Source: Acetomicrobium hydrogeniformans (GTDB lineage: Bacteria; Synergistota; Synergistia; Synergistales; JAFGMB01). From it: a stretch of 64,000 nucleotides of DNA. The notes beneath the pieces were generated by a model that did no database searches, was not told where the DNA came from, and saw nothing but the letters and a program-made list of their open reading frames with translations. The position numbers were made by a program, and so were the translations under genes. The DNA is taken from assembly GCA_016841745.1 (NCBI GenBank), contig JAENYO010000003.1, positions 248,001 through 312,000 of the forward strand, written 5' to 3'. Positions 1 through 64,000 of the stretch are shown here, one piece after another (position 1 is the first letter of the stretch; every line of letters begins with the position of its first letter).

Positions 1-249
1 GCTTATATCCTCCCATGGGCATATGATTACCTGGTCTGGGGAGTTGTCCGTGGTGAACAGTCCAGATCTACCCTGTTTGGCAATACCTATCCGGTCGTTT
101 TTTTCCAGGTAAGCATTCTGGTAGGTCTCTGCCTTATGTGTCTCTATTTCCTTGTTGAATTTATCCAGTGGCTGCGAATTATTCTTGACAAATCACCGAT
201 CCCTGAAGAAATGCTGTCTGCAAGAAAGGAAGCTGAATCATGGATTTAA
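1..249 (+). CDS. TRAP transporter small permease (DctQ-like), 3' part
   Basis: The gene is cut by the left edge of the window; frame 1 is open from base 1 to a TAA at 247-249. The 82 visible residues contain a hydrophobic helix (LVGLCLMCLYFLVEF) followed by a short basic and then acidic cytoplasmic tail, as in the last helix of DctQ-type small permeases. It overlaps the DctM start by 10 bases, which is typical translational coupling in TRAP operons. DctQ families are weakly conserved, so the call rests mainly on the tight linkage to DctM. The substrate-binding protein gene should lie upstream, outside the window. Confidence 0.8.
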   Translation, partial: AYILPWAYDYLVWGVVRGEQSRSTLFGNTYPVVFFQVSILVGLCLMCLYFLVEFIQWLRIILDKSPIPEEMLSARKEAESWI

Positions 250-1547
250 TAATCCTTGCCTCCCTTATAATATTTACAGTCCTTATTTTCAGTGGAGTTC
301 CCATCCCCTTTGGTTTCCTTGTATCCACTATTTTTCTGACAATAACTAAAGGGATAGACCCCTCCTTTCTGCTTCCGGTAGGCTTTGCCAAGATGAACTC
401 AGTTACACTGCTGAGCCTTCCCTTTTTTATCGCAACGGGTTATATCGTAACCGGAGGTAGTATTGCCAGGCGGCTCATAGATCTTGTTAATGTTATGGTG
501 GGTAGAATGACAGGCGGACTTGGAGTCGTAGCAGTTGTTGTTTCCTGCGTTTTTGGCGCCATCTCCGGTGCTGCGGCTTCCTCGGTTATCGCTATTGGAA
601 CTATAATGATCCCCCAGATGGAGGAGCACGGATATCCCCGGGGATATTCGGCAGCCCTTATAAGTTCTGCTGCCGTTCTCAGCACTATGATACCTCCCAG
701 TCTGGCCATGATAATGTATGCCTTTGTCACAGGTCAGTCCGTAGCAGCCTGTTTCCTGGCCACTATTGGACCGGGTCTGCTCCTTGCTACACTGTTCTGT
801 ATCATCAATGTATTCATGGTCAAAAAAATGCCCTCAGTTGAGGTTCTTCCCAAAAAACCCTTCGATGAACAGATGAAACTTGTGGGTACTAAAACCAGAT
901 CAGCCTTTGGAGCAATACTTCTGCCGGTAATGATCCTTGGCGGTATTTACGGCGGAATAATGACTCCAACTGAAGCTGCTGCCGCAGCAGTGTTCTATTC
1001 CATAGTAATGAGCGTAGTAATATACAGGGAAATGAAAATTGGAAAGATGCTTTTCCTTCTGAGGTCTTCTGCTGTAACTACGGGTACCATGATGCTTATG
1101 ACCTTTTTTGCTGCCATTCTCAGCCGGATCTATACCATGGAAAGGGTGCCTCAGCAGATAGCCCAGGTTCTCCTGGGAGTTACGTCAAATAAAGTTTTAC
1201 TGCTCCTCCTTATAAATCTTTTCCTGATATTCATAGGAATGATAATGGATGAGCTCAGCGGCATCCTTATGGTTACACCCCTCCTGTATCCGGTAGTCCT
1301 TCAGTTGGGTATCCATCCCATACATTTTGCAGCTATTCTGGGCACCAATCTTGGAATGGGGATGATGACCCCTCCCATGGCGGGTATTCTCTACATCGGA
1401 GCCAGAACAGGAAATGTCACCATAGATAAAATGATGAAACCGGCCATGTTCCTTATCATTTTTGGCTCAATTCCGGCAATTCTTCTTACTACATTCTGGG
1501 AACCCCTTTCCATGTTCCTTCCGGGGCTTGCCGGGTTTATACACTAA
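240..1547 (+). CDS. TRAP transporter large permease (DctM family)
   Basis: A 435-residue, very hydrophobic protein of the usual DctM length, with about 12 membrane segments. Signatures include the Gly/Ala/Ser-rich loop GAISGAAASSVIAIG near residue 107, followed by MIPQMEEHGYPRGYSAALISSAA and the Pro-rich MIPPSLAMIMY, then GGIMTPTEAAAAAVFYS near 237. All are characteristic of the ion-coupled translocating subunit of TRAP transporters. It imports an organic acid together with Na+ or H+. The genes downstream (enolase-superfamily enzyme, FCD regulator, opine dehydrogenase) suggest an organic or amino acid substrate, but its identity cannot be read from sequence. Confidence 0.95.
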   Translation: MDLIILASLIIFTVLIFSGVPIPFGFLVSTIFLTITKGIDPSFLLPVGFAKMNSVTLLSLPFFIATGYIVTGGSIARRLIDLVNVMVGRMTGGLGVVAVVVSCVFGAISGAAASSVIAIGTIMIPQMEEHGYPRGYSAALISSAAVLSTMIPPSLAMIMYAFVTGQSVAACFLATIGPGLLLATLFCIINVFMVKKMPSVEVLPKKPFDEQMKLVGTKTRSAFGAILLPVMILGGIYGGIMTPTEAAAAAVFYSIVMSVVIYREMKIGKMLFLLRSSAVTTGTMMLMTFFAAILSRIYTMERVPQQIAQVLLGVTSNKVLLLLLINLFLIFIGMIMDELSGILMVTPLLYPVVLQLGIHPIHFAAILGTNLGMGMMTPPMAGILYIGARTGNVTIDKMMKPAMFLIIFGSIPAILLTTFWEPLSMFLPGLAGFIH

Positions 1548-1589
1548 CAGGAAATTTACACAGATAAGAAAGGTGATGGAATAACTGAT

Positions 1590-2717
1590 ATGCGAATAAC
1601 ATCCATAGAAATAATCGAAACCTGTATTCCTCTGCCACATCCTTACAAGTTGTCCAGACGTTATGGTTTCCTCAGGGATACAAAACCGGTAATAGTTAAG
1701 ATCAACACCGATGAAGGTCTTTGCGGATATGGCGAAACAGATCCCATGGGCAAATTTACCGGTGAGACTCCTGAAACCGTAGCTGCTGTTCTTAAGGAAG
1801 ATCTTGTGCCAGCCATTATCGGTGAGGATCCAACCAATGTGCTTATGATAAATCAGATACTGGAGTCCATGGTTCGTGATAACCACATGGCAAAGGGTGC
1901 TATCGATATGGCATGCCACGACCTGCTGGGTAAAGCTGCAGGTATGCCTCTCTATCGTGTTCTTGGCGGCGCCCTTTATGAAGATATCCCGATAATGGGT
2001 TCCATAGGTGGAGGCACTATTGAAGAAACCGTTGCAGCTGCTGAGAAAGTGCGGAACAGTAAGTATCATTCCATTATGGTGAAGGTGGGTGGTGACCCGG
2101 TCCATGACGGTAACAGGGTGCTGGCGGTCAGGGATGCTCTCGGAAAGGATTATCCAATAATAGTGGATGCCAACCAGGGCTATGATATGGCTGCTGCCAT
2201 GAAGTTTATCGGAATAGCAAAGGAAGCAGATCCTGTGCTTTTTGAACAGCCCATCGATGCCGAGAATATCGAAGGTATAGCGGCTATCCGTCAAAAGTGC
2301 GGAGTTCCCGTATCTGTTGACGAAAGCATTCTTTCTTACAGGCATGCCCAGGAGGTAATAAGGCTTGGGGCGGCGGATGTCTTCAGTATAAAGGTATGCA
2401 AGAACGGCGGGGTCAGGAATTCCCTTCAAATAATAGAACTTGCAAGGAGCAAGGGAATCGATATCCTCTTCAATTCCATGATAGAGGAAGGTATTACCCA
2501 GGCTGCATCCCTTAATATTGCCCTTACCGTATCGAATCTTTATGAATATGGTCACGCATACTTCTCACCCCTTCGTCTTGACGCTGATATTACGAACTAC
2601 TGTTCAAATATCGTTGATGGAAGGGTAAAGGCTCCTGAAGGTCCTGGGTTGGGTGTTGAAATTCTTGATGATGTCCTTGACAGGTATGTCAGCAGAAGAG
2701 TTACCATAGAAAAGTAG
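1590..2717 (+). CDS. Enolase-superfamily enzyme (mandelate racemase / muconate lactonizing type)
   Basis: A 375-residue protein with an N-terminal capping domain and a C-terminal barrel. The three metal ligands are visible as Asp193 (IIVDANQ), Glu219 (LFEQPID) and Asp244/Glu245 (VDES). The lysine expected on the sixth strand is Lys268 in SIKVCKNGG. At the second-strand KxK position the sequence reads Met163-Val-Lys165, so only the second lysine is kept. The family abstracts a proton next to a carboxylate (racemisation, epimerisation, cycloisomerisation or dehydration). It lies 42 bases after the TRAP permease and is probably co-transcribed, so it may act on the imported substrate. The exact reaction is not predictable. 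Confidence 0.9.
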   Translation: MRITSIEIIETCIPLPHPYKLSRRYGFLRDTKPVIVKINTDEGLCGYGETDPMGKFTGETPETVAAVLKEDLVPAIIGEDPTNVLMINQILESMVRDNHMAKGAIDMACHDLLGKAAGMPLYRVLGGALYEDIPIMGSIGGGTIEETVAAAEKVRNSKYHSIMVKVGGDPVHDGNRVLAVRDALGKDYPIIVDANQGYDMAAAMKFIGIAKEADPVLFEQPIDAENIEGIAAIRQKCGVPVSVDESILSYRHAQEVIRLGAADVFSIKVCKNGGVRNSLQIIELARSKGIDILFNSMIEEGITQAASLNIALTVSNLYEYGHAYFSPLRLDADITNYCSNIVDGRVKAPEGPGLGVEILDDVLDRYVSRRVTIEK

Positions 2718-2719
2718 AA

Positions 2720-2757
2720 AAACTCAGGCCGGGCAAAAGCCCGGCCTGAGTTTAAAT
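2720..2757. terminator. Bidirectional rho-independent terminator
   Basis: A perfect GC-rich stem (ACTCAGGCCGGGC, loop AAAA, then its complement) is followed by TTTAAATT on the plus strand and preceded by an A-rich run for the minus strand. It separates the convergent enolase-superfamily and GntR genes. Confidence 0.9.
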
Positions 2758-2789
2758 TAAGGTTGAATTCTTGAGAAGGGGCAGATTGG

Positions 2790-3494
2790 TTACTTTATAA
2801 CGATCTTCATCCGTTTAAGGTGGTTCTCCATTTCTTCTATTGCTTTGGCAGAATCACGTCTGACGATTAGCTCGAGGATCTGTTCATGTTCGTTCATCAT
2901 GTCTTCCCATGTTTCGATGGGAATATGAAGGTATCTTGTTCTCTGGGCATCGAACTCTCCGCGGATCGAGTTCAGAAATTTGACCGCAAGGCTGTTCCCT
3001 GCTATTTCAGCAAGGATCCTGTGAAATTCTGCCCTTGGTTTGAGACTTGACTCTGACAGTTCCCGCCCGAATCTACGTTCTTCATCGATAACAGACTTGA
3101 GCCTTTCAAATTCTTCATCTGTTCCTCTCTCTATAGCCCAGCGGATGATCTGGGTTTCCAGGAGGATCCTGATCTCCATTAGTTCGATGATGGAAACGTT
3201 TTCGGACAGGTGCTCGGTAAGTTCCCGGTTGATTATCTGCTGGAGTGCATCTTCAGCGATAAAGGTTCCCTGTCCTGGCTTTGCTTCCAGAATGTTAAGT
3301 ATGGAAAGGGCTTTAAGGGCTTCTCTTATGCAGTTGCGGCTTACCTGGAACTTTTCGGCAAGGGCTATTTCTCCGGGGATCTTTTCTCCTGGATGCCATT
3401 TACCGCTTTTGACCGCATCCAGGATCTGGTGCAGCACATCTTCGTAGAGGGTCGATTTATTTGCAGGTTTGAACAAGATCTTCCACCTTCTCAT
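2790..3494 (-). CDS. GntR-family regulator, FadR/FCD subfamily
   Basis: A 234-residue protein. The N-terminal winged helix-turn-helix (about residues 15-80) contains GEKIPGEIALAEKFQVSRN and CIREALKAL, followed by the wing LEAKPGQGTFI. The C-terminal all-helical FCD domain (about 95-230) carries the Asp/His metal or ligand pattern (EFHRILAEIAGN, and MMNEHEQILELI). FCD regulators usually sense small carboxylic acids and control neighbouring catabolic genes. It lies between the TRAP/enolase operon and the opine dehydrogenase and is divergent from the latter, so it probably regulates one or both. A palindrome at 3568-3579 in the divergent gap is a candidate operator. Confidence 0.93.
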   Translation of the reverse strand: MRRWKILFKPANKSTLYEDVLHQILDAVKSGKWHPGEKIPGEIALAEKFQVSRNCIREALKALSILNILEAKPGQGTFIAEDALQQIINRELTEHLSENVSIIELMEIRILLETQIIRWAIERGTDEEFERLKSVIDEERRFGRELSESSLKPRAEFHRILAEIAGNSLAVKFLNSIRGEFDAQRTRYLHIPIETWEDMMNEHEQILELIVRRDSAKAIEEMENHLKRMKIVIK

Positions 3495-3567
3495 TGTTTT
3501 TTACCACAAGGGATCAAGAGGTCTAAAAACTGTAGTTAATAAGCAAATCAGTTCATTATAACAAACA

Positions 3568-3579
3568 GATAGATCTATC
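3568..3579. promoter_or_regulatory. Perfect 12-bp palindrome, candidate GntR operator
   Basis: GATAGATCTATC reads the same on both strands. It lies in the divergent gap between the GntR gene and the opine dehydrogenase gene, 35 bases upstream of the -35 box of the latter. Assignment to the GntR protein is inferred from position only. Confidence 0.4.
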
Positions 3580-3614
3580 CGTTGGTATTGAACTATCTTT
3601 GGTCTAAACTATCA

Positions 3615-3643
3615 TTGACAAGTATAAATGATATGTCTATTCT
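3615..3643 (+). promoter_or_regulatory. Sigma-70-type promoter for the opine dehydrogenase gene
   Basis: TTGACA at 3615-3620, a 17-base spacer, then TATTCT at 3638-3643. The -35 box is perfect and spacing is optimal. The start codon follows 53 bases later, after a GGGGG ribosome-binding stretch. Confidence 0.7.
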
Positions 3644-3696
3644 ATATGTATATATGTAGGACATCAAGACATTTAAACTTTCAGGGGGTATAAATC

Positions 3697-4779
3697 ATGA
3701 GAACAATAGCTGTTTTGGGAGCAGGAAACGGAGGACAGGCCTTAAGCGCCCATCTTTCCCTTAAGGGTAATGACGTGAGGCTCTATGAGCATCCTGCTTT
3801 TGCGGAAAAACTGGAAATTATAAAGGAAAAGGGTGGCATCGAACTTCATGGCGCTATAGAAGGATTTGCCAGGTTGAAGGCGTCCTCTGATATGGAAGAA
3901 GTGCTTAAGGGAGCCGAGATAGCCTATGTGGTAGTTCCTTCGTTCGGCCAGATGCCCATAATGCAAGAAGCCATACCATATCTGGAAGATGGTATGAAAT
4001 TTGTTTTTATTCCAGGTAATTTCGGTTCACTGGAGGCCGCAAAGCTTCTTAAAGAGAATGGTTCGACAAAGGATGTCCTTCTTTGTGAAACAGATACCCT
4101 TCCCTATGCCTGCAGGGCAGATGCCCCGGGTAAGGTTCATGTCTGGGGTTTAAAGACAGGTATGTCCATCGCGGCATTTTCTGCATCCAGAACAGGAGAG
4201 CTTATCAGGGATATTCAGGATGTATTTCCCATTCCTCTGAAAGCGGCAAAGAACGTACTTAATATCGCTTTTTCGAATCTCAATATGATCGTTCATTGTG
4301 CCGCGGTTCTTCTCAATGCCGGACGCATAGAAGGTACCAATGGCGACTTCCGTTTTTACACCGACGGTATCACCCCCGCAGTGGGTAGGTTGGAAGAACT
4401 TCTGGACGCAGAGAGGGTCAAGGTAGGAGATGCATATGGCCTGGGTTTGGTTCCAGCGGTTGAATGGATTAAAAGTGCTTATCCATTGGAAGGAAACAGC
4501 ATCTATGAACTCCTTTCAAAGAATCCCGTATACGCGAAACATGGGTCGGATGCTCCTAAAACGGTAAAACACAGGTATGTTACGGAAGATGTTCCCAACC
4601 TGCTTGTACCTGTAGTGAGTTTTGCCAGGGTAGCAGGAGTGGATACCCCCCTTATTGACAGCCTCATCAATCTTCTTTCTGCGATCAATGGCGATAATTA
4701 CAGGGAAGAAGGAAGGAATCTTTCCCGGCTTGGACTTGAAGGACTTTCTCTGGAAGACATATCCGGGATGATCTCCTGA
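3697..4779 (+). CDS. NAD/NADP octopine/nopaline dehydrogenase family protein
   Basis: A 360-residue protein. The N-terminal Rossmann fold opens with VLGAGNGGQALSAHLSLKG (dinucleotide-binding GxGxxG variant typical of opine dehydrogenases), followed by PGNFGSLEAAKLL near residue 108. The C-terminal all-helical domain includes LNIAFSNLNMIVHCA, which carries the catalytic His/Asn region, and HRYVTEDVPNLLVPVVSFA. The family reductively condenses an amino acid with a keto acid or runs the reverse. A second member lies at 26785-27879. It has its own promoter and is divergent from a GntR regulator. The substrate is unknown; oxidative release of an amino acid from an imported opine-like compound is plausible given the TRAP transporter nearby. 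Confidence 0.9.
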   Translation: MRTIAVLGAGNGGQALSAHLSLKGNDVRLYEHPAFAEKLEIIKEKGGIELHGAIEGFARLKASSDMEEVLKGAEIAYVVVPSFGQMPIMQEAIPYLEDGMKFVFIPGNFGSLEAAKLLKENGSTKDVLLCETDTLPYACRADAPGKVHVWGLKTGMSIAAFSASRTGELIRDIQDVFPIPLKAAKNVLNIAFSNLNMIVHCAAVLLNAGRIEGTNGDFRFYTDGITPAVGRLEELLDAERVKVGDAYGLGLVPAVEWIKSAYPLEGNSIYELLSKNPVYAKHGSDAPKTVKHRYVTEDVPNLLVPVVSFARVAGVDTPLIDSLINLLSAINGDNYREEGRNLSRLGLEGLSLEDISGMIS

Positions 4780-4854
4780 TCCGGATAAAGATCCTCATAA
4801 AACTCCCTTACCGTGGAACAGAAAAAGGGCAAAATAGGTGCTTCTTTCTGTTTG

Positions 4855-4863
4855 TGTTATAAT
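4855..4863 (+). promoter_or_regulatory. Extended -10 promoter-like sequence
   Basis: TGT followed by a perfect TATAAT at 4858-4863, with no convincing -35 box. A transcript from here would meet the terminator at 4889-4924 after roughly 50 bases, so it would make a very short RNA or a leader for the small gene at 5023. The site could be fortuitous. Confidence 0.35.
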
Positions 4864-4888
4864 ACGCATGTACTAACCAGAAAGTCTG

Positions 4889-4924
4889 AAGGCCGCTCTG
4901 GAAAGCCAGAGCGGCCTTTTCTTT
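4889..4924 (+). terminator. Rho-independent terminator
   Basis: A perfect 11-bp stem (GGCCGCTCTGG / CCAGAGCGGCC, loop AAAG) is followed by TTTTCTTTT. It ends the opine dehydrogenase transcript or the short RNA that may start near 4870. Confidence 0.92.
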
Positions 4925-5022
4925 TAGCGGCACTTCCCGCCATGCAGTTACGATGGTACCGAAACATCATATCTCTTGTGCCGTTATTTTCGGAATATGC
5001 AGGAAAGGTAAGGTAACACCGA

Positions 5023-5187
5023 ATGAGTAACAAACTTGTTTACGTCGACGGAGATCCCTTCTGGATGACCCCCGAGGGTCGTTTTGAAGCGGCAGAACTC
5101 TGTAACGGACGAGTCGTGGAACGGATCATGCTTCGTACTTCCCATGGACTACAGATCCTTGGAAATACGGCTTTCCTCCAGGACTGA
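5023..5187 (+). CDS. Small hypothetical protein, 54 aa
   Basis: ATG at 5023 preceded by the purine-rich AGGAAAGGTAAGG; stop TGA at 5185-5187. The product starts MSNKLVYVDGDPFWMTPEGR and ends GLQILGNTAFLQD. Codon use resembles the neighbours, and the gene is bracketed by two strong terminators (4889 and 5239), as expected for an independently transcribed small gene. No domain, signal peptide or membrane helix is recognised. It could also be the remnant of a longer gene. Confidence 0.5.
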   Translation: MSNKLVYVDGDPFWMTPEGRFEAAELCNGRVVERIMLRTSHGLQILGNTAFLQD

Positions 5188-5238
5188 TATACTGATTCCC
5201 AGAGGGACATTCCTGTCCCTCCTGAGTAAGCAGTTCAA

Positions 5239-5268
5239 AGACCTCCCATCTGGGAGGTCTTTTTTTTT
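5239..5268 (+). terminator. Rho-independent terminator
   Basis: AGACCTCCCA / TGGGAGGTCT stem with a TC-containing loop, followed by nine or more T residues. It lies 50 bases after the small gene. Confidence 0.92.
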
Positions 5269-5356
5269 GAAGAAAATCCTGTAATTCCGGAATGAGGGAA
5301 TCTGTTATTCTGATTGAAATAAAGACCCTTCATCCTTTGCGAGAGACTGTTTAACT

Positions 5357-7768
5357 CTAAAGCTGGAACTCAATGGTCTCTCCGCAGCCGATCCTCAGGT
5401 CTGTGATCTCGTCACGAAAGGCTATCTTTACCTGTCCCCTGGGGCATGGCAGAGTCCTGATGGTAAGTTTTTCAGGGGTTATGGTTATCTCCATGGGATA
5501 GCTCCGGTAACGGATATGCATATGAAGTTCTCCCAGTTCGGAAGGTATCGATGGATTGAAGTGCAACATGCCTCCTCTAGCCTCGATCCCTGTATAGGCT
5601 CTTTGGAGGATATCTATAGTTCCGGCCATTGCCCCCAGGTGTATTCCTTCGGGTGTGGTCCCTCCCTGGATGTCGGCTACATCGCTTTCCAGAGCTTCGA
5701 GAAAGAGTTTCCAGGACTCGCTGCGACTGGATCTTGCCAGTACCCATGAATGTACCACCCTGCTAAGGGTGGAGCCATGTGATGTGCGTTTCAGGTAATA
5801 GTTAATATTTCGGGGGATTGTTTCGTATGGGAAGCTATATCCCAGCTGATCGAAGATACCGGTGAGCTCTTCCGATGAAAAGAGATAGAAGAGCATCAGG
5901 AGGTCCGCCTGCTTTGAGGCTTTGTACCTGTTGGGTGTATCCCCCTCAGCATCCAGAATACGGTCCAGTCTCTGAATATCACCGTATTTTTCCCGATAAC
6001 CATCCCAGTCAAATTCCTCCAGCTCTTCGTAGCCCTCGAACTGGCTCAGGATGCCGTCTTTCTGAAAAACGATCTTCATTTTCCGGGTGATATCCTTCCA
6101 GTGTTCCTTCTCTTTCTCTGTAAAACCGATTTTTTCGCATAGGGGTTTCCGCTCTGTTTCGGCAAGGAGTTCACATATTTCCAACGCACGGTTAAGTATC
6201 CAGACAGTCATGATATTAGTGTAGGTATTATTATTCAGACCGGGTTCATTTGCGCCGGGATAGGCATCATGATATTCGTCAGGCCCCATTACTCCGAGAA
6301 TCTCGTAGCGCCCGATCTCCTTGTTGAAACTGGTCTTGCTTGCCCAGAAACGGGCAATTTCCATGAACATCTCTGCTCCGTAAAAAGAGAGGAATTCCAG
6401 GTCCTCAGTAACCTGGAAGTATTGCCAGATGTTGTATGCCAGGGCAGCATTGACATGGCGCTGAAGGTGGGAATTGTCCGGGTTCCATCTCCCCGATTTA
6501 GGATTCAGATGGAGCTGCTGGGTTTCTTCCCGTCCGCTGCTTCCGCTCTGCCAGGGATACATGGCCCCCTGGTATCCTCTGTCTGCCGCAGCCTTGCGGG
6601 CTTTATCCAGCCGCCGGTATCTGTACATGAGAAGGGACCGGGTTATTTCGGGCATCCTGAAGTTGAGCAGAGGGAATATGAATATCTCATCCCAGAAAAT
6701 GTGCCCCCTGTAGGCCTCGCCGTGCCAGCCCCGACTGGGAACTCCCACATCAAGATCCATGGTGTGCCTGGAAGTTGTCTGTAGCAGGTGAAAGGTATAA
6801 AGGTGGAGAATACGGGCTGTCCATTCACTTTTATGGGGATCCGCGGGGCAGTAGTCGATCTCGAATCTGCGCCAGAGATGATCCCAGGCCATAACGTGGC
6901 TTTCCAGAAGTTCTTCGAATGAATCGGCTTCAACCACGGTTTTTTCTGCCTGGAGTCCGCTCTCGGAGATACCTTTATCTCTTGATGTATATAGACTCAC
7001 TATTTTTTCAAGTCGTATTTCATCATCTTCGTCGATCTCAAGGGAAAAGATCTGTCCCATATATCCTGGTTCAGTAATTTTTACCCTTTCAGGATTTAAC
7101 AGTTGATTGTTCCTGAAGATCCGAGTTCTTGCTGCTTCTGTGATCCTTAGCTCAGACTGATTTGTCTGTACTTTAAGGAGTATGCTCTCACTGTTTATTT
7201 CACCTTCATAAAGAGGTTCAAGATGACGGTTTGATAGAGATTTGTAACGGGAAACACCTCCATTAATTACTCTTCCGTCCAGGGCAGAGAGAAACTCTAT
7301 TTTCCCCGACCAGTTTTCTGCCCTTATTATAGTTTCCTGGGCAGCTATATGGGGGTTGGCCATGTGAACTATTCTGCGGTTTTTAAGGGCGGTTTTCCTT
7401 CCCTGGTGGTCGCGAAAATGGATTTCCCTGTGGAGGATACCCTTTCTAATGTCCAATCTCTGCTCGTAGGAAATGATCTCTACAGATCCAGGTTCGAACC
7501 ATTCTTCGTCATTTACGCGAAAACTGAGGGGAAGCCAGTTGGGAAGGTTGACCAGATCTTCGTTCTCTATGATCTTGCCAGCTATTTCCGTTTTCAGCCT
7601 GTTATATCCTCCGGCCAGGTAGGTCCCGGGATAATGGATGGAGCTGGCTCCATTCTCTGCAGAGGCACCTCGTGTTGCAAAATAACCGTTACCAAGGGTG
7701 CACAGGGCTTCACGGAGTTTTTCTTTTTCCGAGTCGAAAGTTTTATAGGTGAAATTCCAGGTGGTCAT
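5357..7768 (-). CDS. Glycoside hydrolase family 65 disaccharide phosphorylase (trehalose/maltose/kojibiose type)
   Basis: An 803-residue protein of usual GH65 length. The N-terminal beta-sandwich begins with LREALCTLGNGYFATRG and SIHYPGTYLAGGYNR. The (alpha/alpha)6 barrel contains DLDVGVPSRGWHGEAYRGHIFWDE and the catalytic acid Glu498 in GPDEYHD; phosphate-binding HGST..SRVVHSW follows later. The family splits an alpha-linked glucose disaccharide with phosphate to glucose plus beta-glucose-1-phosphate. The gene overlaps the upstream HAD fusion gene by 4 bases (ATGA), and the beta-phosphoglucomutase half of that protein would consume the product. Because the partner also carries a trehalose-6-phosphate phosphatase domain, trehalose is the likeliest substrate. 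Cytoplasmic; no signal peptide. Confidence 0.93.
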   Translation of the reverse strand: MTTWNFTYKTFDSEKEKLREALCTLGNGYFATRGASAENGASSIHYPGTYLAGGYNRLKTEIAGKIIENEDLVNLPNWLPLSFRVNDEEWFEPGSVEIISYEQRLDIRKGILHREIHFRDHQGRKTALKNRRIVHMANPHIAAQETIIRAENWSGKIEFLSALDGRVINGGVSRYKSLSNRHLEPLYEGEINSESILLKVQTNQSELRITEAARTRIFRNNQLLNPERVKITEPGYMGQIFSLEIDEDDEIRLEKIVSLYTSRDKGISESGLQAEKTVVEADSFEELLESHVMAWDHLWRRFEIDYCPADPHKSEWTARILHLYTFHLLQTTSRHTMDLDVGVPSRGWHGEAYRGHIFWDEIFIFPLLNFRMPEITRSLLMYRYRRLDKARKAAADRGYQGAMYPWQSGSSGREETQQLHLNPKSGRWNPDNSHLQRHVNAALAYNIWQYFQVTEDLEFLSFYGAEMFMEIARFWASKTSFNKEIGRYEILGVMGPDEYHDAYPGANEPGLNNNTYTNIMTVWILNRALEICELLAETERKPLCEKIGFTEKEKEHWKDITRKMKIVFQKDGILSQFEGYEELEEFDWDGYREKYGDIQRLDRILDAEGDTPNRYKASKQADLLMLFYLFSSEELTGIFDQLGYSFPYETIPRNINYYLKRTSHGSTLSRVVHSWVLARSSRSESWKLFLEALESDVADIQGGTTPEGIHLGAMAGTIDILQRAYTGIEARGGMLHFNPSIPSELGELHMHIRYRSYPMEITITPEKLTIRTLPCPRGQVKIAFRDEITDLRIGCGETIEFQL

Positions 7769-9360
7769 GGTTTTTCTCCTTTCATGGGCATTTCGGCTAA
7801 TTTTTCCAGAAACATCCTGACTTCCATGGTGTTCTCCAGACTGTATTCCGCCATGGATCTGCGTTTCCTTTCTCCGTCCCTTACAACTATTCCCACACCG
7901 ATTTTCTGGAGGGTTCTGAAGGCATCTTCATCGGTGATGTCATCTCCTATATACATGGGCAAAGTTTCTTCCATATCCATTCCCAGACCCTCTATAAGCC
8001 ACAGCAGGGCCCGTCCCTTGTCCCAGTTCAGGTCGGGTTTAAGTTCAAAGACTTTCTTTCCCAGGCCCTTCTGAAGTTTCGGTTCTTTTATAAGAGCCAT
8101 ATCCACCAGGAATTCCACCTCGTTGACCTGGTTTTCCGCAACCAGACGGTAATGAACAGCCAGGGAAAATTTTTTTCTTTCAAGAATGACTCCGTCAATA
8201 TTCATGACCTGTTTTTCAAGGAATCTCTGGATCCTGTCAAGTATGGGAATAAATTCTCTTCCCATCTGGAAGGCCAGGTTTATTTGGGGAGGGCTGGAAA
8301 TATCAAAACCGTGACTGCCCGCATAGATGAGGTTATCGAGCCTGATAAACTGTTTTATGTCTTTGAGGTCCCGGCCGCTTATTATGGCAACGGGAAACCT
8401 TTCGGCAAGCTTTTTCAGGGTTGATCTCATTTCAGGGGAGAGGACCGCAAGTTCCGGTCTTTCTACTATGGGAGTAAGAGTCCCGTCGTAATCGAGGGCT
8501 ATAACAGGATTTGATTTCAGCAGCTCTTCTTCAAGATGTTTCAGTATTATCATGGCTGAAGGAATGTTTTCCATGGGCATGGTTGTGACAGGCATTTCTC
8601 CCTCTACTGACAATTCTGTCAGATCTCTAACCACAAGATCTGCCCCTCTTCTCTTCAGTGCTTTTCCCTGGTTTGCCCTGTCCACACCTATAACGCAGCC
8701 GAAATGTCCTGCCCTGCCTGCCTGGACCCCAGCCAGGGCATCCTCGAATACTATTGCCCTTTCCGGCTTTACATGAAGCTTTCTAACAGCATCAAGAAAA
8801 GTATCGGCTTCTGGTTTCCCCTTCAGGTTGAGGCTGGCTGCAACAAGTCCATCAACCTGTATATCGAAAACATCTGTCAGACCAGCGGCTTTCAATACTA
8901 TGGAGCAGTTCTTGCTCGAAGTTACAACTGCTGTCCTGAATCCTTTATCTTTAACAAATTCCAGAAATTCCCGGGACCCATGATGGACTTCCACATTCTC
9001 TTGTTTCAGATACTCATGAAAGTATCTGTTTTTCCGGTTTCCCAGGCCGCAGACGGTTTCCTTTTCGGGGGAGTCCTCCGGTTTCCCGAAGGGAAGGGAT
9101 ATGCCCCGTGATTCAAGGAAACTCTTTACGCCTTCATATCGTGGTTTCCCGTCTACGAAGGTATTATAGTCATATTCAGGGTCGAAGGGTTTTTTATCTT
9201 TTTCCGGAATTCTACCCGTATCTCTGATATATTCGTCGAAAAGCTTTTTCCATGACATTGAGTGAACCCGGGCTGTTTTTGTGATAACCCCGTCCAGATC
9301 AAAAAGCAATGCATCGAAATCCTTTCTGCTGATATTGAATAACTCTTTTCTCTTTATCAT
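7765..9360 (-). CDS. Fusion: beta-phosphoglucomutase-like HAD domain + trehalose-6-phosphate phosphatase
   Basis: 531 residues with two HAD phosphatase-fold modules. Module 1 (about 1-260) begins with LFDLDGVITKTA (nucleophile Asp21, acid/base Asp23), the DxD-type signature of beta-phosphoglucomutase, and has AIVFEDALAGVQAGRAG near residue 200. Module 2 (about 275-531) begins ALDYDGTLTPIVERPE and continues with IISGRDL, AGSHGFDI, ALLWLIEGLG and YIGDDITDEDAF, the motifs of OtsB-type trehalose-6-phosphate phosphatases. It is translationally coupled to the GH65 gene. Together the operon can make trehalose from trehalose-6-phosphate and feed phosphorolysis product to glucose-6-phosphate. No OtsA synthase is in the window. 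Confidence 0.92.
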   Translation of the reverse strand: MIKRKELFNISRKDFDALLFDLDGVITKTARVHSMSWKKLFDEYIRDTGRIPEKDKKPFDPEYDYNTFVDGKPRYEGVKSFLESRGISLPFGKPEDSPEKETVCGLGNRKNRYFHEYLKQENVEVHHGSREFLEFVKDKGFRTAVVTSSKNCSIVLKAAGLTDVFDIQVDGLVAASLNLKGKPEADTFLDAVRKLHVKPERAIVFEDALAGVQAGRAGHFGCVIGVDRANQGKALKRRGADLVVRDLTELSVEGEMPVTTMPMENIPSAMIILKHLEEELLKSNPVIALDYDGTLTPIVERPELAVLSPEMRSTLKKLAERFPVAIISGRDLKDIKQFIRLDNLIYAGSHGFDISSPPQINLAFQMGREFIPILDRIQRFLEKQVMNIDGVILERKKFSLAVHYRLVAENQVNEVEFLVDMALIKEPKLQKGLGKKVFELKPDLNWDKGRALLWLIEGLGMDMEETLPMYIGDDITDEDAFRTLQKIGVGIVVRDGERKRRSMAEYSLENTMEVRMFLEKLAEMPMKGEKP

Positions 9361-9450
9361 TTCTATCCCCCCCGGATCAGATCAGCCTGTTAAGCGGTAA
9401 AGGATGAAGAATAGAAGATCCTTATTTCGCCCATAGAAATATTCACAGTA

Positions 9451-9469
9451 ACAATACTTTACTATTGTA
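9451..9469 (-). promoter_or_regulatory. Inverted repeat overlapping a possible -10 box of the GH65 operon
   Basis: ACAATA, six bases, TATTGT at 9451-9468. On the minus strand a TACAAT -10-like hexamer (9464-9469) overlaps one arm, about 100 bases upstream of the HAD fusion gene. The matching -35 region is poor, so a regulated promoter is suggested rather than shown. Confidence 0.4.
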
Positions 9470-9526
9470 CCGTAAAGTTTGCCTGAGTTGAAACACAGGA
9501 GCAGGGTTTTCATATACATATGGTGG

Positions 9527-9561
9527 TAGAAAAAGAAAAGGGCCGGGGGAACCCGGCCCTG
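9527..9561 (-). terminator. Rho-independent terminator of the S9 peptidase gene
   Basis: AGGGCCGGG / CCCGGCCCT stem followed on the minus strand by TTTTCTTTTTC, just beyond the stop codon. Confidence 0.9.
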
Positions 9562-9573
9562 AAAGGTTCTGAT

Positions 9574-11502
9574 TTACTGCAGTTTAAGGTGTTCGGTGAG
9601 GAATTCTTCCATGGTACGGTAAAAGTCGAACTGGTTCTCCTGGTTCCTGAACCCGTGTCCTTCGTTATCCTTAACCATGTATTGAACTTCTATTCCCCTT
9701 TTTCGCATGGCTTCCACCATCATGTCCGACTCTTTTTTTACGACCCTCGGGTCGTTGGCTCCCTGGGCAATGAAGAGGGGCACCTTTATCTTGTCTGCGT
9801 GGAAGACAGGAGAATTTTCCCTGAACATATCTCCGTCTTTTTCAGGATGTCCGATGGTATGGTACATGCGTTCCTTGAGTATTTCCCAGTAGGGAGGGAT
9901 GGATTCGAAGAGAGTGAAAAGATCCGTCACGCCTACATAGTCTATTCCGCATGCATAAAGTTCAGGCGTTTTGATGAGTCCCATAAGAGTAGCATAGCCG
10001 CCGTAGGAAGCTCCGTAGATAGCGATTCTTTCGGGGTCTGCTATTCCTTCACTGATAAGCCATTTAACTCCGTCAGTAATGTCATCCTGCTGTTTCTGTC
10101 CCCATTCTTTAAATCCGGCCATCCAGAACTTCTTACCATAACCGGTAGAAACCCTGTAATTCATGTTGAAGACAGCTATCCCTCTGTTAGCAAGGAACTG
10201 GGCCTCTGCATCGTATCCCCACCTGTCCCTGGCTTCAGGGCCACCATGTGGGTTTACAATTACGGGGAGGTTCTTGGGATCCCTACCCAGGGGCAGGGTC
10301 AGATAACCGTGTATGGTCAATCCATCCCGTGTTTTGTAGGTTATGGGGCGGCGCTCTGTCAGCCATTCTTCCTGAAGCCAGGGATAAAGGTCTGTCAGTA
10401 GCGTGAATTCTCCGGGCTGATTCCTGTCATAGAAGTAGAGTCTTCCCGGCATCCTGTCACTGGCCATATAGACTATCATTTTCGTCTCATCCCTGCTCAT
10501 ACTGCTTATACCCACGGAATAATCGGGGAACTGCGCCTTGAGCATACTGAAGAAATCTTCAGTTTCCCTGTCGAAGAAATGTCTATGAAGCCTGTCCGTG
10601 TAGTAGGTTATTCCAAGGAGTTTTTTTCTTTCCCTTGACCATATTATTCCTCCCACGTCTACCTCGTCATTTTCATAGATCAGATCGAGAAATTTCTTTT
10701 CCTCCGGATCATAGAGATAAAGGGCCAGTTTATCCCTGTCCAGGTTGGAAAGAACGTAGAGCCCCTTGTTGTCTGCTGTAAATATTGCAGGGGAGACACT
10801 ATCGGTAAAATCAGTCGTGATAAGGGGTTCAAATTTATCTGTTTCAGTTTTCCGGTAAAGAAGGGTTTCCTTCAGTCCATCCACGGTTATGGCCAGTCTC
10901 AGTTTCCCGTCGTGGTCAGTTCCCCAGCCGGCAATGTTTCCAGGATTCTCTGCTATTATATTCATTTCCCCGGTATTTACATTGGCCCTGTAAACGTCGA
11001 ATACCTTTGGATCTCTTTTGTTCATGGTAAGAAGGATGTGATCAGGGTCATCCTCAAGGACATCCTCCAGCATGGCCTTTACCCCTTCGAAGGGTGTAAG
11101 ATCCTTGAAATTGGTGCTGTCAATATCCACAGCATAGGCATGGGAATTCTCGTCTCCTCCCTTGTCCTGAAAATAAACAAGCCTGCTGTCATTAAGCCAA
11201 CCGTAGGAATAGATATCCCTGTCTTTGGATGATGTGATCCTTATTGCTTCTTCATCTGAACCTATCTCTTTTACGTAGACATTCAGACGGTTTTTCCAGG
11301 GTTTCAGGAAGGAGTAGTGCCTTCCGTCGGGGGATATCTGAAAACCGGTCATATCCGGTTTTCTGAAAAAATCCTCCATGGGAATTCGGGGAGGTAGTTC
11401 CCCGGCCCAAAGGGGAGTTTCCGCTGCTAGTATTATCAGAAGGACCAGAAGTCCTGAAAAGATGAGTGTAGCCAGAGCTTTGTGCAAGAATGATTCCATC
11501 AT
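9574..11502 (-). CDS. Secreted S9-family prolyl oligopeptidase / acylaminoacyl-peptidase-like peptidase
   Basis: 642 residues. The N-terminal hydrophobic helix (about 11-28, IFSGLLVLLIILA) ending near LWAGE looks like a signal peptide or anchor. Residues about 40-370 form the beta-propeller with repeated blades (SPDGRHYSFLKPW, RLVYFQDKGG). The C-terminal alpha/beta-hydrolase domain has the nucleophile Ser499 in GASYGGYATLMG, the acid region QGANDPRVVKKESD and the His in DNEGHGF. The family cleaves short peptides or N-acyl amino acids. A role in external peptide use fits a peptide-fermenting lifestyle. It is monocistronic, with its own terminator. Confidence 0.93.
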   Translation of the reverse strand: MMESFLHKALATLIFSGLLVLLIILAAETPLWAGELPPRIPMEDFFRKPDMTGFQISPDGRHYSFLKPWKNRLNVYVKEIGSDEEAIRITSSKDRDIYSYGWLNDSRLVYFQDKGGDENSHAYAVDIDSTNFKDLTPFEGVKAMLEDVLEDDPDHILLTMNKRDPKVFDVYRANVNTGEMNIIAENPGNIAGWGTDHDGKLRLAITVDGLKETLLYRKTETDKFEPLITTDFTDSVSPAIFTADNKGLYVLSNLDRDKLALYLYDPEEKKFLDLIYENDEVDVGGIIWSRERKKLLGITYYTDRLHRHFFDRETEDFFSMLKAQFPDYSVGISSMSRDETKMIVYMASDRMPGRLYFYDRNQPGEFTLLTDLYPWLQEEWLTERRPITYKTRDGLTIHGYLTLPLGRDPKNLPVIVNPHGGPEARDRWGYDAEAQFLANRGIAVFNMNYRVSTGYGKKFWMAGFKEWGQKQQDDITDGVKWLISEGIADPERIAIYGASYGGYATLMGLIKTPELYACGIDYVGVTDLFTLFESIPPYWEILKERMYHTIGHPEKDGDMFRENSPVFHADKIKVPLFIAQGANDPRVVKKESDMMVEAMRKRGIEVQYMVKDNEGHGFRNQENQFDFYRTMEEFLTEHLKLQ

Positions 11503-11717
11503 ATTCCCTCCATGGCTTTTATAAAATGCCTTTATTTACACACGGGTTTATTTGTCCATAGCATTATATTATCTTTTCCTGGTTTTTGAGCCCGTAATTC
11601 TATGGATATGCGAGTTTTATTCCTGATTCTGATAGTATGATAATGCAAGTTGGAAATTCTTTGAACATTTAGATGATAAAAAAACCAATTGGTTCTTTAA
11701 TGGAAGGAGAAGATCAG

Positions 11718-12014
11718 ATGAAAGCAGCATTTATTTTCTTAGCACCCGATGTCGATCCCTCAAAGGACAGGGGCACGATAATAACTCCCAAAGTAGAACT
11801 GACCAGTGTGGCTGTGAATAATTATGCTGAGGCAGTAAATGTAGCCAGGCAGCTGGTGGAAGAAGGAGTGGAAGCTATAGAGCTCTGTGGCGGTTTCGGG
11901 CATGTGGGCACGGCAAGGGTTGCAGCGGCAGTGGAGGGGAAGGCGAAAGTCGGAGTCGTCCGTTTCGATGGACATCCCGGTCTGGATAACAGAAGCGGTG
12001 ATGAGTTGTTTTAA
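11718..12014 (+). CDS. DUF6506 family protein
   Basis: 98 residues from the ATG at 11718, which has GGAGA about 10 bases upstream; an in-frame ATG at 11673 would add 15 residues but lacks a ribosome-binding site. The sequence KAAFIFLAPDVDPSKDRG, the motif EGVEAIELCGGFGHVGTARVA with its single Cys, and VVRFDGHPGLD match the small DUF6506 family as I recall it. The function is not established. It is a compact alpha/beta protein without signal peptide, transcribed alone and divergent from the S9 peptidase gene. Confidence 0.8.
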   Translation: MKAAFIFLAPDVDPSKDRGTIITPKVELTSVAVNNYAEAVNVARQLVEEGVEAIELCGGFGHVGTARVAAAVEGKAKVGVVRFDGHPGLDNRSGDELF

Positions 12015-12021
12015 ATGAAGA

Positions 12022-12062
12022 AAGACAGGGAAAAAGTGCCAGATAGACCTCTTCCCTGTCTT
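12022..12062. terminator. Terminator between convergent genes
   Basis: AAAGACAGGGAA and TTCCCTGTCTTT form a 12-bp perfect stem with a 17-base loop; the A and T runs at the stem ends suit both strands. Confidence 0.75.
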
Positions 12063-12099
12063 TAACAATATTAACCCTGTAAAAGGGATGAGAGTTATG

Positions 12100-13497
12100 C
12101 TATTTTTTGCTGTAAAGAAAGCTTTGATCCATATCTATCTTCCTGAAATCCCTTTTCTGCCTGTGTGTATCTGATGCTTTTGTGGTAGTCAGAAGTGTTC
12201 CCCCGGAACCTATGACCCTGCCTTCCATCATGATCAGCTGACCGCCTGCTATACTCATTGTTGCTTTACAGGCATCCAGGTCCAGAACGGTTATGTCGGC
12301 ATCCATACCTTCCTTTAATGAACCCTTGGAAGTAAAGCCGAACATTCGTGCGGGATTAACAGATGTTTTAATTATAAAATCCTCCAGTGTCAGATATTTC
12401 ATTTTAACGAGCATAAGTCCCTTTTCTATGATGCAATTCCGGGCTATGGATCCTCCGTCGGAGACGAGGGAGGGGACTATAAAACTCCCGTCTTCCTTTT
12501 TTGATATGGCGCAAAGCAGTATTGCCTCTGGAGAGTTGACAGGGAAGCTTAGAGGAACATTGTCATCCTCAAGCCATATTTTTCTGGCTTCGTCTCCATA
12601 AAGAAGAATGTTAGCTCTGCCTCTCCTGATGCTTACGCCGGGGAAGCCTTTAAGTATGGCCTTCTCCAACCCCCGGGCTGTTTGTTCATATCCGCCCATC
12701 TCCAGACACCTCCGGGTTACGTTGCTTTCGGGTCTGCCCTCTACACATTTACCACTGGTTCCGTTAACCATAGCAAGGTATGAGCCGCTGACTATATTCT
12801 TCTTTATCTTCAGTTTTTCATGGAGTTCCAGCACTTCTTCAAGGGGAATTTTTATCGCCCCCCTGCAGTAACTGTTTATGTGAGCCAGATGGGCAGAGTT
12901 GTTTCCAATAAGTTCTACTGCCTGAAGTGCACCCTCAAGATTACTGCCTTTTGTGGTTGTTCCGGCATGGAAAGCTATATATGCCTTGTTTTTGTTAGCC
13001 ACCTCAATGGCCCGTTTTGTTGCTTCCGGGGTTAAAGGGTAATGTCCACCCATGATCTTGATCCCCAGTCCGCCGTCATGGAGAGATTTTTGTATGACCT
13101 CCTCCAGTTCTGAGTTGGAAGGGGCACTGCCTGAAAGGTTGTCCCCTGGAATTATGGCTTCCAGCGAAGCGATATTTAAACCGCAGGCCTCCGTTTGAAA
13201 ACAGTTCCTTATCTCAGATACAGGTCCGGCAAAATCTACGGCTGTAGTTATGCCAGCTTGTGCCAACATGTAGAAGCCTTCATGGCCTCCAAGCCTCCTG
13301 GTGAGATGAACGTGCGGATCTATTATCCCGGGAGCGATAATAGATCCGTCCATTTCAAGAGTGATCCCGGCGCTCCCGGGATCAATGTCATTTCCCAGTG
13401 CAGCGATCCTGTTTCCTTCTATAGCAACATCCATTTTCTGTTTTGTTCCCGAAAAGGGATCTACCAGAATGCCATTTTTAAGAAGAATGCTGTACAT
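12100..13497 (-). CDS. Amidohydrolase-superfamily metal-dependent hydrolase
   Basis: 465 residues from the ATG at 13497, preceded by GGAGGAGGG at ideal spacing; an upstream in-frame start at 13554 would lie deep inside the permease gene. It has the N- and C-terminal beta-sandwich (LLKNGILVDPFSGTKQK; DADITVLDLD), the metal site IIAPGIIDPHVHLTR, later His residues in AYIAFHAGTTTKG and SAHLAHINSY, and NPARMFGFTSKGSLKEG, the classic imidase/deacetylase C-terminal motif. Substrates of this subgroup are N-acyl amino acids, imides or similar. It overlaps the TAXI permease gene by 20 bases and is translationally coupled to it, so it probably processes the imported compound. Confidence 0.88.
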   Translation of the reverse strand: MYSILLKNGILVDPFSGTKQKMDVAIEGNRIAALGNDIDPGSAGITLEMDGSIIAPGIIDPHVHLTRRLGGHEGFYMLAQAGITTAVDFAGPVSEIRNCFQTEACGLNIASLEAIIPGDNLSGSAPSNSELEEVIQKSLHDGGLGIKIMGGHYPLTPEATKRAIEVANKNKAYIAFHAGTTTKGSNLEGALQAVELIGNNSAHLAHINSYCRGAIKIPLEEVLELHEKLKIKKNIVSGSYLAMVNGTSGKCVEGRPESNVTRRCLEMGGYEQTARGLEKAILKGFPGVSIRRGRANILLYGDEARKIWLEDDNVPLSFPVNSPEAILLCAISKKEDGSFIVPSLVSDGGSIARNCIIEKGLMLVKMKYLTLEDFIIKTSVNPARMFGFTSKGSLKEGMDADITVLDLDACKATMSIAGGQLIMMEGRVIGSGGTLLTTTKASDTHRQKRDFRKIDMDQSFLYSKK

Positions 13498-15427
13498 TGT
13501 TTTTCCCTCCTCCTTTATTATCCCTTCTGTAGAATCTCTTTGCCAGGAAGGCACCGAGGATCAATCCACCGATGAGGTTGCTTATCTGCTCAGGAAGGTA
13601 GAGCATTATCCCGGCCAGGATGAGGGCTGACCTTTCCCATGAAGCGACGGCATCGTTGTGCAGGAATCCTTCAATGGCAATGTTAATTGCGATCATTCCA
13701 GCAGTAGCTGTTACAAAGACTGTAGCAATAGTTATGGGACTGACACTATGTTCAGTAAAGATGATCGGAGAATAGGCGAACAGGAAGGGTATAACCAGTA
13801 TCCCCAGGGCCAGTTTGGTTGATTTAATCCCTGTTTTCATGGGGTCTCCGCCGCTTATGGCCGCTGCTGTATAGGCACAGAGGCACACGGGCGGAGTAAA
13901 GCCTGAAGTCTGGGCAAACCAGAAAACTATAAGATGAGCTGCCAGCATGGGAACACCAAGCTTAACAAGGGCGGGAGATGCCAGAATAGCTGCAATTATG
14001 TAGGCGCTTGTGGCTGGGAGTCCCATCCCGAGGAGATAGGATATTACGCCTACGAGAATGATGGCCAGTAACAGATGTCCCCCTGATGCTGAAAGTATGA
14101 TGGAGGATATCTTCAGGGCTACTCCTGTTTGTGTGGAGACTCCGAGGATTATTCCTGCACATGCGGCGGCGGGAGATATACGTATTATCCTTGCGCTGGC
14201 CAGTTCCAGGCTCTTGAGTATCATGGGAATATTAAAACGGGTGGCGCTCCTGAATGCTGTGACTATAAGCAGAAAAATTATGCACAGAAAGCCCGCATAG
14301 TATGGTGTGAACCCTTCAACCAGAAGGTATACAAGTACTACCAGCGGCAAAAGCAGATGGAATCCCTCTTTAAGGGTGGGGATCAGTCGGGGTCTATCCT
14401 CTTCCGGGAGTCCCCGGAGGCCATTCTTTCTTGCCATAATGTGAACTGCTGTAAAAACAGAGATGTAATAGATAAGGGCTGGAAGTATTGATACGGCCAC
14501 GATCTGGATATAGGGTGTAGCAGTGAATTCTGCCATTATGAAAGCTCCGGCACCCATGATGGGAGGCAGTATCTGCCCCCCTGTCGAAGCGGCTACCTCT
14601 ACTGCACCTGCTTCTTCAGCGCTAAAGCCGGTTTTTTTCATCAAGGGTATGGTAAAGGCCCCGGTCGTGGCTGTATTCGCTACGCTGCTTCCGGAAATGG
14701 AACCCATAAGGGCACTGCTGAAAACAGCAGTCTTGGCGACTCCTCCGCTGTATTTCCCCATAATTGAATTCGAGAAAGCTATATAGAAGTTGCCTACGCC
14801 GGATATTTCCATGAAAGCGCCGAAGCATATGAAAATAAATGTATATATGGAAATGACGCCGATAATCTTGCTGAAAAGACCTTCAGTGGTCAGATAGATA
14901 TGGTCAATGAAGAGAGGAAGAGGTACTCCTTCATGGCCAAGAATTCCAGGCAGATAATTTCCCAGAAAACTGTAAAGAATAAAGGTTAGGGTAACCAGGG
15001 TAAGGGCCATTCCGACGGTCCTTCTCGTTGCTTCCAGCACAAGGATGACAGCGGAAACACCAAAAATAAGGTCGAGCAGCAGAGGTTCATCCAGATAGGG
15101 CATTCTCCACATAAATCTTCCATGGTTGAACATAACCCAGGCAAAGGCTGCGACTCCAAGGAGGGCAAGGGTCCAGTCATACCAGGGTATTTTTTTGAGT
15201 GATCTGTTTTTTGCGTATGATGAGCCAAGGAATACCAGGGGTATGGCAAAACACAGATGTAAGGACCGTTCCAGGGTCGCTTCAAAAACTCCGAAACCGA
15301 TCTGATAAAGGTGGATCAGTGACATGATCACCATGAGCCCTGTTATCAGATATCCTGTATTTCCTTTAAGAGAACGGATATTCGTTTCCAGAATAATGGG
15401 CTGTTCTGTTTTGATATTGCTTGTCAT
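13478..15427 (-). CDS. TAXI-type TRAP transporter fused permease (DctQM fusion)
   Basis: 649 residues. The small-permease part (about 1-160) precedes the DctM part, which has the signature MGSISGSSVANTATTGAFTI, then EVAASTGGQILPPIMGAGAF and MGLPATSAYIIAAILASPAL. Fused permeases are normal for TAXI-type TRAP systems, and the partner binding protein is immediately upstream. The C-terminal extension contains extra helices. It imports a small organic anion, possibly glutamate-like given the AbgA-like hydrolase encoded divergently; that link is inference. Confidence 0.95.
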   Translation of the reverse strand: MTSNIKTEQPIILETNIRSLKGNTGYLITGLMVIMSLIHLYQIGFGVFEATLERSLHLCFAIPLVFLGSSYAKNRSLKKIPWYDWTLALLGVAAFAWVMFNHGRFMWRMPYLDEPLLLDLIFGVSAVILVLEATRRTVGMALTLVTLTFILYSFLGNYLPGILGHEGVPLPLFIDHIYLTTEGLFSKIIGVISIYTFIFICFGAFMEISGVGNFYIAFSNSIMGKYSGGVAKTAVFSSALMGSISGSSVANTATTGAFTIPLMKKTGFSAEEAGAVEVAASTGGQILPPIMGAGAFIMAEFTATPYIQIVAVSILPALIYYISVFTAVHIMARKNGLRGLPEEDRPRLIPTLKEGFHLLLPLVVLVYLLVEGFTPYYAGFLCIIFLLIVTAFRSATRFNIPMILKSLELASARIIRISPAAACAGIILGVSTQTGVALKISSIILSASGGHLLLAIILVGVISYLLGMGLPATSAYIIAAILASPALVKLGVPMLAAHLIVFWFAQTSGFTPPVCLCAYTAAAISGGDPMKTGIKSTKLALGILVIPFLFAYSPIIFTEHSVSPITIATVFVTATAGMIAINIAIEGFLHNDAVASWERSALILAGIMLYLPEQISNLIGGLILGAFLAKRFYRRDNKGGGKNNVQHSS

Positions 15428-15457
15428 GTCGGAAAACTCCTTTTCCCGTGGTAATTA

Positions 15458-15490
15458 CAAAAAGGGACAGGAGAAATTTCCTGTCCCTTC
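15458..15490 (-). terminator. Intra-operon terminator between TAXI binding protein and permease
   Basis: AAGGGACAGGA / TCCTGTCCCTT stem followed on the minus strand by TTTTTG. It sits in the 91-base gap between the binding protein and permease genes. Partial read-through would give far more binding protein than permease, which is the usual stoichiometry. Confidence 0.85.
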
Positions 15491-15518
15491 ATTTTGCAGA
15501 ATGTTGAATAAAAGGATC

Positions 15519-16517
15519 CTACTTGAGATAGCCAAGTTCCTCGAAGGCTTTTCTTGCTCCGGGATGCTGTTCTGCTCCAAGATTTTTCCAGAGAGTAGAA
15601 GGATCCAGGGTTCCAAGGACCTTGTAGACACTGGCAAGATGATCCATGTTCTGAAGCATTGTTTTGGTGAATTTATAAACCACATCTTCCGGCAGGTCTT
15701 CCGTACAGAAGAGAACCGCAGACATACCCACTGTTTCCACATCTTCATTAAGCTCAGGATAGGTTCCTGCCGGAATGACCTGGGGGGACATCCCGAATCT
15801 GTCTATCAGGGTCTGTTTGAGTTCACCAGTTATGGGAAGGATCTTGGCCGGAACTGAAATCATCATTTCGTAGATATCAGAGGTCGGGGAACCTCCCTGC
15901 CTTGTGTACATATTGATGTGACGGTCTCTCCAGAGGTTTACAGCTTCACTGGAGCCTACGAACTGCATGCTTCCGCCCCATTTTTTGACATCCTCAAGTT
16001 TGTAGCCGTAGAATTCAAAGATCTTCTGTGCAACCCAGAAATCTCCGACACCAGGTTTGAGAGGGCAAAGTTTAATAGCCGGTTTCATCTCGAAGAATTC
16101 ATCAAGAGAATTGAAGGGCTGCTCTTTTTCGACAAGGATCTGAACATACATGGGAAGTATCTTCATAATACCCTTGAGGTTGGTGATCTTTGATTTGTAG
16201 GGATCCATCCCTTCTGCTGCAGCAGCAAGATAAGAAGAATAGGAGAAACCTATTTCTGCCTGTCCCTTGGCGATTATGCCGGGATTTGCAACGGAGCCTC
16301 CAGGAATTCCGGTTGCCGGATCACCTTCAAAGGTTTTGTTGAGCAGGTCCGCCATGGCGCCTGCAAGGGGATACCAGCTGCCTCCAACACTGCCCGCGGA
16401 AAGCTTGAGGTTTTCGATACCCAGGGGTTCTTCTGCCCTTGCAGGTGAACCTGATAGCAGAACTGCGGAAAAAATAAATAAACCTGTCAATAATATTGCC
16501 AGAGTATTTTTCTTCAC
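15519..16517 (-). CDS. TAXI family TRAP transporter solute-binding protein
   Basis: 332 residues with a signal peptide (LAILLTGLFIFSAVLLSGS, cleavage near PARAEE). It has the TAXI-family start LKLSAGSVGGSWYPLAGAMADLL and GGSVANPGIIAKGQAEIGFSYS. Exported to the periplasm, it delivers ligand to the fused permease. The hydrophobic ligand pocket gives no clear substrate. The gene starts after GGAGGA and diverges from the AbgA-like hydrolase across a 312-base AT-rich gap that presumably holds both promoters. Confidence 0.95.
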   Translation of the reverse strand: MKKNTLAILLTGLFIFSAVLLSGSPARAEEPLGIENLKLSAGSVGGSWYPLAGAMADLLNKTFEGDPATGIPGGSVANPGIIAKGQAEIGFSYSSYLAAAAEGMDPYKSKITNLKGIMKILPMYVQILVEKEQPFNSLDEFFEMKPAIKLCPLKPGVGDFWVAQKIFEFYGYKLEDVKKWGGSMQFVGSSEAVNLWRDRHINMYTRQGGSPTSDIYEMMISVPAKILPITGELKQTLIDRFGMSPQVIPAGTYPELNEDVETVGMSAVLFCTEDLPEDVVYKFTKTMLQNMDHLASVYKVLGTLDPSTLWKNLGAEQHPGARKAFEELGYLK

Positions 16518-16829
16518 TTTTTGTCCTCCTTTGATAGTTTAATTGTTTGTTGGAAAAACAAAGAACTTTTAATAAAATAAGTAATTCGCAGAATATTTCG
16601 AATCACTTTAGCTTTCGAGGATCAGCTTGTCAAGTTTGTGTTGAATTTATGTATCAAGTGTAAATATTGGTTCATTCAACATAGTTTTATTGAAAATAAT
16701 GCTATTCTCTCTTTTTGTTTAAGAGGTTTTTAAGTGAATGGTATCATTATACATTCAAGGGTATATGAATCCTAGTACTCTTTTTCGCAAATAATATCTT
16801 ATTCCAGGTTTATCCCAGGAGGTATTCTT
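16518..16829. other. AT-rich divergent intergenic region
   Basis: The 312-base gap separates the TAXI operon (minus) and the AbgA-like gene (plus). No open frame or RNA gene was recognised. Several A/T-rich hexamers could serve as promoters in either direction but none stands out. Confidence 0.5.
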
Positions 16830-18107
16830 ATGAATTGGGAAATGCTGCAGAAAAAAATAGTCTGTTACAGGAGAGATCTGCACTCCTTCCCCGAGGCGGG
16901 ATGGACTGAATTCAGGACAATTTCGAAGGTGGCCGGAATCCTGGATTCCCTCGGTTTCAAGGTCCTTCTCGGTAAAGATATCATTGATGAATCCTTCATC
17001 ATGGGTAGAAATAAGGAGATAATTCCCGAACATATGGAAAGAGCTCTAAATCAGGGAGCTGAGAAAAAATGGCTGGAAAGAATGAAGGGACTTACCGGCG
17101 TTGTGGGGATCCTTGATACAGGAAAAGAAGGTCCCGTCATTTCATGTCGTTTTGATGTTGATGCTGTTGAAACGGCCGAAGCGGCTGATTCTGAACACCT
17201 CCCTTTCAGGGAAGGATTCTCTTCACAGAATATTGGTGTGATGCATTCATGCGGCCATGATGGTCATACTGCTATGGGACTGGGTCTTGCTGAAGTCCTG
17301 GCTGAGAGGAAAGAAAGTCTTACCGGGAAGATACAGTTGATCTTCCAACCTGCCGAAGAGGGAGTGAGAGGCAGTAAGGCTCTTGTTGAAAAGGGTATTC
17401 TCGATGATTCGGATCATTTTTTTGCTATCCATCTGGGGATGGGAATTCCCTCCGGTACGATCTTCGGAGGTTCCCTGGGTTTCCTCTGTACCAGAAAACT
17501 GGATGTTCATTACCGGGGTAAGTCTTCCCATGCAGGTCTTGCTCCAAACGAAGGCCATAATGCACTTCTTGCTTCTGCAACTGCCACTTTGAACCTTCAT
17601 GCCATTTCCCGTCATGGAGGTGGTGCCTCCCGTGTCAATGTAGGTGTCCTGACAGCGGGTGAAGGGAGAAATGTCATAGCTCCGGATTCCTTTATGAAGA
17701 TCGAAGTCAGGGGGCAAACTGAAGAGATAAATGATTTTGTCTACGCAAGGGCTGTCCAGATTTTAAGATCAGCAGCCGAGATGTATGAAGTTGCTTGCGG
17801 TGTTGAAATGATGGGTGAATCCTTTTCGACCAGAAGTGATGAAGAACTGGTGGATGTGGTCTGTGAAGCTGCGGGATCATCTGGACTATTCAATTCAGTC
17901 GAAAAATATGTATGGGTTAAATGGAGTGATGATGCTGCCGGTATGATGAAAAGGGTCCAGGAAAGAGGTGGAAAGTCCACCTATATCATCCTTGGTTCAG
18001 ATCTTAAGGCAGGACATCATAACGAGTTTTTTGATTTCGATGAGTCCGTTCTTTACAAGGGTGTCCGCGTACTTCTGGACTCCATAGTTATTCTTAGTCA
18101 AAAGTAA
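16830..18107 (+). CDS. M20D-family amidohydrolase, AbgA-like (aminobenzoyl-glutamate hydrolase subunit A type)
   Basis: 425 residues, close in length to AbgA. It starts RRDLHSFPEAGWTEFRT, has the AbgA-typical insert near residues 50-85, the metal-binding MHSCGHDGHTAMGLG (Cys/His ligands), QPAEEGVRGSKALVEKG, and the C-terminal HHNEFFDFDE with a further His ligand. The dimerisation lid lies around residues 210-325. AbgA acts with AbgB to release glutamate from p-aminobenzoyl-glutamate; other M20D enzymes hydrolyse N-acyl amino acids. No AbgB partner is in the window. GGAGG sits 8 bases before the ATG. It lies opposite the TAXI operon and may use the same import system. Confidence 0.88.
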   Translation: MNWEMLQKKIVCYRRDLHSFPEAGWTEFRTISKVAGILDSLGFKVLLGKDIIDESFIMGRNKEIIPEHMERALNQGAEKKWLERMKGLTGVVGILDTGKEGPVISCRFDVDAVETAEAADSEHLPFREGFSSQNIGVMHSCGHDGHTAMGLGLAEVLAERKESLTGKIQLIFQPAEEGVRGSKALVEKGILDDSDHFFAIHLGMGIPSGTIFGGSLGFLCTRKLDVHYRGKSSHAGLAPNEGHNALLASATATLNLHAISRHGGGASRVNVGVLTAGEGRNVIAPDSFMKIEVRGQTEEINDFVYARAVQILRSAAEMYEVACGVEMMGESFSTRSDEELVDVVCEAAGSSGLFNSVEKYVWVKWSDDAAGMMKRVQERGGKSTYIILGSDLKAGHHNEFFDFDESVLYKGVRVLLDSIVILSQK

Positions 18108-18183
18108 ATTTTAAAATATCTTCCGAACCTGGCATTCCTCCCGAACCTTTCTCTGCGATTTGAGCCCTTGTACCCTTGCGCTG

Positions 18184-18205
18184 AATAGTGATAATGATTA
18201 CTATT
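18184..18205. promoter_or_regulatory. Imperfect 22-bp palindrome upstream of the molybdate/tungstate-type ABC operon
   Basis: AATAGT and ACTATT form perfect outer arms around GATAATGATT. The core resembles a Fur-type metal-regulator box, but Mo/W regulators also use AT-rich palindromes. It is 180 bases upstream of the first gene. Identity of the regulator is inference. Confidence 0.4.
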
Positions 18206-18284
18206 TAAGGAAATTAGCTCTCTTTTGAGCCTTCCTGTCTAGGGGTTTATCTATGGGATAGATCCTTTGATTGTTTTGCTAAAA

Positions 18285-18325
18285 GGAGTATATCTTCCGA
18301 GTTCGAAAAGGAGAAGATATACTCC
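18285..18325. promoter_or_regulatory. Perfect 13-bp inverted repeat / hairpin in the ABC operon leader
   Basis: GGAGTATATCTTC at 18285-18297 and its exact complement at 18313-18325, with a 15-base loop. No T run follows, so it is not a standard terminator. It lies 60 bases before the start codon and could be an operator or an RNA leader structure controlling the transporter. Confidence 0.5.
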
Positions 18326-18385
18326 CATGCCCGGACCTTTTCGTTTTCTATGCAAAGGGGCATTTGGGGGGAGGCACAGTTATTT

Positions 18386-19168
18386 ATGAGGAAAGTACCC
18401 CTCTTGTTTATTCTTTTACTTTTTGGAATAGTTTTTTTCGCTCAGACCATTGCTGCTGCCGACGAGGAACCCCTTATTGTCTATTGTGGTGCTGGTCTCA
18501 TGAAACCCATGGACGAGCTTCAGGTGGCGTTCCAGGAGAAAGAAAGCTGTCCTGTCCGTATGATATATGCTGGTTCTGGAGAACTTTTCGGGATGATAGC
18601 TACCCGGAAGAGCGGAGATGTTTATATTCCTGGTGCTGAAAAGTATATCAAAGATGCCCTGAACAAGGGTTTGGTAGTTGAAAAGGGAAGCGAAACCATC
18701 TGCTATCACGTTCCTGTCATATTGACCCCAAAAGGAAATAGAGCTCATATTCAATGTCTTGAAGATTTGGCCAGAGAGGGAATAAGACTCGCTATAGCTG
18801 ATCCTCAAGCTGCAGCTATAGGTCAGGTCGGAAACAAGATCCTTGAAAAAAACGGGCTCAAGGAATCGGTTATGAAGAATGTTGTTACCAGACCGAGCAC
18901 TTCGAATCAGCTTCTTCTTTATGCGTTCACTTCCCAGGTGGATGGGGCAATAGCCTGGGAGGATCAGTCCTCCTGGGCCCAGTCAAAGGGTAAAGTGGAA
19001 ATAGTCCATATTGATACTGCAAAGAATATTATCAAGACCATCCCGGCATCAGTAGTTTCCTGTTCAAAGAGACCTGAAATCGCAGAAAGATTCATTCAGT
19101 TTATTACTTCAGATGAGGGAAAATCTGTATGGAAAAGATGGGGATTCCCCTTGGAAAAACCTCTCTAG
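18386..19168 (+). CDS. ModA-type (molybdate/tungstate-like) ABC transporter substrate-binding protein
   Basis: 260 residues from the ATG at 18386, which follows GGGGGGAGG; an in-frame ATG at 18350 has no such site. Signal peptide VPLLFILLLFGIVFFAQTIA with cleavage near AAADE. The mature protein begins EPLIVYCGAGLMKPMDELQ, has YAGSGELFGMI and RKSGDVYIPGAEKYI, and LAIADPQAAAIGQVGNKIL, matching the ModA/WtpA fold that binds an oxyanion through Ser and backbone groups. It is the first gene of a three-gene operon with permease and ATPase. Mo or W would serve formate or aldehyde oxidoreductases. Sulfate is a weaker alternative. Confidence 0.85.
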   Translation: MRKVPLLFILLLFGIVFFAQTIAAADEEPLIVYCGAGLMKPMDELQVAFQEKESCPVRMIYAGSGELFGMIATRKSGDVYIPGAEKYIKDALNKGLVVEKGSETICYHVPVILTPKGNRAHIQCLEDLAREGIRLAIADPQAAAIGQVGNKILEKNGLKESVMKNVVTRPSTSNQLLLYAFTSQVDGAIAWEDQSSWAQSKGKVEIVHIDTAKNIIKTIPASVVSCSKRPEIAERFIQFITSDEGKSVWKRWGFPLEKPL

Positions 19169-19956
19169 AAATGGGTAACAGAATATTCAGGGCAGCCCTG
19201 GGAGGAATTACGGTCCTCTTCTCAGGACTGCTCATATGGTCGGTCTTATCACTGTTACTAATGCCGGAAGGGGAGGAAATAATCGAGAGTGCCCTTTCCA
19301 GTGAGATGATCTACAGTGTTCAGCTTTCCCTTATGACAAGTCTGCTTTCTGTGATAATAGTGATGTTCCTTGCTGTTTGCATAGGTTATGTTCTGGCGAG
19401 GTTCCATTTTCCGGGACATCACCTTCTCCGTACCATTGTGGATCTTCCCATGGCCTTTCCCGAGCTTGTCTTGGGACTCTGCCTTCTTCTCCTTTTTGGA
19501 CATGGTCCTCTTGGAGACTGGCTCAAAGGAATGGGTATCCATGTGGTTTTCAGTAAATGGGCTATTGTTATTGCCCAGGTTTTTACAGCCGCTCCCTATG
19601 CCATCAGGGTTGTCTATGGTACTTTCCGGGGCATAAGTCCAAGGTATGAGCTCGTTGCAAGAAGTTTGGGATGCAGTCAGATGAAAGCTTTTCTAAGGGT
19701 ATCTGTCCCAATGGCAAGGGGCGGAATATTCGCTGCTGCAGTAATTGCCTTTGCAAGGTGTATGGGGTGTTTCGGAACAGTCCTCATTCTTGCAGGGGGT
19801 ACCAGAATGTACACTGAAACTCTTCCTATAACTCTCTATCTCAATATTTCCTATGGTAATCTTGCCATGGCAATGACCTCCGGTATTATCCTCATCAGTA
19901 TTTCCCTTGCTGCCATAATAGTATTTGAGATGCTGAATAACGAGGTTGTCCTGTGA
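19129..19956 (+). CDS. ModB-type ABC transporter permease
   Basis: Up to 275 residues with about six membrane helices and the EAA-loop equivalent ELVARSLGCSQMKAFLRVSVP near residue 180, which contacts the ATPase. The start is uncertain: ATG 19129 overlaps the binding-protein gene by 40 bases, while ATG 19171 begins 3 bases after its stop and gives 261 residues. It overlaps the ATPase gene by 4 bases. It forms the membrane channel of the oxyanion importer. Confidence 0.88.
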   Translation: MEKMGIPLGKTSLEMGNRIFRAALGGITVLFSGLLIWSVLSLLLMPEGEEIIESALSSEMIYSVQLSLMTSLLSVIIVMFLAVCIGYVLARFHFPGHHLLRTIVDLPMAFPELVLGLCLLLLFGHGPLGDWLKGMGIHVVFSKWAIVIAQVFTAAPYAIRVVYGTFRGISPRYELVARSLGCSQMKAFLRVSVPMARGGIFAAAVIAFARCMGCFGTVLILAGGTRMYTETLPITLYLNISYGNLAMAMTSGIILISISLAAIIVFEMLNNEVVL

Positions 19957-21092
19957 CGGATATTCTTTCAGTTCAGGAACTTTCCGTCGATCTTGGAGAA
20001 TTCTCTCTGAAGGATGTCTCTTTTGGAGTGCCGGAAGGATCGTACTGCTGCCTCCTTGGAGCTTCTGGTGCAGGGAAAAGTGTTCTGCTTGAAACGATAA
20101 TGGGAGGATTTTACCCTGAAAAGGGGAAGGTTTTTCTTCGGGGAAAGGACGTAACCAGCTGGCCCCCCGAGAAGCGCAAACTGGGTATTATTTTCCAGGA
20201 TTACATGCTCTTTCCCCATCTTAACGTTTTCGAAAACATTGCTTTCGGGCTCAAAGGGAAAGGGATAACAAGAGTTGAATATGAAGAGAAGGTCAGACAG
20301 ATATCAACCCAGCTACATATACAGGATCTGCTCCATCGGGATATTTCAACTCTTTCAGGAGGAGAGCAGCAGAGAACAGCCCTTGCCCGGGCTCTCATAA
20401 CAAAGCCTGAGATACTTCTGATGGATGAAGCTTTCAGTGCTCTGGACCTGTTGTCCCGGGAAAAAATGAGAAAACTTGTCAGGTCAACGATTAAGGAGTT
20501 GGGTATAACAGTCCTTCATGTTACTCATGATAGCGAAGATGTCTGGGCCCTGGCTGATCAGGTTGCAGTAATTCATGAAGGAAAACTGCTTCAGCATGGT
20601 ACACCCGAGGAAGTTTTTTGCTGTCCCAGGCCCGGTTATGTTGCCGGTCTGGTCGGTGCCAGAAATGTGCTGAGAGGCAGAGTAGAGGAATGTGATGATA
20701 TGGGTAACTCGGTAATAGAGACCCAGGGTGAATGTATTTATTCTGCGGGCAACTGGCTGCTCAAGGGTTCTGAGGTCATATCCTCGGTTCGGCCGGAAGA
20801 CATTATGGTGGCAAGAGAGGAGATGGCCATATCTTCCAGGAACCAGATAAGAGTTACCATAACTGATACGGAGCGAAGAGGCCCCCTGGTGTGGCTTACC
20901 GGAACACATGGAAAACTCCATCTTCATGCAGTGGTTACTGTAAGCTCCTATGAGTCCCTTGAACTTGATCCGGGATCGGAGGCAGTCTTTATTTTCAAGG
21001 CCCGGGCAGTTCAGATACTTGAGGGTTCAAGCGGCAGGAGCGTCGATCTGCCTTCATCGATCCCTGACTGTGTTTCAGTAGAAGATATATAA
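19953..21092 (+). CDS. ModC/WtpC-type ABC transporter ATP-binding protein
   Basis: 379 residues with a GTG start coupled to the permease stop. The nucleotide-binding domain has Walker A GASGAGKSVLLE (near 35), the Q-loop FQDYMLFPHLNVFENI, signature LSGGEQQRTALARAL (near 133), Walker B ILLMDEAFSALD and the switch His in LHVTHDSED. The C-terminal region from about residue 240 (GARNVLRGRVEE) forms a TOBE-like domain typical of molybdate and other oxyanion importers, and could sense the anion. It is the last gene of the operon, followed by a strong terminator. Confidence 0.9.
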   Translation: MTDILSVQELSVDLGEFSLKDVSFGVPEGSYCCLLGASGAGKSVLLETIMGGFYPEKGKVFLRGKDVTSWPPEKRKLGIIFQDYMLFPHLNVFENIAFGLKGKGITRVEYEEKVRQISTQLHIQDLLHRDISTLSGGEQQRTALARALITKPEILLMDEAFSALDLLSREKMRKLVRSTIKELGITVLHVTHDSEDVWALADQVAVIHEGKLLQHGTPEEVFCCPRPGYVAGLVGARNVLRGRVEECDDMGNSVIETQGECIYSAGNWLLKGSEVISSVRPEDIMVAREEMAISSRNQIRVTITDTERRGPLVWLTGTHGKLHLHAVVTVSSYESLELDPGSEAVFIFKARAVQILEGSSGRSVDLPSSIPDCVSVEDI

Positions 21093-21101
21093 AAGGTAAT
21101 G

Positions 21102-21137
21102 CAAAGGCGATCCCTTGGCGGATCGCCTTTATTTTTT
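21102..21137. terminator. Bidirectional terminator
   Basis: AAAGGCGATCC / GGATCGCCTTT stem followed by ATTTTTT, between the convergent ATPase and glycerol dehydrogenase genes. Confidence 0.92.
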
Positions 21138-21150
21138 CGATTATTCTTAT

Positions 21151-22248
21151 CTAACAGGTTGAAAGATACATTTTCCCGATAGCATCAGCGACTATCATGG
21201 CTTGAGCTACATCTTTGCCTGTAACCTTTCTTGGCATATTCCATATGGTTTCACCCGCGGCACAAGCCATTTCTCCTGCAGGAAGAAGTTTTTCAAGGGA
21301 GAACTCGGAACAGCCAAGCTGCTCAAGGGTCACAGGAAGTCCTACTGAAATGCAGAAGCTGACAACTTCGTCAAATATTTCTCTGGGTGCGTCCTGAAGT
21401 ACTAGCTGTACAAGGGTTCCAAAGGCAACCTTCTCGCCATGGTAGCAATGGTGCATCTCTTCAATGGTTGTCATCCCGTTATGTATAGCATGGGCTCCTG
21501 CGAGGCCTCCGCTCTCAAATCCAAGTCCTGAAAGCAGGGTATTGGCTTCTACAATTCTTTCAAAAGCCGGAGATACCACCTGGGCAGCACATGCTGCTTT
21601 GGCTTCGATCCCATACTCGATAAGCTGATCGTAGCAGAGTCTGGCAAGTGCGAGAGCGGCCTGTGTGTTTTTACCGCCAGAAAGATTGGGGGCTGCGATC
21701 TTGTCACATGCTTCGGCCTCGAACCATGTCGCGAGAGCATCTCCCATACCTGATACGAAGAGTCTGAGAGGAGCTTTGACGATTATTTCGGTATCAACTA
21801 TGATCATGTCAGGGTTTTTCATTACAACATAGCGGTCAAAAATGCCTTCATCCGTGTAAACTACGGAAAGTCCGCTGCATGGGGCATCTGTGGCGGCTAT
21901 TGTAGGAATAATTACAATGGGTATGCCCAGTTCAAGGGCCACCATTTTGCCCGTATCAAGGGTCTTACCTCCGCCAGCGCCAATTATGACGTCAGCCCCT
22001 TTTGTTTTTGCTAAGGCAGCAACTCTCTTTATTTCCTTATCGCAGCATTCTCCGCCAAAAGGTTCTTCAAAATATTGGATAGCATTCTTGGTAAAGCTGG
22101 CTTTGAGGGCATCCCTTACGGAACCCAGACCCCTTTTTCCTCCAAGAACAAGAGCCTTTTTACCAAGAAGGACAACTTGTTCTCCTGCTTCTGCACATGC
22201 TCCTGCTCCCTGAACGTATCTTCCTGGGGCTACTAGAATACTTTGCAC
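21151..22248 (-). CDS. gldA: Glycerol dehydrogenase (iron/zinc alcohol dehydrogenase superfamily)
   Basis: 365 residues, the usual GldA length. NAD binding: GAGGGKTLDTGKMVA near residue 91 and IPTIAATDAPCS. The metal ligands are the Asp in SGMGDALATWFEAEAC, the His in GLAGAHAIHNGMT and the His in HHCYHGEKVAFGTLVQ, exactly spaced as in GldA. It oxidises glycerol to dihydroxyacetone with NAD+, or reduces related carbonyls. It is transcribed alone; a 12-bp inverted repeat just upstream suggests regulation. Confidence 0.92.
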   Translation of the reverse strand: MQSILVAPGRYVQGAGACAEAGEQVVLLGKKALVLGGKRGLGSVRDALKASFTKNAIQYFEEPFGGECCDKEIKRVAALAKTKGADVIIGAGGGKTLDTGKMVALELGIPIVIIPTIAATDAPCSGLSVVYTDEGIFDRYVVMKNPDMIIVDTEIIVKAPLRLFVSGMGDALATWFEAEACDKIAAPNLSGGKNTQAALALARLCYDQLIEYGIEAKAACAAQVVSPAFERIVEANTLLSGLGFESGGLAGAHAIHNGMTTIEEMHHCYHGEKVAFGTLVQLVLQDAPREIFDEVVSFCISVGLPVTLEQLGCSEFSLEKLLPAGEMACAAGETIWNMPRKVTGKDVAQAMIVADAIGKMYLSTC

Positions 22249-22286
22249 TTTACATTCCTCCTTATGATATGTACCTATATGTATTT

Positions 22287-22318
22287 ATATTGTTTTAGCA
22301 ATAGTCCTAAAACAATAT
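22287..22318. promoter_or_regulatory. Perfect 12-bp inverted repeat upstream of gldA
   Basis: ATATTGTTTTAG at 22287-22298 and its exact complement at 22307-22318, with an 8-base spacer. It begins 39 bases upstream of the gldA start. There is no T run, and a TATAAA hexamer on the minus strand overlaps its inner end, so an operator at the gldA promoter is the best reading. Confidence 0.55.
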
Positions 22319-23172
22319 GGTGTTCAGATCCTTATGGGGACTGCTTACAATGATATTTATGAGAAGCCCTTTTTTAGCTGCGACATTGTGTATAAGTAGG
22401 GTCAAGCCTTGCATGAGCGGTTTTGTGGTACAACATTATTCATGGTCAGACCTTGACAGACCGGATCTTCAGACCCTATCGATCACATAATGTCCTGAGG
22501 CGACAGATGGAAAGATGTCTTTCTTTTCGAGGGAGACCGCCTGCTTTTCCTCGATGTCTACTGCAAAGTGGTAGAACGCTTAGGATGAATTTGTTATGCC
22601 TATTGCCTTATGACCAATCACTAAGAACAGATCTCCTCACCAGGGAGGAAGCTTTCAGACTATTTTTCATCTCATCGCAGGAAAAGAATGGCAACAGGTT
22701 ACGGATCGGACAGCTGCTCCATGAGAGGGTTCGGGAAGATATTCAGGGTACATATCAGTACGGTTGCAGGGCTGTTGAATGCAGGTAAAAACATAACACT
22801 ATTAACCGCTCAGAGAGGTAACAATGGAACATAGAGAGGACTGAATCGCCTGATGATTTAATTTGATCCACCCAAGACTCATAAACCTCTGGAGATAACC
22901 AGATTTATGTATTCTTCCTTATTATGAGCTAATTGATTCACTAACTATTATAACAGAGTAGGGGAATGTTTACCTTTATATTTTCAGTTATATCAAAGAT
23001 TTAACAGCTTTCAAGAGCCAGTGAAAGTTGAGTTTGATATTGTTGAAAAAAATGTTGGGGGTCAGTTCTGTCATGTCCGTTTTTCTGAATGACCTTTCTT
23101 TGTGTTATATTTCAATCTGTTCGCTGATTGATATAAGCTTGGTAACATTCGGGAAAGAGGGCCTGTATATCC
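22319..23172. other. Long region without a clear intact gene
   Basis: About 850 bases between gldA and the DUF89 gene. An open frame at 22423-22788 (121 codons) exists but has no ribosome-binding site or recognisable motif. Inside it, a shifted frame around 22495-22590 gives protein-like text (DRWKDVFLFEGDRLLFLDVY) before a stop, and the region near 22610-22740 gives FRLFFISSQEKNGNRL in the first frame. This pattern suggests a decayed, frameshifted gene. The rest is AT-rich and featureless apart from the promoter expected for the DUF89 gene. Confidence 0.35.
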
Positions 23173-24057
23173 ATGGAACTATATCCAAACTGTGTGACCT
23201 GTGTAATTAACAACCTTCTCCATACGGCTGAAAAGATCCTCCCTGACCCTGATGCCCAGATGGAACTGCTTCAGATGGTAATGGAACGTTTTCGTCCGGA
23301 AATGAGGACAGGATCTTCTGCCCCCGTACTTACAGAGATCGCATATTCCCTTCTAAGGGAAATGACCGGTGTGGAAGATCCTTTCAGTGAAGTGAAAGAG
23401 GATTTTAACTGTCTCATGCTAGGCCTTGAGGATAGTTATCGGGAATTGGTGAAGGGCACGGATTATCCCCTTCATTCTGCCTTTGTTCTGGCCGGTTCGG
23501 CGAATTTCATCGATTTCGGTGCTTTTCATCATGTTTCGGGAGAAAAGGTCCTCTCTGTCCTTGAGGAACATATGAAGTGCACCAGACTTCAGAAGGAAAC
23601 ATTTGCCTCATTTCTGAAACTTATCGAGGAGCACCGTTCTCTTCTTATCCTTTGTGATAACTGCGGAGAGATAGTTCTGGACAAGATCCTTGTCATTGAA
23701 CTACAGAAACGTTTTCCGGACATTTCCATTACCTGTGCGGTGAGAGGCAGACCCATATTGAACGATGCAACCATTGAAGATGCTGTATATGTTGGGTTGG
23801 ACAGACTCTGTAATGTTGTTTCTTCCGGAAGTGAGATAGCTGGTTTTGATCCTGGAAACTGCCCCTTCGAATTTTCCGGGATTTACGATAAGAGCCCGGT
23901 TGTTCTCTGTAAGGGAGTAGGAAATTTCGAGAGCGCTCCTTTCGGTGATAAACGTCTTTTCTTTCTTTTTATTGTCAAGTGCGAGAACCTTTCAAAAAGA
24001 TTGGGTCTTCCCCTGAAATCTATTGTATTCCAGCAGGGACGGGGAAGTCTTTTGTAA
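23173..24057 (+). CDS. DUF89 / ARMT1-like family protein
   Basis: 294 residues. The N-terminal CVTCVINN supplies the paired Cys seen in bacterial and archaeal members. The core motif LILCDNCGEIVLDKILVIEL (near 158) contains the Asp-Asn metal site, followed by VRGRPILNDATIEDA and VVLCKGVGNFES, all diagnostic of DUF89. Family members are metal-dependent phosphatases proposed to remove damaged sugar or cofactor phosphates. The neighbours give no clue to substrate. The start at 23173 has AGAGGG 11 bases upstream. Confidence 0.9.
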   Translation: MELYPNCVTCVINNLLHTAEKILPDPDAQMELLQMVMERFRPEMRTGSSAPVLTEIAYSLLREMTGVEDPFSEVKEDFNCLMLGLEDSYRELVKGTDYPLHSAFVLAGSANFIDFGAFHHVSGEKVLSVLEEHMKCTRLQKETFASFLKLIEEHRSLLILCDNCGEIVLDKILVIELQKRFPDISITCAVRGRPILNDATIEDAVYVGLDRLCNVVSSGSEIAGFDPGNCPFEFSGIYDKSPVVLCKGVGNFESAPFGDKRLFFLFIVKCENLSKRLGLPLKSIVFQQGRGSLL

Positions 24058-24096
24058 GGTTTTAAGACTGAAGTCTAACGGTAACTTCATCCTGTT

Positions 24097-24255
24097 ATGC
24101 CCATGAAAATCCGTGTTGCCCGCCATATGACCACCTTGATCAAAGAACTGGAGATCTTCTCTCAGATGGACCCTTCCAGGGCTGTCGTTGTAAAGGGAAT
24201 ACCATCTTGCCTGAAGATGGTGGATTCAGGTCTTGGTGTCTTTTTTGCAATATAA
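24097..24255 (+). CDS. Possible small protein or gene remnant, 52 aa
   Basis: ATG at 24097 to TAA at 24253-24255. The product (containing MTTLIKELEIFSQMDPSRA and SCLKMVDSGLGVFFAI) has composition and codon use like a real protein, but there is no convincing ribosome-binding site and no family is recognised. It may be what is left of a longer gene in the gap between the DUF89 and TetR genes. Confidence 0.3.
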   Translation: MPMKIRVARHMTTLIKELEIFSQMDPSRAVVVKGIPSCLKMVDSGLGVFFAI

Positions 24256-24283
24256 AAGGTCTCTCTGAAGTTAATTTTACTCA

Positions 24284-24313
24284 TTGACATAAAATGACGT
24301 TACGTCATATACT
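24284..24313 (+). promoter_or_regulatory. Promoter of the TetR gene with a palindromic operator in the spacer
   Basis: TTGACA at 24284-24289, 18-base spacer, TATACT at 24308-24313. The spacer contains ATGACGT-T-ACGTCAT (24294-24308), a perfect 7-bp-arm palindrome. A repressor bound there would block RNA polymerase, so autoregulation by the adjacent TetR protein is likely. The -10 box ends only 8 bases before the start codon at 24322, so the mRNA is probably leaderless. Confidence 0.75.
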
Positions 24314-24321
24314 TCTTTGTT

Positions 24322-25029
24322 ATGGGGACTTATAGCAGAAAACAGAGAGAGTTTGAAAAAAGAGAACAGTTGATCCTTGAGGCCGGAAGAAAAATGCTTC
24401 TGGAAAGGGGTTACCTTGGTCTTAATATGGAACGGATAGCTGAAGAAATAGAGTATTCCAAGGGAACCCTTTACAAGCATTTCTGCTGCAAGGAAGACCT
24501 TGTGGGTCGATTGATGATAGAAACACTCAAGAAGATACGGGAAATTATCCTCAAGGCTGAAGGGATCAGCGGTACTGCCAGGGAGAGAATGACAGCCATA
24601 GGGTTTGGGCTGGGGCCTTTCATGATCCTTAATCCGGGACATTTAAGAACCTATGAGCTTATGCGGATAGGTTCTTTAAGGGAGAAAGTCTCTCCTGAAA
24701 AACTTGAGACCATTCATGATCTTCATCATGAACTTATTTCCATTATAGAAAAACTCCTGGATGAAGCTCTTGAAAAGGGGGAACTGGTCCTATCTTGTCC
24801 GGAACAGAAGGAAAATATCATTGCAGCTGGCTGGTCAATGGCTATAGGTGCCTATATGGTTTTTTCAGACGTTGATGACAGGCATGTTTTCCCGGGAATA
24901 GACTTTAAGAATCTTTTTCCGGATGCTCTCCAGGTAATGATGGATGGCCTGGCCTGGGTCCCTCTTTCTTCTGAAAGGGATTATAAAGGGATCGTTGAAA
25001 CCAGGCTCAGGGAACAGGGCTTCTTATAG
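24322..25029 (+). CDS. TetR/AcrR family transcriptional regulator
   Basis: 235 residues. The N-terminal helix-turn-helix spans about residues 10-60 (LILEAGRKMLLERGYLGLNM, IAEEIEYSKGTLYKHF). The ligand-binding domain has no recognisable substrate motif. There is no ribosome-binding site, and the promoter places the transcript start almost at the ATG. It is followed by a cation diffusion facilitator gene and an ArsN2-like acetyltransferase gene, so it may control metal or toxicant export; this is inferred from adjacency. Confidence 0.92.
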   Translation: MGTYSRKQREFEKREQLILEAGRKMLLERGYLGLNMERIAEEIEYSKGTLYKHFCCKEDLVGRLMIETLKKIREIILKAEGISGTARERMTAIGFGLGPFMILNPGHLRTYELMRIGSLREKVSPEKLETIHDLHHELISIIEKLLDEALEKGELVLSCPEQKENIIAAGWSMAIGAYMVFSDVDDRHVFPGIDFKNLFPDALQVMMDGLAWVPLSSERDYKGIVETRLREQGFL

Positions 25030-25122
25030 AAATACAGTTTCCAGGGAAAAGGGTTCCTGTTCAGTTTTGCTCATAGACTATGAAACAACAAAAAATGAAC
25101 CATAGGGAAGGATCCAGGTAAA

Positions 25123-26127
25123 ATGAAAAATCCTAGAAATGAAGAGGCTCTTAAAGTTTCCTGGGTAGGACTGTGGGTGAATGTGATACTGACTGTATTT
25201 AAGTTCATTGCCGGTATTTGGGGCAACAGTGCCGCCATGGTTGCGGATGCAGTTCATTCACTTTCAGATTTTGCCACGGATATAGTAGCTGTAATAAGCT
25301 TCAGGGTTGTAAAAAAACCGGTTGATCTCAGCCACAACTATGGACATGGAAAGGCGGAAACAATAGCTTCTCTTATCATCGGGATATCTCTTGGAGTAGT
25401 GGGATTCGGAATTGTCTGGTCAGGGCTTCACAGGCTGGTGGATTTCCTTGGAGGAGAACCCCTGTCAAGACCCGGGATCCTTGCACTGTGGGCTGCCGTC
25501 ATATCTGTGAACTCAAAGGAATTGCTGTACAGATATACCATAAGACGTGCGAAGAAACTGGAGAGCGAGGCACTTGTGGCTAAGGCATGGGATCACCGTT
25601 CAGATGCTCTTTCTTCAGTAGGAACCCTTCTGGGGATAGGCGGAGCTATTTTCCTGGGTCCGAGGTGGATCATTCTCGATCCTTTTGCGGCAGTGGTGGT
25701 AGGTCTCATAATAATTAAAGTATCCATACCCATTACCCTTGGAAGCCTGAATGAACTGATGGAATCTTCAGCAGGCCAGGAACTTCAGAGATCTATAATG
25801 GAAGATATCAACAGCCTTCCAGAGGTCAAAGGCCTTAACTCTCTCAGGACAAGGAGAATAGGAGGAGATCTCGCTGTAGATCTGAAGGTCATTCTTTCCC
25901 CTGATATGAACCTGGTGGAGGCTCATAATATTGCCACCCTGATCGAAAAAAGGCTGAAAAAAATTCATAAAGGTCACGTTTTTACAAGTGTTCACGTGGA
26001 ACCTGAAGGTTTTCAGGATCCGGATGAAATATGGACATCTGTATCTCAGGTTAAGTCAGGAGATAATGTTGCTTCCTTCGAAATCCCGGAAGAGGCAAAG
26101 ACCAGACCTGTTCTTTGTGTCGGATGA
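25123..26127 (+). CDS. Cation diffusion facilitator (CDF) family transporter
   Basis: 334 residues with about six membrane helices and a C-terminal cytoplasmic domain (about 215-310) of the dimeric CDF type. Metal-site motifs are visible: AMVADAVHSLSDFATDIVAV on helix 2 and AKAWDHRSDALSSVGTLLGI on helix 5, each with the expected His/Asp pairs, plus HNYGHGKAETIASL between helices 2 and 3. CDF proteins export Zn2+, Mn2+, Fe2+ or Co2+ in exchange for protons; the metal cannot be fixed from these residues. It lies 93 bases downstream of the TetR gene. Confidence 0.94.
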   Translation: MKNPRNEEALKVSWVGLWVNVILTVFKFIAGIWGNSAAMVADAVHSLSDFATDIVAVISFRVVKKPVDLSHNYGHGKAETIASLIIGISLGVVGFGIVWSGLHRLVDFLGGEPLSRPGILALWAAVISVNSKELLYRYTIRRAKKLESEALVAKAWDHRSDALSSVGTLLGIGGAIFLGPRWIILDPFAAVVVGLIIIKVSIPITLGSLNELMESSAGQELQRSIMEDINSLPEVKGLNSLRTRRIGGDLAVDLKVILSPDMNLVEAHNIATLIEKRLKKIHKGHVFTSVHVEPEGFQDPDEIWTSVSQVKSGDNVASFEIPEEAKTRPVLCVG

Positions 26128-26195
26128 CCCGGATGGATTTATTCTCGAGTAGGTAGAACACTCCTCAGAAAAATTCTTTTCAAGGAGGAAAAAAG

Positions 26196-26624
26196 ATGGA
26201 AATAAGAAAAGCTGAAATGGATGATATAACTTCGATTAAAGACCTCCTGGGGAAATTCAATCTTCCATTAGAGGGATTGGAAGAAAATATCTCGAACATG
26301 TTACTGGGTTTCATTGAAGGGAAACTCGTTGCTTCAGCTGGTTTGGAGATATATGGGAAAAGTGGTCTTCTTCGAAGTGTAGCTGTTCACGGCTCCTTCA
26401 GGGATAAAGGATACGGAGAGTCTATAGTCGAGGCTTGTTTCCGTTTTGCAGCAGAAAGGGCTTTAACGGAGCTCTTTCTGCTTACAACAACAGCAGAAAA
26501 CTATTTCCCAAGGTTCGGTTTCTCTAAAGTTGACCGTACTGATGTTCCAGACCTTGTCAAAACCTCGATAGAATTTGCAAATTCATGCCCTTTGTCAGCT
26601 GTTGTTATGGTGAAATTTCTTTAG
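26196..26624 (+). CDS. GNAT-family N-acetyltransferase, ArsN2-like
   Basis: 142 residues. The acetyl-CoA-binding core RSVAVHGSFRDKGYGESIVEAC shows the GNAT R/QxxGxG/A-type loop, followed by LFLLTTTAENYFPRFGFSKVDR and the end SIEFANSCPLSAVVM, which resembles the CPASAxxM ending of ArsN2 proteins as I recall them. ArsN2 is linked to arsenic resistance, but no ars genes are present here. AAGGAGG precedes the ATG at ideal spacing. It may form an operon with the CDF gene. Confidence 0.85.
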   Translation: MEIRKAEMDDITSIKDLLGKFNLPLEGLEENISNMLLGFIEGKLVASAGLEIYGKSGLLRSVAVHGSFRDKGYGESIVEACFRFAAERALTELFLLTTTAENYFPRFGFSKVDRTDVPDLVKTSIEFANSCPLSAVVMVKFL

Positions 26625-26726
26625 TTCTTCCCGATATTCATCCCTGATAAGGGTCTAGGGGTCATAGGAGAAGAAGGGATCTCTCGTTTGTGTACAAAAA
26701 ATGATTTTTTTATAAAATAGTAACTG

Positions 26727-26764
26727 CCCCACAGGGCTGACATATTCTGGTCAGCCCTGTGGGG
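26727..26764. terminator. Strong hairpin between convergent genes
   Basis: CCCCACAGGGCTGAC and its exact complement form a 15-bp stem with an 8-base loop between the ArsN2-like and opine dehydrogenase genes. No long T run follows on either strand, so termination efficiency is uncertain. Confidence 0.75.
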
Positions 26765-26784
26765 GTTTCCGAGTGTGTATAAGA

Positions 26785-27879
26785 TCAATTACCCTGGTTA
26801 ACCAATTTTATGATTTCTTCCTTTGAAAGTCCATCAAGACCAAGTTTTTCAAGGTTTATCCCGGTCCTGAAATAATCGTTACTGTTTATAATCCCGGAAA
26901 GGAGAATAGTACTGTCCATGACAGGTGTCGGGACACCAAGAATCTTGCCTAATTCTGAAACGGGTACAAGAAGGTAGGGTACATCCTCGTTAAGGTATCT
27001 ATGATTTATGGAAGAAGGAGAATCCTTGCCATGTCCGCAGTAAACCGGGTTATTGAGGATGGTCTCTCTTAGAGTTTCTCCATCCAGCTGATAGATTTTT
27101 TTCATGTCTTCCATGGTAGAAAGAAGGTCTATCCCGAGAGCACTTCCTATGTTCATCCTTTCCCGGTCCATTGCCTCCATGACCTTACAGACAGATGCGG
27201 ACATACCGTCCTTGTAGAACTGAAAGCCGCTGACATCTGAGTCTATCCTTCCGGCGTTCATTATCATGGTGGGGCAGTGGAGGATCATATTTGTATTGTA
27301 AAGACCTATGGCTATAATGTTGGGGGCTGGTTCCAGGGGTAACGGGAAGTAATCCTGGATCTCGCTGATGATCCGGTCAATATCATTTCCTGGTAAAGAA
27401 GCAAGGGACATGGTTTTTTTCATTCCCCAGACATCTATCAACCCAGGCTCGATCTGCCTGCAGGCGAAAGGTATTGTATCGGCTTCAGCAATACCGAGTC
27501 TGGCGTTAATACCCTTTTCTTTCAGGAGCTTTTGAAGTGACAGGCTTCCAAAATTACCGGGGAGAAGGATAATTATCTGATCATCTTTAAGAAATTGGGC
27601 AACAAGCTCAAACATCGGTTTCTGTGCGAATGTCGGAGCTACAAGATAAATGATATCTGCACCATTGACTGCTTCCCGGGGATCAGATGTTGCCATTGCC
27701 AGTTTTCCTGAACAGTTCAAGGCTCCTTTAAGTGTTATCTCTCCCTTGTTCCTTATCTTTAAAAGTTTATCCTTAAAATCCGGATGTTCAAAAAGTGTTA
27801 CCTGATTACCCTGAGCCGCCAGGTATCCTGCCATGGTCTGGCCGCCGTTGCCGGCTCCGAGAACTGTTATCTTTTTCAA
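26785..27879 (-). CDS. NAD/NADP octopine/nopaline dehydrogenase family protein (second copy in window)
   Basis: 364 residues, paralogous to the protein at 3697-4779: shared VLGAGNGGQTMAGYLAAQG, ATSDPREAVNGADIIYLVAPTF, LLPGNFGSLSLQKLLKEKG, LYNTNMILHCPTMIMNAGRI and HRYLNEDVPYLLVPVSELG. It is a cytoplasmic oxidoreductase joining or splitting an amino acid and a keto acid. It is divergent from an orphan amino-acid binding protein gene and near an ornithine-cyclodeaminase-family gene, suggesting an amino-acid catabolic neighbourhood. Confidence 0.9.
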   Translation of the reverse strand: MKKITVLGAGNGGQTMAGYLAAQGNQVTLFEHPDFKDKLLKIRNKGEITLKGALNCSGKLAMATSDPREAVNGADIIYLVAPTFAQKPMFELVAQFLKDDQIIILLPGNFGSLSLQKLLKEKGINARLGIAEADTIPFACRQIEPGLIDVWGMKKTMSLASLPGNDIDRIISEIQDYFPLPLEPAPNIIAIGLYNTNMILHCPTMIMNAGRIDSDVSGFQFYKDGMSASVCKVMEAMDRERMNIGSALGIDLLSTMEDMKKIYQLDGETLRETILNNPVYCGHGKDSPSSINHRYLNEDVPYLLVPVSELGKILGVPTPVMDSTILLSGIINSNDYFRTGINLEKLGLDGLSKEEIIKLVNQGN

Positions 27880-28028
27880 CGATGTTTCCTCCCCTAAACA
27901 TTATTTAACAAAATATAAACCATAGTTTGCTATAGACACTATAAATGAACCAAGTTATAATTCAATTCCATTAAGTATGGTTGTTTTTGAGTATTTTATC
28001 AACCCATCAGTTTGAGGAGGAGTATGAA

Positions 28029-28793
28029 ATGAAAAGGTTATTTGCACTTTTAGTGATTTCTTTTGTGTTGCTTGGAGCAGGAGCCGCTTTTGCGGGTTCT
28101 GTTATGGATAAAGATGTGATCAGGGTAGGGACTGAAGCAACCTATCCTCCCTTTGAATATCGCAATAAGGACAACGAGGTCGTAGGTTACGACATCGATA
28201 TAGCCAACCTTATCGGAGAAAAGATCGGTAAAAAGGTTGAGATAGTCGACATGGCTTTCGATGGCCTTATCCCTGCCCTTATGACTGGCAAGATCGACAT
28301 GGTCGCAGCCGGAATGACCAATACTGCTGAGCGTAAGAAAAAGGTTAATTTCTCAAGCGTTTATTACAACATCGAAAATGCTTTTGTGGTCCTTGCTGAT
28401 GATGAAAGCATCAAGGGCATTGATGATCTTGACGGCAAGGTCGCAACTGTGCAGATAGCGACTGCCCAGGATACCTTTATTACAAAAGTGGGAACCCCGA
28501 AAGAGATCAAACGGTTTCAGAAAAACGACGATGCCCTCAGGGAGCTCCTTCTTGGGCGTGGAGATTTTACCGTTATTAACTATACAGTGGCAAAGTCGTT
28601 CCTGAACAATAGTGAAGCTTTCAAGGGCAAGCTCAAAATAGGGTTCAGGAACTTTATCAATAAACCTGGAGAAGGAATTGCCCTTGGACTGCCAAAGGGA
28701 GACGAGGCCTTCCAGAAAGCTGTCAACGAAGCCCTTGCCGATATGGAAAAAAGCGGCGAACTTACGAAACTGAAGGACAATTACCAGATATAA
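28029..28793 (+). CDS. Amino acid ABC transporter substrate-binding protein (family 3)
   Basis: 254 residues from the ATG at 28029, after GAGGAGGAG. The signal peptide LFALLVISFVLLGAGAAFA is cleaved before GSVMDKD. The mature protein has VGTEATYPPFEYRNKDNEVV, GYDIDIANLIGEKIGKKVEI and MAAGMTN-type AAGMTNTAERKKKVNFSSVY, the hallmark of polar amino-acid binding proteins. No permease or ATPase is adjacent, so it must use components encoded elsewhere. The next gene, after a terminator, is an ornithine-cyclodeaminase-family enzyme. Confidence 0.95.
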   Translation: MKRLFALLVISFVLLGAGAAFAGSVMDKDVIRVGTEATYPPFEYRNKDNEVVGYDIDIANLIGEKIGKKVEIVDMAFDGLIPALMTGKIDMVAAGMTNTAERKKKVNFSSVYYNIENAFVVLADDESIKGIDDLDGKVATVQIATAQDTFITKVGTPKEIKRFQKNDDALRELLLGRGDFTVINYTVAKSFLNNSEAFKGKLKIGFRNFINKPGEGIALGLPKGDEAFQKAVNEALADMEKSGELTKLKDNYQI

Positions 28794-28839
28794 ATCAACA
28801 GTAATTGTAGTAAGAACTTTTTTACGGTATATATATTTC

Positions 28840-28870
28840 AATGGGGATAGCCTATGTTATCCCCATTTTT
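28840..28870 (+). terminator. Rho-independent terminator
   Basis: AATGGGGATA / TATCCCCATT stem with loop GCCTATGT and a following T run. It separates the binding protein gene from the next gene and may allow read-through. Confidence 0.85.
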
Positions 28871-28939
28871 CCTGCCTTTTCTATAACGCATATGGAGGTC
28901 CAGGTAATATCTTTAAGTTTTTAGAAGGAAGTGGATTTT

Positions 28940-29935
28940 ATGCAAACCAGGCTTTTGAGTACGTCGGAGATTGAAAAACTCCTGTCCATGAAGGATATTA
29001 TTGACATTCTCGACAAAACTTTTCAGGGAATGGGAAACGGAACAGTTATTAACCCGACCAAAGGAACCCTTGACCTGGGTGAGAGCAACCCTTTTCCGCC
29101 CTACCATGCTGATATCAACTCCATGCCAGCCTACGTGGGCTGGGTCGATGCAGCTGGCATAAAGTGGGCAGGGGGATGGCTTAAGAACCCTGAGAAGGGC
29201 CTTCCCTATGTCAGTGCAATGATAATGATGGTCAATCCGCAGAATGGCATGTTCACAGGAGTGCTTGACGGAACCATCATAACTAATCTCCGGACAGGGG
29301 CACAGACCGCTGTAGCCCTTAAATATCTATGCGGGGGTAAAAAGTCATTGTCAGTAGGGCTTTACGGGGCAGGTGTCCAGGGGAGAACCCAGACCAGGGC
29401 TATTTCAGAACTTTTTGATATCGAAACACTGAAGGTCTACGATCTTTACCCTGAAGCTGCTCTAAAGTTTGCAGAAGAAATGAAGGACTATGTATCAGGA
29501 GACATAATCATTACAGATAAGCCTGAAGAAGCGGCGGATTCCGATGTGGTCATAACAGTTACTCATGCCAAGGACAAGTTCTTTAAAAAGGAATGGTTCA
29601 GACCTGGTTCCATCCTCTTTCCCATGGGTTCCTACCAGGAATGTGATGAAGAAGCACTCCTGTCAGCAGACAGGATAGTCGTGGACCATATAGGTCAGTG
29701 CCTCCATCGGGGTGCTCTTAAAGAACTGGGAGAACAGGGACGGATAACTAAAAAGGATATCTATGCCACCCTGGGTGAACTGGCAGCAGGAAAGAAGAAT
29801 ATCGAGATTTCGGAGCAGGAACGGATCCTCTGTATTCCCATCGGCACCGGTGCTATGGATATAGCCGTGTCGGCCGTAGCTTTGCAGAAGGCAGAAGAAC
29901 AGGGGCTTGGTGGTTCCTACGATTTTACAGCCTGA
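28940..29935 (+). CDS. Ornithine cyclodeaminase / mu-crystallin family protein
   Basis: 331 residues from the ATG at 28940, with AGAAGGAAG upstream; a GTG at 28931 is in frame but closer to that site. It has the family start STSEIEKLLSMKDIIDILD, the substrate-binding Lys in GIKWAGGW, Arg in IITNLRTGAQTAVALKYL, the Rossmann motif GLYGAGVQGRTQTRAI (near 133) and the acid VVDHIGQC. Members include ornithine cyclodeaminase, alanine dehydrogenase and other imine reductases. The 3' end of this gene and its downstream region are duplicated at 43933-44265. Confidence 0.92.
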   Translation: MQTRLLSTSEIEKLLSMKDIIDILDKTFQGMGNGTVINPTKGTLDLGESNPFPPYHADINSMPAYVGWVDAAGIKWAGGWLKNPEKGLPYVSAMIMMVNPQNGMFTGVLDGTIITNLRTGAQTAVALKYLCGGKKSLSVGLYGAGVQGRTQTRAISELFDIETLKVYDLYPEAALKFAEEMKDYVSGDIIITDKPEEAADSDVVITVTHAKDKFFKKEWFRPGSILFPMGSYQECDEEALLSADRIVVDHIGQCLHRGALKELGEQGRITKKDIYATLGELAAGKKNIEISEQERILCIPIGTGAMDIAVSAVALQKAEEQGLGGSYDFTA

Positions 29936-30136
29936 TTCTTACAGTAGAATGTTTATTACAAGGAGGCCTTCGGGTCTCCTTTTTTTATTTCCTTTTCAGC
30001 AAAAACGGTAAAGCAGGTAGGATAACTATTGTTGAACTGAAGAGGAAATAAATATCCCGAATTACCCGTCACTAAATAGTCGAGTGGAGTGTCTAGTTTC
30101 AGTTAGTGAATTAACTTGACGTAATGTTTGGTGGTG
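29805..30136 (+). repeat. Repeat R2, source copy (3' end of ornithine cyclodeaminase gene plus downstream DNA)
   Basis: This segment runs from inside the coding region through the terminator to a TTGACG element, and is repeated at 43933-44265 with about 90% identity by eye. Its last part (TTAACTTGACGTAATGTTTGG, here ending near 30132) also matches the promoter region at 41047 upstream of a surface-protein gene. Confidence 0.85.
29960..29987 (+). terminator. Rho-independent terminator
   Basis: GGAGGCC, loop TTCG, GGTCTCC, then T7. The same terminator occurs in the duplicated segment at 44089-44116. Confidence 0.88.
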
Positions 30137-30389
30137 TAATAATAGAAATTACCTTTCAGAGAATAAGAGAGTCATAAACTACCTTTTCAATTTACCTCTA
30201 GATAGATCAAGTATTCAATAATTTCCAGAGATGGGAATGATTTATCTTATTGAGAGATCACCATACCCTTTCCATATAATTCCTGAGTCGTATTCCTTTG
30301 TGATTGAGTGAATGACAGTCTATTTGTGGAGCATCCATGAAAACAGTTTTTTGAACATAAATGTATTGATCTTAAAGGAGGATTTGCTT
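29988..30389. other. AT-rich intergenic region upstream of the OLD-family gene
   Basis: About 400 bases. The first 150 belong to repeat R2. A TTGACG (30116-30121) followed by a TAATAAT stretch (30137-30143) may be a promoter related to those of the two surface-protein genes. The rest is AT-rich without an open frame of interest. AAAGGAGG at 30374-30381 serves the next gene. Confidence 0.5.
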
Positions 30390-32231
30390 TTGAAACTCGT
30401 ACAGATCAAATTACAGAACTTTAGGGGTTACGAAAAACTAACAACCGTTGATGTTAATGATATGACTATGTTTATCGGGAAAAATGATTCGGGAAAATCT
30501 ACAATTCTAGAGGCCTTAAACATTTTTTTTGAAAATAGATCTATTGAAATAGATGATGCTTGTGTATGGGGAGATAAGGCGTGTGTTCGTATAGGTTGTG
30601 TTTTTAGAGACTTTAGCAGTTTCCTAGTTCTAGATACTACAAATGAGACTTCACTAGAATCTGAATTCCTCTTGAATTCAGAAGGACTTTTAGAAATCCA
30701 TAAAGAATACGATCTTTCCGGCACAAAGGGGAGAACTCCATCAATATTTGCATTAGCAAGTCATCCCAGCCTAGAAAAATACAACGATTTACTAAGTCTG
30801 AGTATATCCAAGTTAAAAACGAGAGCAAGAGAATTAGATGTCAACCTGAATGGAGTTGACCAAACAAAAAAAGCAGATATTCGACATGCTATCTGGACGA
30901 GTAGGAATATGGAAGATCTGGGTATAAGGATTCAAGATATAAACTTAACCGGAGACTTAACAGGGAAAGATATCTGGGCTCAACTATCCAAACAATTACC
31001 TATATATGCTTTATTTAAGTCTGACAGAGCAAGTACCGATAAAGATTCGGAAGCTCAGGACCCAATGAAAGTAGCAGTTAAAGAAGCTCTTGCTAAAAAG
31101 GAGAATGAACTCCAGGACATTATAGAATCGGTGAAAACAGAAGTTGAACTAGTTGCTGGGCAGACGATCGATAAAATCAAAGAGATGAATCCTGATTTAG
31201 CAAAGCATTTAACTCCCCGTGTAGTAGTCAAAAAGTTAGACTCTATTTTTGACATTTCCTTAACTGGTGACGAAGATGTCCCGATTAACAAAAGAGGAAG
31301 CGGAGTTAGACGGTTAATATTGCTGAATTTCTTTAGGGCTCAAGCAGAACAATTATCTATGGATGAAGGAAATAACACAGTTATATATGCAATAGAAGAA
31401 CCAGAAACAAGTCAGCATCCACATCACCAGAAAATGATCATTGATTCTCTTGATGATCTGGTTCATGCGAATAATTGCCAAGTACTGTTAACCACACACA
31501 CTCCGGTATTGGCTAGGTGTGTGAATCGGGATTATTTAAGGTATGTTAATGCAGGAATTGTAAGGAATTGTGATGATCAGATTACGAAAGAGATTATCCA
31601 GGAACTAGGCATTCTAGCAGATAATAATGTGAAACTATTTTTAGGAGTTGAAGGGCGACATGATATCTCATTCCTTTCAAACCTTTCACATAGGTTACAT
31701 CTTGAGGATACGACCATTCCAGATTTATTAGTTGCAGAAAAATTAGGGCAGATTATATGTATTCCTATGGGAGGGAATACCCTCGATTTATGGGTTAATA
31801 GAATCAATGAGCTAAAAAAACCACAATTTTATATTATGGACAGAGATGATCCTAGGCAACCCAAATATCAGAAACAACTTGAACAGTTTTTACAAGAGGG
31901 TCATACGGCTAAGATGACATCTAAAAGAGAATTAGAAAACTATCTTCACCCATCATTATTAAAATCAGAGGTGGGATGTTATTTAGGCACCGGGGATCCT
32001 TTTGAGGACGTTCCATCTTTATTTGCAATGGCAAAACATAATATTAGTGAAAGTGATATTCCTTGGGATGAATTAGATGACCATAAAAAACGGAAAAAAG
32101 AATCAAAAGCCAAGAGATTTTTAAATAATGAAGTAACTAGTCAAATGTCTTTAGAACTATTGAATGATATTGATCAAGATAAAGAAATAATTGGATGGCT
32201 TAAAGAGATTGGTCAATTTCTTAGTGTATGA
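30390..32231 (+). CDS. OLD-family ATP-dependent endonuclease (ABC-type ATPase + TOPRIM)
   Basis: 613 residues from TTG at 30390, chosen because AAAGGAGG lies 8 bases upstream. The N-terminal domain has KLQNFRGYEKL, Walker A GKNDSGKSTILEAL (near 30), a signature region KRGSGVRRLILLNFF and Walker B IYAIEEPETSQHPHHQKM (near 335) with the switch TTHTPVLAR. The TOPRIM nuclease domain shows FLGVEGRHDISFL (Glu near 421), YIMDRDDPRQP (Asp pair near 484) and SKRELENYLHP. OLD nucleases such as Old of phage P2 and GajA of Gabija act in phage defence. No GajB-like helicase follows. Base composition is visibly more AT-rich than the flanking metabolic genes, which suggests transfer. Confidence 0.9.
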   Translation: MKLVQIKLQNFRGYEKLTTVDVNDMTMFIGKNDSGKSTILEALNIFFENRSIEIDDACVWGDKACVRIGCVFRDFSSFLVLDTTNETSLESEFLLNSEGLLEIHKEYDLSGTKGRTPSIFALASHPSLEKYNDLLSLSISKLKTRARELDVNLNGVDQTKKADIRHAIWTSRNMEDLGIRIQDINLTGDLTGKDIWAQLSKQLPIYALFKSDRASTDKDSEAQDPMKVAVKEALAKKENELQDIIESVKTEVELVAGQTIDKIKEMNPDLAKHLTPRVVVKKLDSIFDISLTGDEDVPINKRGSGVRRLILLNFFRAQAEQLSMDEGNNTVIYAIEEPETSQHPHHQKMIIDSLDDLVHANNCQVLLTTHTPVLARCVNRDYLRYVNAGIVRNCDDQITKEIIQELGILADNNVKLFLGVEGRHDISFLSNLSHRLHLEDTTIPDLLVAEKLGQIICIPMGGNTLDLWVNRINELKKPQFYIMDRDDPRQPKYQKQLEQFLQEGHTAKMTSKRELENYLHPSLLKSEVGCYLGTGDPFEDVPSLFAMAKHNISESDIPWDELDDHKKRKKESKAKRFLNNEVTSQMSLELLNDIDQDKEIIGWLKEIGQFLSV

Positions 32232-32346
32232 GTAAACGACCATTTGATGCTGTCCCTGTATGTCCGTGTAATAAACAACCTATTCCCTGTAAAGCTGACA
32301 TCATTCAGATGTAGTAAGATCCTATTCCTCAAATGGAGGTATTTCT

Positions 32347-32934
32347 ATGGTTAAACGCCTTACTGCTATTGCTTCATCCATATTGCTGACCCTTATCATT
32401 GTCGGTTCTGCCAGTGCGGATATGTTTACAGAGTTTGTCTGGTACAGAGAGGAACCTCAGTTTGAAAGGATAGTCATCAGCAGAGAGAGAGTTCGTGGAC
32501 ATGGTGCTGTAATCTATGCGGATGAACATGAGAGAGAGCTTCAGGATAAGGGATTTTACCAGACCTACTATTACGATGGATCAGGCAAGAAGGAGATCAT
32601 CAAAGAAACTACCATGTCCAGTCATGGAATAAAGACGGTCATAAATATAAACCCGCCATCGGGAAAAGCATTTCCCAAAGTGTTCCTCAAGATCTACATA
32701 GACGGAGTATTGAGACTGGATACCCATATTGGCCATAGATTTCTTGACGACTGGATAGTAAATAAGGTTTGTGTCAATCCTGGAGATGAGAGCATAGTCG
32801 TAAGCTATGAGGGATATGACATAGGGGAAGAGTACCTGTTCTGGGATGCTGGCAACGAAAGATTAGTGGATAATGACGGAGACAGAACATCAGGAACCAA
32901 GGCATTGATAAGAGAAAAGGATGAAAAGAAATGA
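32347..32934 (+). CDS. Secreted protein of unknown function, 195 aa
   Basis: Signal peptide LTAIASSILLTLIIVGSASA with cleavage before DMFTE. The mature protein is rich in Glu, Tyr and Arg (FVWYREEPQFERIVISRERV) and ends with an acidic/basic tail. No domain is recognised; the predicted beta-rich region VFLKIYIDGVLRLDTHIGH may be a small sandwich. ATGGAGG precedes the start. A truncated paralogue with the same leader and start lies at 36955-37253, on the far side of an IS3-type element, so the gene belongs to a local, duplicating family. Confidence 0.75.
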   Translation: MVKRLTAIASSILLTLIIVGSASADMFTEFVWYREEPQFERIVISRERVRGHGAVIYADEHERELQDKGFYQTYYYDGSGKKEIIKETTMSSHGIKTVININPPSGKAFPKVFLKIYIDGVLRLDTHIGHRFLDDWIVNKVCVNPGDESIVVSYEGYDIGEEYLFWDAGNERLVDNDGDRTSGTKALIREKDEKK

Positions 32935-33097
32935 CCCGATGATCCCGTAGACAGCCTAACTCCTCTTTAGTGTCCATGACGCACCTGCTGGGGGAGATAT
33001 CCTATCTAAGAGACCTTTGACTCATAAATGGGTAAGTAGCATAATGAAAATGGATTACACTCCTAACCTTCTTCCCTTCCTGAAGTTGTATATAACA

Positions 33098-34185
33098 TAA
33101 TTATAGAGAGGTGCTTATACATGACATGCAGCAGTGATAGTAGATCAGATACAACGTCCGGTTTCCCCAGGATCATCCAGGCAGTACCCTTACTACTGGT
33201 CCTGACCCTGTTGTTGTTACAGCCCCTTCTAACCATAAGACCAGCAGAGGCGAAGGTTAAACCAGCACCCATAGTACTAGAAAGACTAGCAGACGGAACA
33301 GTAAAGAAATTCGACTTCTTCACAGGACTAGATAAAACAGTACAACATTTCGCGCCATTATCAAACAAAAGGCCAGACTACGAGATAAGAAGCTATGACA
33401 GAGTATTAAATATAGATTCTGAAATGGGGATGTGGTGTATAGATGAAGATTGGGTAGAAAGATTATACAGATTAAAAGGTCTTCCGGATGAAGAACTAAA
33501 AAAAGGTCATATGAGACTAAAGATAGAAGGAGAAAAATGCCTGGAAAAAGGGCAATTAGACAAGGCGATGACATATGCTCTAGCATCAATAAGGACAAAC
33601 CCGGATTATGATGAGACAGGAGGCATTGGATGGGCATTGGTTTCAAAGGTGCTAATGCTAGACGCAGAAAAAGACTTATATGATGCATGGCAAAACAACG
33701 AGGATTATTCTTTTGGATTAAACAAGTACCTGATGGCACTAGATGCAAGATGGGAATTTGTAGATAGAAATGCAATAGGTTTAGCAAGATATTTCGGAAG
33801 AGATAAAACCATAACAGAACAAGAAAAAGAGATCTTAGAAAAACAGGTAAGAAACACAGATTATGGATATATAAGTATTGCAAAGACAATAGAAAAAACA
33901 GCAGAACAACTAGGATTTGATAATCTGTTAGATGAGAAAAAAGGCGAAAAAAAGCTAAGAGAAAAGTTAGAACCGACGGATGATGCAGGATATAAGGATT
34001 ATTGCGAATATATGCTTAAAAAAAATCGAACACACAAGAATATGGAAAAAGACGTGATAGCACTGTTCAAGAAAGTAGATTAACAGAGTTTTATTACCGA
34101 CCATCTCTGATATATATAATTACTATGAATAACTTAGGGACTTCTTTGCTTAACCCCTCGTTGGGGGAAGTGGAGGAGTCCTTTT
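33098..34185 (+). repeat. Direct repeat R1, copy 1 (1,088 bp)
   Basis: Bases 33098-34185 match 34508-35595 at a constant offset of 1,410; by eye the only difference is at 33120/34530 (C versus G). The unit contains ribosome-binding site, gene and terminator. The 322 bases between the copies are unique. Confidence 0.95.
33121..34083 (+). CDS. Secreted protein of unknown function with a TPR-like segment, copy 1
   Basis: 320 residues. A 20-residue polar N-terminus precedes a hydrophobic helix (AVPLLLVLTLLLLQPLLTI) and a probable cleavage site at AEAKV, so the protein is exported or anchored. Residues 131-167 (KIEGEKCLEKGQLDKAMTYA, then SIRTNPDYDE) resemble a TPR helix pair. The rest is Lys/Glu-rich and helical. 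Codon use is unusual for the window (many ATA, AGA, CTA), suggesting acquired DNA. GAGAGG precedes the ATG. It is identical to the protein at 34531-35493. Function unknown. Confidence 0.75.
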   Translation: MTCSSDSRSDTTSGFPRIIQAVPLLLVLTLLLLQPLLTIRPAEAKVKPAPIVLERLADGTVKKFDFFTGLDKTVQHFAPLSNKRPDYEIRSYDRVLNIDSEMGMWCIDEDWVERLYRLKGLPDEELKKGHMRLKIEGEKCLEKGQLDKAMTYALASIRTNPDYDETGGIGWALVSKVLMLDAEKDLYDAWQNNEDYSFGLNKYLMALDARWEFVDRNAIGLARYFGRDKTITEQEKEILEKQVRNTDYGYISIAKTIEKTAEQLGFDNLLDEKKGEKKLREKLEPTDDAGYKDYCEYMLKKNRTHKNMEKDVIALFKKVD

Positions 34186-34186
34186 A
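34137..34186 (+). terminator. Terminator of copy 1
   Basis: An interrupted stem (GGACT...CTT, CCCC loop TCGT GGGG, AAG...AGTCC) followed by TTTTA. The same structure recurs at 35547-35596 with a longer T run. Confidence 0.7.
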
Positions 34187-34507
34187 TCGTGTTTACATTT
34201 AAGCCCTGCCTCTTCGATACTGGCATCATGATAAGCAGATGCATTGGATTCATTATCCTTACAAGGTCCAGATGGACATCTATGGGGTAGGGTTATATCT
34301 TACATACTTTTAAGTTTGCAGTACAACCCTCCAGTGCATATAATAAATTAGATAAACACTTCAATTTATCTCCAGAGAATTAGAGCATGTCCTGTTAACA
34401 AATTATCCATATTAAAGATCTTTCAACTGACCCGAGAGATGGTCACGCCCTTTAAACCTATCCTGAGTAAACGACTATCCGAGACTATCTTTTATGTAAT
34501 TAATTCC
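34186..34507. other. Unique spacer between the R1 copies
   Basis: 322 bases, AT-rich, with no open frame of note. The stretch CCTATCCTGAGTAAACGACTATCC near 34458 resembles sequences near 36871 and 32228, so small leader fragments also recur in this region. Confidence 0.5.
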
Positions 34508-35595
34508 TAATTATAGAGAGGTGCTTATAGATGACATGCAGCAGTGATAGTAGATCAGATACAACGTCCGGTTTCCCCAGGATCATCCAGGCAGTACCCT
34601 TACTACTGGTCCTGACCCTGTTGTTGTTACAGCCCCTTCTAACCATAAGACCAGCAGAGGCGAAGGTTAAACCAGCACCCATAGTACTAGAAAGACTAGC
34701 AGACGGAACAGTAAAGAAATTCGACTTCTTCACAGGACTAGATAAAACAGTACAACATTTCGCGCCATTATCAAACAAAAGGCCAGACTACGAGATAAGA
34801 AGCTATGACAGAGTATTAAATATAGATTCTGAAATGGGGATGTGGTGTATAGATGAAGATTGGGTAGAAAGATTATACAGATTAAAAGGTCTTCCGGATG
34901 AAGAACTAAAAAAAGGTCATATGAGACTAAAGATAGAAGGAGAAAAATGCCTGGAAAAAGGGCAATTAGACAAGGCGATGACATATGCTCTAGCATCAAT
35001 AAGGACAAACCCGGATTATGATGAGACAGGAGGCATTGGATGGGCATTGGTTTCAAAGGTGCTAATGCTAGACGCAGAAAAAGACTTATATGATGCATGG
35101 CAAAACAACGAGGATTATTCTTTTGGATTAAACAAGTACCTGATGGCACTAGATGCAAGATGGGAATTTGTAGATAGAAATGCAATAGGTTTAGCAAGAT
35201 ATTTCGGAAGAGATAAAACCATAACAGAACAAGAAAAAGAGATCTTAGAAAAACAGGTAAGAAACACAGATTATGGATATATAAGTATTGCAAAGACAAT
35301 AGAAAAAACAGCAGAACAACTAGGATTTGATAATCTGTTAGATGAGAAAAAAGGCGAAAAAAAGCTAAGAGAAAAGTTAGAACCGACGGATGATGCAGGA
35401 TATAAGGATTATTGCGAATATATGCTTAAAAAAAATCGAACACACAAGAATATGGAAAAAGACGTGATAGCACTGTTCAAGAAAGTAGATTAACAGAGTT
35501 TTATTACCGACCATCTCTGATATATATAATTACTATGAATAACTTAGGGACTTCTTTGCTTAACCCCTCGTTGGGGGAAGTGGAGGAGTCCTTTT
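34508..35595 (+). repeat. Direct repeat R1, copy 2 (1,088 bp)
   Basis: Second copy of the unit at 33098-34185, essentially identical. Its right end lies 28 bases from the left end of an IS3-family element. Confidence 0.95.
34531..35493 (+). CDS. Secreted protein of unknown function with a TPR-like segment, copy 2
   Basis: 320 residues, identical to the product of 33121-34083, with the same ribosome-binding site and export signal. Complete identity, including silent positions, points to a very recent duplication or ongoing gene conversion. Both copies look intact, so dosage may matter. Confidence 0.75.
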   Translation: MTCSSDSRSDTTSGFPRIIQAVPLLLVLTLLLLQPLLTIRPAEAKVKPAPIVLERLADGTVKKFDFFTGLDKTVQHFAPLSNKRPDYEIRSYDRVLNIDSEMGMWCIDEDWVERLYRLKGLPDEELKKGHMRLKIEGEKCLEKGQLDKAMTYALASIRTNPDYDETGGIGWALVSKVLMLDAEKDLYDAWQNNEDYSFGLNKYLMALDARWEFVDRNAIGLARYFGRDKTITEQEKEILEKQVRNTDYGYISIAKTIEKTAEQLGFDNLLDEKKGEKKLREKLEPTDDAGYKDYCEYMLKKNRTHKNMEKDVIALFKKVD

Positions 35596-35596
35596 T
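35547..35596 (+). terminator. Terminator of copy 2
   Basis: Same stem as at 34137-34186, followed here by a run of seven T residues. Confidence 0.75.
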
Positions 35597-35673
35597 TTAT
35601 GGATACCAAAGGAGGTCATCATATGACCTGACCCCTGGATTAGGTCCATTTTCAATGCGAGTTTCTTGATTCT

Positions 35674-36420
35674 TTAAGCACAGAGGGCCTGTTCTTTTTC
35701 CTCTATTTTCTTAGCGAATTCTGAAGGTGTCAGATTGTCCAATGAGCTGTGAGGACGTTCTTCATTGTAGATCCTCTGCCATTCGCCAATGATATTTCTT
35801 GCATCTCTGAGATTCAAAAACCAGTGCTCGTTCAGACATTCGTCACGTAACTTCCCGTTGAAACTTTCTACATACCCGTTCTGTGACGGTTTCCCAGGTT
35901 CTATAAACCTGTGGGTTATTCCTTTGATATAAGCCCAGGCATCCATTGCTTTACCTGTGAATTCCGGTCCGTTGTCGGTAAGGATCTCTTCAGGATAAGC
36001 TCTTTCCATGCCGATCCTGTCCAGTACCCTGGAAACACGGCTTCCCGTTATGGATGTGTCTACTTCCAGAGCAAGACACTCTCTCGTAAATGTATCTATT
36101 ACTGTCAATATCCTGATCCTGTTACCTAAGGCTGTGGTGTCGGACACGAAGTCCAGGGACCATCTCTGGTTGGCTTTATCTGTTACCATAGGTTCTGATA
36201 ATCTCGGTCTTGCCACCCGTTTCTTCTTTCTCTTCCTGACTTTCAGATCTTCCTCACAGTACAGTCGATAAACCTTCTTGTGGTTTATCGGGTAACCTTC
36301 CCTGCACATGAGGGTATGAAGCCTTCTGTAGCCATAGCGTTTCCACATATGAGCAAGCTCTTTCAGCCTTGCCCTTTCTTTTCCATCCTGCTCGTTGTCT
36401 TTCCTACTTTTGTATCTCAA
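35674..36420 (-). CDS. IS3-family transposase OrfB (integrase core)
   Basis: 248 residues as an ATG-started frame, containing the HTH_21 segment ([20 protein letters not shown]) and the rve integrase core with the DDE triad: [13 protein letters not shown] (Asp), [11 protein letters not shown] (Asp) and [20 protein letters not shown] (Glu). The frame stays open upstream past 36420, through [20 protein letters not shown], to the orfA end, so the functional product is probably an OrfAB fusion made by -1 frameshifting at the GAAAAAGG stretch near 36530. Confidence 0.93.
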
Positions 36421-36518
36421 TGTTGTTCTATGTATTCCCAGTAGCCCGCACGTCCGTCTTTCACTGAATCCGTATCTTTGCTGCAGCTTTTCAGCTGTCT
36501 TGCTCTTCTGTGCAGGCT

Positions 36519-36785
36519 TTAGGCTCCTTTTTCAATCACCCATTTCAGTGCCTGGTTGTCCAGGGAAAGTTCTCCCACAAGCTGCTTGAGCCTTCTGTTT
36601 TCCTCTTCAAGCTTCCTTAGTCTCTTGGCGTTGCTTACTTCCATGCCTCCGAACTTGCTCTTCCATCTATAAAAGGTCTGCTCACAGAAACCGTATTTTC
36701 TCGCCAGCTCTTTAACAGGTATTCCTGCTTCGTGTTCTTTCAGTATGGTGATGATCTGCTCTTCGGAAAATCTGTTCTTCTTCAT
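36519..36785 (-). CDS. IS3-family transposase OrfA
   Basis: 88 residues with a helix-turn-helix ([60 protein letters not shown]) and a leucine-zipper-like tail, typical of IS407-group OrfA. GGAGGAG precedes the ATG. It binds the element ends and regulates transposition. Confidence 0.92.
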
Positions 36786-36954
36786 GAATACTCCTCCTCG
36801 ATGGGTCCAATTTTAACAACTTTCTCGCATTTTTTCTGGACCACTTTTCGGGGAGCAGGTCACTTTCCACCTATTCTGAGTAAAAGAACTATTCCCTATA
36901 AACCTTACATGACTAATATGGAATATTATTTCCCCCATTGACTGGAGGTATTTC

Positions 36955-37253
36955 TATGGTTAAACGCCTTACTGCTATTGCTTCATCCATATTGCTGATC
37001 CTTATCATTGCAGGTTCTGCCAGTGCGGATATGTTCACTGAGTTTGTCTGGTACAGGGAAGAACCTCAGTTTGAAAGGATAGTCATCAGTAGAGAGAGAG
37101 TTCGTGGACATGGTGCTGTAATCTATGCGGATGAACATGAGAGGGAACTTCAGGAGAAGGGATTTTACCAGACCTGCTATTATGATGGATCAGGCAAGAA
37201 GGAGATCATCTAAGAAACTACCATGTCGGGAAATGGAATAAAGACGGTCATGA
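36955..37253 (+). pseudogene. Truncated paralogue of the 195-aa secreted protein
   Basis: Starts GTTAAACGCCTTACTGC exactly as the gene at 32347, and the first 84 codons are nearly identical. A CAA-to-TAA-type change stops translation at 37211-37213 (after KKEII), and homology ends near 37253 where unrelated sequence takes over at the 3' end of the Ada-like gene. The signal peptide and upstream ribosome-binding site are intact, so a short 85-residue protein could still be made. Confidence 0.85.
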
Positions 37254-37264
37254 GCAAGAACTTT

Positions 37265-38119
37265 TTACCCTGTTCTGGCTGCTTCCCAACCCAGTAATGC
37301 TTTCTTTCTCGAAGATCCCCACCGGTATTTGTGGATCTTCCCTGATTTTGCGATCACCCTGTGGCATGGAATAAGATAACCCACCGGGTTAACGGCAACC
37401 GCACTGGCAACGGCCCGAAATGCTTTCGGGTTTCCAATGAGAGTGGCAATGTCCTGGTAGCTTACCATCCAACCTTCCGGAATGGTCAATAATGCTTTCC
37501 ACACATTTATCTGGAAATTAGTGCCCTTAAGGTAGAGGTGGAATGGATGGGACTCTCTTGTTCCAGTTGGTCTGAATAATTGTTCCACAACCGGTTCCGT
37601 CAGTTTTTGGTTTTCTGTGAAAATTGCTCCAGGCCACCTCTGCTTGAGCTGCTCAAGGGCCAGAGGGGCCTCTCCAGTCTCTACAAAACCCATATGGCAG
37701 ATACCCCGTTCGGTAAGAGCAAGCAGGCACTCCCCGAAGGGAGAATAATTGAAACCATAGGATATTTTTAACCCGGCACCCTGCTTTTTGAATTCACCCG
37801 GTGTCATTGATTCGAATGTTACGAAGAGATCATGGAGACGACTGGAGCCCGAAAGGCCAGCTTCAAGGGCTGTTTCGAAAATACTGGTCGATTCCGCCAG
37901 TTTCTGCTTGGTGTATTCGAGAGTTAGAAACTGAAGGAACTGGGTTGGGCTTATTCCGGCCCAACGTTTGAATAACCTGGTGACATGGAACCTGCTCAGG
38001 TGAATGCTCTCAGCAATCTGATCGAGATTAGGCTGGGACCTGAAGTTTTCCTCAATGAAGCGGATGGCCTTTTCAACCCTTATATAGTCCTCGGATTGCT
38101 GGTAAACCCTTTGGATCAT
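37265..38119 (-). CDS. AraC-type HTH fused to methylated-DNA-protein-cysteine methyltransferase (Ada-like)
   Basis: 284 residues. Residues about 15-110 form an AraC double helix-turn-helix (NLDQIAESIHLSRFHVTRLF, FLTLEYTKQKLAESTSIFET). Residues about 190-280 form the MGMT domain with NVWKALLTIPEGWMVSYQDI, AFRAVASAVAVNPVGYLIP and the acceptor Cys252 in PCHRVI. The N-terminal zinc/Cys domain of E. coli Ada, which senses methylphosphotriesters, is absent. It transfers alkyl groups from O6-alkylguanine to Cys252 and may act as an inducer. A decayed copy of the MGMT part lies at 45824-45995. Confidence 0.92.
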   Translation of the reverse strand: MIQRVYQQSEDYIRVEKAIRFIEENFRSQPNLDQIAESIHLSRFHVTRLFKRWAGISPTQFLQFLTLEYTKQKLAESTSIFETALEAGLSGSSRLHDLFVTFESMTPGEFKKQGAGLKISYGFNYSPFGECLLALTERGICHMGFVETGEAPLALEQLKQRWPGAIFTENQKLTEPVVEQLFRPTGTRESHPFHLYLKGTNFQINVWKALLTIPEGWMVSYQDIATLIGNPKAFRAVASAVAVNPVGYLIPCHRVIAKSGKIHKYRWGSSRKKALLGWEAARTG

Positions 38120-38408
38120 GAAATTTCGCCTCCTTATTGAGACTTTAGAAAGAACTGTTTGCTAAATATTTCCCTGGACTATTTTAATTGAACCAGGTCT
38201 GGAAGGGAAACCGAATGTTGCCGGGAAACTCAGCAACATTCGGGTCGATGATTCTTTCGTAAAATGATTATATCTATCTATCATGACCAATCTCGAATGT
38301 GGAGAAAAAATGAAAAGGAAGAATTCAATTCTTGAATGGGATGATTTATCTTTTACCGTTCAATATGGTGATAAAATCACTTCTTCAACTTGAATTCAAG
38401 GAGGAATA

Positions 38409-39065
38409 ATGATGAAACAAGTTTATGCGCCAGGGTGTGCGCTGATGATCTATAAGCCAGAATTATCTGAAAAAGTAATGGAGTTTTTAAATAGCAATTG
38501 GGGAGATATCCCACTCCATCTGACATGCTGCAAGCACGAACCCAATCTTGAAGAAACGACCCGGGTAATTAATACATGCCCAGGATGTGATAGAAGATAC
38601 AGGGAACTCTACGAAGGCATATCGACCATATCCTTATGGGAGATATTGGCAGAGAGTGAAACGTTCCCATTCCCGGATTATGAAGGTATGACAGTAAGTA
38701 TACATGATGCTTGTGATACACGGACTGAAGAAAGGGTACATATTTCTATCAGGAAACTTCTGGAAAAGATGAATATCAGGGTTATTGAGCCGATACACAC
38801 ACGTACAAACTCTATCTGCTGTGGAGATAGTTTTCATGGCACCTTACCTGTCGCACAAGTTAAGGAACAAATGCAAAAACGTGGAGATGAAATGCCTTGT
38901 GAGAATGTAGTGGTATATTGTGTTTCCTGTGTCAAAGCAATCTATATTGGTGGTAAAAACCCCTTTTATCTTGTTGACCTTTTGTTTGGAGAAAAAACAC
39001 AAATTGGAACTTTCGAACCCGATGAGTGGCATGGAGAACTTCAGGAATTTATTGACCAGCATTAA
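38409..39065 (+). CDS. Cysteine-rich (CCG-domain) heterodisulfide-reductase-like protein
   Basis: 218 residues, 11 of them Cys. It has PGCALMIYKPE, TCCKHEPN, NTCPGCDRRYRELY, HDACDTRTEERVH, SICCGDSFHG and YCVSCVKAI, the pattern of the two-module CCG domain of HdrB and glycolate/lactate oxidase Fe-S subunits, which bind a non-cubane cluster. No partner flavoprotein is adjacent. GGAGGAATA precedes two tandem ATG codons. The role is likely thiol/disulfide redox; the substrate is unknown. Confidence 0.8.
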   Translation: MMKQVYAPGCALMIYKPELSEKVMEFLNSNWGDIPLHLTCCKHEPNLEETTRVINTCPGCDRRYRELYEGISTISLWEILAESETFPFPDYEGMTVSIHDACDTRTEERVHISIRKLLEKMNIRVIEPIHTRTNSICCGDSFHGTLPVAQVKEQMQKRGDEMPCENVVVYCVSCVKAIYIGGKNPFYLVDLLFGEKTQIGTFEPDEWHGELQEFIDQH

Positions 39066-39120
39066 CGGGTAGGTAAGGCCTTTATAAAATAAGGATCAAG
39101 ATCAGATTTCAAGAGAAGAA

Positions 39121-39277
39121 AAAGGGGTAAGGCTTTGCACGCACGGTTTTGCACTTCAATAACAGGAATGATAGTTAAGAATATTGACCCTGTTAAAGTA
39201 AATATCATCTCTATCCATGTGCGATTTGGAAGGAAGTTTGAAGAAGTCTTATTGAGGAGTATCCAGATTTCGGAGCA
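39121..39277 (+). repeat. Repeat R3, copy 1
   Basis: About 155 bases running from AAAGGGGTAAGGCTTTGC to GATTTCGGAGCA, with about 90% identity to 43790-43945. A shorter form with the same core (GCACGGTTTTGCACTTCAA) is at 40942-41005. No terminal inverted repeats were seen. Confidence 0.8.
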
Positions 39278-39304
39278 AGTCGGTAGACACCAGATACATG
39301 ATAA

Positions 39305-39338
39305 CGAACAGGCGGAGATTTATCTCCGCCTGTTTTAA
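39305..39338. terminator. Bidirectional terminator
   Basis: AACAGGCGGAGAT / ATCTCCGCCTGTT stem followed by TTAATTT; on the minus strand it follows the saccharopine-dehydrogenase-like gene. Confidence 0.85.
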
Positions 39339-39355
39339 TTTCAGGATCTTTAAAT

Positions 39356-40693
39356 TTAAACAAGTATTTCTTCTTTTTCCTTGAAGGAAATATTTTCCCC
39401 TTCAAGTTCGGAAAGAAGCGGTTCATATATCTCGGGTAGAACAGGAGCAAAAATTCCGGCAGAAGATATTTTGCCTTCCAGGATAAGCCTGGCGCCCATT
39501 GCAGGTGGCAGGCCTGTTGTCCTTGCAATTGAAGTTTCTTTGCCGGGAATTCCATAGTCAACAAGAGTTGAGGTGTATCGTATTTTTTTCTTCTCTTTCG
39601 GGAAAAATGCAACATACTGGTCTTCCATTATTACGAGGTCCTGTTCATTCCCCGTATAGTAAAGTTTCTGGAAATACAGATGAGAGATAACATCACGAGG
39701 GTTTTTAATTCCATGAGGTATTTTCTCTTCTGAAAATAGGCCCAGCCATTTTAATTTCTGGAAAACTGCTGAATATGGTTTTACATTGAGGTAGTTACAG
39801 AATTCTTTCTCTACATCTTCCAATTTGGAAATTCCCAATTGGAGGGCGGTAAATTGCCTCAGTGAAAGGCCGGATAGATCAAGCTCATTTTCTTCAAAAA
39901 GTCCCAGGCGATTCATCTTGACGATGGTTTCACTCCAGCCAGGATAACGGATTGTGCCTCTGTAGATGCTCTTTACCTCGGGTATCCCGTACATTTCAAT
40001 ATAAGGGAGAGAATTCGCGTTTGCATAGATCTCAAACCAGCCGAGTCCATCTATTTCAACGAGATCGATATGTTTAAATGTATCTCCATCTGGCAGAATG
40101 ATCTTTTCTCCATCCACAAGAATCCGGGCTTCCCTTTTGCTGGCTCCTATTAATCCTGCCGGGGCCCACGACAATTTGTATCCGAAGGGGTTTGTGTTAT
40201 GTTTTAAAGAGGGGATAGCTCCACAGATCGATCTGAATGATTCCACTTTTCCCCCTAGCTGGTGGATCTTTCTTATTGTCTTTGCTGCAGACATGTGATC
40301 AATTCCTGGATCAAGACCCAGTTCACAGATAAAAGTCAGGCCTGTCTGTTCCACATCTTTCTGAAGTGCCCTCATGTCATCTTTTATATAAGATGGATTC
40401 ACCATGGAGATCCTGTTTTTCAGGCATTCTTTTGCTACAGGAACCATTAAATTTCCGGGCAGGAGATTGATCACTATATCAGGTGATATGCTTTTGATAA
40501 CGTTTCCCAGGTCTTTTGAAGCATCCATCAGGATGCTCTTCCCTTTCGAATGACCCTGAAGGACGTTTTCCATATTCTTTTGAGACTGATCTACAACAGT
40601 TACGCTGTAATCAGGCTGTTTCAGGAGATACTGGACACATGGACCAGCGACTCTCCCTGCTCCCAGAACAAGAATCTCTTTCAAATGAATCAC
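39356..40693 (-). CDS. Saccharopine dehydrogenase family protein
   Basis: 445 residues, the length of glutamate-forming saccharopine reductases. The Rossmann start is ILVLGAGRVAGPCVQYLL, with DQSQKN after strand 2 and INLLPGNLMVPVAKECL. The conserved ICELGLDPGIDHMSAAKTI, SICGAIPSLKHNTNPFGYKL and WAPAGLIGASKREA motifs match lysine-pathway saccharopine dehydrogenases. In an amino-acid fermenter it more likely serves lysine or related amino-acid catabolism than synthesis; this is inference. Transcribed alone. Confidence 0.9.
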   Translation of the reverse strand: MIHLKEILVLGAGRVAGPCVQYLLKQPDYSVTVVDQSQKNMENVLQGHSKGKSILMDASKDLGNVIKSISPDIVINLLPGNLMVPVAKECLKNRISMVNPSYIKDDMRALQKDVEQTGLTFICELGLDPGIDHMSAAKTIRKIHQLGGKVESFRSICGAIPSLKHNTNPFGYKLSWAPAGLIGASKREARILVDGEKIILPDGDTFKHIDLVEIDGLGWFEIYANANSLPYIEMYGIPEVKSIYRGTIRYPGWSETIVKMNRLGLFEENELDLSGLSLRQFTALQLGISKLEDVEKEFCNYLNVKPYSAVFQKLKWLGLFSEEKIPHGIKNPRDVISHLYFQKLYYTGNEQDLVIMEDQYVAFFPKEKKKIRYTSTLVDYGIPGKETSIARTTGLPPAMGARLILEGKISSAGIFAPVLPEIYEPLLSELEGENISFKEKEEILV

Positions 40694-40750
40694 CTTTCTT
40701 TGAATAGGAGAGGGAAGATCCTCTCCCCTATGTTATTTTATGAAGCGAAT

Positions 40751-40915
40751 TTACACTGTTTCTTCTGCGAGTTGTTCTTTCTTATTAATTTTGTTTATTT
40801 CCTCCCTGGCAGAATAATTTTCAAGTTTTTCTCTCCAGAGTTTACCAAAGAAGATCACAAAAGCAACAACTAATCATATAGCAATGAACAAAACAATAAA
40901 TGCAAAAAGGGGTCT
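40751..40915 (-). pseudogene. Possible C-terminal remnant of a membrane transporter
   Basis: Read on the minus strand, this gives a hydrophobic helix (FAFIVLFIAI, an in-frame TGA, then LVVAFVIFFGKLW) and a charged tail (REKLENYSAREEINKINKKE) to a TAA at 40751-40753. This looks like the end of a membrane transporter whose 5' part has been lost. The parent family cannot be fixed. Confidence 0.35.
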
Positions 40916-40941
40916 ACTATTGAAATAGCACAAGAGAGAAT

Positions 40942-41005
40942 CAGGCTTTGCATGCACGGTTTTGCACTTCAATAATAGGAATTATGGTTAGTAGTATTGA
41001 CCCCA
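40942..41005 (+). repeat. Repeat R3, partial copy
   Basis: CAGGCTTTGCATGCACGG, then TTTTGCACTTCAATAATAGG, then a TATTGACCCC end, matching the first third of the R3 units at 39121 and 43790 with several differences. Confidence 0.65.
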
Positions 41006-41046
41006 AGAGAAGAGCACGAGCAATGCCTATTTTTTCATATGATGCA

Positions 41047-41206
41047 TTAACTTGACGTAATGTTTGGTAGTGTTAACATGAAAAAGTTTTTAACCATTAA
41101 CCTTAAATATTTCTTCGTCCTTTCTTATTTGTCATCATATCAAGATCGTCTATACCTGTTTAGTCTTTTTTTCATAGCCTAAATCACATTTTGGGAGGTT
41201 CTTTAT
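41047..41206 (+). promoter_or_regulatory. Duplicated promoter and 5' leader of surface-protein gene 1
   Basis: TTGACG at 41052-41057, 16-base spacer, TAACAT at 41074-41079. The following 127-base leader and the first codons are about 90% identical to 44240-44403, upstream of surface-protein gene 2. The long conserved leader may be regulatory. GGGAGG lies 9 bases before the ATG. Confidence 0.7.
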
Positions 41207-43693
41207 ATGAAGAGTAGTTGCAGCAGGATTTCTTTTCGACATTCCCCTTTTTTAGCATTGTTTGTATTTCTGTTAGCCTTATTTATCAGTTTTGGGGGTT
41301 CGGCAGTTTATGCGGACACATTCGTAGTGGACACAACGAGTGATGATGGTCCTGGTTCTTTAAGAGCTGCTATTGCCAATGCTGATTCTTACTACGATGT
41401 GATAAGTTTTAATGTAACAGGCACAATAACACTAAGTTCTCAATTGGAAATAAAGAACGGTCTGACGATCAAGGGACCTGGGGCAGATCTGCTTGCCATA
41501 AGTGGGAACAACGTGTGCAGGGTCTTTTATATAGAAACAGCAGAATCCGTTGACATATCTGGTATTTCCATAGTGAGCGGGAATGCAATTGATGGTGGGG
41601 GAATGTTAAATGAAAGTTCCCACCCCACCGTAACCAACTGCACCTTCTCCTCGAGCAGCGGATTTTATTATGGCGGCGGAATGTACAACAGAGACTCCAG
41701 CCCCACTGTGACCAATTGCATCTTCTCCTTGAACAGTGCAACTATTGGCGGCGGGATGTACAACGAAAGTTATTCCAGCCCCACCGTGACGAACTGCACC
41801 TTCTCCACGAACAGTGCAACTACAGGCGGCGGGATGTACAACTACAACGGTTCCAGCCCCACCGTGACGAACTGCACCTTCTCCGCGAACAGTGCAACTA
41901 CTGGCGGCGGGATGCACAACTACAGTCATTCCAACCCCAAAGTGACCAACTGCATATTCTGGGATGAAAGTGATGAGATATACAACAAGTCCAGCGCACC
42001 CACCCTAAGCTACTGTATCGTCCGGAACGATGATGTCGGAGACGGCACTAATTTTAACAATATCATTTCACAAGATCCTAAACTGGGCTCTCTAGCCGAT
42101 AACGGCGGTCCCACCTGGACTTGTGCCCTGGGAGCAGGAAGTCCTGCCATAGACGCAGGAACGTACGTTGAAGGGCTTGATGCGGATCAGAGAGACGTTC
42201 CGAGACCCTTTGGATATGAGTTCGATATAGGTGCCTATGAAGTTGACGTTGCATCATATACCATAAACGCATACTGCACTTTCGGCGGCATCATAACTCC
42301 TGATTCGACCGCAGTTTTTGAGGGTGCAAGCATGGACATTACCATCTCATCGGATCTTTACTACCATATAGATGGACTCTATGTGGACGGCGAGCCCGTT
42401 TCATACAACGAGGCCGAAAACACATATACTTTCGATAATGTATCCTCAGATCATGTGATCATGGCCTTTTTTGCCCTTGATGAATACGATCTTACTGTAA
42501 GTGTGAATGGTACAGGCACAGGAACTGTGGAAGTATCCCCCGACCTTGCCACCTATCCCCACGGAACGGAAGTTGAAGTTACAGCTGTTCCAGGTACCGG
42601 TTCTGACTTTGCCAGCTGGCAGGGAGCCCTGAGTGGAGACATCAATCCCCAGACCCTAACCATGAACGAGGTGAAAGAGGTAGCGGCAATCTTTAACACC
42701 AAAACCTTCGTCATAACCCTCGATGCGGGTAACCATGGAGATATAACAGGATCGACTTCAGTTACCTGGAATTCCACACCCACCTACACAATAGACTGCG
42801 ATACAGGTTATGCCATCTCCGATGTACGCCTTGATGGAATTTCACAGGGAGCTGTAAGCAGTATTACCCTTGACCCTGTTACCGATGATCACAGCCTTAC
42901 GGTAACCTTCTCATTAAGCCGGGTCATGGTGAGTGAAGCCGGACTTGCTGATTTTGCAATTACATCACCACCCAGCCTGAACAGTGAACTGTTAGCCAGC
43001 CTTGACCTGCCAGGCGGGACCACATCGGAAGACCTTGACCTGGTATCGGAGGACCTGGTCCAGGGCATGGAAATAAATGGAGTGACAGTAAGTGGAGTGG
43101 ACTCACTATTAGAAAGCAGGGAAGAAGGAGAAACCTTTATAAAAGGAGCATCCTTTGATATAGCCTATGACAATAGCGGAATAGCAACAGGAGTCCTGCC
43201 CATATACCTTGAACTGGAAATATCCAGGATAGAGATAGGGGAAGAGTACTCTTCTCTAATAGACGAGGAATCATCGGACAAGGGACTCAGGACCGCATTC
43301 CTGGACCATGTGGGAATACTCAAGGTGATAAGCCCTGACATCTACGACCTGCTGGAAGAGGCATGGGAAGACTATCCTGAAGAAGAAGCCAAAGAATTCT
43401 TCGAAGTAAGTGCCGATATAGATAACTACTATGTAGGAATGAACCTTCTCGTGGCCGATAAGGGGGCAGATAGCAGTGAAATGACAGTACAGGCCATATC
43501 TGACGAAACAGACCGTTACTTCTTTATCTTCGACGGAGAAGAGGATGGTCATTTCAAGGATCCAATAGCAGCAGTCAGGAAACCGCTGGCAGGAAGTGGC
43601 GGTGGAGGCGGAGGCTGCCGCATCTCTGTACTGCCAGTTATAAGCCTGCTCCTGATGATCCCACTTGCTTTACTTTTCAGGAAAAGGAAGTAA
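41207..43693 (+). CDS. Large secreted repeat protein with Synergist-CTERM-type sorting signal (surface protein 1)
   Basis: 828 residues. Signal peptide LALFVFLLALFISFGGSAVYA. Residues about 45-330 form a right-handed beta-helix with repeats of the type SSPTVTNCTFSxNSATTGGGMYN and a closing GPTWTCALGAGSPAIDAG. Then come two Gly-rich bacterial repeat modules (TINAYCTFGGIITPDSTAVF; LTVSVNGTGTGTVEVSPD) and a further acidic domain (about 575-785). The end is SGGGGGGCRIS, a hydrophobic helix and RKRK, the layout of a sorting signal. It is likely displayed on the cell surface for adhesion or polymer binding. Surface protein 2 shares its promoter, N-terminus and helix. Confidence 0.88.
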   Translation: MKSSCSRISFRHSPFLALFVFLLALFISFGGSAVYADTFVVDTTSDDGPGSLRAAIANADSYYDVISFNVTGTITLSSQLEIKNGLTIKGPGADLLAISGNNVCRVFYIETAESVDISGISIVSGNAIDGGGMLNESSHPTVTNCTFSSSSGFYYGGGMYNRDSSPTVTNCIFSLNSATIGGGMYNESYSSPTVTNCTFSTNSATTGGGMYNYNGSSPTVTNCTFSANSATTGGGMHNYSHSNPKVTNCIFWDESDEIYNKSSAPTLSYCIVRNDDVGDGTNFNNIISQDPKLGSLADNGGPTWTCALGAGSPAIDAGTYVEGLDADQRDVPRPFGYEFDIGAYEVDVASYTINAYCTFGGIITPDSTAVFEGASMDITISSDLYYHIDGLYVDGEPVSYNEAENTYTFDNVSSDHVIMAFFALDEYDLTVSVNGTGTGTVEVSPDLATYPHGTEVEVTAVPGTGSDFASWQGALSGDINPQTLTMNEVKEVAAIFNTKTFVITLDAGNHGDITGSTSVTWNSTPTYTIDCDTGYAISDVRLDGISQGAVSSITLDPVTDDHSLTVTFSLSRVMVSEAGLADFAITSPPSLNSELLASLDLPGGTTSEDLDLVSEDLVQGMEINGVTVSGVDSLLESREEGETFIKGASFDIAYDNSGIATGVLPIYLELEISRIEIGEEYSSLIDEESSDKGLRTAFLDHVGILKVISPDIYDLLEEAWEDYPEEEAKEFFEVSADIDNYYVGMNLLVADKGADSSEMTVQAISDETDRYFFIFDGEEDGHFKDPIAAVRKPLAGSGGGGGGCRISVLPVISLLLMIPLALLFRKRK

Positions 43694-43737
43694 CAGTACT
43701 GCTTGAGAGCAAGAGATAGACCAGACAGGGCATCAGA

Positions 43738-43770
43738 AAGCCAGGTCCATTTTGGGGCTTGGCTTTTTTT
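43738..43770 (+). terminator. Probable terminator of surface-protein gene 1
   Basis: AAGCC...GGCTT arms around an imperfect middle, followed by seven T residues. Confidence 0.65.
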
Positions 43771-43789
43771 ATTGGCATTTGCCGCTAAA

Positions 43790-43945
43790 AAAGGGGCAGG
43801 CCTTGTACTCACGGTTTTGCACTTCAATAACAGGAATGATAGTTAAGAATCTTGACCCTGTTAAAGTAAATATCATCTTTATCCATGTGCGATTTGGAAG
43901 GAAGTTTGAAGAAGTCTTATTGAGTAGTATCCAGATTTCGGAGCA
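43790..43945 (+). repeat. Repeat R3, copy 2
   Basis: Matches 39121-39277. Its right end (AGATTTCGGAGCA) coincides exactly with the left end of the duplicated ornithine-cyclodeaminase fragment, so the two repeats are joined through a shared 13-base sequence. Confidence 0.8.
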
Positions 43946-44063
43946 GGAACGGATCCTCTGTATTCCCATAGGCACCGGTGCCATGGATATAGCCGTGTCA
44001 GCCGTAGCTTTGCAGAAGGCAGAAGAAGAGGGACTTGGCGGTTCCTACGATTTTACTGCCTGA
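43944..44063 (+). pseudogene. 3' fragment of the ornithine cyclodeaminase gene
   Basis: Encodes ERILCIPIGTGAMDIAVSAV, ALQKAEEEGLGGSYDFTA and a stop, the exact C-terminus of the protein at 28940-29935 with one Gln-to-Glu change. The frame is open upstream through repeat R3, but no start with a ribosome-binding site is seen. Not functional as an enzyme. Confidence 0.85.
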
Positions 44064-44088
44064 TCTTTACAGTATAAGACTTATTTAA

Positions 44089-44116
44089 AGGAGGCCTTCG
44101 GGTCTCCTTTTTTTTA
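44089..44116 (+). terminator. Rho-independent terminator (copy)
   Basis: Same stem as at 29960-29987, with T8; carried along in repeat R2. Confidence 0.85.
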
Positions 44117-44239
44117 TCCCCTTTTCAGCAAAAACGGTAAAGCAGGACGGATAATAGCTGTTGGACAGAAGAGTGGATAAAACTCCCGAATTCCCCGTCA
44201 CTAAATAGTCGAGTGGAATGCTCCTTTTCAACCCGTGAG

Positions 44240-44403
44240 TTAACTTGACGTGATGTTTGGTGGTGCTAACATGAAAAAGTCTTTATCCATTCATTAACCT
44301 TAAATATTTCTTTGTCCTTTCTTGTTTGTCATCATATCAAGATCGTCTATACCTGTTTAGTCTTTTTTTCATAACCTAAATCACATTTTGGGAGTTCCTT
44401 TAT
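44240..44403 (+). promoter_or_regulatory. Duplicated promoter and 5' leader of surface-protein gene 2
   Basis: TTGACG at 44245-44250, 16-base spacer, TAACAT at 44267-44272, then a 131-base leader conserved with that of surface-protein gene 1. Confidence 0.7.
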
Positions 44404-45660
44404 ATGAAGAACAGTTGCAGCAGGATCCCTTTTCGACATTCCATAGCTTTTATGTTTTTTGCATTTGTGTTAGTCGCATTTATTGCTTTTACGGGTACAG
44501 CGAAAGCGGTTTATGCCCAGACCTTGACGGTTACCACTACCAGTGACGATGTGTTGGATACAGGTTCTTTGCGTTACTCTATCGAGAATGCTACAAGCCA
44601 GGACATAATAAGCTTTGATCTTGATTATCCGGCAACCATAATACTGGCAGAACAGCTCAGCATCGATCATGGACTTACCGTTCAGGGTCCTGTTGCGGAC
44701 CTGCTTAAGGTGAGCGGTAATGATACATGCAGGGTCTTTTATGTTGATACGGCTGAGTCTGTTGACATATCCGGTATCTCTATAGTGAGCGGGGATGCAG
44801 ATAATGGTGGTGGAATGTACAATCTCAATTCCAGCCTCACCTTGACGGACTGTACCTTCAGTGGAAACAGTGGATCCTATGGAGGTGGATTGTACAATAA
44901 TTATTCCGATCCAATAGTTAGGAACTGCACCTTCACCTCGAACAGTGCAGATGATGGAGGCGGAATGTACAATTCCAATTCCAGTCCCACAGTGACCAAC
45001 TGCATATTCTGGGATAGTACAGGTGAAGAGATATATAACTATCCAGACGTTACTTACCCAAGCACGCCTAACCTCAGCTTCTGTGTTGTCCAGAGCAATG
45101 ATGTTGGTGATGGTACTATCTCCAGCGATATTACTTCGGCAGATCCAGAACTTGAATCTTTGGCAGACAATGGAGGACCGACCTGGACATGTGCTCTGAG
45201 AGAAGGAAGTTCTGCCATAGATGCAGGAATTACAATTGCCGAGATCAACAAAGATCAGCGTGGAGCTCCCAGACCTTATGGCAGTAGTTTCGACATTGGA
45301 GCCTGTGAATCCGGACTTGAGGTCTATGTTATAACTGCCACCTGCTCCGATGGAGGTACTATTTCCCCGCTAGAAGCACATACTCTGGCTGGAGTAGAGG
45401 ATGAAGTCTTTTACCTGTTGCCTGATGAAGGTTACAAGATCGAGGCAGTCTATGTAGATGATGAAGCCGTTTCCTACGATGAAGCCTGCAACACCTATAC
45501 TTTCCAGAATGTAACCGGAAACCATGTAATAAGTGTTGATTTTAGCCCCAGAGCCGATAACAATGATAGAGACACAGATGGCTGCAACATATCGCTACTG
45601 CCAGGTATTGGACTGCTGCTGATGTTACCATTGATCTTCCTGTCAAGAAAGATGAAGTAG
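44404..45660 (+). CDS. Secreted repeat protein with Synergist-CTERM-type sorting signal (surface protein 2)
   Basis: 418 residues, a shorter paralogue of surface protein 1. Signal peptide around FAFVLVAFIAFTGTAKAVYA. Beta-helix repeats (SSLTLTDCTFSGNSGSYGGG, SNSADDGGGMYNSNSSPTVT) are followed by the closing GPTWTCALREGSSAIDAG, one Gly-rich module (YVITATCSDGGTISPLEAHT) and a short linker. The end is DTDGCNIS, a hydrophobic helix (LLPGIGLLLMLPLIFL) and SRKMK. The acidic domain of surface protein 1 is missing. Likely surface-anchored. Confidence 0.88.
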   Translation: MKNSCSRIPFRHSIAFMFFAFVLVAFIAFTGTAKAVYAQTLTVTTTSDDVLDTGSLRYSIENATSQDIISFDLDYPATIILAEQLSIDHGLTVQGPVADLLKVSGNDTCRVFYVDTAESVDISGISIVSGDADNGGGMYNLNSSLTLTDCTFSGNSGSYGGGLYNNYSDPIVRNCTFTSNSADDGGGMYNSNSSPTVTNCIFWDSTGEEIYNYPDVTYPSTPNLSFCVVQSNDVGDGTISSDITSADPELESLADNGGPTWTCALREGSSAIDAGITIAEINKDQRGAPRPYGSSFDIGACESGLEVYVITATCSDGGTISPLEAHTLAGVEDEVFYLLPDEGYKIEAVYVDDEAVSYDEACNTYTFQNVTGNHVISVDFSPRADNNDRDTDGCNISLLPGIGLLLMLPLIFLSRKMK

Positions 45661-45703
45661 ATCAAGCTAAACAAGTTTTATTGAGACAAGTCAGATCATA
45701 CAA

Positions 45704-45745
45704 AGGATCCCAACACTTTTACAGTGTTAGGGTCCTTTGTTATTT
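45704..45745 (+). terminator. Probable terminator of surface-protein gene 2
   Basis: GGATCCCAACACT / AGTGTTAGGGTCC with two mismatches, followed by a T-rich stretch. Confidence 0.65.
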
Positions 45746-45823
45746 GGGGCAGGTTTATTAATGTTTTTCTACTGGACTTCGAATCTCCTCTATGATCTGA
45801 AATTGAGCAATAAACCTTTAACC

Positions 45824-45995
45824 TGTTTTTGCTGCTTCTCAACCAAGGATAGCGTTCTTTCGGGAAGATCCCCAGCGATATTTATGGATCTGGCCAGATT
45901 TAGAGATTACTCTGTGACATGAAATAAGGTAAGCAACTGGATTTATGGCAGCTTCATTAGCAACAGCCCGGAATGTTTTTGGGTTGCCAATCTGG
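45824..45995 (-). pseudogene. Decayed copy of the Ada-like MGMT domain
   Basis: On the minus strand this reads IGNPKTFRAVANEAAINPVA, YLISCHRVISKSGQIHKYRW, GSSRKNAILG and then a stop, colinear with residues 225-280 of the protein at 37265-38119. The active-site PCHR has become SCHR and the 5' part is missing. It lies 8 kb from its source. A TTTTCAGCAAAAACGGTAAA fragment of repeat R2 follows at 46040-46062. Confidence 0.85.
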
Positions 45996-46105
45996 ATGTC
46001 CACTGACCCGAAAAGGTTTAGTGGATTTTTTTATCTTATTTTCAGCAAAAACGGTAAAGCGGGTCTTGTCCTTTTCCGGTATCATGCTAGATGGAGGTTA
46101 AAGCC

Positions 46106-46990
46106 ATGCGCATGGGAACCCGGGAATACTACGAAGAGAGAATATTACGTGTTCAAATCTATATCCAGGATCATCTTGATGAGGATCTATCACTGGAAGA
46201 ACTGGCTGAAGTGGCCTGTTTTTCTCCCTTTCATTTCCATCGTATATTTCGGGGGATGGTGGGGGAGTCTGTGAAGGAATATGTCAGGCGACTCCGTCTT
46301 GAGAGGGCAGCTCTGCAACTTCGGAATTCAGAAAGGGCTATCCAGGATATAGCTTTCGATGCCGGGTACGAAAACCATGCTTCTTTTACCCGAATCTTCC
46401 GAGAATTTTTCGGAGTGCCTCCCCAGCGTTTTCGGGAAACCTTCAGAAACGGATCAGTAGCAACTCCGGAGAAGAATAAATATGTAATTACAATTCAAAG
46501 ACCGGGAGGAAATAAAATGATTGTTTCCATTAAGAAGTTTAAAGAAATGACGGTGGCTTTTGTCCGCCATGTGGGCCCCTATAAAGATGTCTGTAGTGCA
46601 TGGGAAAAACTCTGTTTCGAGAGCCAGGTGATAGAAAAGAGCGGTGCTGGAAGTTTGGCTATAGGCATTTGTTACGATGATCCTGAAGTTACAGATGTGG
46701 ATAAGATCAGGTACGATGCCTGCGTTACTGTGGATGATTCTTTTGTCCCGGGCAGCAAGGGTATACGAAAACAGAAGATCGAAGGCGGTGAGTATGCGGT
46801 AATGGTTCATAAAGGCAGATTCGATCAACTCATCGACAGTTATCGGTGGTTTTATGGAGAATGGCTTCCCGGAAGCGGCAGGGAAGCCAAATCCGGACCA
46901 TCCATCGAGGTTTATCTTAAGGATCCGGATCGAGTCCCTCCGGAAGAGATGGAAACCGAGATCCGGATACCTCTGAAACCCAAAGAATAA
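46106..46990 (+). CDS. AraC-family regulator with C-terminal GyrI-like effector-binding domain
   Basis: 294 residues from the ATG at 46106, which has GGAGG 8 bases upstream; an ATG at 46091 overlaps that site and is unlikely. Residues about 8-105 form the AraC double helix-turn-helix (LSLEELAEVACFSPFHFHRI, AIQDIAFDAGYENHASFTRI). Residues about 135-290 form the GyrI/Rob-type pocket (AFVRHVGPYKDVCSAWEKLC, SLAIGICYDDPEVTDVDKIR). Such proteins sense hydrophobic or cationic compounds and activate stress or efflux genes. No target is evident next to it. Confidence 0.92.
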   Translation: MRMGTREYYEERILRVQIYIQDHLDEDLSLEELAEVACFSPFHFHRIFRGMVGESVKEYVRRLRLERAALQLRNSERAIQDIAFDAGYENHASFTRIFREFFGVPPQRFRETFRNGSVATPEKNKYVITIQRPGGNKMIVSIKKFKEMTVAFVRHVGPYKDVCSAWEKLCFESQVIEKSGAGSLAIGICYDDPEVTDVDKIRYDACVTVDDSFVPGSKGIRKQKIEGGEYAVMVHKGRFDQLIDSYRWFYGEWLPGSGREAKSGPSIEVYLKDPDRVPPEEMETEIRIPLKPKE

Positions 46991-47007
46991 CAACTTTATG
47001 AATGAGA

Positions 47008-47035
47008 GGAAGGGAGGGATCCCTCCCTCTTTTTA
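47008..47035 (+). terminator. Rho-independent terminator
   Basis: AGGGAGGGATCCCTCCCT palindrome followed by CTTTTTATT. Confidence 0.85.
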
Positions 47036-47104
47036 TTGCATAAAAGATCACCGGCATTATACTGTAATTCGAGAGTAAGTATCTTCCGAGTGGAGTGGTA
47101 CAGA

Positions 47105-47365
47105 GTGAGAAAGAAAAAAACCCTTGAAATGAGAGGCACAGACAGAAAATATTTTGTTGAATATTTTCGTGCTATAGCAGAAACAGGAGATGGATATAGC
47201 CATTTCGGCGGTTCTTTCTGGGAAGTACAACTGAGCGAACAGGACTTTGTTGTCCTTGGAGTTATGAAATTTCCCCGTACCTGGATAACCTTTTCTGTTG
47301 ATGAAAACAGGTCTGAGGAGTTTATTTCCGCCTTTCAGATGACCTTCATGAGAGCTGGAGGATAG
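47105..47365 (+). CDS. Small hypothetical protein, 86 aa
   Basis: The GTG at 47105 with TGGAGTGG upstream is the most likely start; the frame is open back to 47036. The product (starting RKKKTLEMRGTDRKYFVEYF, with FGGSFWEVQLSEQDFVVLGV) is soluble, with a basic start and an alternating hydrophobic middle that suggests a small beta-rich domain. No family is recognised. It may be co-transcribed with the following membrane protein gene. Confidence 0.55.
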   Translation: MRKKKTLEMRGTDRKYFVEYFRAIAETGDGYSHFGGSFWEVQLSEQDFVVLGVMKFPRTWITFSVDENRSEEFISAFQMTFMRAGG

Positions 47366-47450
47366 CTTTCAGAGATGAATAAAACCTTTGCCATGCTCAG
47401 ACACATACCCTATACTCTTGATTAGCAAGCCATATGGGAGGTAATCAGGA

Positions 47451-48524
47451 TTGAAGCTGACCAGGAAAAAGGCCAGGGTTGTTAGTAAAGCCCTTTCTGA
47501 GTGGGAGAAAAACGGAACCATAAGTGCAGAAGAAGCAGAGAGATTATCGGCTTCTATCACCGTTATTCCCTTTGACTGGAAAAAACTGGCAGGTTATGCA
47601 TTTCTTCTTGCCGTTATCAGTATTGTGATCTCTGTTTCTGCTGTTATAACCGATAAACTGCTGATGGATTTTCTGGTCAGGATGTTGTTGGCACCTGCTC
47701 TTGTCAAATCACTGTTCTTTGGTCTTCTTGCCTCTCTTTTTCTCTTCTTCGGGTTTCGCAGAATAAGAAACAAACCCCACAAGCGATTCAGCAACGAAGC
47801 CATAGTTTTCCTGGGTGTTCTTTCCATAGCTGGTGCTGTCGGTTTTCTTGGAGTTGCCGTAGGAAAGGAAAGCGAACATTTTTCTCTTCTATTTCTGCTG
47901 GCATCGGTCGTTTATGCAGGAATAGGATGGACCGCTTCTTCCAGACAGGTATGGATATTCTCTCTTGTATCTCTTGGCGCCTGGTTCGGGGCAGAAACGG
48001 GATATATTTCAGGTTGGGGTGCTTATTATTTCGGTATGAATTTCCCCATGCGCTTTGTTGCTTTCGGTTCAATGTTGACTCTGGCGGGTTTTCTCATGGA
48101 AAGAATTGATCAGCAGAAAGGAAATATGCTGTCAGCCAAGGTCTTTCTGCTTGCTTTTCCCACAAGGGTCATGGGTTATCTCTACCTTTTCATGGCACTA
48201 TGGATATTGTCCATTTTCGGGAATTATGGCGACATACACTCCTGGAGACAGGCTGCTCAAATGGAACTTTTTCACTGGTCCCTTTTATTCGGTGCTGCAG
48301 CCCTTGGGTGTATTTTTCATGGCCTGAAGTATGATGACAGCGTTTCCAGAGGTTTCGGTATCACTTTCCTTCTTATCAATTTTTATACCAGGTTTTTCGA
48401 GTTCTTCTGGGGTAGCCTGCACAAGGCAGTTTTCTTTGCAGTTCTTGCTGTCAGCTTCTGGGTCATAGGCCACCATGCCGAGAGGATCTGGAACATGGGA
48501 GAAAAACGGAAAGAAAATATGTAG
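47451..48524 (+). CDS. DUF2157-like multi-pass membrane protein
   Basis: 357 residues from TTG at 47451, with GGGAGG 8 bases upstream. The short cytoplasmic N-terminus (KALSEWEKNGTISAEEAERL, about residues 12-32) is the DUF2157 signature in which a small helical domain precedes a membrane region. About ten hydrophobic helices follow, the first FLLAVISIVISVSAVI. Function of the family is unknown. Transcribed with the surrounding small genes. Confidence 0.75.
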   Translation: MKLTRKKARVVSKALSEWEKNGTISAEEAERLSASITVIPFDWKKLAGYAFLLAVISIVISVSAVITDKLLMDFLVRMLLAPALVKSLFFGLLASLFLFFGFRRIRNKPHKRFSNEAIVFLGVLSIAGAVGFLGVAVGKESEHFSLLFLLASVVYAGIGWTASSRQVWIFSLVSLGAWFGAETGYISGWGAYYFGMNFPMRFVAFGSMLTLAGFLMERIDQQKGNMLSAKVFLLAFPTRVMGYLYLFMALWILSIFGNYGDIHSWRQAAQMELFHWSLLFGAAALGCIFHGLKYDDSVSRGFGITFLLINFYTRFFEFFWGSLHKAVFFAVLAVSFWVIGHHAERIWNMGEKRKENM

Positions 48525-48599
48525 TTTCACGGCTACGCAGGTTATTTTCCTGATAAGAGAATCAAGTTCGATGTTTCATGGTTTAGAGGAGGTGTATTT

Positions 48600-49019
48600 G
48601 TGGGTGCCTGTTTTGTAATTCAATGTAAAAACTGTTCTTTTGATGTGAAGACAGACGGTCCCTGGCAATTCTACAGGGATAATGATGGAACAATTCAAGA
48701 TTACGGTCATCCCTGTCCTGTCTCGGAAGAGGCTTCAGAACATGGAATAGACGGTTTGTATGCAAACATGTTCTGTCCTCAATGCGGGAAGATCTCAAAG
48801 GTGGTTCTTGTGGAATACGAAATTCCAAGGGAAAGTGCCTTTGAACTCTGGCTTCATGCCGACGAAGATATAGATGGATATCTGGAACAGAATCCAATGA
48901 AATGTGCCCGGTGCGGCTGCGAGGATCTTCTGCTTGAGCCTCCTGAAGAGGATGAGAAAATTATTTGTCCGGAGTGCAGGGAGGGAATTCTTTCAGGCGA
49001 ACTTGAATGGGTTTCGTGA
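48600..49019 (+). CDS. Zinc-ribbon protein of unknown function, 139 aa
   Basis: GTG start at 48600 with GAGGAGG 7 bases upstream. Four cysteine pairs are visible: CKNC (near 9), CPQC (near 59), CARCGC (near 101) and CPEC (near 124), forming at least two probable zinc ribbons. The middle is acidic (HADEDIDGYLEQ). No enzymatic motif is recognised. It may bind nucleic acid or metal. Confidence 0.7.
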   Translation: MGACFVIQCKNCSFDVKTDGPWQFYRDNDGTIQDYGHPCPVSEEASEHGIDGLYANMFCPQCGKISKVVLVEYEIPRESAFELWLHADEDIDGYLEQNPMKCARCGCEDLLLEPPEEDEKIICPECREGILSGELEWVS

Positions 49020-49144
49020 AATGCGGACTCTGGATCTGTGTGCAGGTAATTATACTAGGCAACTTAACTTAACTAAACGCAAAAGCAGCAATTGACATCT
49101 TCATTATGGTAAAATGCTATTTATACTATGATGGAGGTGATCCT

Positions 49145-49555
49145 ATGTTTCAAAAAGCTGGCAAAGCTCTCCTCCTTTTTCTATTGTTTATGGTGATTTT
49201 TATGACACCTGTAATTTCTGAAGCTGCAGTTCCAAAGATCAAAGTAGATGACCTCAACAGTATCTGGGGAGAAGAAAATCTTGTTATTATCGATGTCCAG
49301 AAACAAAGCGACTGGGAAGAGAGCGATAAAATGATCCAGGGTGCTGTCAGGGAGGATCCGGAGAAGACGGCAGAATGGATGAAAAATTATCCCAGGGATA
49401 AGAAATTTGTTCTTTATTGTGCCTGACCATTTGAATTTACCAGCGCCAGGGTGGCGCAGACAATGATTCAGGCGGGGTATGAGAATGTACAGGCCCTGCA
49501 GGGAGGCTGGAAAGCCTGGGTCAAAGCCGGTTATCCGGTACAGCCCAGAGAATGA
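49145..49555 (+). CDS. Rhodanese-like protein, probable selenoprotein (UGA at codon 94), copy 1
   Basis: 136 residues if the TGA at 49424-49426 is read as selenocysteine. ATG 49145 follows GGAGGTGAT. Signal peptide ALLLFLLFMVIFMTPVISEA. The rhodanese fold runs from KIKVDDLNSIWGEENLVIID to the active-site strand KFVLYCA, then the TGA, then PFEFTSARVAQTMIQAGYEN and VQALQGGWKAWVKAGYP, an intact C-terminal half in the same frame. The TGA is two codons after canonical Cys92, giving Cys-Ala-Sec-Pro where related rhodaneses, as I recall, have Cys-x-Cys-Pro. A hairpin at 49443-49457 is a candidate SECIS. Exported; probably a sulfur-transfer or redox role. Confidence 0.82.
49443..49457 (+). promoter_or_regulatory. 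Candidate bacterial SECIS hairpin, copy 1
   Basis: GCGCC, loop AGGGT, GGCGC. The stem begins 17 bases after the UGA and has a G-rich apical loop, in the position expected for bacterial SelB-binding elements. The same hairpin at the same spacing follows the second gene. Confidence 0.6.
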
Positions 49556-49590
49556 TCATTCTATAAAATGCTTAATGTAACGATCCTTTA

Positions 49591-49625
49591 AAAGACAGCC
49601 TGAAGAGCGGGCTGTCTTTTCTTTT
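49591..49625 (+). terminator. Rho-independent terminator of rhodanese gene 1
   Basis: AAAGACAGCC / GGCTGTCTTTT stem followed by CTTTT. It lies beyond the predicted full-length stop, not after the TGA, which supports read-through. Confidence 0.88.
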
Positions 49626-49793
49626 AAGATCAATAGCTATTATTAAATCCAGGAGTTAAATCATGACTTGTTCAATTTCAAATTGAAATTTGTTATTCCT
49701 GTAGATCTGGATAAATAACCCTGGGAGAATATTTATATATATTTAAACATGTATTATGTTAAAATGTGAAAATACATGAAAGGAGGTGGCATT

Positions 49794-50201
49794 TTGTTTC
49801 TGAGAATTAGAAAACCCCTGTTCCTGGTTCTATTGTTTTCGCTCTTTCTGTTCATTCCCATGGTCGCAGAAGCTGTTCCAAAGATCACTGTAGATGAACT
49901 CAACAGTGTTTTGGGAACAGAAGATCTTGTGGTAATTGATTCAAGGAAGACCAGTGACTGGAATAAGAGTGATGAGATGATCGAGGGTTCCTTCAGAGGA
50001 GATCCCTGGAAGACGGAAGAATGGATTCCAGATTACCCTAAGGAGAAGAGATACGTTATCTATTGTGCCTGACCCTTCGAATTCACAAGCGCCAGTGTGG
50101 CGCGAAAAATGATCGATGCAGATTTCGAAAATATTCAGGTTCTCAAGGGAGGCTGGAAAGCCTGGATTAAGGCGGGTTATCCGGTACAACCAAAAGAGTA
50201 G
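49794..50201 (+). CDS. Rhodanese-like protein, probable selenoprotein (UGA at codon 93), copy 2
   Basis: 135 residues if the TGA at 50070-50072 is selenocysteine. The TTG at 49794 has AGGAGGTGG 5 bases upstream; ATG 49776 overlaps that site. Signal peptide LFLVLLFSLFLFIPMVAEA. Same architecture as copy 1: KITVDELNSVLGTEDLVVID, YVIYCA, TGA, PFEFTSASVARKMIDADFEN, VQ-type IQVLKGGWKAWIKAGYP, ending at TAG 50199-50201. The two proteins differ at many positions yet keep the TGA, the flanking residues and the downstream frame, so the TGA is under selection and not a decay mutation. Confidence 0.82.
50089..50103 (+). promoter_or_regulatory. Candidate bacterial SECIS hairpin, copy 2
   Basis: GCGCC, loop AGTGT, GGCGC, starting 17 bases after the UGA as in copy 1. 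The loop differs in one base. Part of the conservation could reflect the encoded residues TSA(R/S)VA. Confidence 0.58.
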
Positions 50202-50236
50202 TTTTTTATATAAATATTACAGATGAGTAAACCTCT

Positions 50237-50270
50237 GAAGACAGCCCTGGAGTGGGCTGTCTTCTTTTTT
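50237..50270 (+). terminator. Rho-independent terminator of rhodanese gene 2
   Basis: GAAGACAGCCC / GGGCTGTCTTC stem, then TTTTTT, after the predicted full-length stop. Confidence 0.92.
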
Positions 50271-50330
50271 GGAATTTCAGATAGTAAGGGTTTGAAAACC
50301 GGATCTATCGTGCTACGAAAACAATAATAT

Positions 50331-50352
50331 GTGCTACAATACTGAAAGTATT
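50331..50352 (+). promoter_or_regulatory. Extended -10 promoter with adjacent palindrome upstream of the FecCD-type ABC operon
   Basis: TGC followed by TACAAT (50335-50340) forms an extended -10 box. AATACT...AGTATT immediately downstream (50338-50352) is an inverted repeat over the likely start site, a plausible metal-repressor site. The -35 region is weak. Confidence 0.45.
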
Positions 50353-50393
50353 CAGAATCTGTTTTTCCTAATCCCTGTTACGAGGTGATTGTT

Positions 50394-51515
50394 ATGCCTT
50401 CCAGAAAAATATGTTATATAACCATTATTGCTTTAATTTTACTGATCTCTTTTTCAGGAGTTCTCTCAGCAGAGAATGGTTTAGCCGTAAAGGATGCTTT
50501 TGGCGATGTTCTGAGTCCTGATGGAAAAATCGAAAAAGTGCTATGTTCCGGCCCCGGTTGCCTCAGATTGCTTACCTATCTTCAGGCTCACCAGACGATT
50601 TCGGGAGTGGAGGATATCGAGAGAAGAAACATCCCGATAGACCCAAGACCTTATTTTCTTGCAAATCCCTTTTTCAGAAATCTGCCCCAGATAGGTGAAT
50701 TTCGAGGTCTTACAAGGTCTGAGCTTGTAGTTTCACTTGAGTCTCTTCCGCAGGTTATTTTCAAAACCTATCCTGAGATGGGAACTCCGGCAGGAAAGCT
50801 TCAGGAATCTACTGGTATACCCGTTATCCCTCTTGAATACGGGAACCTCTTCAGCCAGAAAGAGAAACTCTATAGCTCTATCCGTATCATGGGACAGATC
50901 ATGGATAAAAAAGACAGGGCGGAAGCCATCATTGATTTTATTGAAGGTGCCATAGAGGATCTTTCCCGAAGGATGGAGGGGATTGAGGAAGTTTCCAGAA
51001 AAACCGCCTATGTGGGAGGTATCGCCTACAAGGGGCCCCATGGCCTTCGCTCGACGGAAAAGGGATATCCTCCTTTTATGTTCACGGGAACCAGGAATGT
51101 GGCTTTCGCGGGAGAGGAACTTAAAGGTTCATCTTCTCAAGCAGATGTTTCGAGGGAAAAGATCCTGGAATGGGATCCTGAGGTCATATTTGTCGATCTT
51201 TCCACCCTCAATGCTCCAGAAGGTGCAAGTGCCCTTGCTGAACTAATACAGGATCCCCTCTGGCAGGATCTCCGGGCTGTAAAGTCAGGAGAGGTTTATG
51301 GAGTGCTTCCCTATAACTGGTATTCCCAGAATTTCGGGAGTATATTGGCAAATGCTTATTTTATAGGTAAAATACTTTATCCTGATCGTTTTCAGGATGT
51401 TGATCCGGAAGTAAAGGCTGATGAGATATTCCGATTCCTTGTGGACAGGGACGTGTTCCATGTTATGAAGGATTCCTTCAAGGAAATGGCCTTCGAGAGG
51501 TTGGAGCTGAAATGA
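50394..51515 (+). CDS. ABC transporter substrate-binding protein (iron-siderophore/cobalamin type)
   Basis: 373 residues from the ATG at 50394, which has GAGGTGAT upstream. Signal peptide ICYITIIALILLISFSGVLS. The mature protein begins LAVKDAFGDVLSPDGKIEKV and has the type-III binding-protein layout of two lobes joined by a long helix (near 165-195). SELVVSLESLPQVIFKTYPE and EVIFVDLSTL are typical of FhuD/BtuF-like proteins. Periplasmic. The ligand could be a metal chelate, heme or corrinoid; the FmdE gene after the ATPase hints at a metal-related substrate. Confidence 0.88.
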   Translation: MPSRKICYITIIALILLISFSGVLSAENGLAVKDAFGDVLSPDGKIEKVLCSGPGCLRLLTYLQAHQTISGVEDIERRNIPIDPRPYFLANPFFRNLPQIGEFRGLTRSELVVSLESLPQVIFKTYPEMGTPAGKLQESTGIPVIPLEYGNLFSQKEKLYSSIRIMGQIMDKKDRAEAIIDFIEGAIEDLSRRMEGIEEVSRKTAYVGGIAYKGPHGLRSTEKGYPPFMFTGTRNVAFAGEELKGSSSQADVSREKILEWDPEVIFVDLSTLNAPEGASALAELIQDPLWQDLRAVKSGEVYGVLPYNWYSQNFGSILANAYFIGKILYPDRFQDVDPEVKADEIFRFLVDRDVFHVMKDSFKEMAFERLELK

Positions 51516-51518
51516 TAT

Positions 51519-52586
51519 ATGCATATTGAACGGGGCCATGATCCGGCTGCTTACAGAGTATATATAGGAAGAAAAAAAACCTTTCTCTTTCTGGGTGGAG
51601 CAATGCTATTCCTGCTGTTTATACTGTCCCTTTCACTTGGACCGGTAAGACTTTCTCCATCCCATGTCCTCAGAACACTTATGGGTCAGAATGTTTCCAG
51701 ACAAGCCAGTCTTATCATATGGAAGATACGTCTTCCCCAGGCTTTAGCTGCGATAGCTGCAGGGATAGGATTGGCCGTATCTGGAGGAGTAATGCAGTCT
51801 CTTTTAAGAAATCCGCTGGGATCTCCTTTTACCCTGGGAATCTCCCAGGCTGCTGCCTTTGGTGCAGCTTTTTCAGTTAGTTTTCTTGGTACAGGAGGAA
51901 TGCAGAGCACTCTTGCCAATGCAGTAACCATAAATAACTTTCCCATTACTATCCTTTTTGCTTTTGGATCAAGCATGATAGCCACCATGGTGATCCTTGC
52001 CCTTTCAGGGCGCAGGAACATCTCTCCCGAGTCTATAGTGCTTTCGGGAGTGGCAGTGGGATCTATATTCACTGCAGGGACCCTTATTCTTCAGTTCTTT
52101 GCTGATGATACCGAACTTGCGGCCATGGTATTCTGGACATTCGGCGATCTGGCCAGGGCTGGCTGGTCCCAGGTGATCTTCCTTACCGCTATATCCATTT
52201 TATCAATGTTTTTCTTTCTCTGGAGATCCTGGGATTACAATGCAATTGACGCAGGAGAAGAATCTGCTCTTTCCCTTGGTGTTAAAGTTAAGAAGGTGCG
52301 TCTTTTCGGAATGTTCATGGCATCACTGATAACTGCTCTTATTGTTTCCTGCGTGGGTGTGATAGGTTTTGTGGGTCTTGTGGCTCCTCATATGGTTAGA
52401 AGGATATTAGGAGATGACCACAGGTTCCTCATTCCGGGAGCTGCCATAGTCGGGTCCCTCCTTCTCCTTGGTGCGGACCTTGCTGCAAGAACCATTATCG
52501 CTCCCCGAATACTTCCTGTATCTGTCCTTACATCCTTCCTTGGTGCTCCTCTTTTCATTTACCTCATAATAAGGGGGAACAGGTGA
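51519..52586 (+). CDS. FecCD-family ABC transporter permease
   Basis: 355 residues with about ten membrane helices, as in BtuC and FhuB halves. Diagnostic stretches: IRLPQALAAIAAGIGLAVSG, GVMQSLLRNPLGSPFTLGIS, and the ATPase-contact region CVGVIGFVGLVAPHMVRRIL with GDDHRFLIPGAAIVGSLLLL. It starts 3 bases after the binding-protein stop and overlaps the ATPase gene. Confidence 0.95.
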   Translation: MHIERGHDPAAYRVYIGRKKTFLFLGGAMLFLLFILSLSLGPVRLSPSHVLRTLMGQNVSRQASLIIWKIRLPQALAAIAAGIGLAVSGGVMQSLLRNPLGSPFTLGISQAAAFGAAFSVSFLGTGGMQSTLANAVTINNFPITILFAFGSSMIATMVILALSGRRNISPESIVLSGVAVGSIFTAGTLILQFFADDTELAAMVFWTFGDLARAGWSQVIFLTAISILSMFFFLWRSWDYNAIDAGEESALSLGVKVKKVRLFGMFMASLITALIVSCVGVIGFVGLVAPHMVRRILGDDHRFLIPGAAIVGSLLLLGADLAARTIIAPRILPVSVLTSFLGAPLFIYLIIRGNR

Positions 52587-53428
52587 TGATACTGCAGGTA
52601 AGGGGAATGACCTTCGAGTATCCTTCCAGACCGGTGTTGAATGATATTACCCTTAGCGTTTCTCCGGGGGAGACCGTTATGATAATGGGACCAAACGGAG
52701 TAGGCAAGTCAACTCTCCTCAAATGTATGAACGGGATCCTTACTCCCGGTGCAGGAAGAATGCTCCTTGATGAAAAGGATCTTTTATTTCTTTCACAAAG
52801 GGATATCGCAAGGTTGGTGGGCTATGTTCCACAGAGGACCCAGCCTGGAAGGGTCTCCGTTTTTGATGCCATCCTTCTAGGCCGAAGGCCACATATGGGT
52901 TGGCATGTTGGGGAAAATGACCTGAAAGCAGTTGATGGAATAATACAGACCCTTCATCTGGAAGACCTTGCCCTTCGAAGCCTGGATGAAATGAGCGGAG
53001 GGGAGATCCAGAAGGTTATGATAGCAAGGGCTCTGGCCCAGGAACCAGGACTTCTTCTTCTCGATGAACCTACAAGCAGCCTGGATTTACGGAACCAGGT
53101 TGAGGTAATGGAGATCCTGGACCATGTAGTAAGAGGTCATGGGCTCGCAGCTCTTGTTACAATGCATGACCTGAACACTGCCTTCCGTTTTGGCCACCGT
53201 TTTCTGTTCCTTAAAGATGGAAGTATAGCCTATTCATTGAGCAGAGAAGAGATAACCGAATCGGTCATTGAAGATATATATGGTCTCAAGGTGGAGCTTG
53301 CCTTTGTGGGAAATGTACCGGTGGTTATCCCCTCTGTGGTTCTGGAAGGCCCCCTTGCGGGAGAGGATTTTCACGATCATTCAAGTGGGGAATATCCTGC
53401 TTCTCTTGTCAGGAAAAACGCATCATAA
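52583..53428 (+). CDS. ABC transporter ATP-binding protein (FecE/BtuD-like)
   Basis: 281 residues. Walker A GPNGVGKSTLLKCMNG (near 36), the FecE-type VGYVPQRTQPGRVSVFDAIL, signature MSGGEIQKVMIARALAQEPG, Walker B LLLLDEPTSSLDLRNQ and the switch TMHDLNTAFRFGHR. The last 30 residues contain several His (DFHDHSSGEYP), a possible metal-sensing tail. GTG at 52583 or ATG at 52586 could start it. It completes a three-gene importer operon with FmdE 38 bases downstream. Confidence 0.94.
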   Translation: MMILQVRGMTFEYPSRPVLNDITLSVSPGETVMIMGPNGVGKSTLLKCMNGILTPGAGRMLLDEKDLLFLSQRDIARLVGYVPQRTQPGRVSVFDAILLGRRPHMGWHVGENDLKAVDGIIQTLHLEDLALRSLDEMSGGEIQKVMIARALAQEPGLLLLDEPTSSLDLRNQVEVMEILDHVVRGHGLAALVTMHDLNTAFRFGHRFLFLKDGSIAYSLSREEITESVIEDIYGLKVELAFVGNVPVVIPSVVLEGPLAGEDFHDHSSGEYPASLVRKNAS

Positions 53429-53466
53429 ATTATCAATATTGACCTTGTTATTCAGGAGGTTGTTAT

Positions 53467-54078
53467 ATGTCTGAACCCATAATTACCGAAGGACTTATCC
53501 ATAAATGTATCGATTTTCACGGCCACTGGTGTCCGGGACTTGCCACTGGTATTCGGGCAGCTGAATATGCTTTGCTGGAATTCGGCCACAGCTCGGATGA
53601 AGAGATAGTTACTGTAGCCGAGACAGACTTCTGCGGAGTGGATGCCATCCAGTTCCTCACAGGATGTACCCTGGGAAAGGGCAATCTTGTGATAAGGGAA
53701 TTCGGAAAGGTGGCTTTCAGCTTTTATCGCCGAAGTGATGGAAAAGCCCAAAGGATAGTACTCAGACCTGCAGAAGAAACAGACCGGGAAGAGTATAGGG
53801 AACTGCAGAAGAAAAGTAACGAAGGTTCCCTCTCTGAAGATGAGTGGACCCGATTTCTGGAACTCAGGGATGAACATTCCGGTATGATACTGGGGACAGA
53901 TCTGGAAGACCTGTTCGAGGTCAAGGAAGTTCAGTTCCCTGTTCCTGAATATGCTCCCATGAAAAAAAGCGTTCTCTGTGAAGACTGTGGAGAAATGGTG
54001 ATGGAGACAAAGGCAAGGTTTTCCGGGGGACGGGTTCTCTGCATTACCTGTTTTGATAAGTTGAATCCTCGTTTCTGA
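53467..54078 (+). CDS. FmdE-family protein with C-terminal zinc ribbon
   Basis: 203 residues. The FmdE domain (about 1-130) starts KCIDFHGHWCPGLATGIRAA, with the conserved His/Cys pair, and has AETDFCGVDAIQFLTGCTLG and GKGNLVIREFGKVAF. The C-terminal CEDCGEMVMETKARFSGGRV followed by LCITC is a TraR/DksA-like zinc ribbon. FmdE proteins are named after a subunit encoded with molybdenum formylmethanofuran dehydrogenase, but here the gene follows a metal-chelate-type ABC importer, so a metal-handling role is more likely. GGAGG precedes the ATG. Confidence 0.88.
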   Translation: MSEPIITEGLIHKCIDFHGHWCPGLATGIRAAEYALLEFGHSSDEEIVTVAETDFCGVDAIQFLTGCTLGKGNLVIREFGKVAFSFYRRSDGKAQRIVLRPAEETDREEYRELQKKSNEGSLSEDEWTRFLELRDEHSGMILGTDLEDLFEVKEVQFPVPEYAPMKKSVLCEDCGEMVMETKARFSGGRVLCITCFDKLNPRF

Positions 54079-54125
54079 TCCAGACAAAAACGAGTCAGAA
54101 TAACTTAAGTTTTCACCATGTAATC

Positions 54126-54165
54126 AAGAGCAGTCAACAGTTTTTCTGTTGGCTGCTCTTTTCTT
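54126..54165 (+). terminator. Rho-independent terminator
   Basis: AAGAGCAGTCAACAG, T5 loop, and a near-exact complement (one G-T pair), followed by TTCTTT. It ends the ABC-FmdE operon. Confidence 0.92.
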
Positions 54166-54782
54166 TAAATAGAGCTCTGTCTGGAACCTTTTCAGTAAGG
54201 ACTCCCAAACAGATGGATTAGTATCTTAAATATTGGCCCAATATGGTAGATACAAATACAGGGACAATTTAACCAATAGTTAATATAGATTTGTTACAGA
54301 AATAAAAAAACAAAAACATCATCCGAATATTGATACCGCAAATCATTCCAGTCCCTTTCATTTGAGATAATGCCCGCTTTGTAACAATACTTTTCTGTGA
54401 TGAATATCAATATAAATGATACAAGAATTGATTATTTCCTAAAAAGTGAGCTAAGGATTCTTAAAAGAATAAGACTTCACAAAGAGATGGAAATCCTTGG
54501 GGTAATATATTAATATAAAGCTAAGAAACAGATTCATCAGTGTCATTACAGCCTATTATACGGAAAGTAGGTGATGTTATATCCTTAAGTATATGGTTTT
54601 TATAATTTAAAGTTAACAGAAAAGAGAGTCCCGAATTGTCCAATGTTCTAAACTCCATTTCCACGCTTTACTTTTCTGCTTACACCAACTTTATTTTCAG
54701 AACGTTGTTTTCTTTCGAAATAGTTTCAATTCAGTTCACAAAAAGGTTAGTTCCGCATTATTCTTAGGGAGGAATAGAAAAG
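54166..54782. other. Long AT-rich upstream region of surface-protein gene 3
   Basis: About 617 bases without a convincing open frame or RNA gene. It is notably AT-rich and its sequence does not match the leaders of surface-protein genes 1 and 2 apart from composition. It presumably carries the promoter and a long leader. GGGAGGAA lies 7 bases before the ATG. Confidence 0.5.
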
Positions 54783-56996
54783 ATGAGAAGAACCTTACTT
54801 GCACTTGGCATTTTTGCGCTTTTTTTGAGTTTCTGTAGTTACGGTTATGCTGCTGACTTTCCTGTAACGGACGCGGCAGGGTTCCAGACAGCCCTTACCA
54901 CTGCTGAGTCTAATGGTGAAAATGACACGATTACCCTGTCGGAAGGAACATACCAAACTGGAGGAGTCACCTTTACTTACTCGGCAGGTTCGCCAGATGA
55001 AGGCAGCCTCACTATCACAGGAACTGGAGAGGTTATCCTGGATGCAGAGGGAACAGATCGAGTATTAGATATCTCTTCTTCCTATATGACAGATATCACA
55101 CTCCAGAACCTCACCGTACAGAGCGGAGATATCGTCGGAAATGGCGCAGGAGCATACATATATGTGGATGCAGGTAATATTAACGTAGTGGAATGCTCCT
55201 TCAAAGATAATTCAACTGATGGATCTTACTATGGAGGAGGACTTTATGCCTACATAAGTGAGAACGGTAGTATCGATGTCACAAGCTGTGATTTCACTGG
55301 AAATTATGCATATTACTATGGCGGAGGCGTTTACGCATATATCTCGGAAACCGGCGACATTACACTTCAGGGTAACACTTTCACATTAAACTCTGCAGAT
55401 CAATATGGAGGCGCAGCCTATGTAGAAGCATACGTGGGAGATATTGATATCATAGGTAACACCTTCACCAGTAACGATGTTGCCACATATTCTGGTGGGG
55501 CATTATATATCTACCAGGACTACTCCGGCACAATCACACTGGACGACAACCTTTTTAATGGCAACACGGCTGCAAGTTATGGCGGTGCTCTTTACTTGAA
55601 TCCTTGCTGTGGAAATGCAGTTAACTGCCTGAACAACAGCTTCGAAAACAACCATTCCGATTCAGACGGCGGTGCCTTTTACCTGGACGGTGATTACAAT
55701 ACCAACGCATACCTTTTCAACAATTCCTTCAGTGGCAATACATGTGGTTCAGACGGAGGAGGCGCCTTCTTAGAAATGGAGTACGGAGACCTGCTTACCA
55801 TGGTATCCAACGATTTCTACCAGAATATAGCTGATTCTTACGGTGGTGGGGCATATCTGTATGTATATGATGACGGAAGCTCATTTACTGTAGACAACTG
55901 CTCCTTCCGCGAAAACGAATCTTATTATGATGGTGGTGGATTGTGTTACACCGATGGCGACTATAGAGCTGCTGAAACAATAACCCTGACTAATTCCCTT
56001 TTCCAGAACAACATATCCACCAATGGGGAAGGTGGCGGAGCATATCTTTATCTGGAGTACGGCGGTGCTCACTGTCTTGTGTCAGGAAATGAATTCTCCA
56101 GTAACGATTCATATGGAGACGGAGGAGGTCTGTATACATACGTATATGAGGGCAATCTTTACGTAGGTAACAACACCTTCGACCAGAATGTTACCTCTGA
56201 CGATGGAGGCGGAGCATATATCGAGTCTGAATATGGTGATCTTATGGTGGAAAACTGCTCCTTCACCAACAACTCATGTGGATACAACGGTGGCGGAGTC
56301 TATGCTTACCCCTATTACGGTGATTTCATCTTCAGAAACAACCTCATAACAGGGAACACATCTGCCTACGACGGAGGCGGAGCATATCTCTATCCGGAAT
56401 ATGTAAGATACGCTGATATAGTGAACAATACCATCACTGGAAATACCGTCTCTGACGAAGGATATTGCGGAGGAGGCATCTACGTCTACTGCGGTGATGA
56501 TAATACCGTTTACTCTCTTTACAACAATATTATCTGGAACAACAGTGCATCCGACGGCAATGACATTTATCTCTACGACAGCTCCTACCTGAACTACTTC
56601 TACGTCTACGACAACGACTTCTCAGTTCTGTCCACAGACTTTTCAGGAGGAGACAGCTACCTCTATGAATCTTCCAATATGGACGTTGATCCAATGTTCG
56701 TTTCCGCTTCTGATTTCCATCTCCAGGCAGACTCTCCTGTAATAGATGAAGGAGACTCCCTTGCACCATCCCTTCCTGAAATAGACCTGGATGCTAACGC
56801 CAGGGTGTATGGAAACAGCGTGGACATGGGAGCCTATGAGTACGGATCTGGCCCAATAGGAGACGATGATGATGACGATGACGATGATATAACTACTTCG
56901 ACTTCCAGCAGTGGCGGCGGATGTAATACCGGAGCCTTTGTACCTTCATTACTTCTGCTTCTCGCACCGCTGTTCATACTCGCCAGAAAAAGGTAG
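54783..56996 (+). CDS. Large secreted beta-helix protein with Synergist-CTERM-type sorting signal (surface protein 3)
   Basis: 737 residues. Signal peptide LLALGIFALFLSFCSYGYAA. Most of the protein (about 90-600) is a right-handed parallel beta-helix with over a dozen repeats of the pattern N-x-F/S-x-x-N-x(5-8)-Y-GGG-AY, each rich in Tyr, Gly, Asp and Asn. A closing choice-of-anchor-like segment (LQADSPVIDEGDSLAPSLPE, ARVYGNSVDMGAYEYGS) follows. Then come an Asp-rich linker of nine Asp residues, SSSGGGCNTGAF, a hydrophobic helix and ARKR. It is acidic and probably surface-displayed, related to proteins 1 and 2 in plan but not in repeat sequence. Confidence 0.88.
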   Translation: MRRTLLALGIFALFLSFCSYGYAADFPVTDAAGFQTALTTAESNGENDTITLSEGTYQTGGVTFTYSAGSPDEGSLTITGTGEVILDAEGTDRVLDISSSYMTDITLQNLTVQSGDIVGNGAGAYIYVDAGNINVVECSFKDNSTDGSYYGGGLYAYISENGSIDVTSCDFTGNYAYYYGGGVYAYISETGDITLQGNTFTLNSADQYGGAAYVEAYVGDIDIIGNTFTSNDVATYSGGALYIYQDYSGTITLDDNLFNGNTAASYGGALYLNPCCGNAVNCLNNSFENNHSDSDGGAFYLDGDYNTNAYLFNNSFSGNTCGSDGGGAFLEMEYGDLLTMVSNDFYQNIADSYGGGAYLYVYDDGSSFTVDNCSFRENESYYDGGGLCYTDGDYRAAETITLTNSLFQNNISTNGEGGGAYLYLEYGGAHCLVSGNEFSSNDSYGDGGGLYTYVYEGNLYVGNNTFDQNVTSDDGGGAYIESEYGDLMVENCSFTNNSCGYNGGGVYAYPYYGDFIFRNNLITGNTSAYDGGGAYLYPEYVRYADIVNNTITGNTVSDEGYCGGGIYVYCGDDNTVYSLYNNIIWNNSASDGNDIYLYDSSYLNYFYVYDNDFSVLSTDFSGGDSYLYESSNMDVDPMFVSASDFHLQADSPVIDEGDSLAPSLPEIDLDANARVYGNSVDMGAYEYGSGPIGDDDDDDDDDITTSTSSSGGGCNTGAFVPSLLLLLAPLFILARKR

Positions 56997-57027
56997 ATAG
57001 ATCTTTTTAGAAATACGGATAAAGCAG

Positions 57028-57060
57028 AAGAAGGGGCCCTCGGGCCCCTTCTTATCTTTC
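57028..57060 (+). terminator. Rho-independent terminator
   Basis: AGAAGGGGCC, loop CTCG, then GGCCCCTTCT and a T-rich tail. Confidence 0.88.
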
Positions 57061-57082
57061 AGTGAAACTTAAACATGACAGG

Positions 57083-57226
57083 TCATCTTTTTCCGGCCAG
57101 CATTTTTTCGGCTCCCTTGTCTCTTTTGGCAACTGCCTTTTCCAACCATCATCCTGCCATGTTAAGGTTCTCCTGAACTCCGTCTCCTCTTGCGTACATC
57201 AGTCCCAGGTAGAGTACATGGCCCTC
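57083..57226 (-). pseudogene. Remnant of a Sel1-repeat (TPR-like) protein gene
   Basis: On the minus strand this reads VLYLGLMYARGDGVQENLNM, A-G, an in-frame TGA, then WLEKAVAKRDKGAEKMLAGK and a stop. That is one complete Sel1 repeat. No upstream start or further repeats are open, so it is most likely the decayed 3' end of a gene. Nothing else was seen in the gap before nifU. Confidence 0.6.
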
Positions 57227-57276
57227 GCGTCATTTTAGAAGGCAGCCATGAGGAAGGGCCATTTAGATCGGGCTTG

Positions 57277-58242
57277 TTATACAGGCGTAACCTTGATCCT
57301 CTCCGAGAGTTTTTCCCGAAGTGAATTTTCTATTTTCTGCAGGGTAAAGGTCTGACTGCTTGGGCATCCCTTGCATGCACCGCTGTAGCTGATAAATATC
57401 TCAGTATGGTCAGGGTGTTCCTTCATGTCTACCACTTCGAGGTTTCCTCCGTCAAGGAGCAGTATCGGTCTTACTTCTTTGTCTATGACTGCTTCAACGG
57501 CCCTATGTTTCTGTATGAGAGTCATCTGGGCGAAATCTGATACAGCAGCGTGTCCGGATACGGATTCCATTTCCATTTCATGACGTACTTCACGAAGGAT
57601 GTTTTCGAGATAATACTTTCTGGGTTCATGTCCCCCTGGTCTTATACAGGATTTACAGAAGGCTCCCGCCTTGGTGTAGTGAATGACGTCCTCTACCGTT
57701 TGCAGGTCGTTAAGCCTGATCACATCTCTTATGGTCTTGAGAGAAACCCTGGCACACTGGCAGACGATCTCTTCTCCTTCAAGGCTTTCCATGTCCACAT
57801 CCTTGTAGAGAGATGCCGCTTTTTTCAGTACATCATAGGCCATTACACTGCAGTGCATTTTCTGGGGTGGTATGGCAGGAGTATCTTCGGAGTCCCTCAG
57901 TCCTCGCTCCACGTCCAGGTTTGTTATTTTAAGCACTTGATCAACTGTTTTTCCGATACACATCTCAGCCATAACGTCACTTGAAGCAATGGCGGTTCCG
58001 CAACCGAAGGTCTTGAACCTGGCCTTCAATATTTTGTCTGTTTCAGGTTCTACCACCCAGTAGAGGCGCACCGCATCACCACAGGCCTCGGCTCCCCAGT
58101 CTGCAATTATGAGCTTGCCTCCAAGTTTTTCAGCTTCTTCTTCTGTTATATCTCCCATAAATGCAGGATTTACCATTCTCTGGGTAACCTTGTCCGAGTA
58201 CTGTTCCCAGAGGGAACCTCCTATGAGATCTTTTTTTGCCAT
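57277..58242 (-). CDS. nifU: NifU-type Fe-S cluster assembly scaffold (three-domain)
   Basis: 321 residues from the ATG at 58242, which has GAGGGTGAT 4 bases upstream. Domain order: an IscU-like scaffold (about 1-125; Cys in WGAEACGDAVRLYW, KTFGCGTAIASSDVMAEM and KMHCSVMA), a central BFD-type [2Fe-2S] domain (about 160-215; EIVCQCARVS and FCKSCIRPGG) and a C-terminal NfuA-like domain (about 245-321; SYSGACKGCPSSQTFTLQKI). This is the full NifU architecture. It builds [4Fe-4S] clusters with sulfur from the NifS encoded 43 bases upstream. No nitrogenase genes are in the window, so the pair probably serves general Fe-S assembly. Confidence 0.95.
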   Translation of the reverse strand: MAKKDLIGGSLWEQYSDKVTQRMVNPAFMGDITEEEAEKLGGKLIIADWGAEACGDAVRLYWVVEPETDKILKARFKTFGCGTAIASSDVMAEMCIGKTVDQVLKITNLDVERGLRDSEDTPAIPPQKMHCSVMAYDVLKKAASLYKDVDMESLEGEEIVCQCARVSLKTIRDVIRLNDLQTVEDVIHYTKAGAFCKSCIRPGGHEPRKYYLENILREVRHEMEMESVSGHAAVSDFAQMTLIQKHRAVEAVIDKEVRPILLLDGGNLEVVDMKEHPDHTEIFISYSGACKGCPSSQTFTLQKIENSLREKLSERIKVTPV

Positions 58243-58285
58243 ATGGATCACCCTCTTTCAAAGTATCTGTTCCCGAAGAAGTCCA

Positions 58286-59467
<1,182 letters not shown>

Positions 59468-59627
59468 TTATCTGTGTATTGCTGTCTAATTTTACTACAC
59501 TAAGCTGAATTATGAGAAGAGTTTATGAATTAAAGGTAAAATTGAAATTGCAAAGCTCTATTCAACAGTTTAAACTAATGATATAAAATAGGATTCCAGC
59601 TGATTCTGTTTTGCAGGAGGAGCTGCC

Positions 59628-59978
59628 ATGAATGTAATTTTCATAGTGCGAATAATGCTTCTGTCCGTTGTTGCCATAGGCCTTGCAGGTGTTCTGTTTA
59701 AAAGAAACCTGATCATGAAAGTGATAGCCATGGATATCATGAATACCGGTGTGATAAGCCTGTTTGTCCTATCTGCCTGGCAGAGTTCCAGGGCTCCTGT
59801 TATACGGGATCCGTCTTCAGTGATCTCGACTGCGGATCCTGTACCCCAGGCAGTTATCCTGACCGCGATAGTAATTGGATTTTCTATCCTGTCCCTTATC
59901 GTAGTTTATGTCATGGACCTGTCCAGGTATTTCCATACTCTGGATACGGAGAGAATCCAGGAAAAATGGAAAAGATAA
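59628..59978 (+). CDS. mnhC: Na+/H+ antiporter subunit MnhC (NuoK-like)
   Basis: 116 residues with three membrane helices. MLLSVVAIGLAGVLFKRNLI and the C-terminal AVPQ-type DPVPQAVILTAIVIGFSIL are characteristic of MnhC/MrpC and NuoK. It is the first gene of a seven-gene operon; GGAGGAG lies 7 bases before the ATG. It overlaps mnhD by 13 bases. Confidence 0.92.
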   Translation: MNVIFIVRIMLLSVVAIGLAGVLFKRNLIMKVIAMDIMNTGVISLFVLSAWQSSRAPVIRDPSSVISTADPVPQAVILTAIVIGFSILSLIVVYVMDLSRYFHTLDTERIQEKWKR

Positions 59979-61423
59979 TGTTACAGCCTGGTGGTATGGG
60001 ATTATTATCTGTCTTTCTCCTGGTAATGCTACCCTTTCTTACGGGCATCATCCTTTTTTCCAGGCCCAGGTCTGGTAGGTCGGTGCTGCCCTTTGTTTAT
60101 CTATCAAGCTCTATCCTGGCAGCTCTAATGCTTCTTTCAGGGCAGACTTTCAGCATCTCCCTGGAAGGTTCTTTTGGGGTGGAACTGCTTATGGATCAGG
60201 TTGCATGGACTTTTGTCCTGATGAACGGACTGGTTTTTCTTGGTGTGACCCTTTCGCTTGAAAATGACTCATTACCTGGCATTGCCTTTCCCCTGATGGC
60301 ACTGTTGCATGGAACGGCCAACGCAGTATTTATGAGTTACGATCTTTTTAACGTTTTTGTCTGTATCGAGCTTTCGGGCATTCTTGCCTTTCTTCTGATC
60401 AGGCTGGGAAATAAACCCAGGCAGGTATGGTCTGCGGTACAATATCTTATTGCCGGAAATGTGGGAATGATCCTTTACCTGTTAGGATGTCTTTATGCCT
60501 ATACCTGGAGCGGGTCCTTTTCCATGGATACCCTGAAAGAACTTCCAAAACTACCTGTATATCTGCTTATTACGGGCCTTTCCGTAAAAGGAGGGGTATT
60601 CCTGATGGGTTTATGGCTTCCCGAGGCTCATGGAGAGGCGGAAAGTGCTGTATCCGCTCTACTGTCAGGGGTAATCGTCAAAACTGGTATTGCGCCTCTG
60701 CTGCGTATAGCATCTCTGTCTTCCTCTGCTTTGGATGTGGTATCGGTTCTGGCTGTCCTGACTGCCCTTTTTGGTGTGTTCTATGCTGTTTTTGAAAGGG
60801 ATATCAAAAAAATGCTTGCCTATCATACTATTTCTCAAACGGGATTCATGCTTGCCCTTCCCGGGATCGGCCATCTCTATGCTCTTGCCCACGGTCTTTT
60901 CAAAGGATGGCTCTTCCTGTCTGCCGGAAAACTGGATTCCAGGGACCTGAAAGAACTTAAAAAAAGAGGTATCAGTCTTACATTATGGATACCCATCTTT
61001 TTAGGAGCCCTTGCCATATCAGGGATTCCGGGTCTTGGTGGTTTCGGGGGTAAGGCAATGATCTTCAATGGTCTCAGGGAATGGCAGATACCCTTTATGT
61101 ATATTGCTGCCCTTGGAACCTGTTTATCCTTTGCCAAGCTGATATTTATACCTGTAATTCCAGGTGGACAGCTCAGGAAGGTATTAAGCACCCATAATGT
61201 ATTTTTCCTGGTTTCCCTTGTAGCACTGGAGATAATGACTGGTTATTTCAGATGGAGTTCCGCTGTGAAATCCCTGTTATTGGTAGTGTCAGGCTGGGCT
61301 GTCTATCAATTATTGATGAGAGGCAGCTACAGGATCCTTCCAAAGTGGTCAGAGGACATAGACCATATTATTGGCCTTACTTTCCTTACCATACTGGGTA
61401 TGATCGGAGTTTTCGGATTATGA
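59966..61423 (+). CDS. mnhD: Na+/H+ antiporter subunit MnhD (NuoN/NuoM-like)
   Basis: 485 residues with about 14 membrane helices. It carries the key Glu in YDLFNVFVCIELSGILAFLL, the Lys in SVKGGVFLMGLWLPEAHGEA, and KKMLAYHTISQTGFM (Lys/His), all conserved in proton-channel subunits of complex I and Mrp. It is the only large channel-forming subunit in the operon. It conducts protons or Na+ across the membrane. Confidence 0.95.
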   Translation: MEKIMLQPGGMGLLSVFLLVMLPFLTGIILFSRPRSGRSVLPFVYLSSSILAALMLLSGQTFSISLEGSFGVELLMDQVAWTFVLMNGLVFLGVTLSLENDSLPGIAFPLMALLHGTANAVFMSYDLFNVFVCIELSGILAFLLIRLGNKPRQVWSAVQYLIAGNVGMILYLLGCLYAYTWSGSFSMDTLKELPKLPVYLLITGLSVKGGVFLMGLWLPEAHGEAESAVSALLSGVIVKTGIAPLLRIASLSSSALDVVSVLAVLTALFGVFYAVFERDIKKMLAYHTISQTGFMLALPGIGHLYALAHGLFKGWLFLSAGKLDSRDLKELKKRGISLTLWIPIFLGALAISGIPGLGGFGGKAMIFNGLREWQIPFMYIAALGTCLSFAKLIFIPVIPGGQLRKVLSTHNVFFLVSLVALEIMTGYFRWSSAVKSLLLVVSGWAVYQLLMRGSYRILPKWSEDIDHIIGLTFLTILGMIGVFGL

Positions 61424-61797
61424 CACCCCTTGTAATAGCTGCCATATTTCTATGGATAGCACTTACGGGGTCTTCGGATATCTCTCTTCTGCTCCTGGGG
61501 GTGGGAATAAGCATCTCCCTGGACTGGGTCTTTTCATTTTCTCTCCCATGGAAAAAAGCTTTTATCTTTGTTTACCAGATTATCAATGCCCTTGCAAAAG
61601 CGTACAGGGAGGCCTTCAATCTCATGTTGTCACGACGATACAGGAGAGGATATCTCACGGAGATGATCTCCGAGGCATCCCCCTGGAAGATTTTTACAAA
61701 GGTCTTTCTGGTTACTCTTACTCCAAAAACCGTGGCCGTACACGTCGATCATCTTAACGAAATGCTGATTCATCGTTTTGAGGAGGACGAAAAATGA
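61420..61797 (+). CDS. mnhE: Na+/H+ antiporter subunit MnhE
   Basis: 125 residues from the ATG at 61420, which overlaps the mnhD stop as ATGA. Two N-terminal helices are followed by a basic cytoplasmic region and VFLVTLTPKTVAVHVDHLNE, the MnhE signature near its C-terminus. Shorter than the roughly 160 residues of Bacillus MrpE but within the family range. Confidence 0.9.
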   Translation: MTPLVIAAIFLWIALTGSSDISLLLLGVGISISLDWVFSFSLPWKKAFIFVYQIINALAKAYREAFNLMLSRRYRRGYLTEMISEASPWKIFTKVFLVTLTPKTVAVHVDHLNEMLIHRFEEDEK

Positions 61798-62048
61798 TCT
61801 TTTCTGTATCCATGGTAGTCCTTGCTCTTATGTTCTTTTCTGCCTGGGTTTATTCAGTTTCGGAAGGTTCATGGATGAAGATCATGGCCTTTTCCTCTAT
61901 TTCAATAAAGGGGGCCCTGTTCACCCTGTTGTGGGCCAATTTCACGGAGAATCCGAGCATTACTGTTGTGGCCCTTGCTACCCTGATCCTTGGAGATCTT
62001 GGCGTGATGGTCCTGGCTATTGTCCTTGAGAGGAGGACTCCCTTATGA
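61794..62048 (+). CDS. mnhF: Na+/H+ antiporter subunit MnhF
   Basis: 84 residues with three membrane helices; ITVVALATLILGDLGVMVLA carries the conserved acidic residue of the MnhF family. It overlaps mnhE and mnhG by 4 bases each. Confidence 0.88.
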   Translation: MIFSVSMVVLALMFFSAWVYSVSEGSWMKIMAFSSISIKGALFTLLWANFTENPSITVVALATLILGDLGVMVLAIVLERRTPL

Positions 62049-62323
62049 TAATTCTTAGCAGCATCCTTACTGGTGTCGGATGTCTTCTTATGATATGGGG
62101 GACCTTGTACATCCTGAAGCCCCTTCCGCTGATCGTAAAGCTTCATACCCTTGGGGTATCCGATACCCTCGGGGCCATGCTTGTTGTGGCCGGATTGATA
62201 GTAAGGTTCCCCTCGAGGATAATTTCCCTGGGGATAGCCTTTTTAGCCCTCCTTTTCTGGGGACCCCTTGTAACCTATCTTCTTGCAAGAGGGGTTAGCA
62301 GAGAGGCGGAGTGGAGGAAATAG
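62045..62323 (+). CDS. mnhG: Na+/H+ antiporter subunit MnhG
   Basis: 92 residues with three helices and the motif LPLIVKLHTLGVSDTLGAML, VVAGL, matching the MnhG signature (RLHaxGxxDTLG). Overlaps mnhF by 4 bases. Confidence 0.92.
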   Translation: MIILSSILTGVGCLLMIWGTLYILKPLPLIVKLHTLGVSDTLGAMLVVAGLIVRFPSRIISLGIAFLALLFWGPLVTYLLARGVSREAEWRK

Positions 62324-62325
62324 AT

Positions 62326-63042
62326 ATGTCCCCTTCTGATCTTATGATTATCGGTGCAGTGCTGCTTATACCTTTCCTGGCCCTGTTGACCCTGAGGGAG
62401 GAACACATCCTTCATGCCATAATAGGCAGAGGAATGCTGGGGATAGCTGCAGCAATAGCCTATGCCCTGATGGGAGCTCCTGATGTGGCAGTTACTGAGG
62501 CCCTTATGGGAGTCCTTTTGGTGACCCTCCTTTATGTGGTGGTATTTACCTCGACTGGAGAGTTCAGGGTTGGATACGTTGAGCTTCCACCCCTGGTTCA
62601 GTATGATAAGGAAAAACTTGAAGGCTACATGGTAGAACTCCTTGAAGATTTCGGGCGTTCTGCCCAAATACAGCCAAGGTTCATACCCTTTGAAAGCCGG
62701 GATGCCCTTCTCGATGCACTAAAGGAAGGACTGGTGGATATGGCTGTCGGTCCCTTCGTGCAGCCCTTTGACAGCGGAAAGGGACATCTCACCCTTCCCC
62801 TGGTTGAAACAAAGGTTTTTAAAACAGGGGAAGGAGAATGGCTGGATGTCCTGAGTGCAAGATACAGGCATGGATCTGAAGGACTCGAGCAGAGTTCTGC
62901 GCAAGTTTATAAGGCTTTCTACTCTGTTCTTGTTTCGGAGGATGCCCATGATCTCAGGGAGATGTTGTCCAGGTTCATAGAGGATGAAGAAAAAGCCGAG
63001 ATCTTGTTTCTGAGAGGAAAATACCTGGGAGAAAGATTATGA
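62326..63042 (+). CDS. DUF4040 (MbhD-like) membrane domain fused to a binding-protein-like domain
   Basis: 238 residues from the ATG at 62326, with GTGGAGG upstream; a GTG at 62311 overlaps mnhG. Residues 1-75 form three helices with the DUF4040 signature MGAPDVAVTEALMGVLLVTL, as in MbhD and the C-terminal part of MrpA. Residues about 85-238 are soluble and resemble a type-3 solute-binding-protein lobe: FIPFESRDALLDALKEGLVD, MAVGPFVQPFDSGKGHLTLP, LVETKVF. No MnhA-type N-terminal channel is present. The fusion could let a ligand or ion gate the antiporter, or be structural; this is inference. Confidence 0.82.
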   Translation: MSPSDLMIIGAVLLIPFLALLTLREEHILHAIIGRGMLGIAAAIAYALMGAPDVAVTEALMGVLLVTLLYVVVFTSTGEFRVGYVELPPLVQYDKEKLEGYMVELLEDFGRSAQIQPRFIPFESRDALLDALKEGLVDMAVGPFVQPFDSGKGHLTLPLVETKVFKTGEGEWLDVLSARYRHGSEGLEQSSAQVYKAFYSVLVSEDAHDLREMLSRFIEDEEKAEILFLRGKYLGERL

Positions 63043-63707
63043 GACATATGAAAAAGGTCTACTTTACTGCTGCCATACTTATTTTCCTCCTTCTTGCCCT
63101 GGTTCAGTGGGGAAGTCTGGACAGAAGGTTTATTGCATACCAGCTTGTTTCCGAGGGGGGTATTCCGAATACTGTTTCGGTCATTTATCTAAGAAACAGA
63201 CTATACGACACTCTTTTTGAAGTTATGGTTTTCTCTGTATCCATAACAGGTGCTCTGTATTTTCTTGATAATCGGAATAAATACAAACTGGATAGATCTC
63301 TCCATCTGGATCCTGCTACGGCTATAATGTTTAAAGGAGCAGGGTTTCTCTCCTTTCTTTTCGGCTGTGCCCTTGCTCTTGCAGGACATCTGTCTCCAGG
63401 GGGTGGTTTTGCTGCAGGAGTGGCACTGGGAACATCCATGGTGATCCAGACTTTGGTAAATGATAATAACAGGCTGAACCTTTACCTTTCGGGAGAAATA
63501 CCGGAAAAAATGGAGAAGAGAGTCTGGGTTTTAACACTTTGCATTGCCATGGTTTCATTTTCCGGCATTGTATCCGGGGGGGGATCCTGGGGTTCCTTTT
63601 TCAGCGGTGACTGGGTGCCTGTCTTCAATATTCTTATTGCCATAAAAGTGGGTCTGGGAACCTGGGCACTGTCTCTTGGTTTTCTGGATCACCGCTGGAT
63701 CTTCTGA
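63039..63707 (+). CDS. mnhB: Na+/H+ antiporter subunit MnhB with MbhE-like N-terminal segment
   Basis: 222 residues. The N-terminal part (about 1-80, with RLYDTLFEVMVFSVSITGAL) matches MbhE or the MrpA C-terminus. The C-terminal part is MnhB: FGCALALAGHLSPGGGFAAG, VALGTSMVIQTL, and final helices around NILIAIKVGLGTWALSLGF. It overlaps the DUF4040 gene by 4 bases and is the last gene of the operon. Confidence 0.88.
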   Translation: MRHMKKVYFTAAILIFLLLALVQWGSLDRRFIAYQLVSEGGIPNTVSVIYLRNRLYDTLFEVMVFSVSITGALYFLDNRNKYKLDRSLHLDPATAIMFKGAGFLSFLFGCALALAGHLSPGGGFAAGVALGTSMVIQTLVNDNNRLNLYLSGEIPEKMEKRVWVLTLCIAMVSFSGIVSGGGSWGSFFSGDWVPVFNILIAIKVGLGTWALSLGFLDHRWIF

Positions 63708-63815
63708 TAAAAACCCGGTCAATTAACCTTCAGGGAAACTTTAATTTATGGTATATCATAAATTCAAATCCCAACTGGTCTGGAACAGGTTGTCCTTAAG
63801 GAGCAGGAGGAGGAA

Positions 63816-64000
63816 ATGATGAAAATATCGGTTATTCAGATGGATATTCACCTTGGAGATCCTGACACAAATTACCTTTCAGCCGGGAGGCTGATAACTC
63901 AGGCGGCGGAAAGCGATCCGGATGTGATCATCCTTCCGGAAATGTGGAACACGGGTTATTCTCTGGAAAACATAAGGGATGTTGCTGATCTGGGTGGAGT
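63816..64000 (+). CDS. Carbon-nitrogen hydrolase (nitrilase/omega-amidase family), 5' part
   Basis: Starts at tandem ATG codons (63816 and 63819) after AGGAGGAGG and is cut by the window end after about 61 codons. KISVIQMDIHLGDPDTNYLS and the catalytic Glu in VIILPEMWNTGYSLENI match nitrilase-superfamily amidases of the YafV/omega-amidase group. The Lys and Cys of the triad lie beyond the window. Confidence 0.88.
   Translation, partial: MMKISVIQMDIHLGDPDTNYLSAGRLITQAAESDPDVIILPEMWNTGYSLENIRDVADLGG

Follow-up and report, generated by a model that had tools for sequence, protein, structure and literature searches.

Tandem rhodanese-like genes of a Synergistota bacterium as probable exported Cys-x-Sec selenoproteins, with candidate Sec-x-Sec relatives

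The tandem gene pair and its family

Thiosulfate sulfurtransferases of the GlpE/PspE type have a six-residue CxxGxS active-site loop, with one Cys and no Sec. The selenoprotein rhodanese motifs given in Table 1 of a 2026 review (PMC13188914) are CxU, UxxS, UxxG, and UxxxxU, with no UxU among them. The CxU form, 'Rhodanese-like domain-containing protein form 3', corresponds to NF041203 (rhodanese_LYCAU), and its entry is credited to Zhang and Gladyshev 2005 (reference 13 of PMC13188914). No biochemical characterisation of this NF041203/CxU family was found in the literature. Two tandem genes in a 64-kb stretch of DNA (the window) from a Synergistota genome are new members of this known family of predicted selenoproteins, and they very likely encode exported rhodanese-fold proteins in which an internal UGA is read as Sec, as judged from sequence. 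The original prediction had called them probable selenoproteins, and the Sec machinery, the Cys-containing homologues, the covariation of the SECIS hairpins, and the selection acting after the UGA all favor that call, which is correct but not new because the CxU family had already been catalogued.

Gene 1 (49145..49555, + strand) runs from an ATG at 49145 to a TGA stop at 49553-49555 and gives a product of 136 aa when the UGA at codon 94 (49424..49426, + strand) is read through, yielding the predicted order Cys92-Ala93-Sec94-Pro95. Its tandem paralogue, gene 2 (49794..50201, + strand), ends at a TAG stop (50199-50201) and encodes 135 aa counted from TTG; this TTG at 49794, with AAGGAGGTGG directly 5' of it, is most likely the start, the in-frame alternative being an ATG at 49776. 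The in-frame UGA of gene 2 (50070..50072, + strand) is codon 93, the predicted Sec93. Each gene contains one in-frame TGA, located two codons 3' of the active-site Cys within the shared motif Y-C-A-UGA-P-F-E-F-T-S-A, and both products end in GGWKAW[VI]KAGYPVQP. Thus, the codon positions originally proposed for the two TGAs agree with the coordinates, and the frame does continue through PFEFTSA and GGWKAW to an ordinary stop. The terminators likewise lie after the distal stops, as had been claimed: a terminator-like hairpin read by eye at 49590..49620 (+ strand; AAAAGACAGCC...GGCTGTCTTTT), which the scanner missed because its loop is 9 nt, follows gene 1, and an intrinsic terminator detected by the hairpin scan at 50237..50264 (+ strand) follows gene 2. 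The mature gene 1 protein would contain one Cys and one Sec as its only thiol/selenol residues. Export of both products is suggested by a hydrophobic N-terminal stretch and the plausible cleavage site behind it.

The two copies share 65% identity in their mature parts (60% over the full alignment), bearing out the view that they have diverged yet keep the TGA and its flanks, and neither copy carries any disruption other than the UGA. Purifying selection acts on the sequence after the UGA, where a comparison of gene 1 with gene 2 gives dN of about 0.14 and dS of about 1.59, indicating that translation continues past the UGA. An unbiased scan of all six frames of the 64 kb, which required at least 50 and at least 35 open codons on the two sides of a TGA together with a bSECIS-like hairpin, gave four matches, and of these just the two in genes 1 and 2 lay in coding sequence that could be recognised; the combination of UGA and hairpin in these genes is more than chance. 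The duplicated pair had also been described as unusual; a tandem pair is indeed present, but multiple copies are not unique to this genome, since two UTU (predicted Sec-Thr-Sec) copies occur in G260 and three CxU copies in G285.

Both proteins score above the NF041203 cut-off of 115 bits (158.5 bits for gene 1 and 147.7 bits for gene 2) and above the PF00581 gathering threshold of 22.2 bits (45.1 and 37.3 bits, respectively), and the Cys-x-Sec or Cys-x-Cys active site that characterizes NF041203 is present in both copies as YCA-UGA-P. Their active-site loop exceeds the classic CxxGxRS loop by two residues (compared with L118 and L119), and as CAUPFEFTS it lacks the Arg of the HCX5R signature of Cdc25 and Acr2 arsenate reductases. 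The rhodanese GG-x-x-AW core and the catalytic Cys are invariant in the alignment. Fold matches to solved rhodaneses were obtained; a single structure model, with a mean pLDDT of 64.5, was too weak for the Cys-Sec geometry to be measured. An orthologue in a second Synergistota genus keeps the UGA, and the homologues that had been proposed as a check carry Cys in the UGA column with a gapless loop, as YCSCP in Burkholderia (L071, YCSCPNEF) and YCACP in Pseudomonas (L072, YCACPHEL). Of two scans of genome contigs for relatives, the first returned none and the second only the second-genus orthologue, and a scan of a viral collection found no relative. In the tree, the forks that bear on the order of the tandem duplication and the split of the two genera are open.

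SECIS hairpins and the decoding of UGA

The predicted SECIS hairpins lie at 49443..49457 (+ strand, GCGCC-AGGGU-GGCGC) in gene 1 and at 50089..50103 (+ strand, GCGCC-AGUGU-GGCGC) in gene 2, as expected from the claim of a GCGCC-loop-GGCGC hairpin 17 bases past each UGA. Each consists of a 5-bp stem that begins 17 nt after the UGA and a 5-nt loop, with the apical loop 21-22 nt past the UGA and a fold energy of -8.7 kcal/mol, and the hairpin check proposed for both genes came out in favor, as the published bSECIS constraints are satisfied and covariation is seen. Stems were compared in a fixed register, defined by a 5-nt loop that opens 21 nt past the UGA, between 26 distinct Sec-type loci from Synergistota and other phyla and 11 non-Sec rhodaneses. 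The stem reached at least 4 bp in all 26 Sec-type loci (at least 5 bp in 25 of them) and in two of the non-Sec rhodaneses, each with 4 bp; the hypergeometric chance of this distribution is about 4e-7 when the relatedness of the loci is ignored. Two loci (L046 and L050) had another best hairpin in the unrestricted fold, with the stem present in the fixed register. A count of base pairs across 11 loci (10 distinct) showed 93% of cells paired, 10 both-side changes, and three pairs with changes on both sides, and none of 500 shuffles and no slide by 1-3 columns came near the real alignment in cells paired or covariation. Synonymous-codon shuffles rarely gave an equally stable hairpin (P = 0.001 for gene 1 and 0.0002 for gene 2), and on this result and the non-Sec controls, the idea that the hairpin merely reflects the codons of a conserved Ala-x-Val-Ala stretch was rejected. 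An Rfam scan of the region gave nothing over the gathering score.

The host genome (3.04 Mb in 15 contigs) contains all four of selA, selB, selC, and selD, whose presence had been proposed as a check. A tRNA-Sec was detected at 77.9 bits, in agreement with ARAGORN; SelB (361.8 bits) adjoins SelA (556 bits), and SelD (327.6 bits) has a UGA of its own in frame (TSG-U-AAK), with a hairpin behind it. UGA also continues to serve as a regular stop in the host, closing 15 of 45 long ORFs in the window and gene 1 itself, which indicates context-dependent recoding rather than a changed genetic code and also means that some product could be truncated. In a broader sample, tRNA-Sec was found in 122 of 188 Synergistota genomes, in all 10 of those that carry a short-family UGA rhodanese (described below), and in all 11 UGA-rhodanese genomes tested outside Synergistota.

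These data bear on two other readings of the UGA. If the UGAs were real stops, the genes would be pseudogenes or encode short products, and the downstream homology would be a relic; although the host also uses UGA as a regular stop codon and gene prediction with table 11 ends both ORFs there, this is very improbable, given that the same UGA codon is found in both copies and in the second genus, that dN is well below dS after it, that neither copy is otherwise disrupted, that the terminators come after the distal stops, that the SECIS hairpin is conserved with compensatory changes, and that the genome has a complete Sec machinery. Decoding of the UGA as a residue other than Sec, by near-cognate read-through or as Trp, appears more improbable still: it would account for an in-frame UGA in an expressed-looking gene, but UGA terminates roughly one in three long ORFs in the window, the corresponding column in homologues is Cys and not Trp, a hairpin stands where SelB needs one, and none of the UGA-rhodanese genomes tested lacks tRNA-Sec. 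Selection, the Cys column, stop usage, and tRNA-Sec co-occurrence thus led to the rejection of a pseudogene, an ordinary stop, and UGA as Trp.

Candidate Sec-x-Sec rhodaneses

The genome that carries genes 1 and 2 also encodes a third rhodanese (G000:C8:512599-512901; L016 1270-1701), in which the catalytic Cys position and the second position are both UGA, giving UGA-GCA-UGA (predicted Sec-Ala-Sec, UAU). A syntenic UGA-GCA-UGA copy in the second genus (G001:C2; L036 1429-1851) keeps both UGAs. In both L016 and L036 the N-terminus is hydrophobic and possibly membrane-anchoring, and RidA-like and pyrimidine genes are nearby. Predicted Sec-Thr-Sec (UTU) rhodaneses with strong SECIS hairpins were found outside Synergistota, namely L103 in G219 and L111 and L120 in G260; G219 is the sole genome sampled from its phylum, which places G260 in another one. 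The gene beside L103 was judged by eye to encode a putative TauE/SafE-like membrane protein. The NF041203 scores are 50.5 bits for L016, which fails the cut-off of 115, 52.5 bits for L036, and 61-92 bits for the UTU forms. Each UxU gene has one hairpin in register, with the first UGA 27 nt from the loop, within the range of 16-37 nt. In the tree, the UAU and UTU groups require at least two changes of state, forced by well-supported branches. Sec-x-Sec rhodaneses, with UGAs six nt apart served by one hairpin, probably occur in at least three phyla and have more than one origin.

A UxU rhodanese was absent from Table 1 of PMC13188914 and from text searches of literature accessible without subscription, and Sec-x-Sec rhodaneses have apparently not been listed so far. 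A scan of a phage collection with the third paralogue found no relative. The family of L016 comprises separate short rhodaneses (VCAY...FYCAU), detected in 10 of 188 Synergistota genomes, and its identifiable members all contain UGA. This short family, apparently cytosolic and below the NF041203 cut-off, is a candidate separate selenoprotein subfamily. Short-family paralogues at L013 (G000:C3:211051-211338) and L034 (G001:C261) have no second chalcogen (YCDS and YCDT, respectively) and no SECIS stem.

Possible function and comparison with known systems

The gene pair probably arose by tandem duplication within a Synergistota bacterium. During translation, SelB with Sec-tRNA-Sec would bind the hairpin after the UGA, so that Sec is inserted instead of termination. 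In the exported protein, Cys92, at the rhodanese catalytic position, may take up sulfane sulfur to form a persulfide, which the Sec94 selenolate would attack, with sulfide released or passed on and a Cys-Sec bridge formed that a thioredoxin-like partner could reduce. From the fold and the motif we infer an envelope role as a persulfide reductase or sulfur relay, including its chemistry, partner, substrate, and export; the chances of the persulfide-reductase role on its own fall somewhat short of even.

The main rival to sulfur transfer is a role in metal or metalloid handling, suggested by the neighboring genes. Downstream of gene 2 lie a FecCD/BtuCDF-type ABC transporter comprising a substrate-binding protein, a permease, and an ATPase (50394..53425, + strand) and a gene for an FmdE-domain protein (FmdE/zinc-finger; 53467..54078, + strand). 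Under this explanation, Cys-x-Sec would bind a soft metal (or metalloid) passing to or from the adjacent transporter and FmdE protein, without sulfur transfer. In the second genus, too, the ABC ATPase and FmdE genes stand next to the LYCAU rhodanese (FmdE at L074), a neighborhood conserved in only two genomes, and neither classic rhodaneses nor Cdc25-type enzymes have such an extended, Arg-free loop. However, no conserved operon context was found for the double-UGA and CxU relatives outside Synergistota, which lack consistent neighbors across phyla, and the GG-x-x-AW rhodanese core and catalytic Cys are invariant, making the metal or metalloid role unlikely. Elsewhere in the window, choice-of-anchor-Q repeat proteins are encoded at 54783-56996, with a Synerg-CTERM sorting signal in line with a Synergistota host, and at 44404-45660.

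Genes 1 and 2 constitute two well-supported additions to a selenoprotein family known from computational prediction. The RNA evidence is unusually clear, with a SECIS hairpin that keeps a fixed register and covaries across phyla. The series Cys-x-Cys, Cys-x-Sec, and Sec-x-Sec on one small fold offers a direct test of the benefit that selenium brings to sulfane-sulfur chemistry. With the UxU genes, one could test the way in which a single SECIS acts on two UGAs so close together.

Among known systems, the GlpE/PspE thiosulfate sulfurtransferases have the rhodanese fold in common with both proteins, E. coli GlpE (1gmx) being among the top fold matches. The UxxS, UxxG, and TsoB UxxxxU forms (PMC13188914, Table 1) also have Sec in the active site of a rhodanese domain, but at a position other than that of CxU. 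Closer are the CxCP rhodaneses, either stand-alone or, as in Pseudomonas WP_003112452.1, fused to a DedA membrane protein, which share the loop length and the YC-x-[Sec/Cys]-P pattern but differ in having Cys for Sec and no stem of at least 4 bp at the same register. NF041203 (rhodanese_LYCAU) is the nearest, with a whole-length match over the cut-off and the same CxU motif in both genes. The pair in the window is distinguished from it by its tandem arrangement, its occurrence in Synergistota, and its position beside the FmdE/ABC cluster, with no difference of kind; the gain beyond this membership is the strong cross-phylum SECIS evidence and the apparently unlisted Sec-x-Sec rhodaneses.
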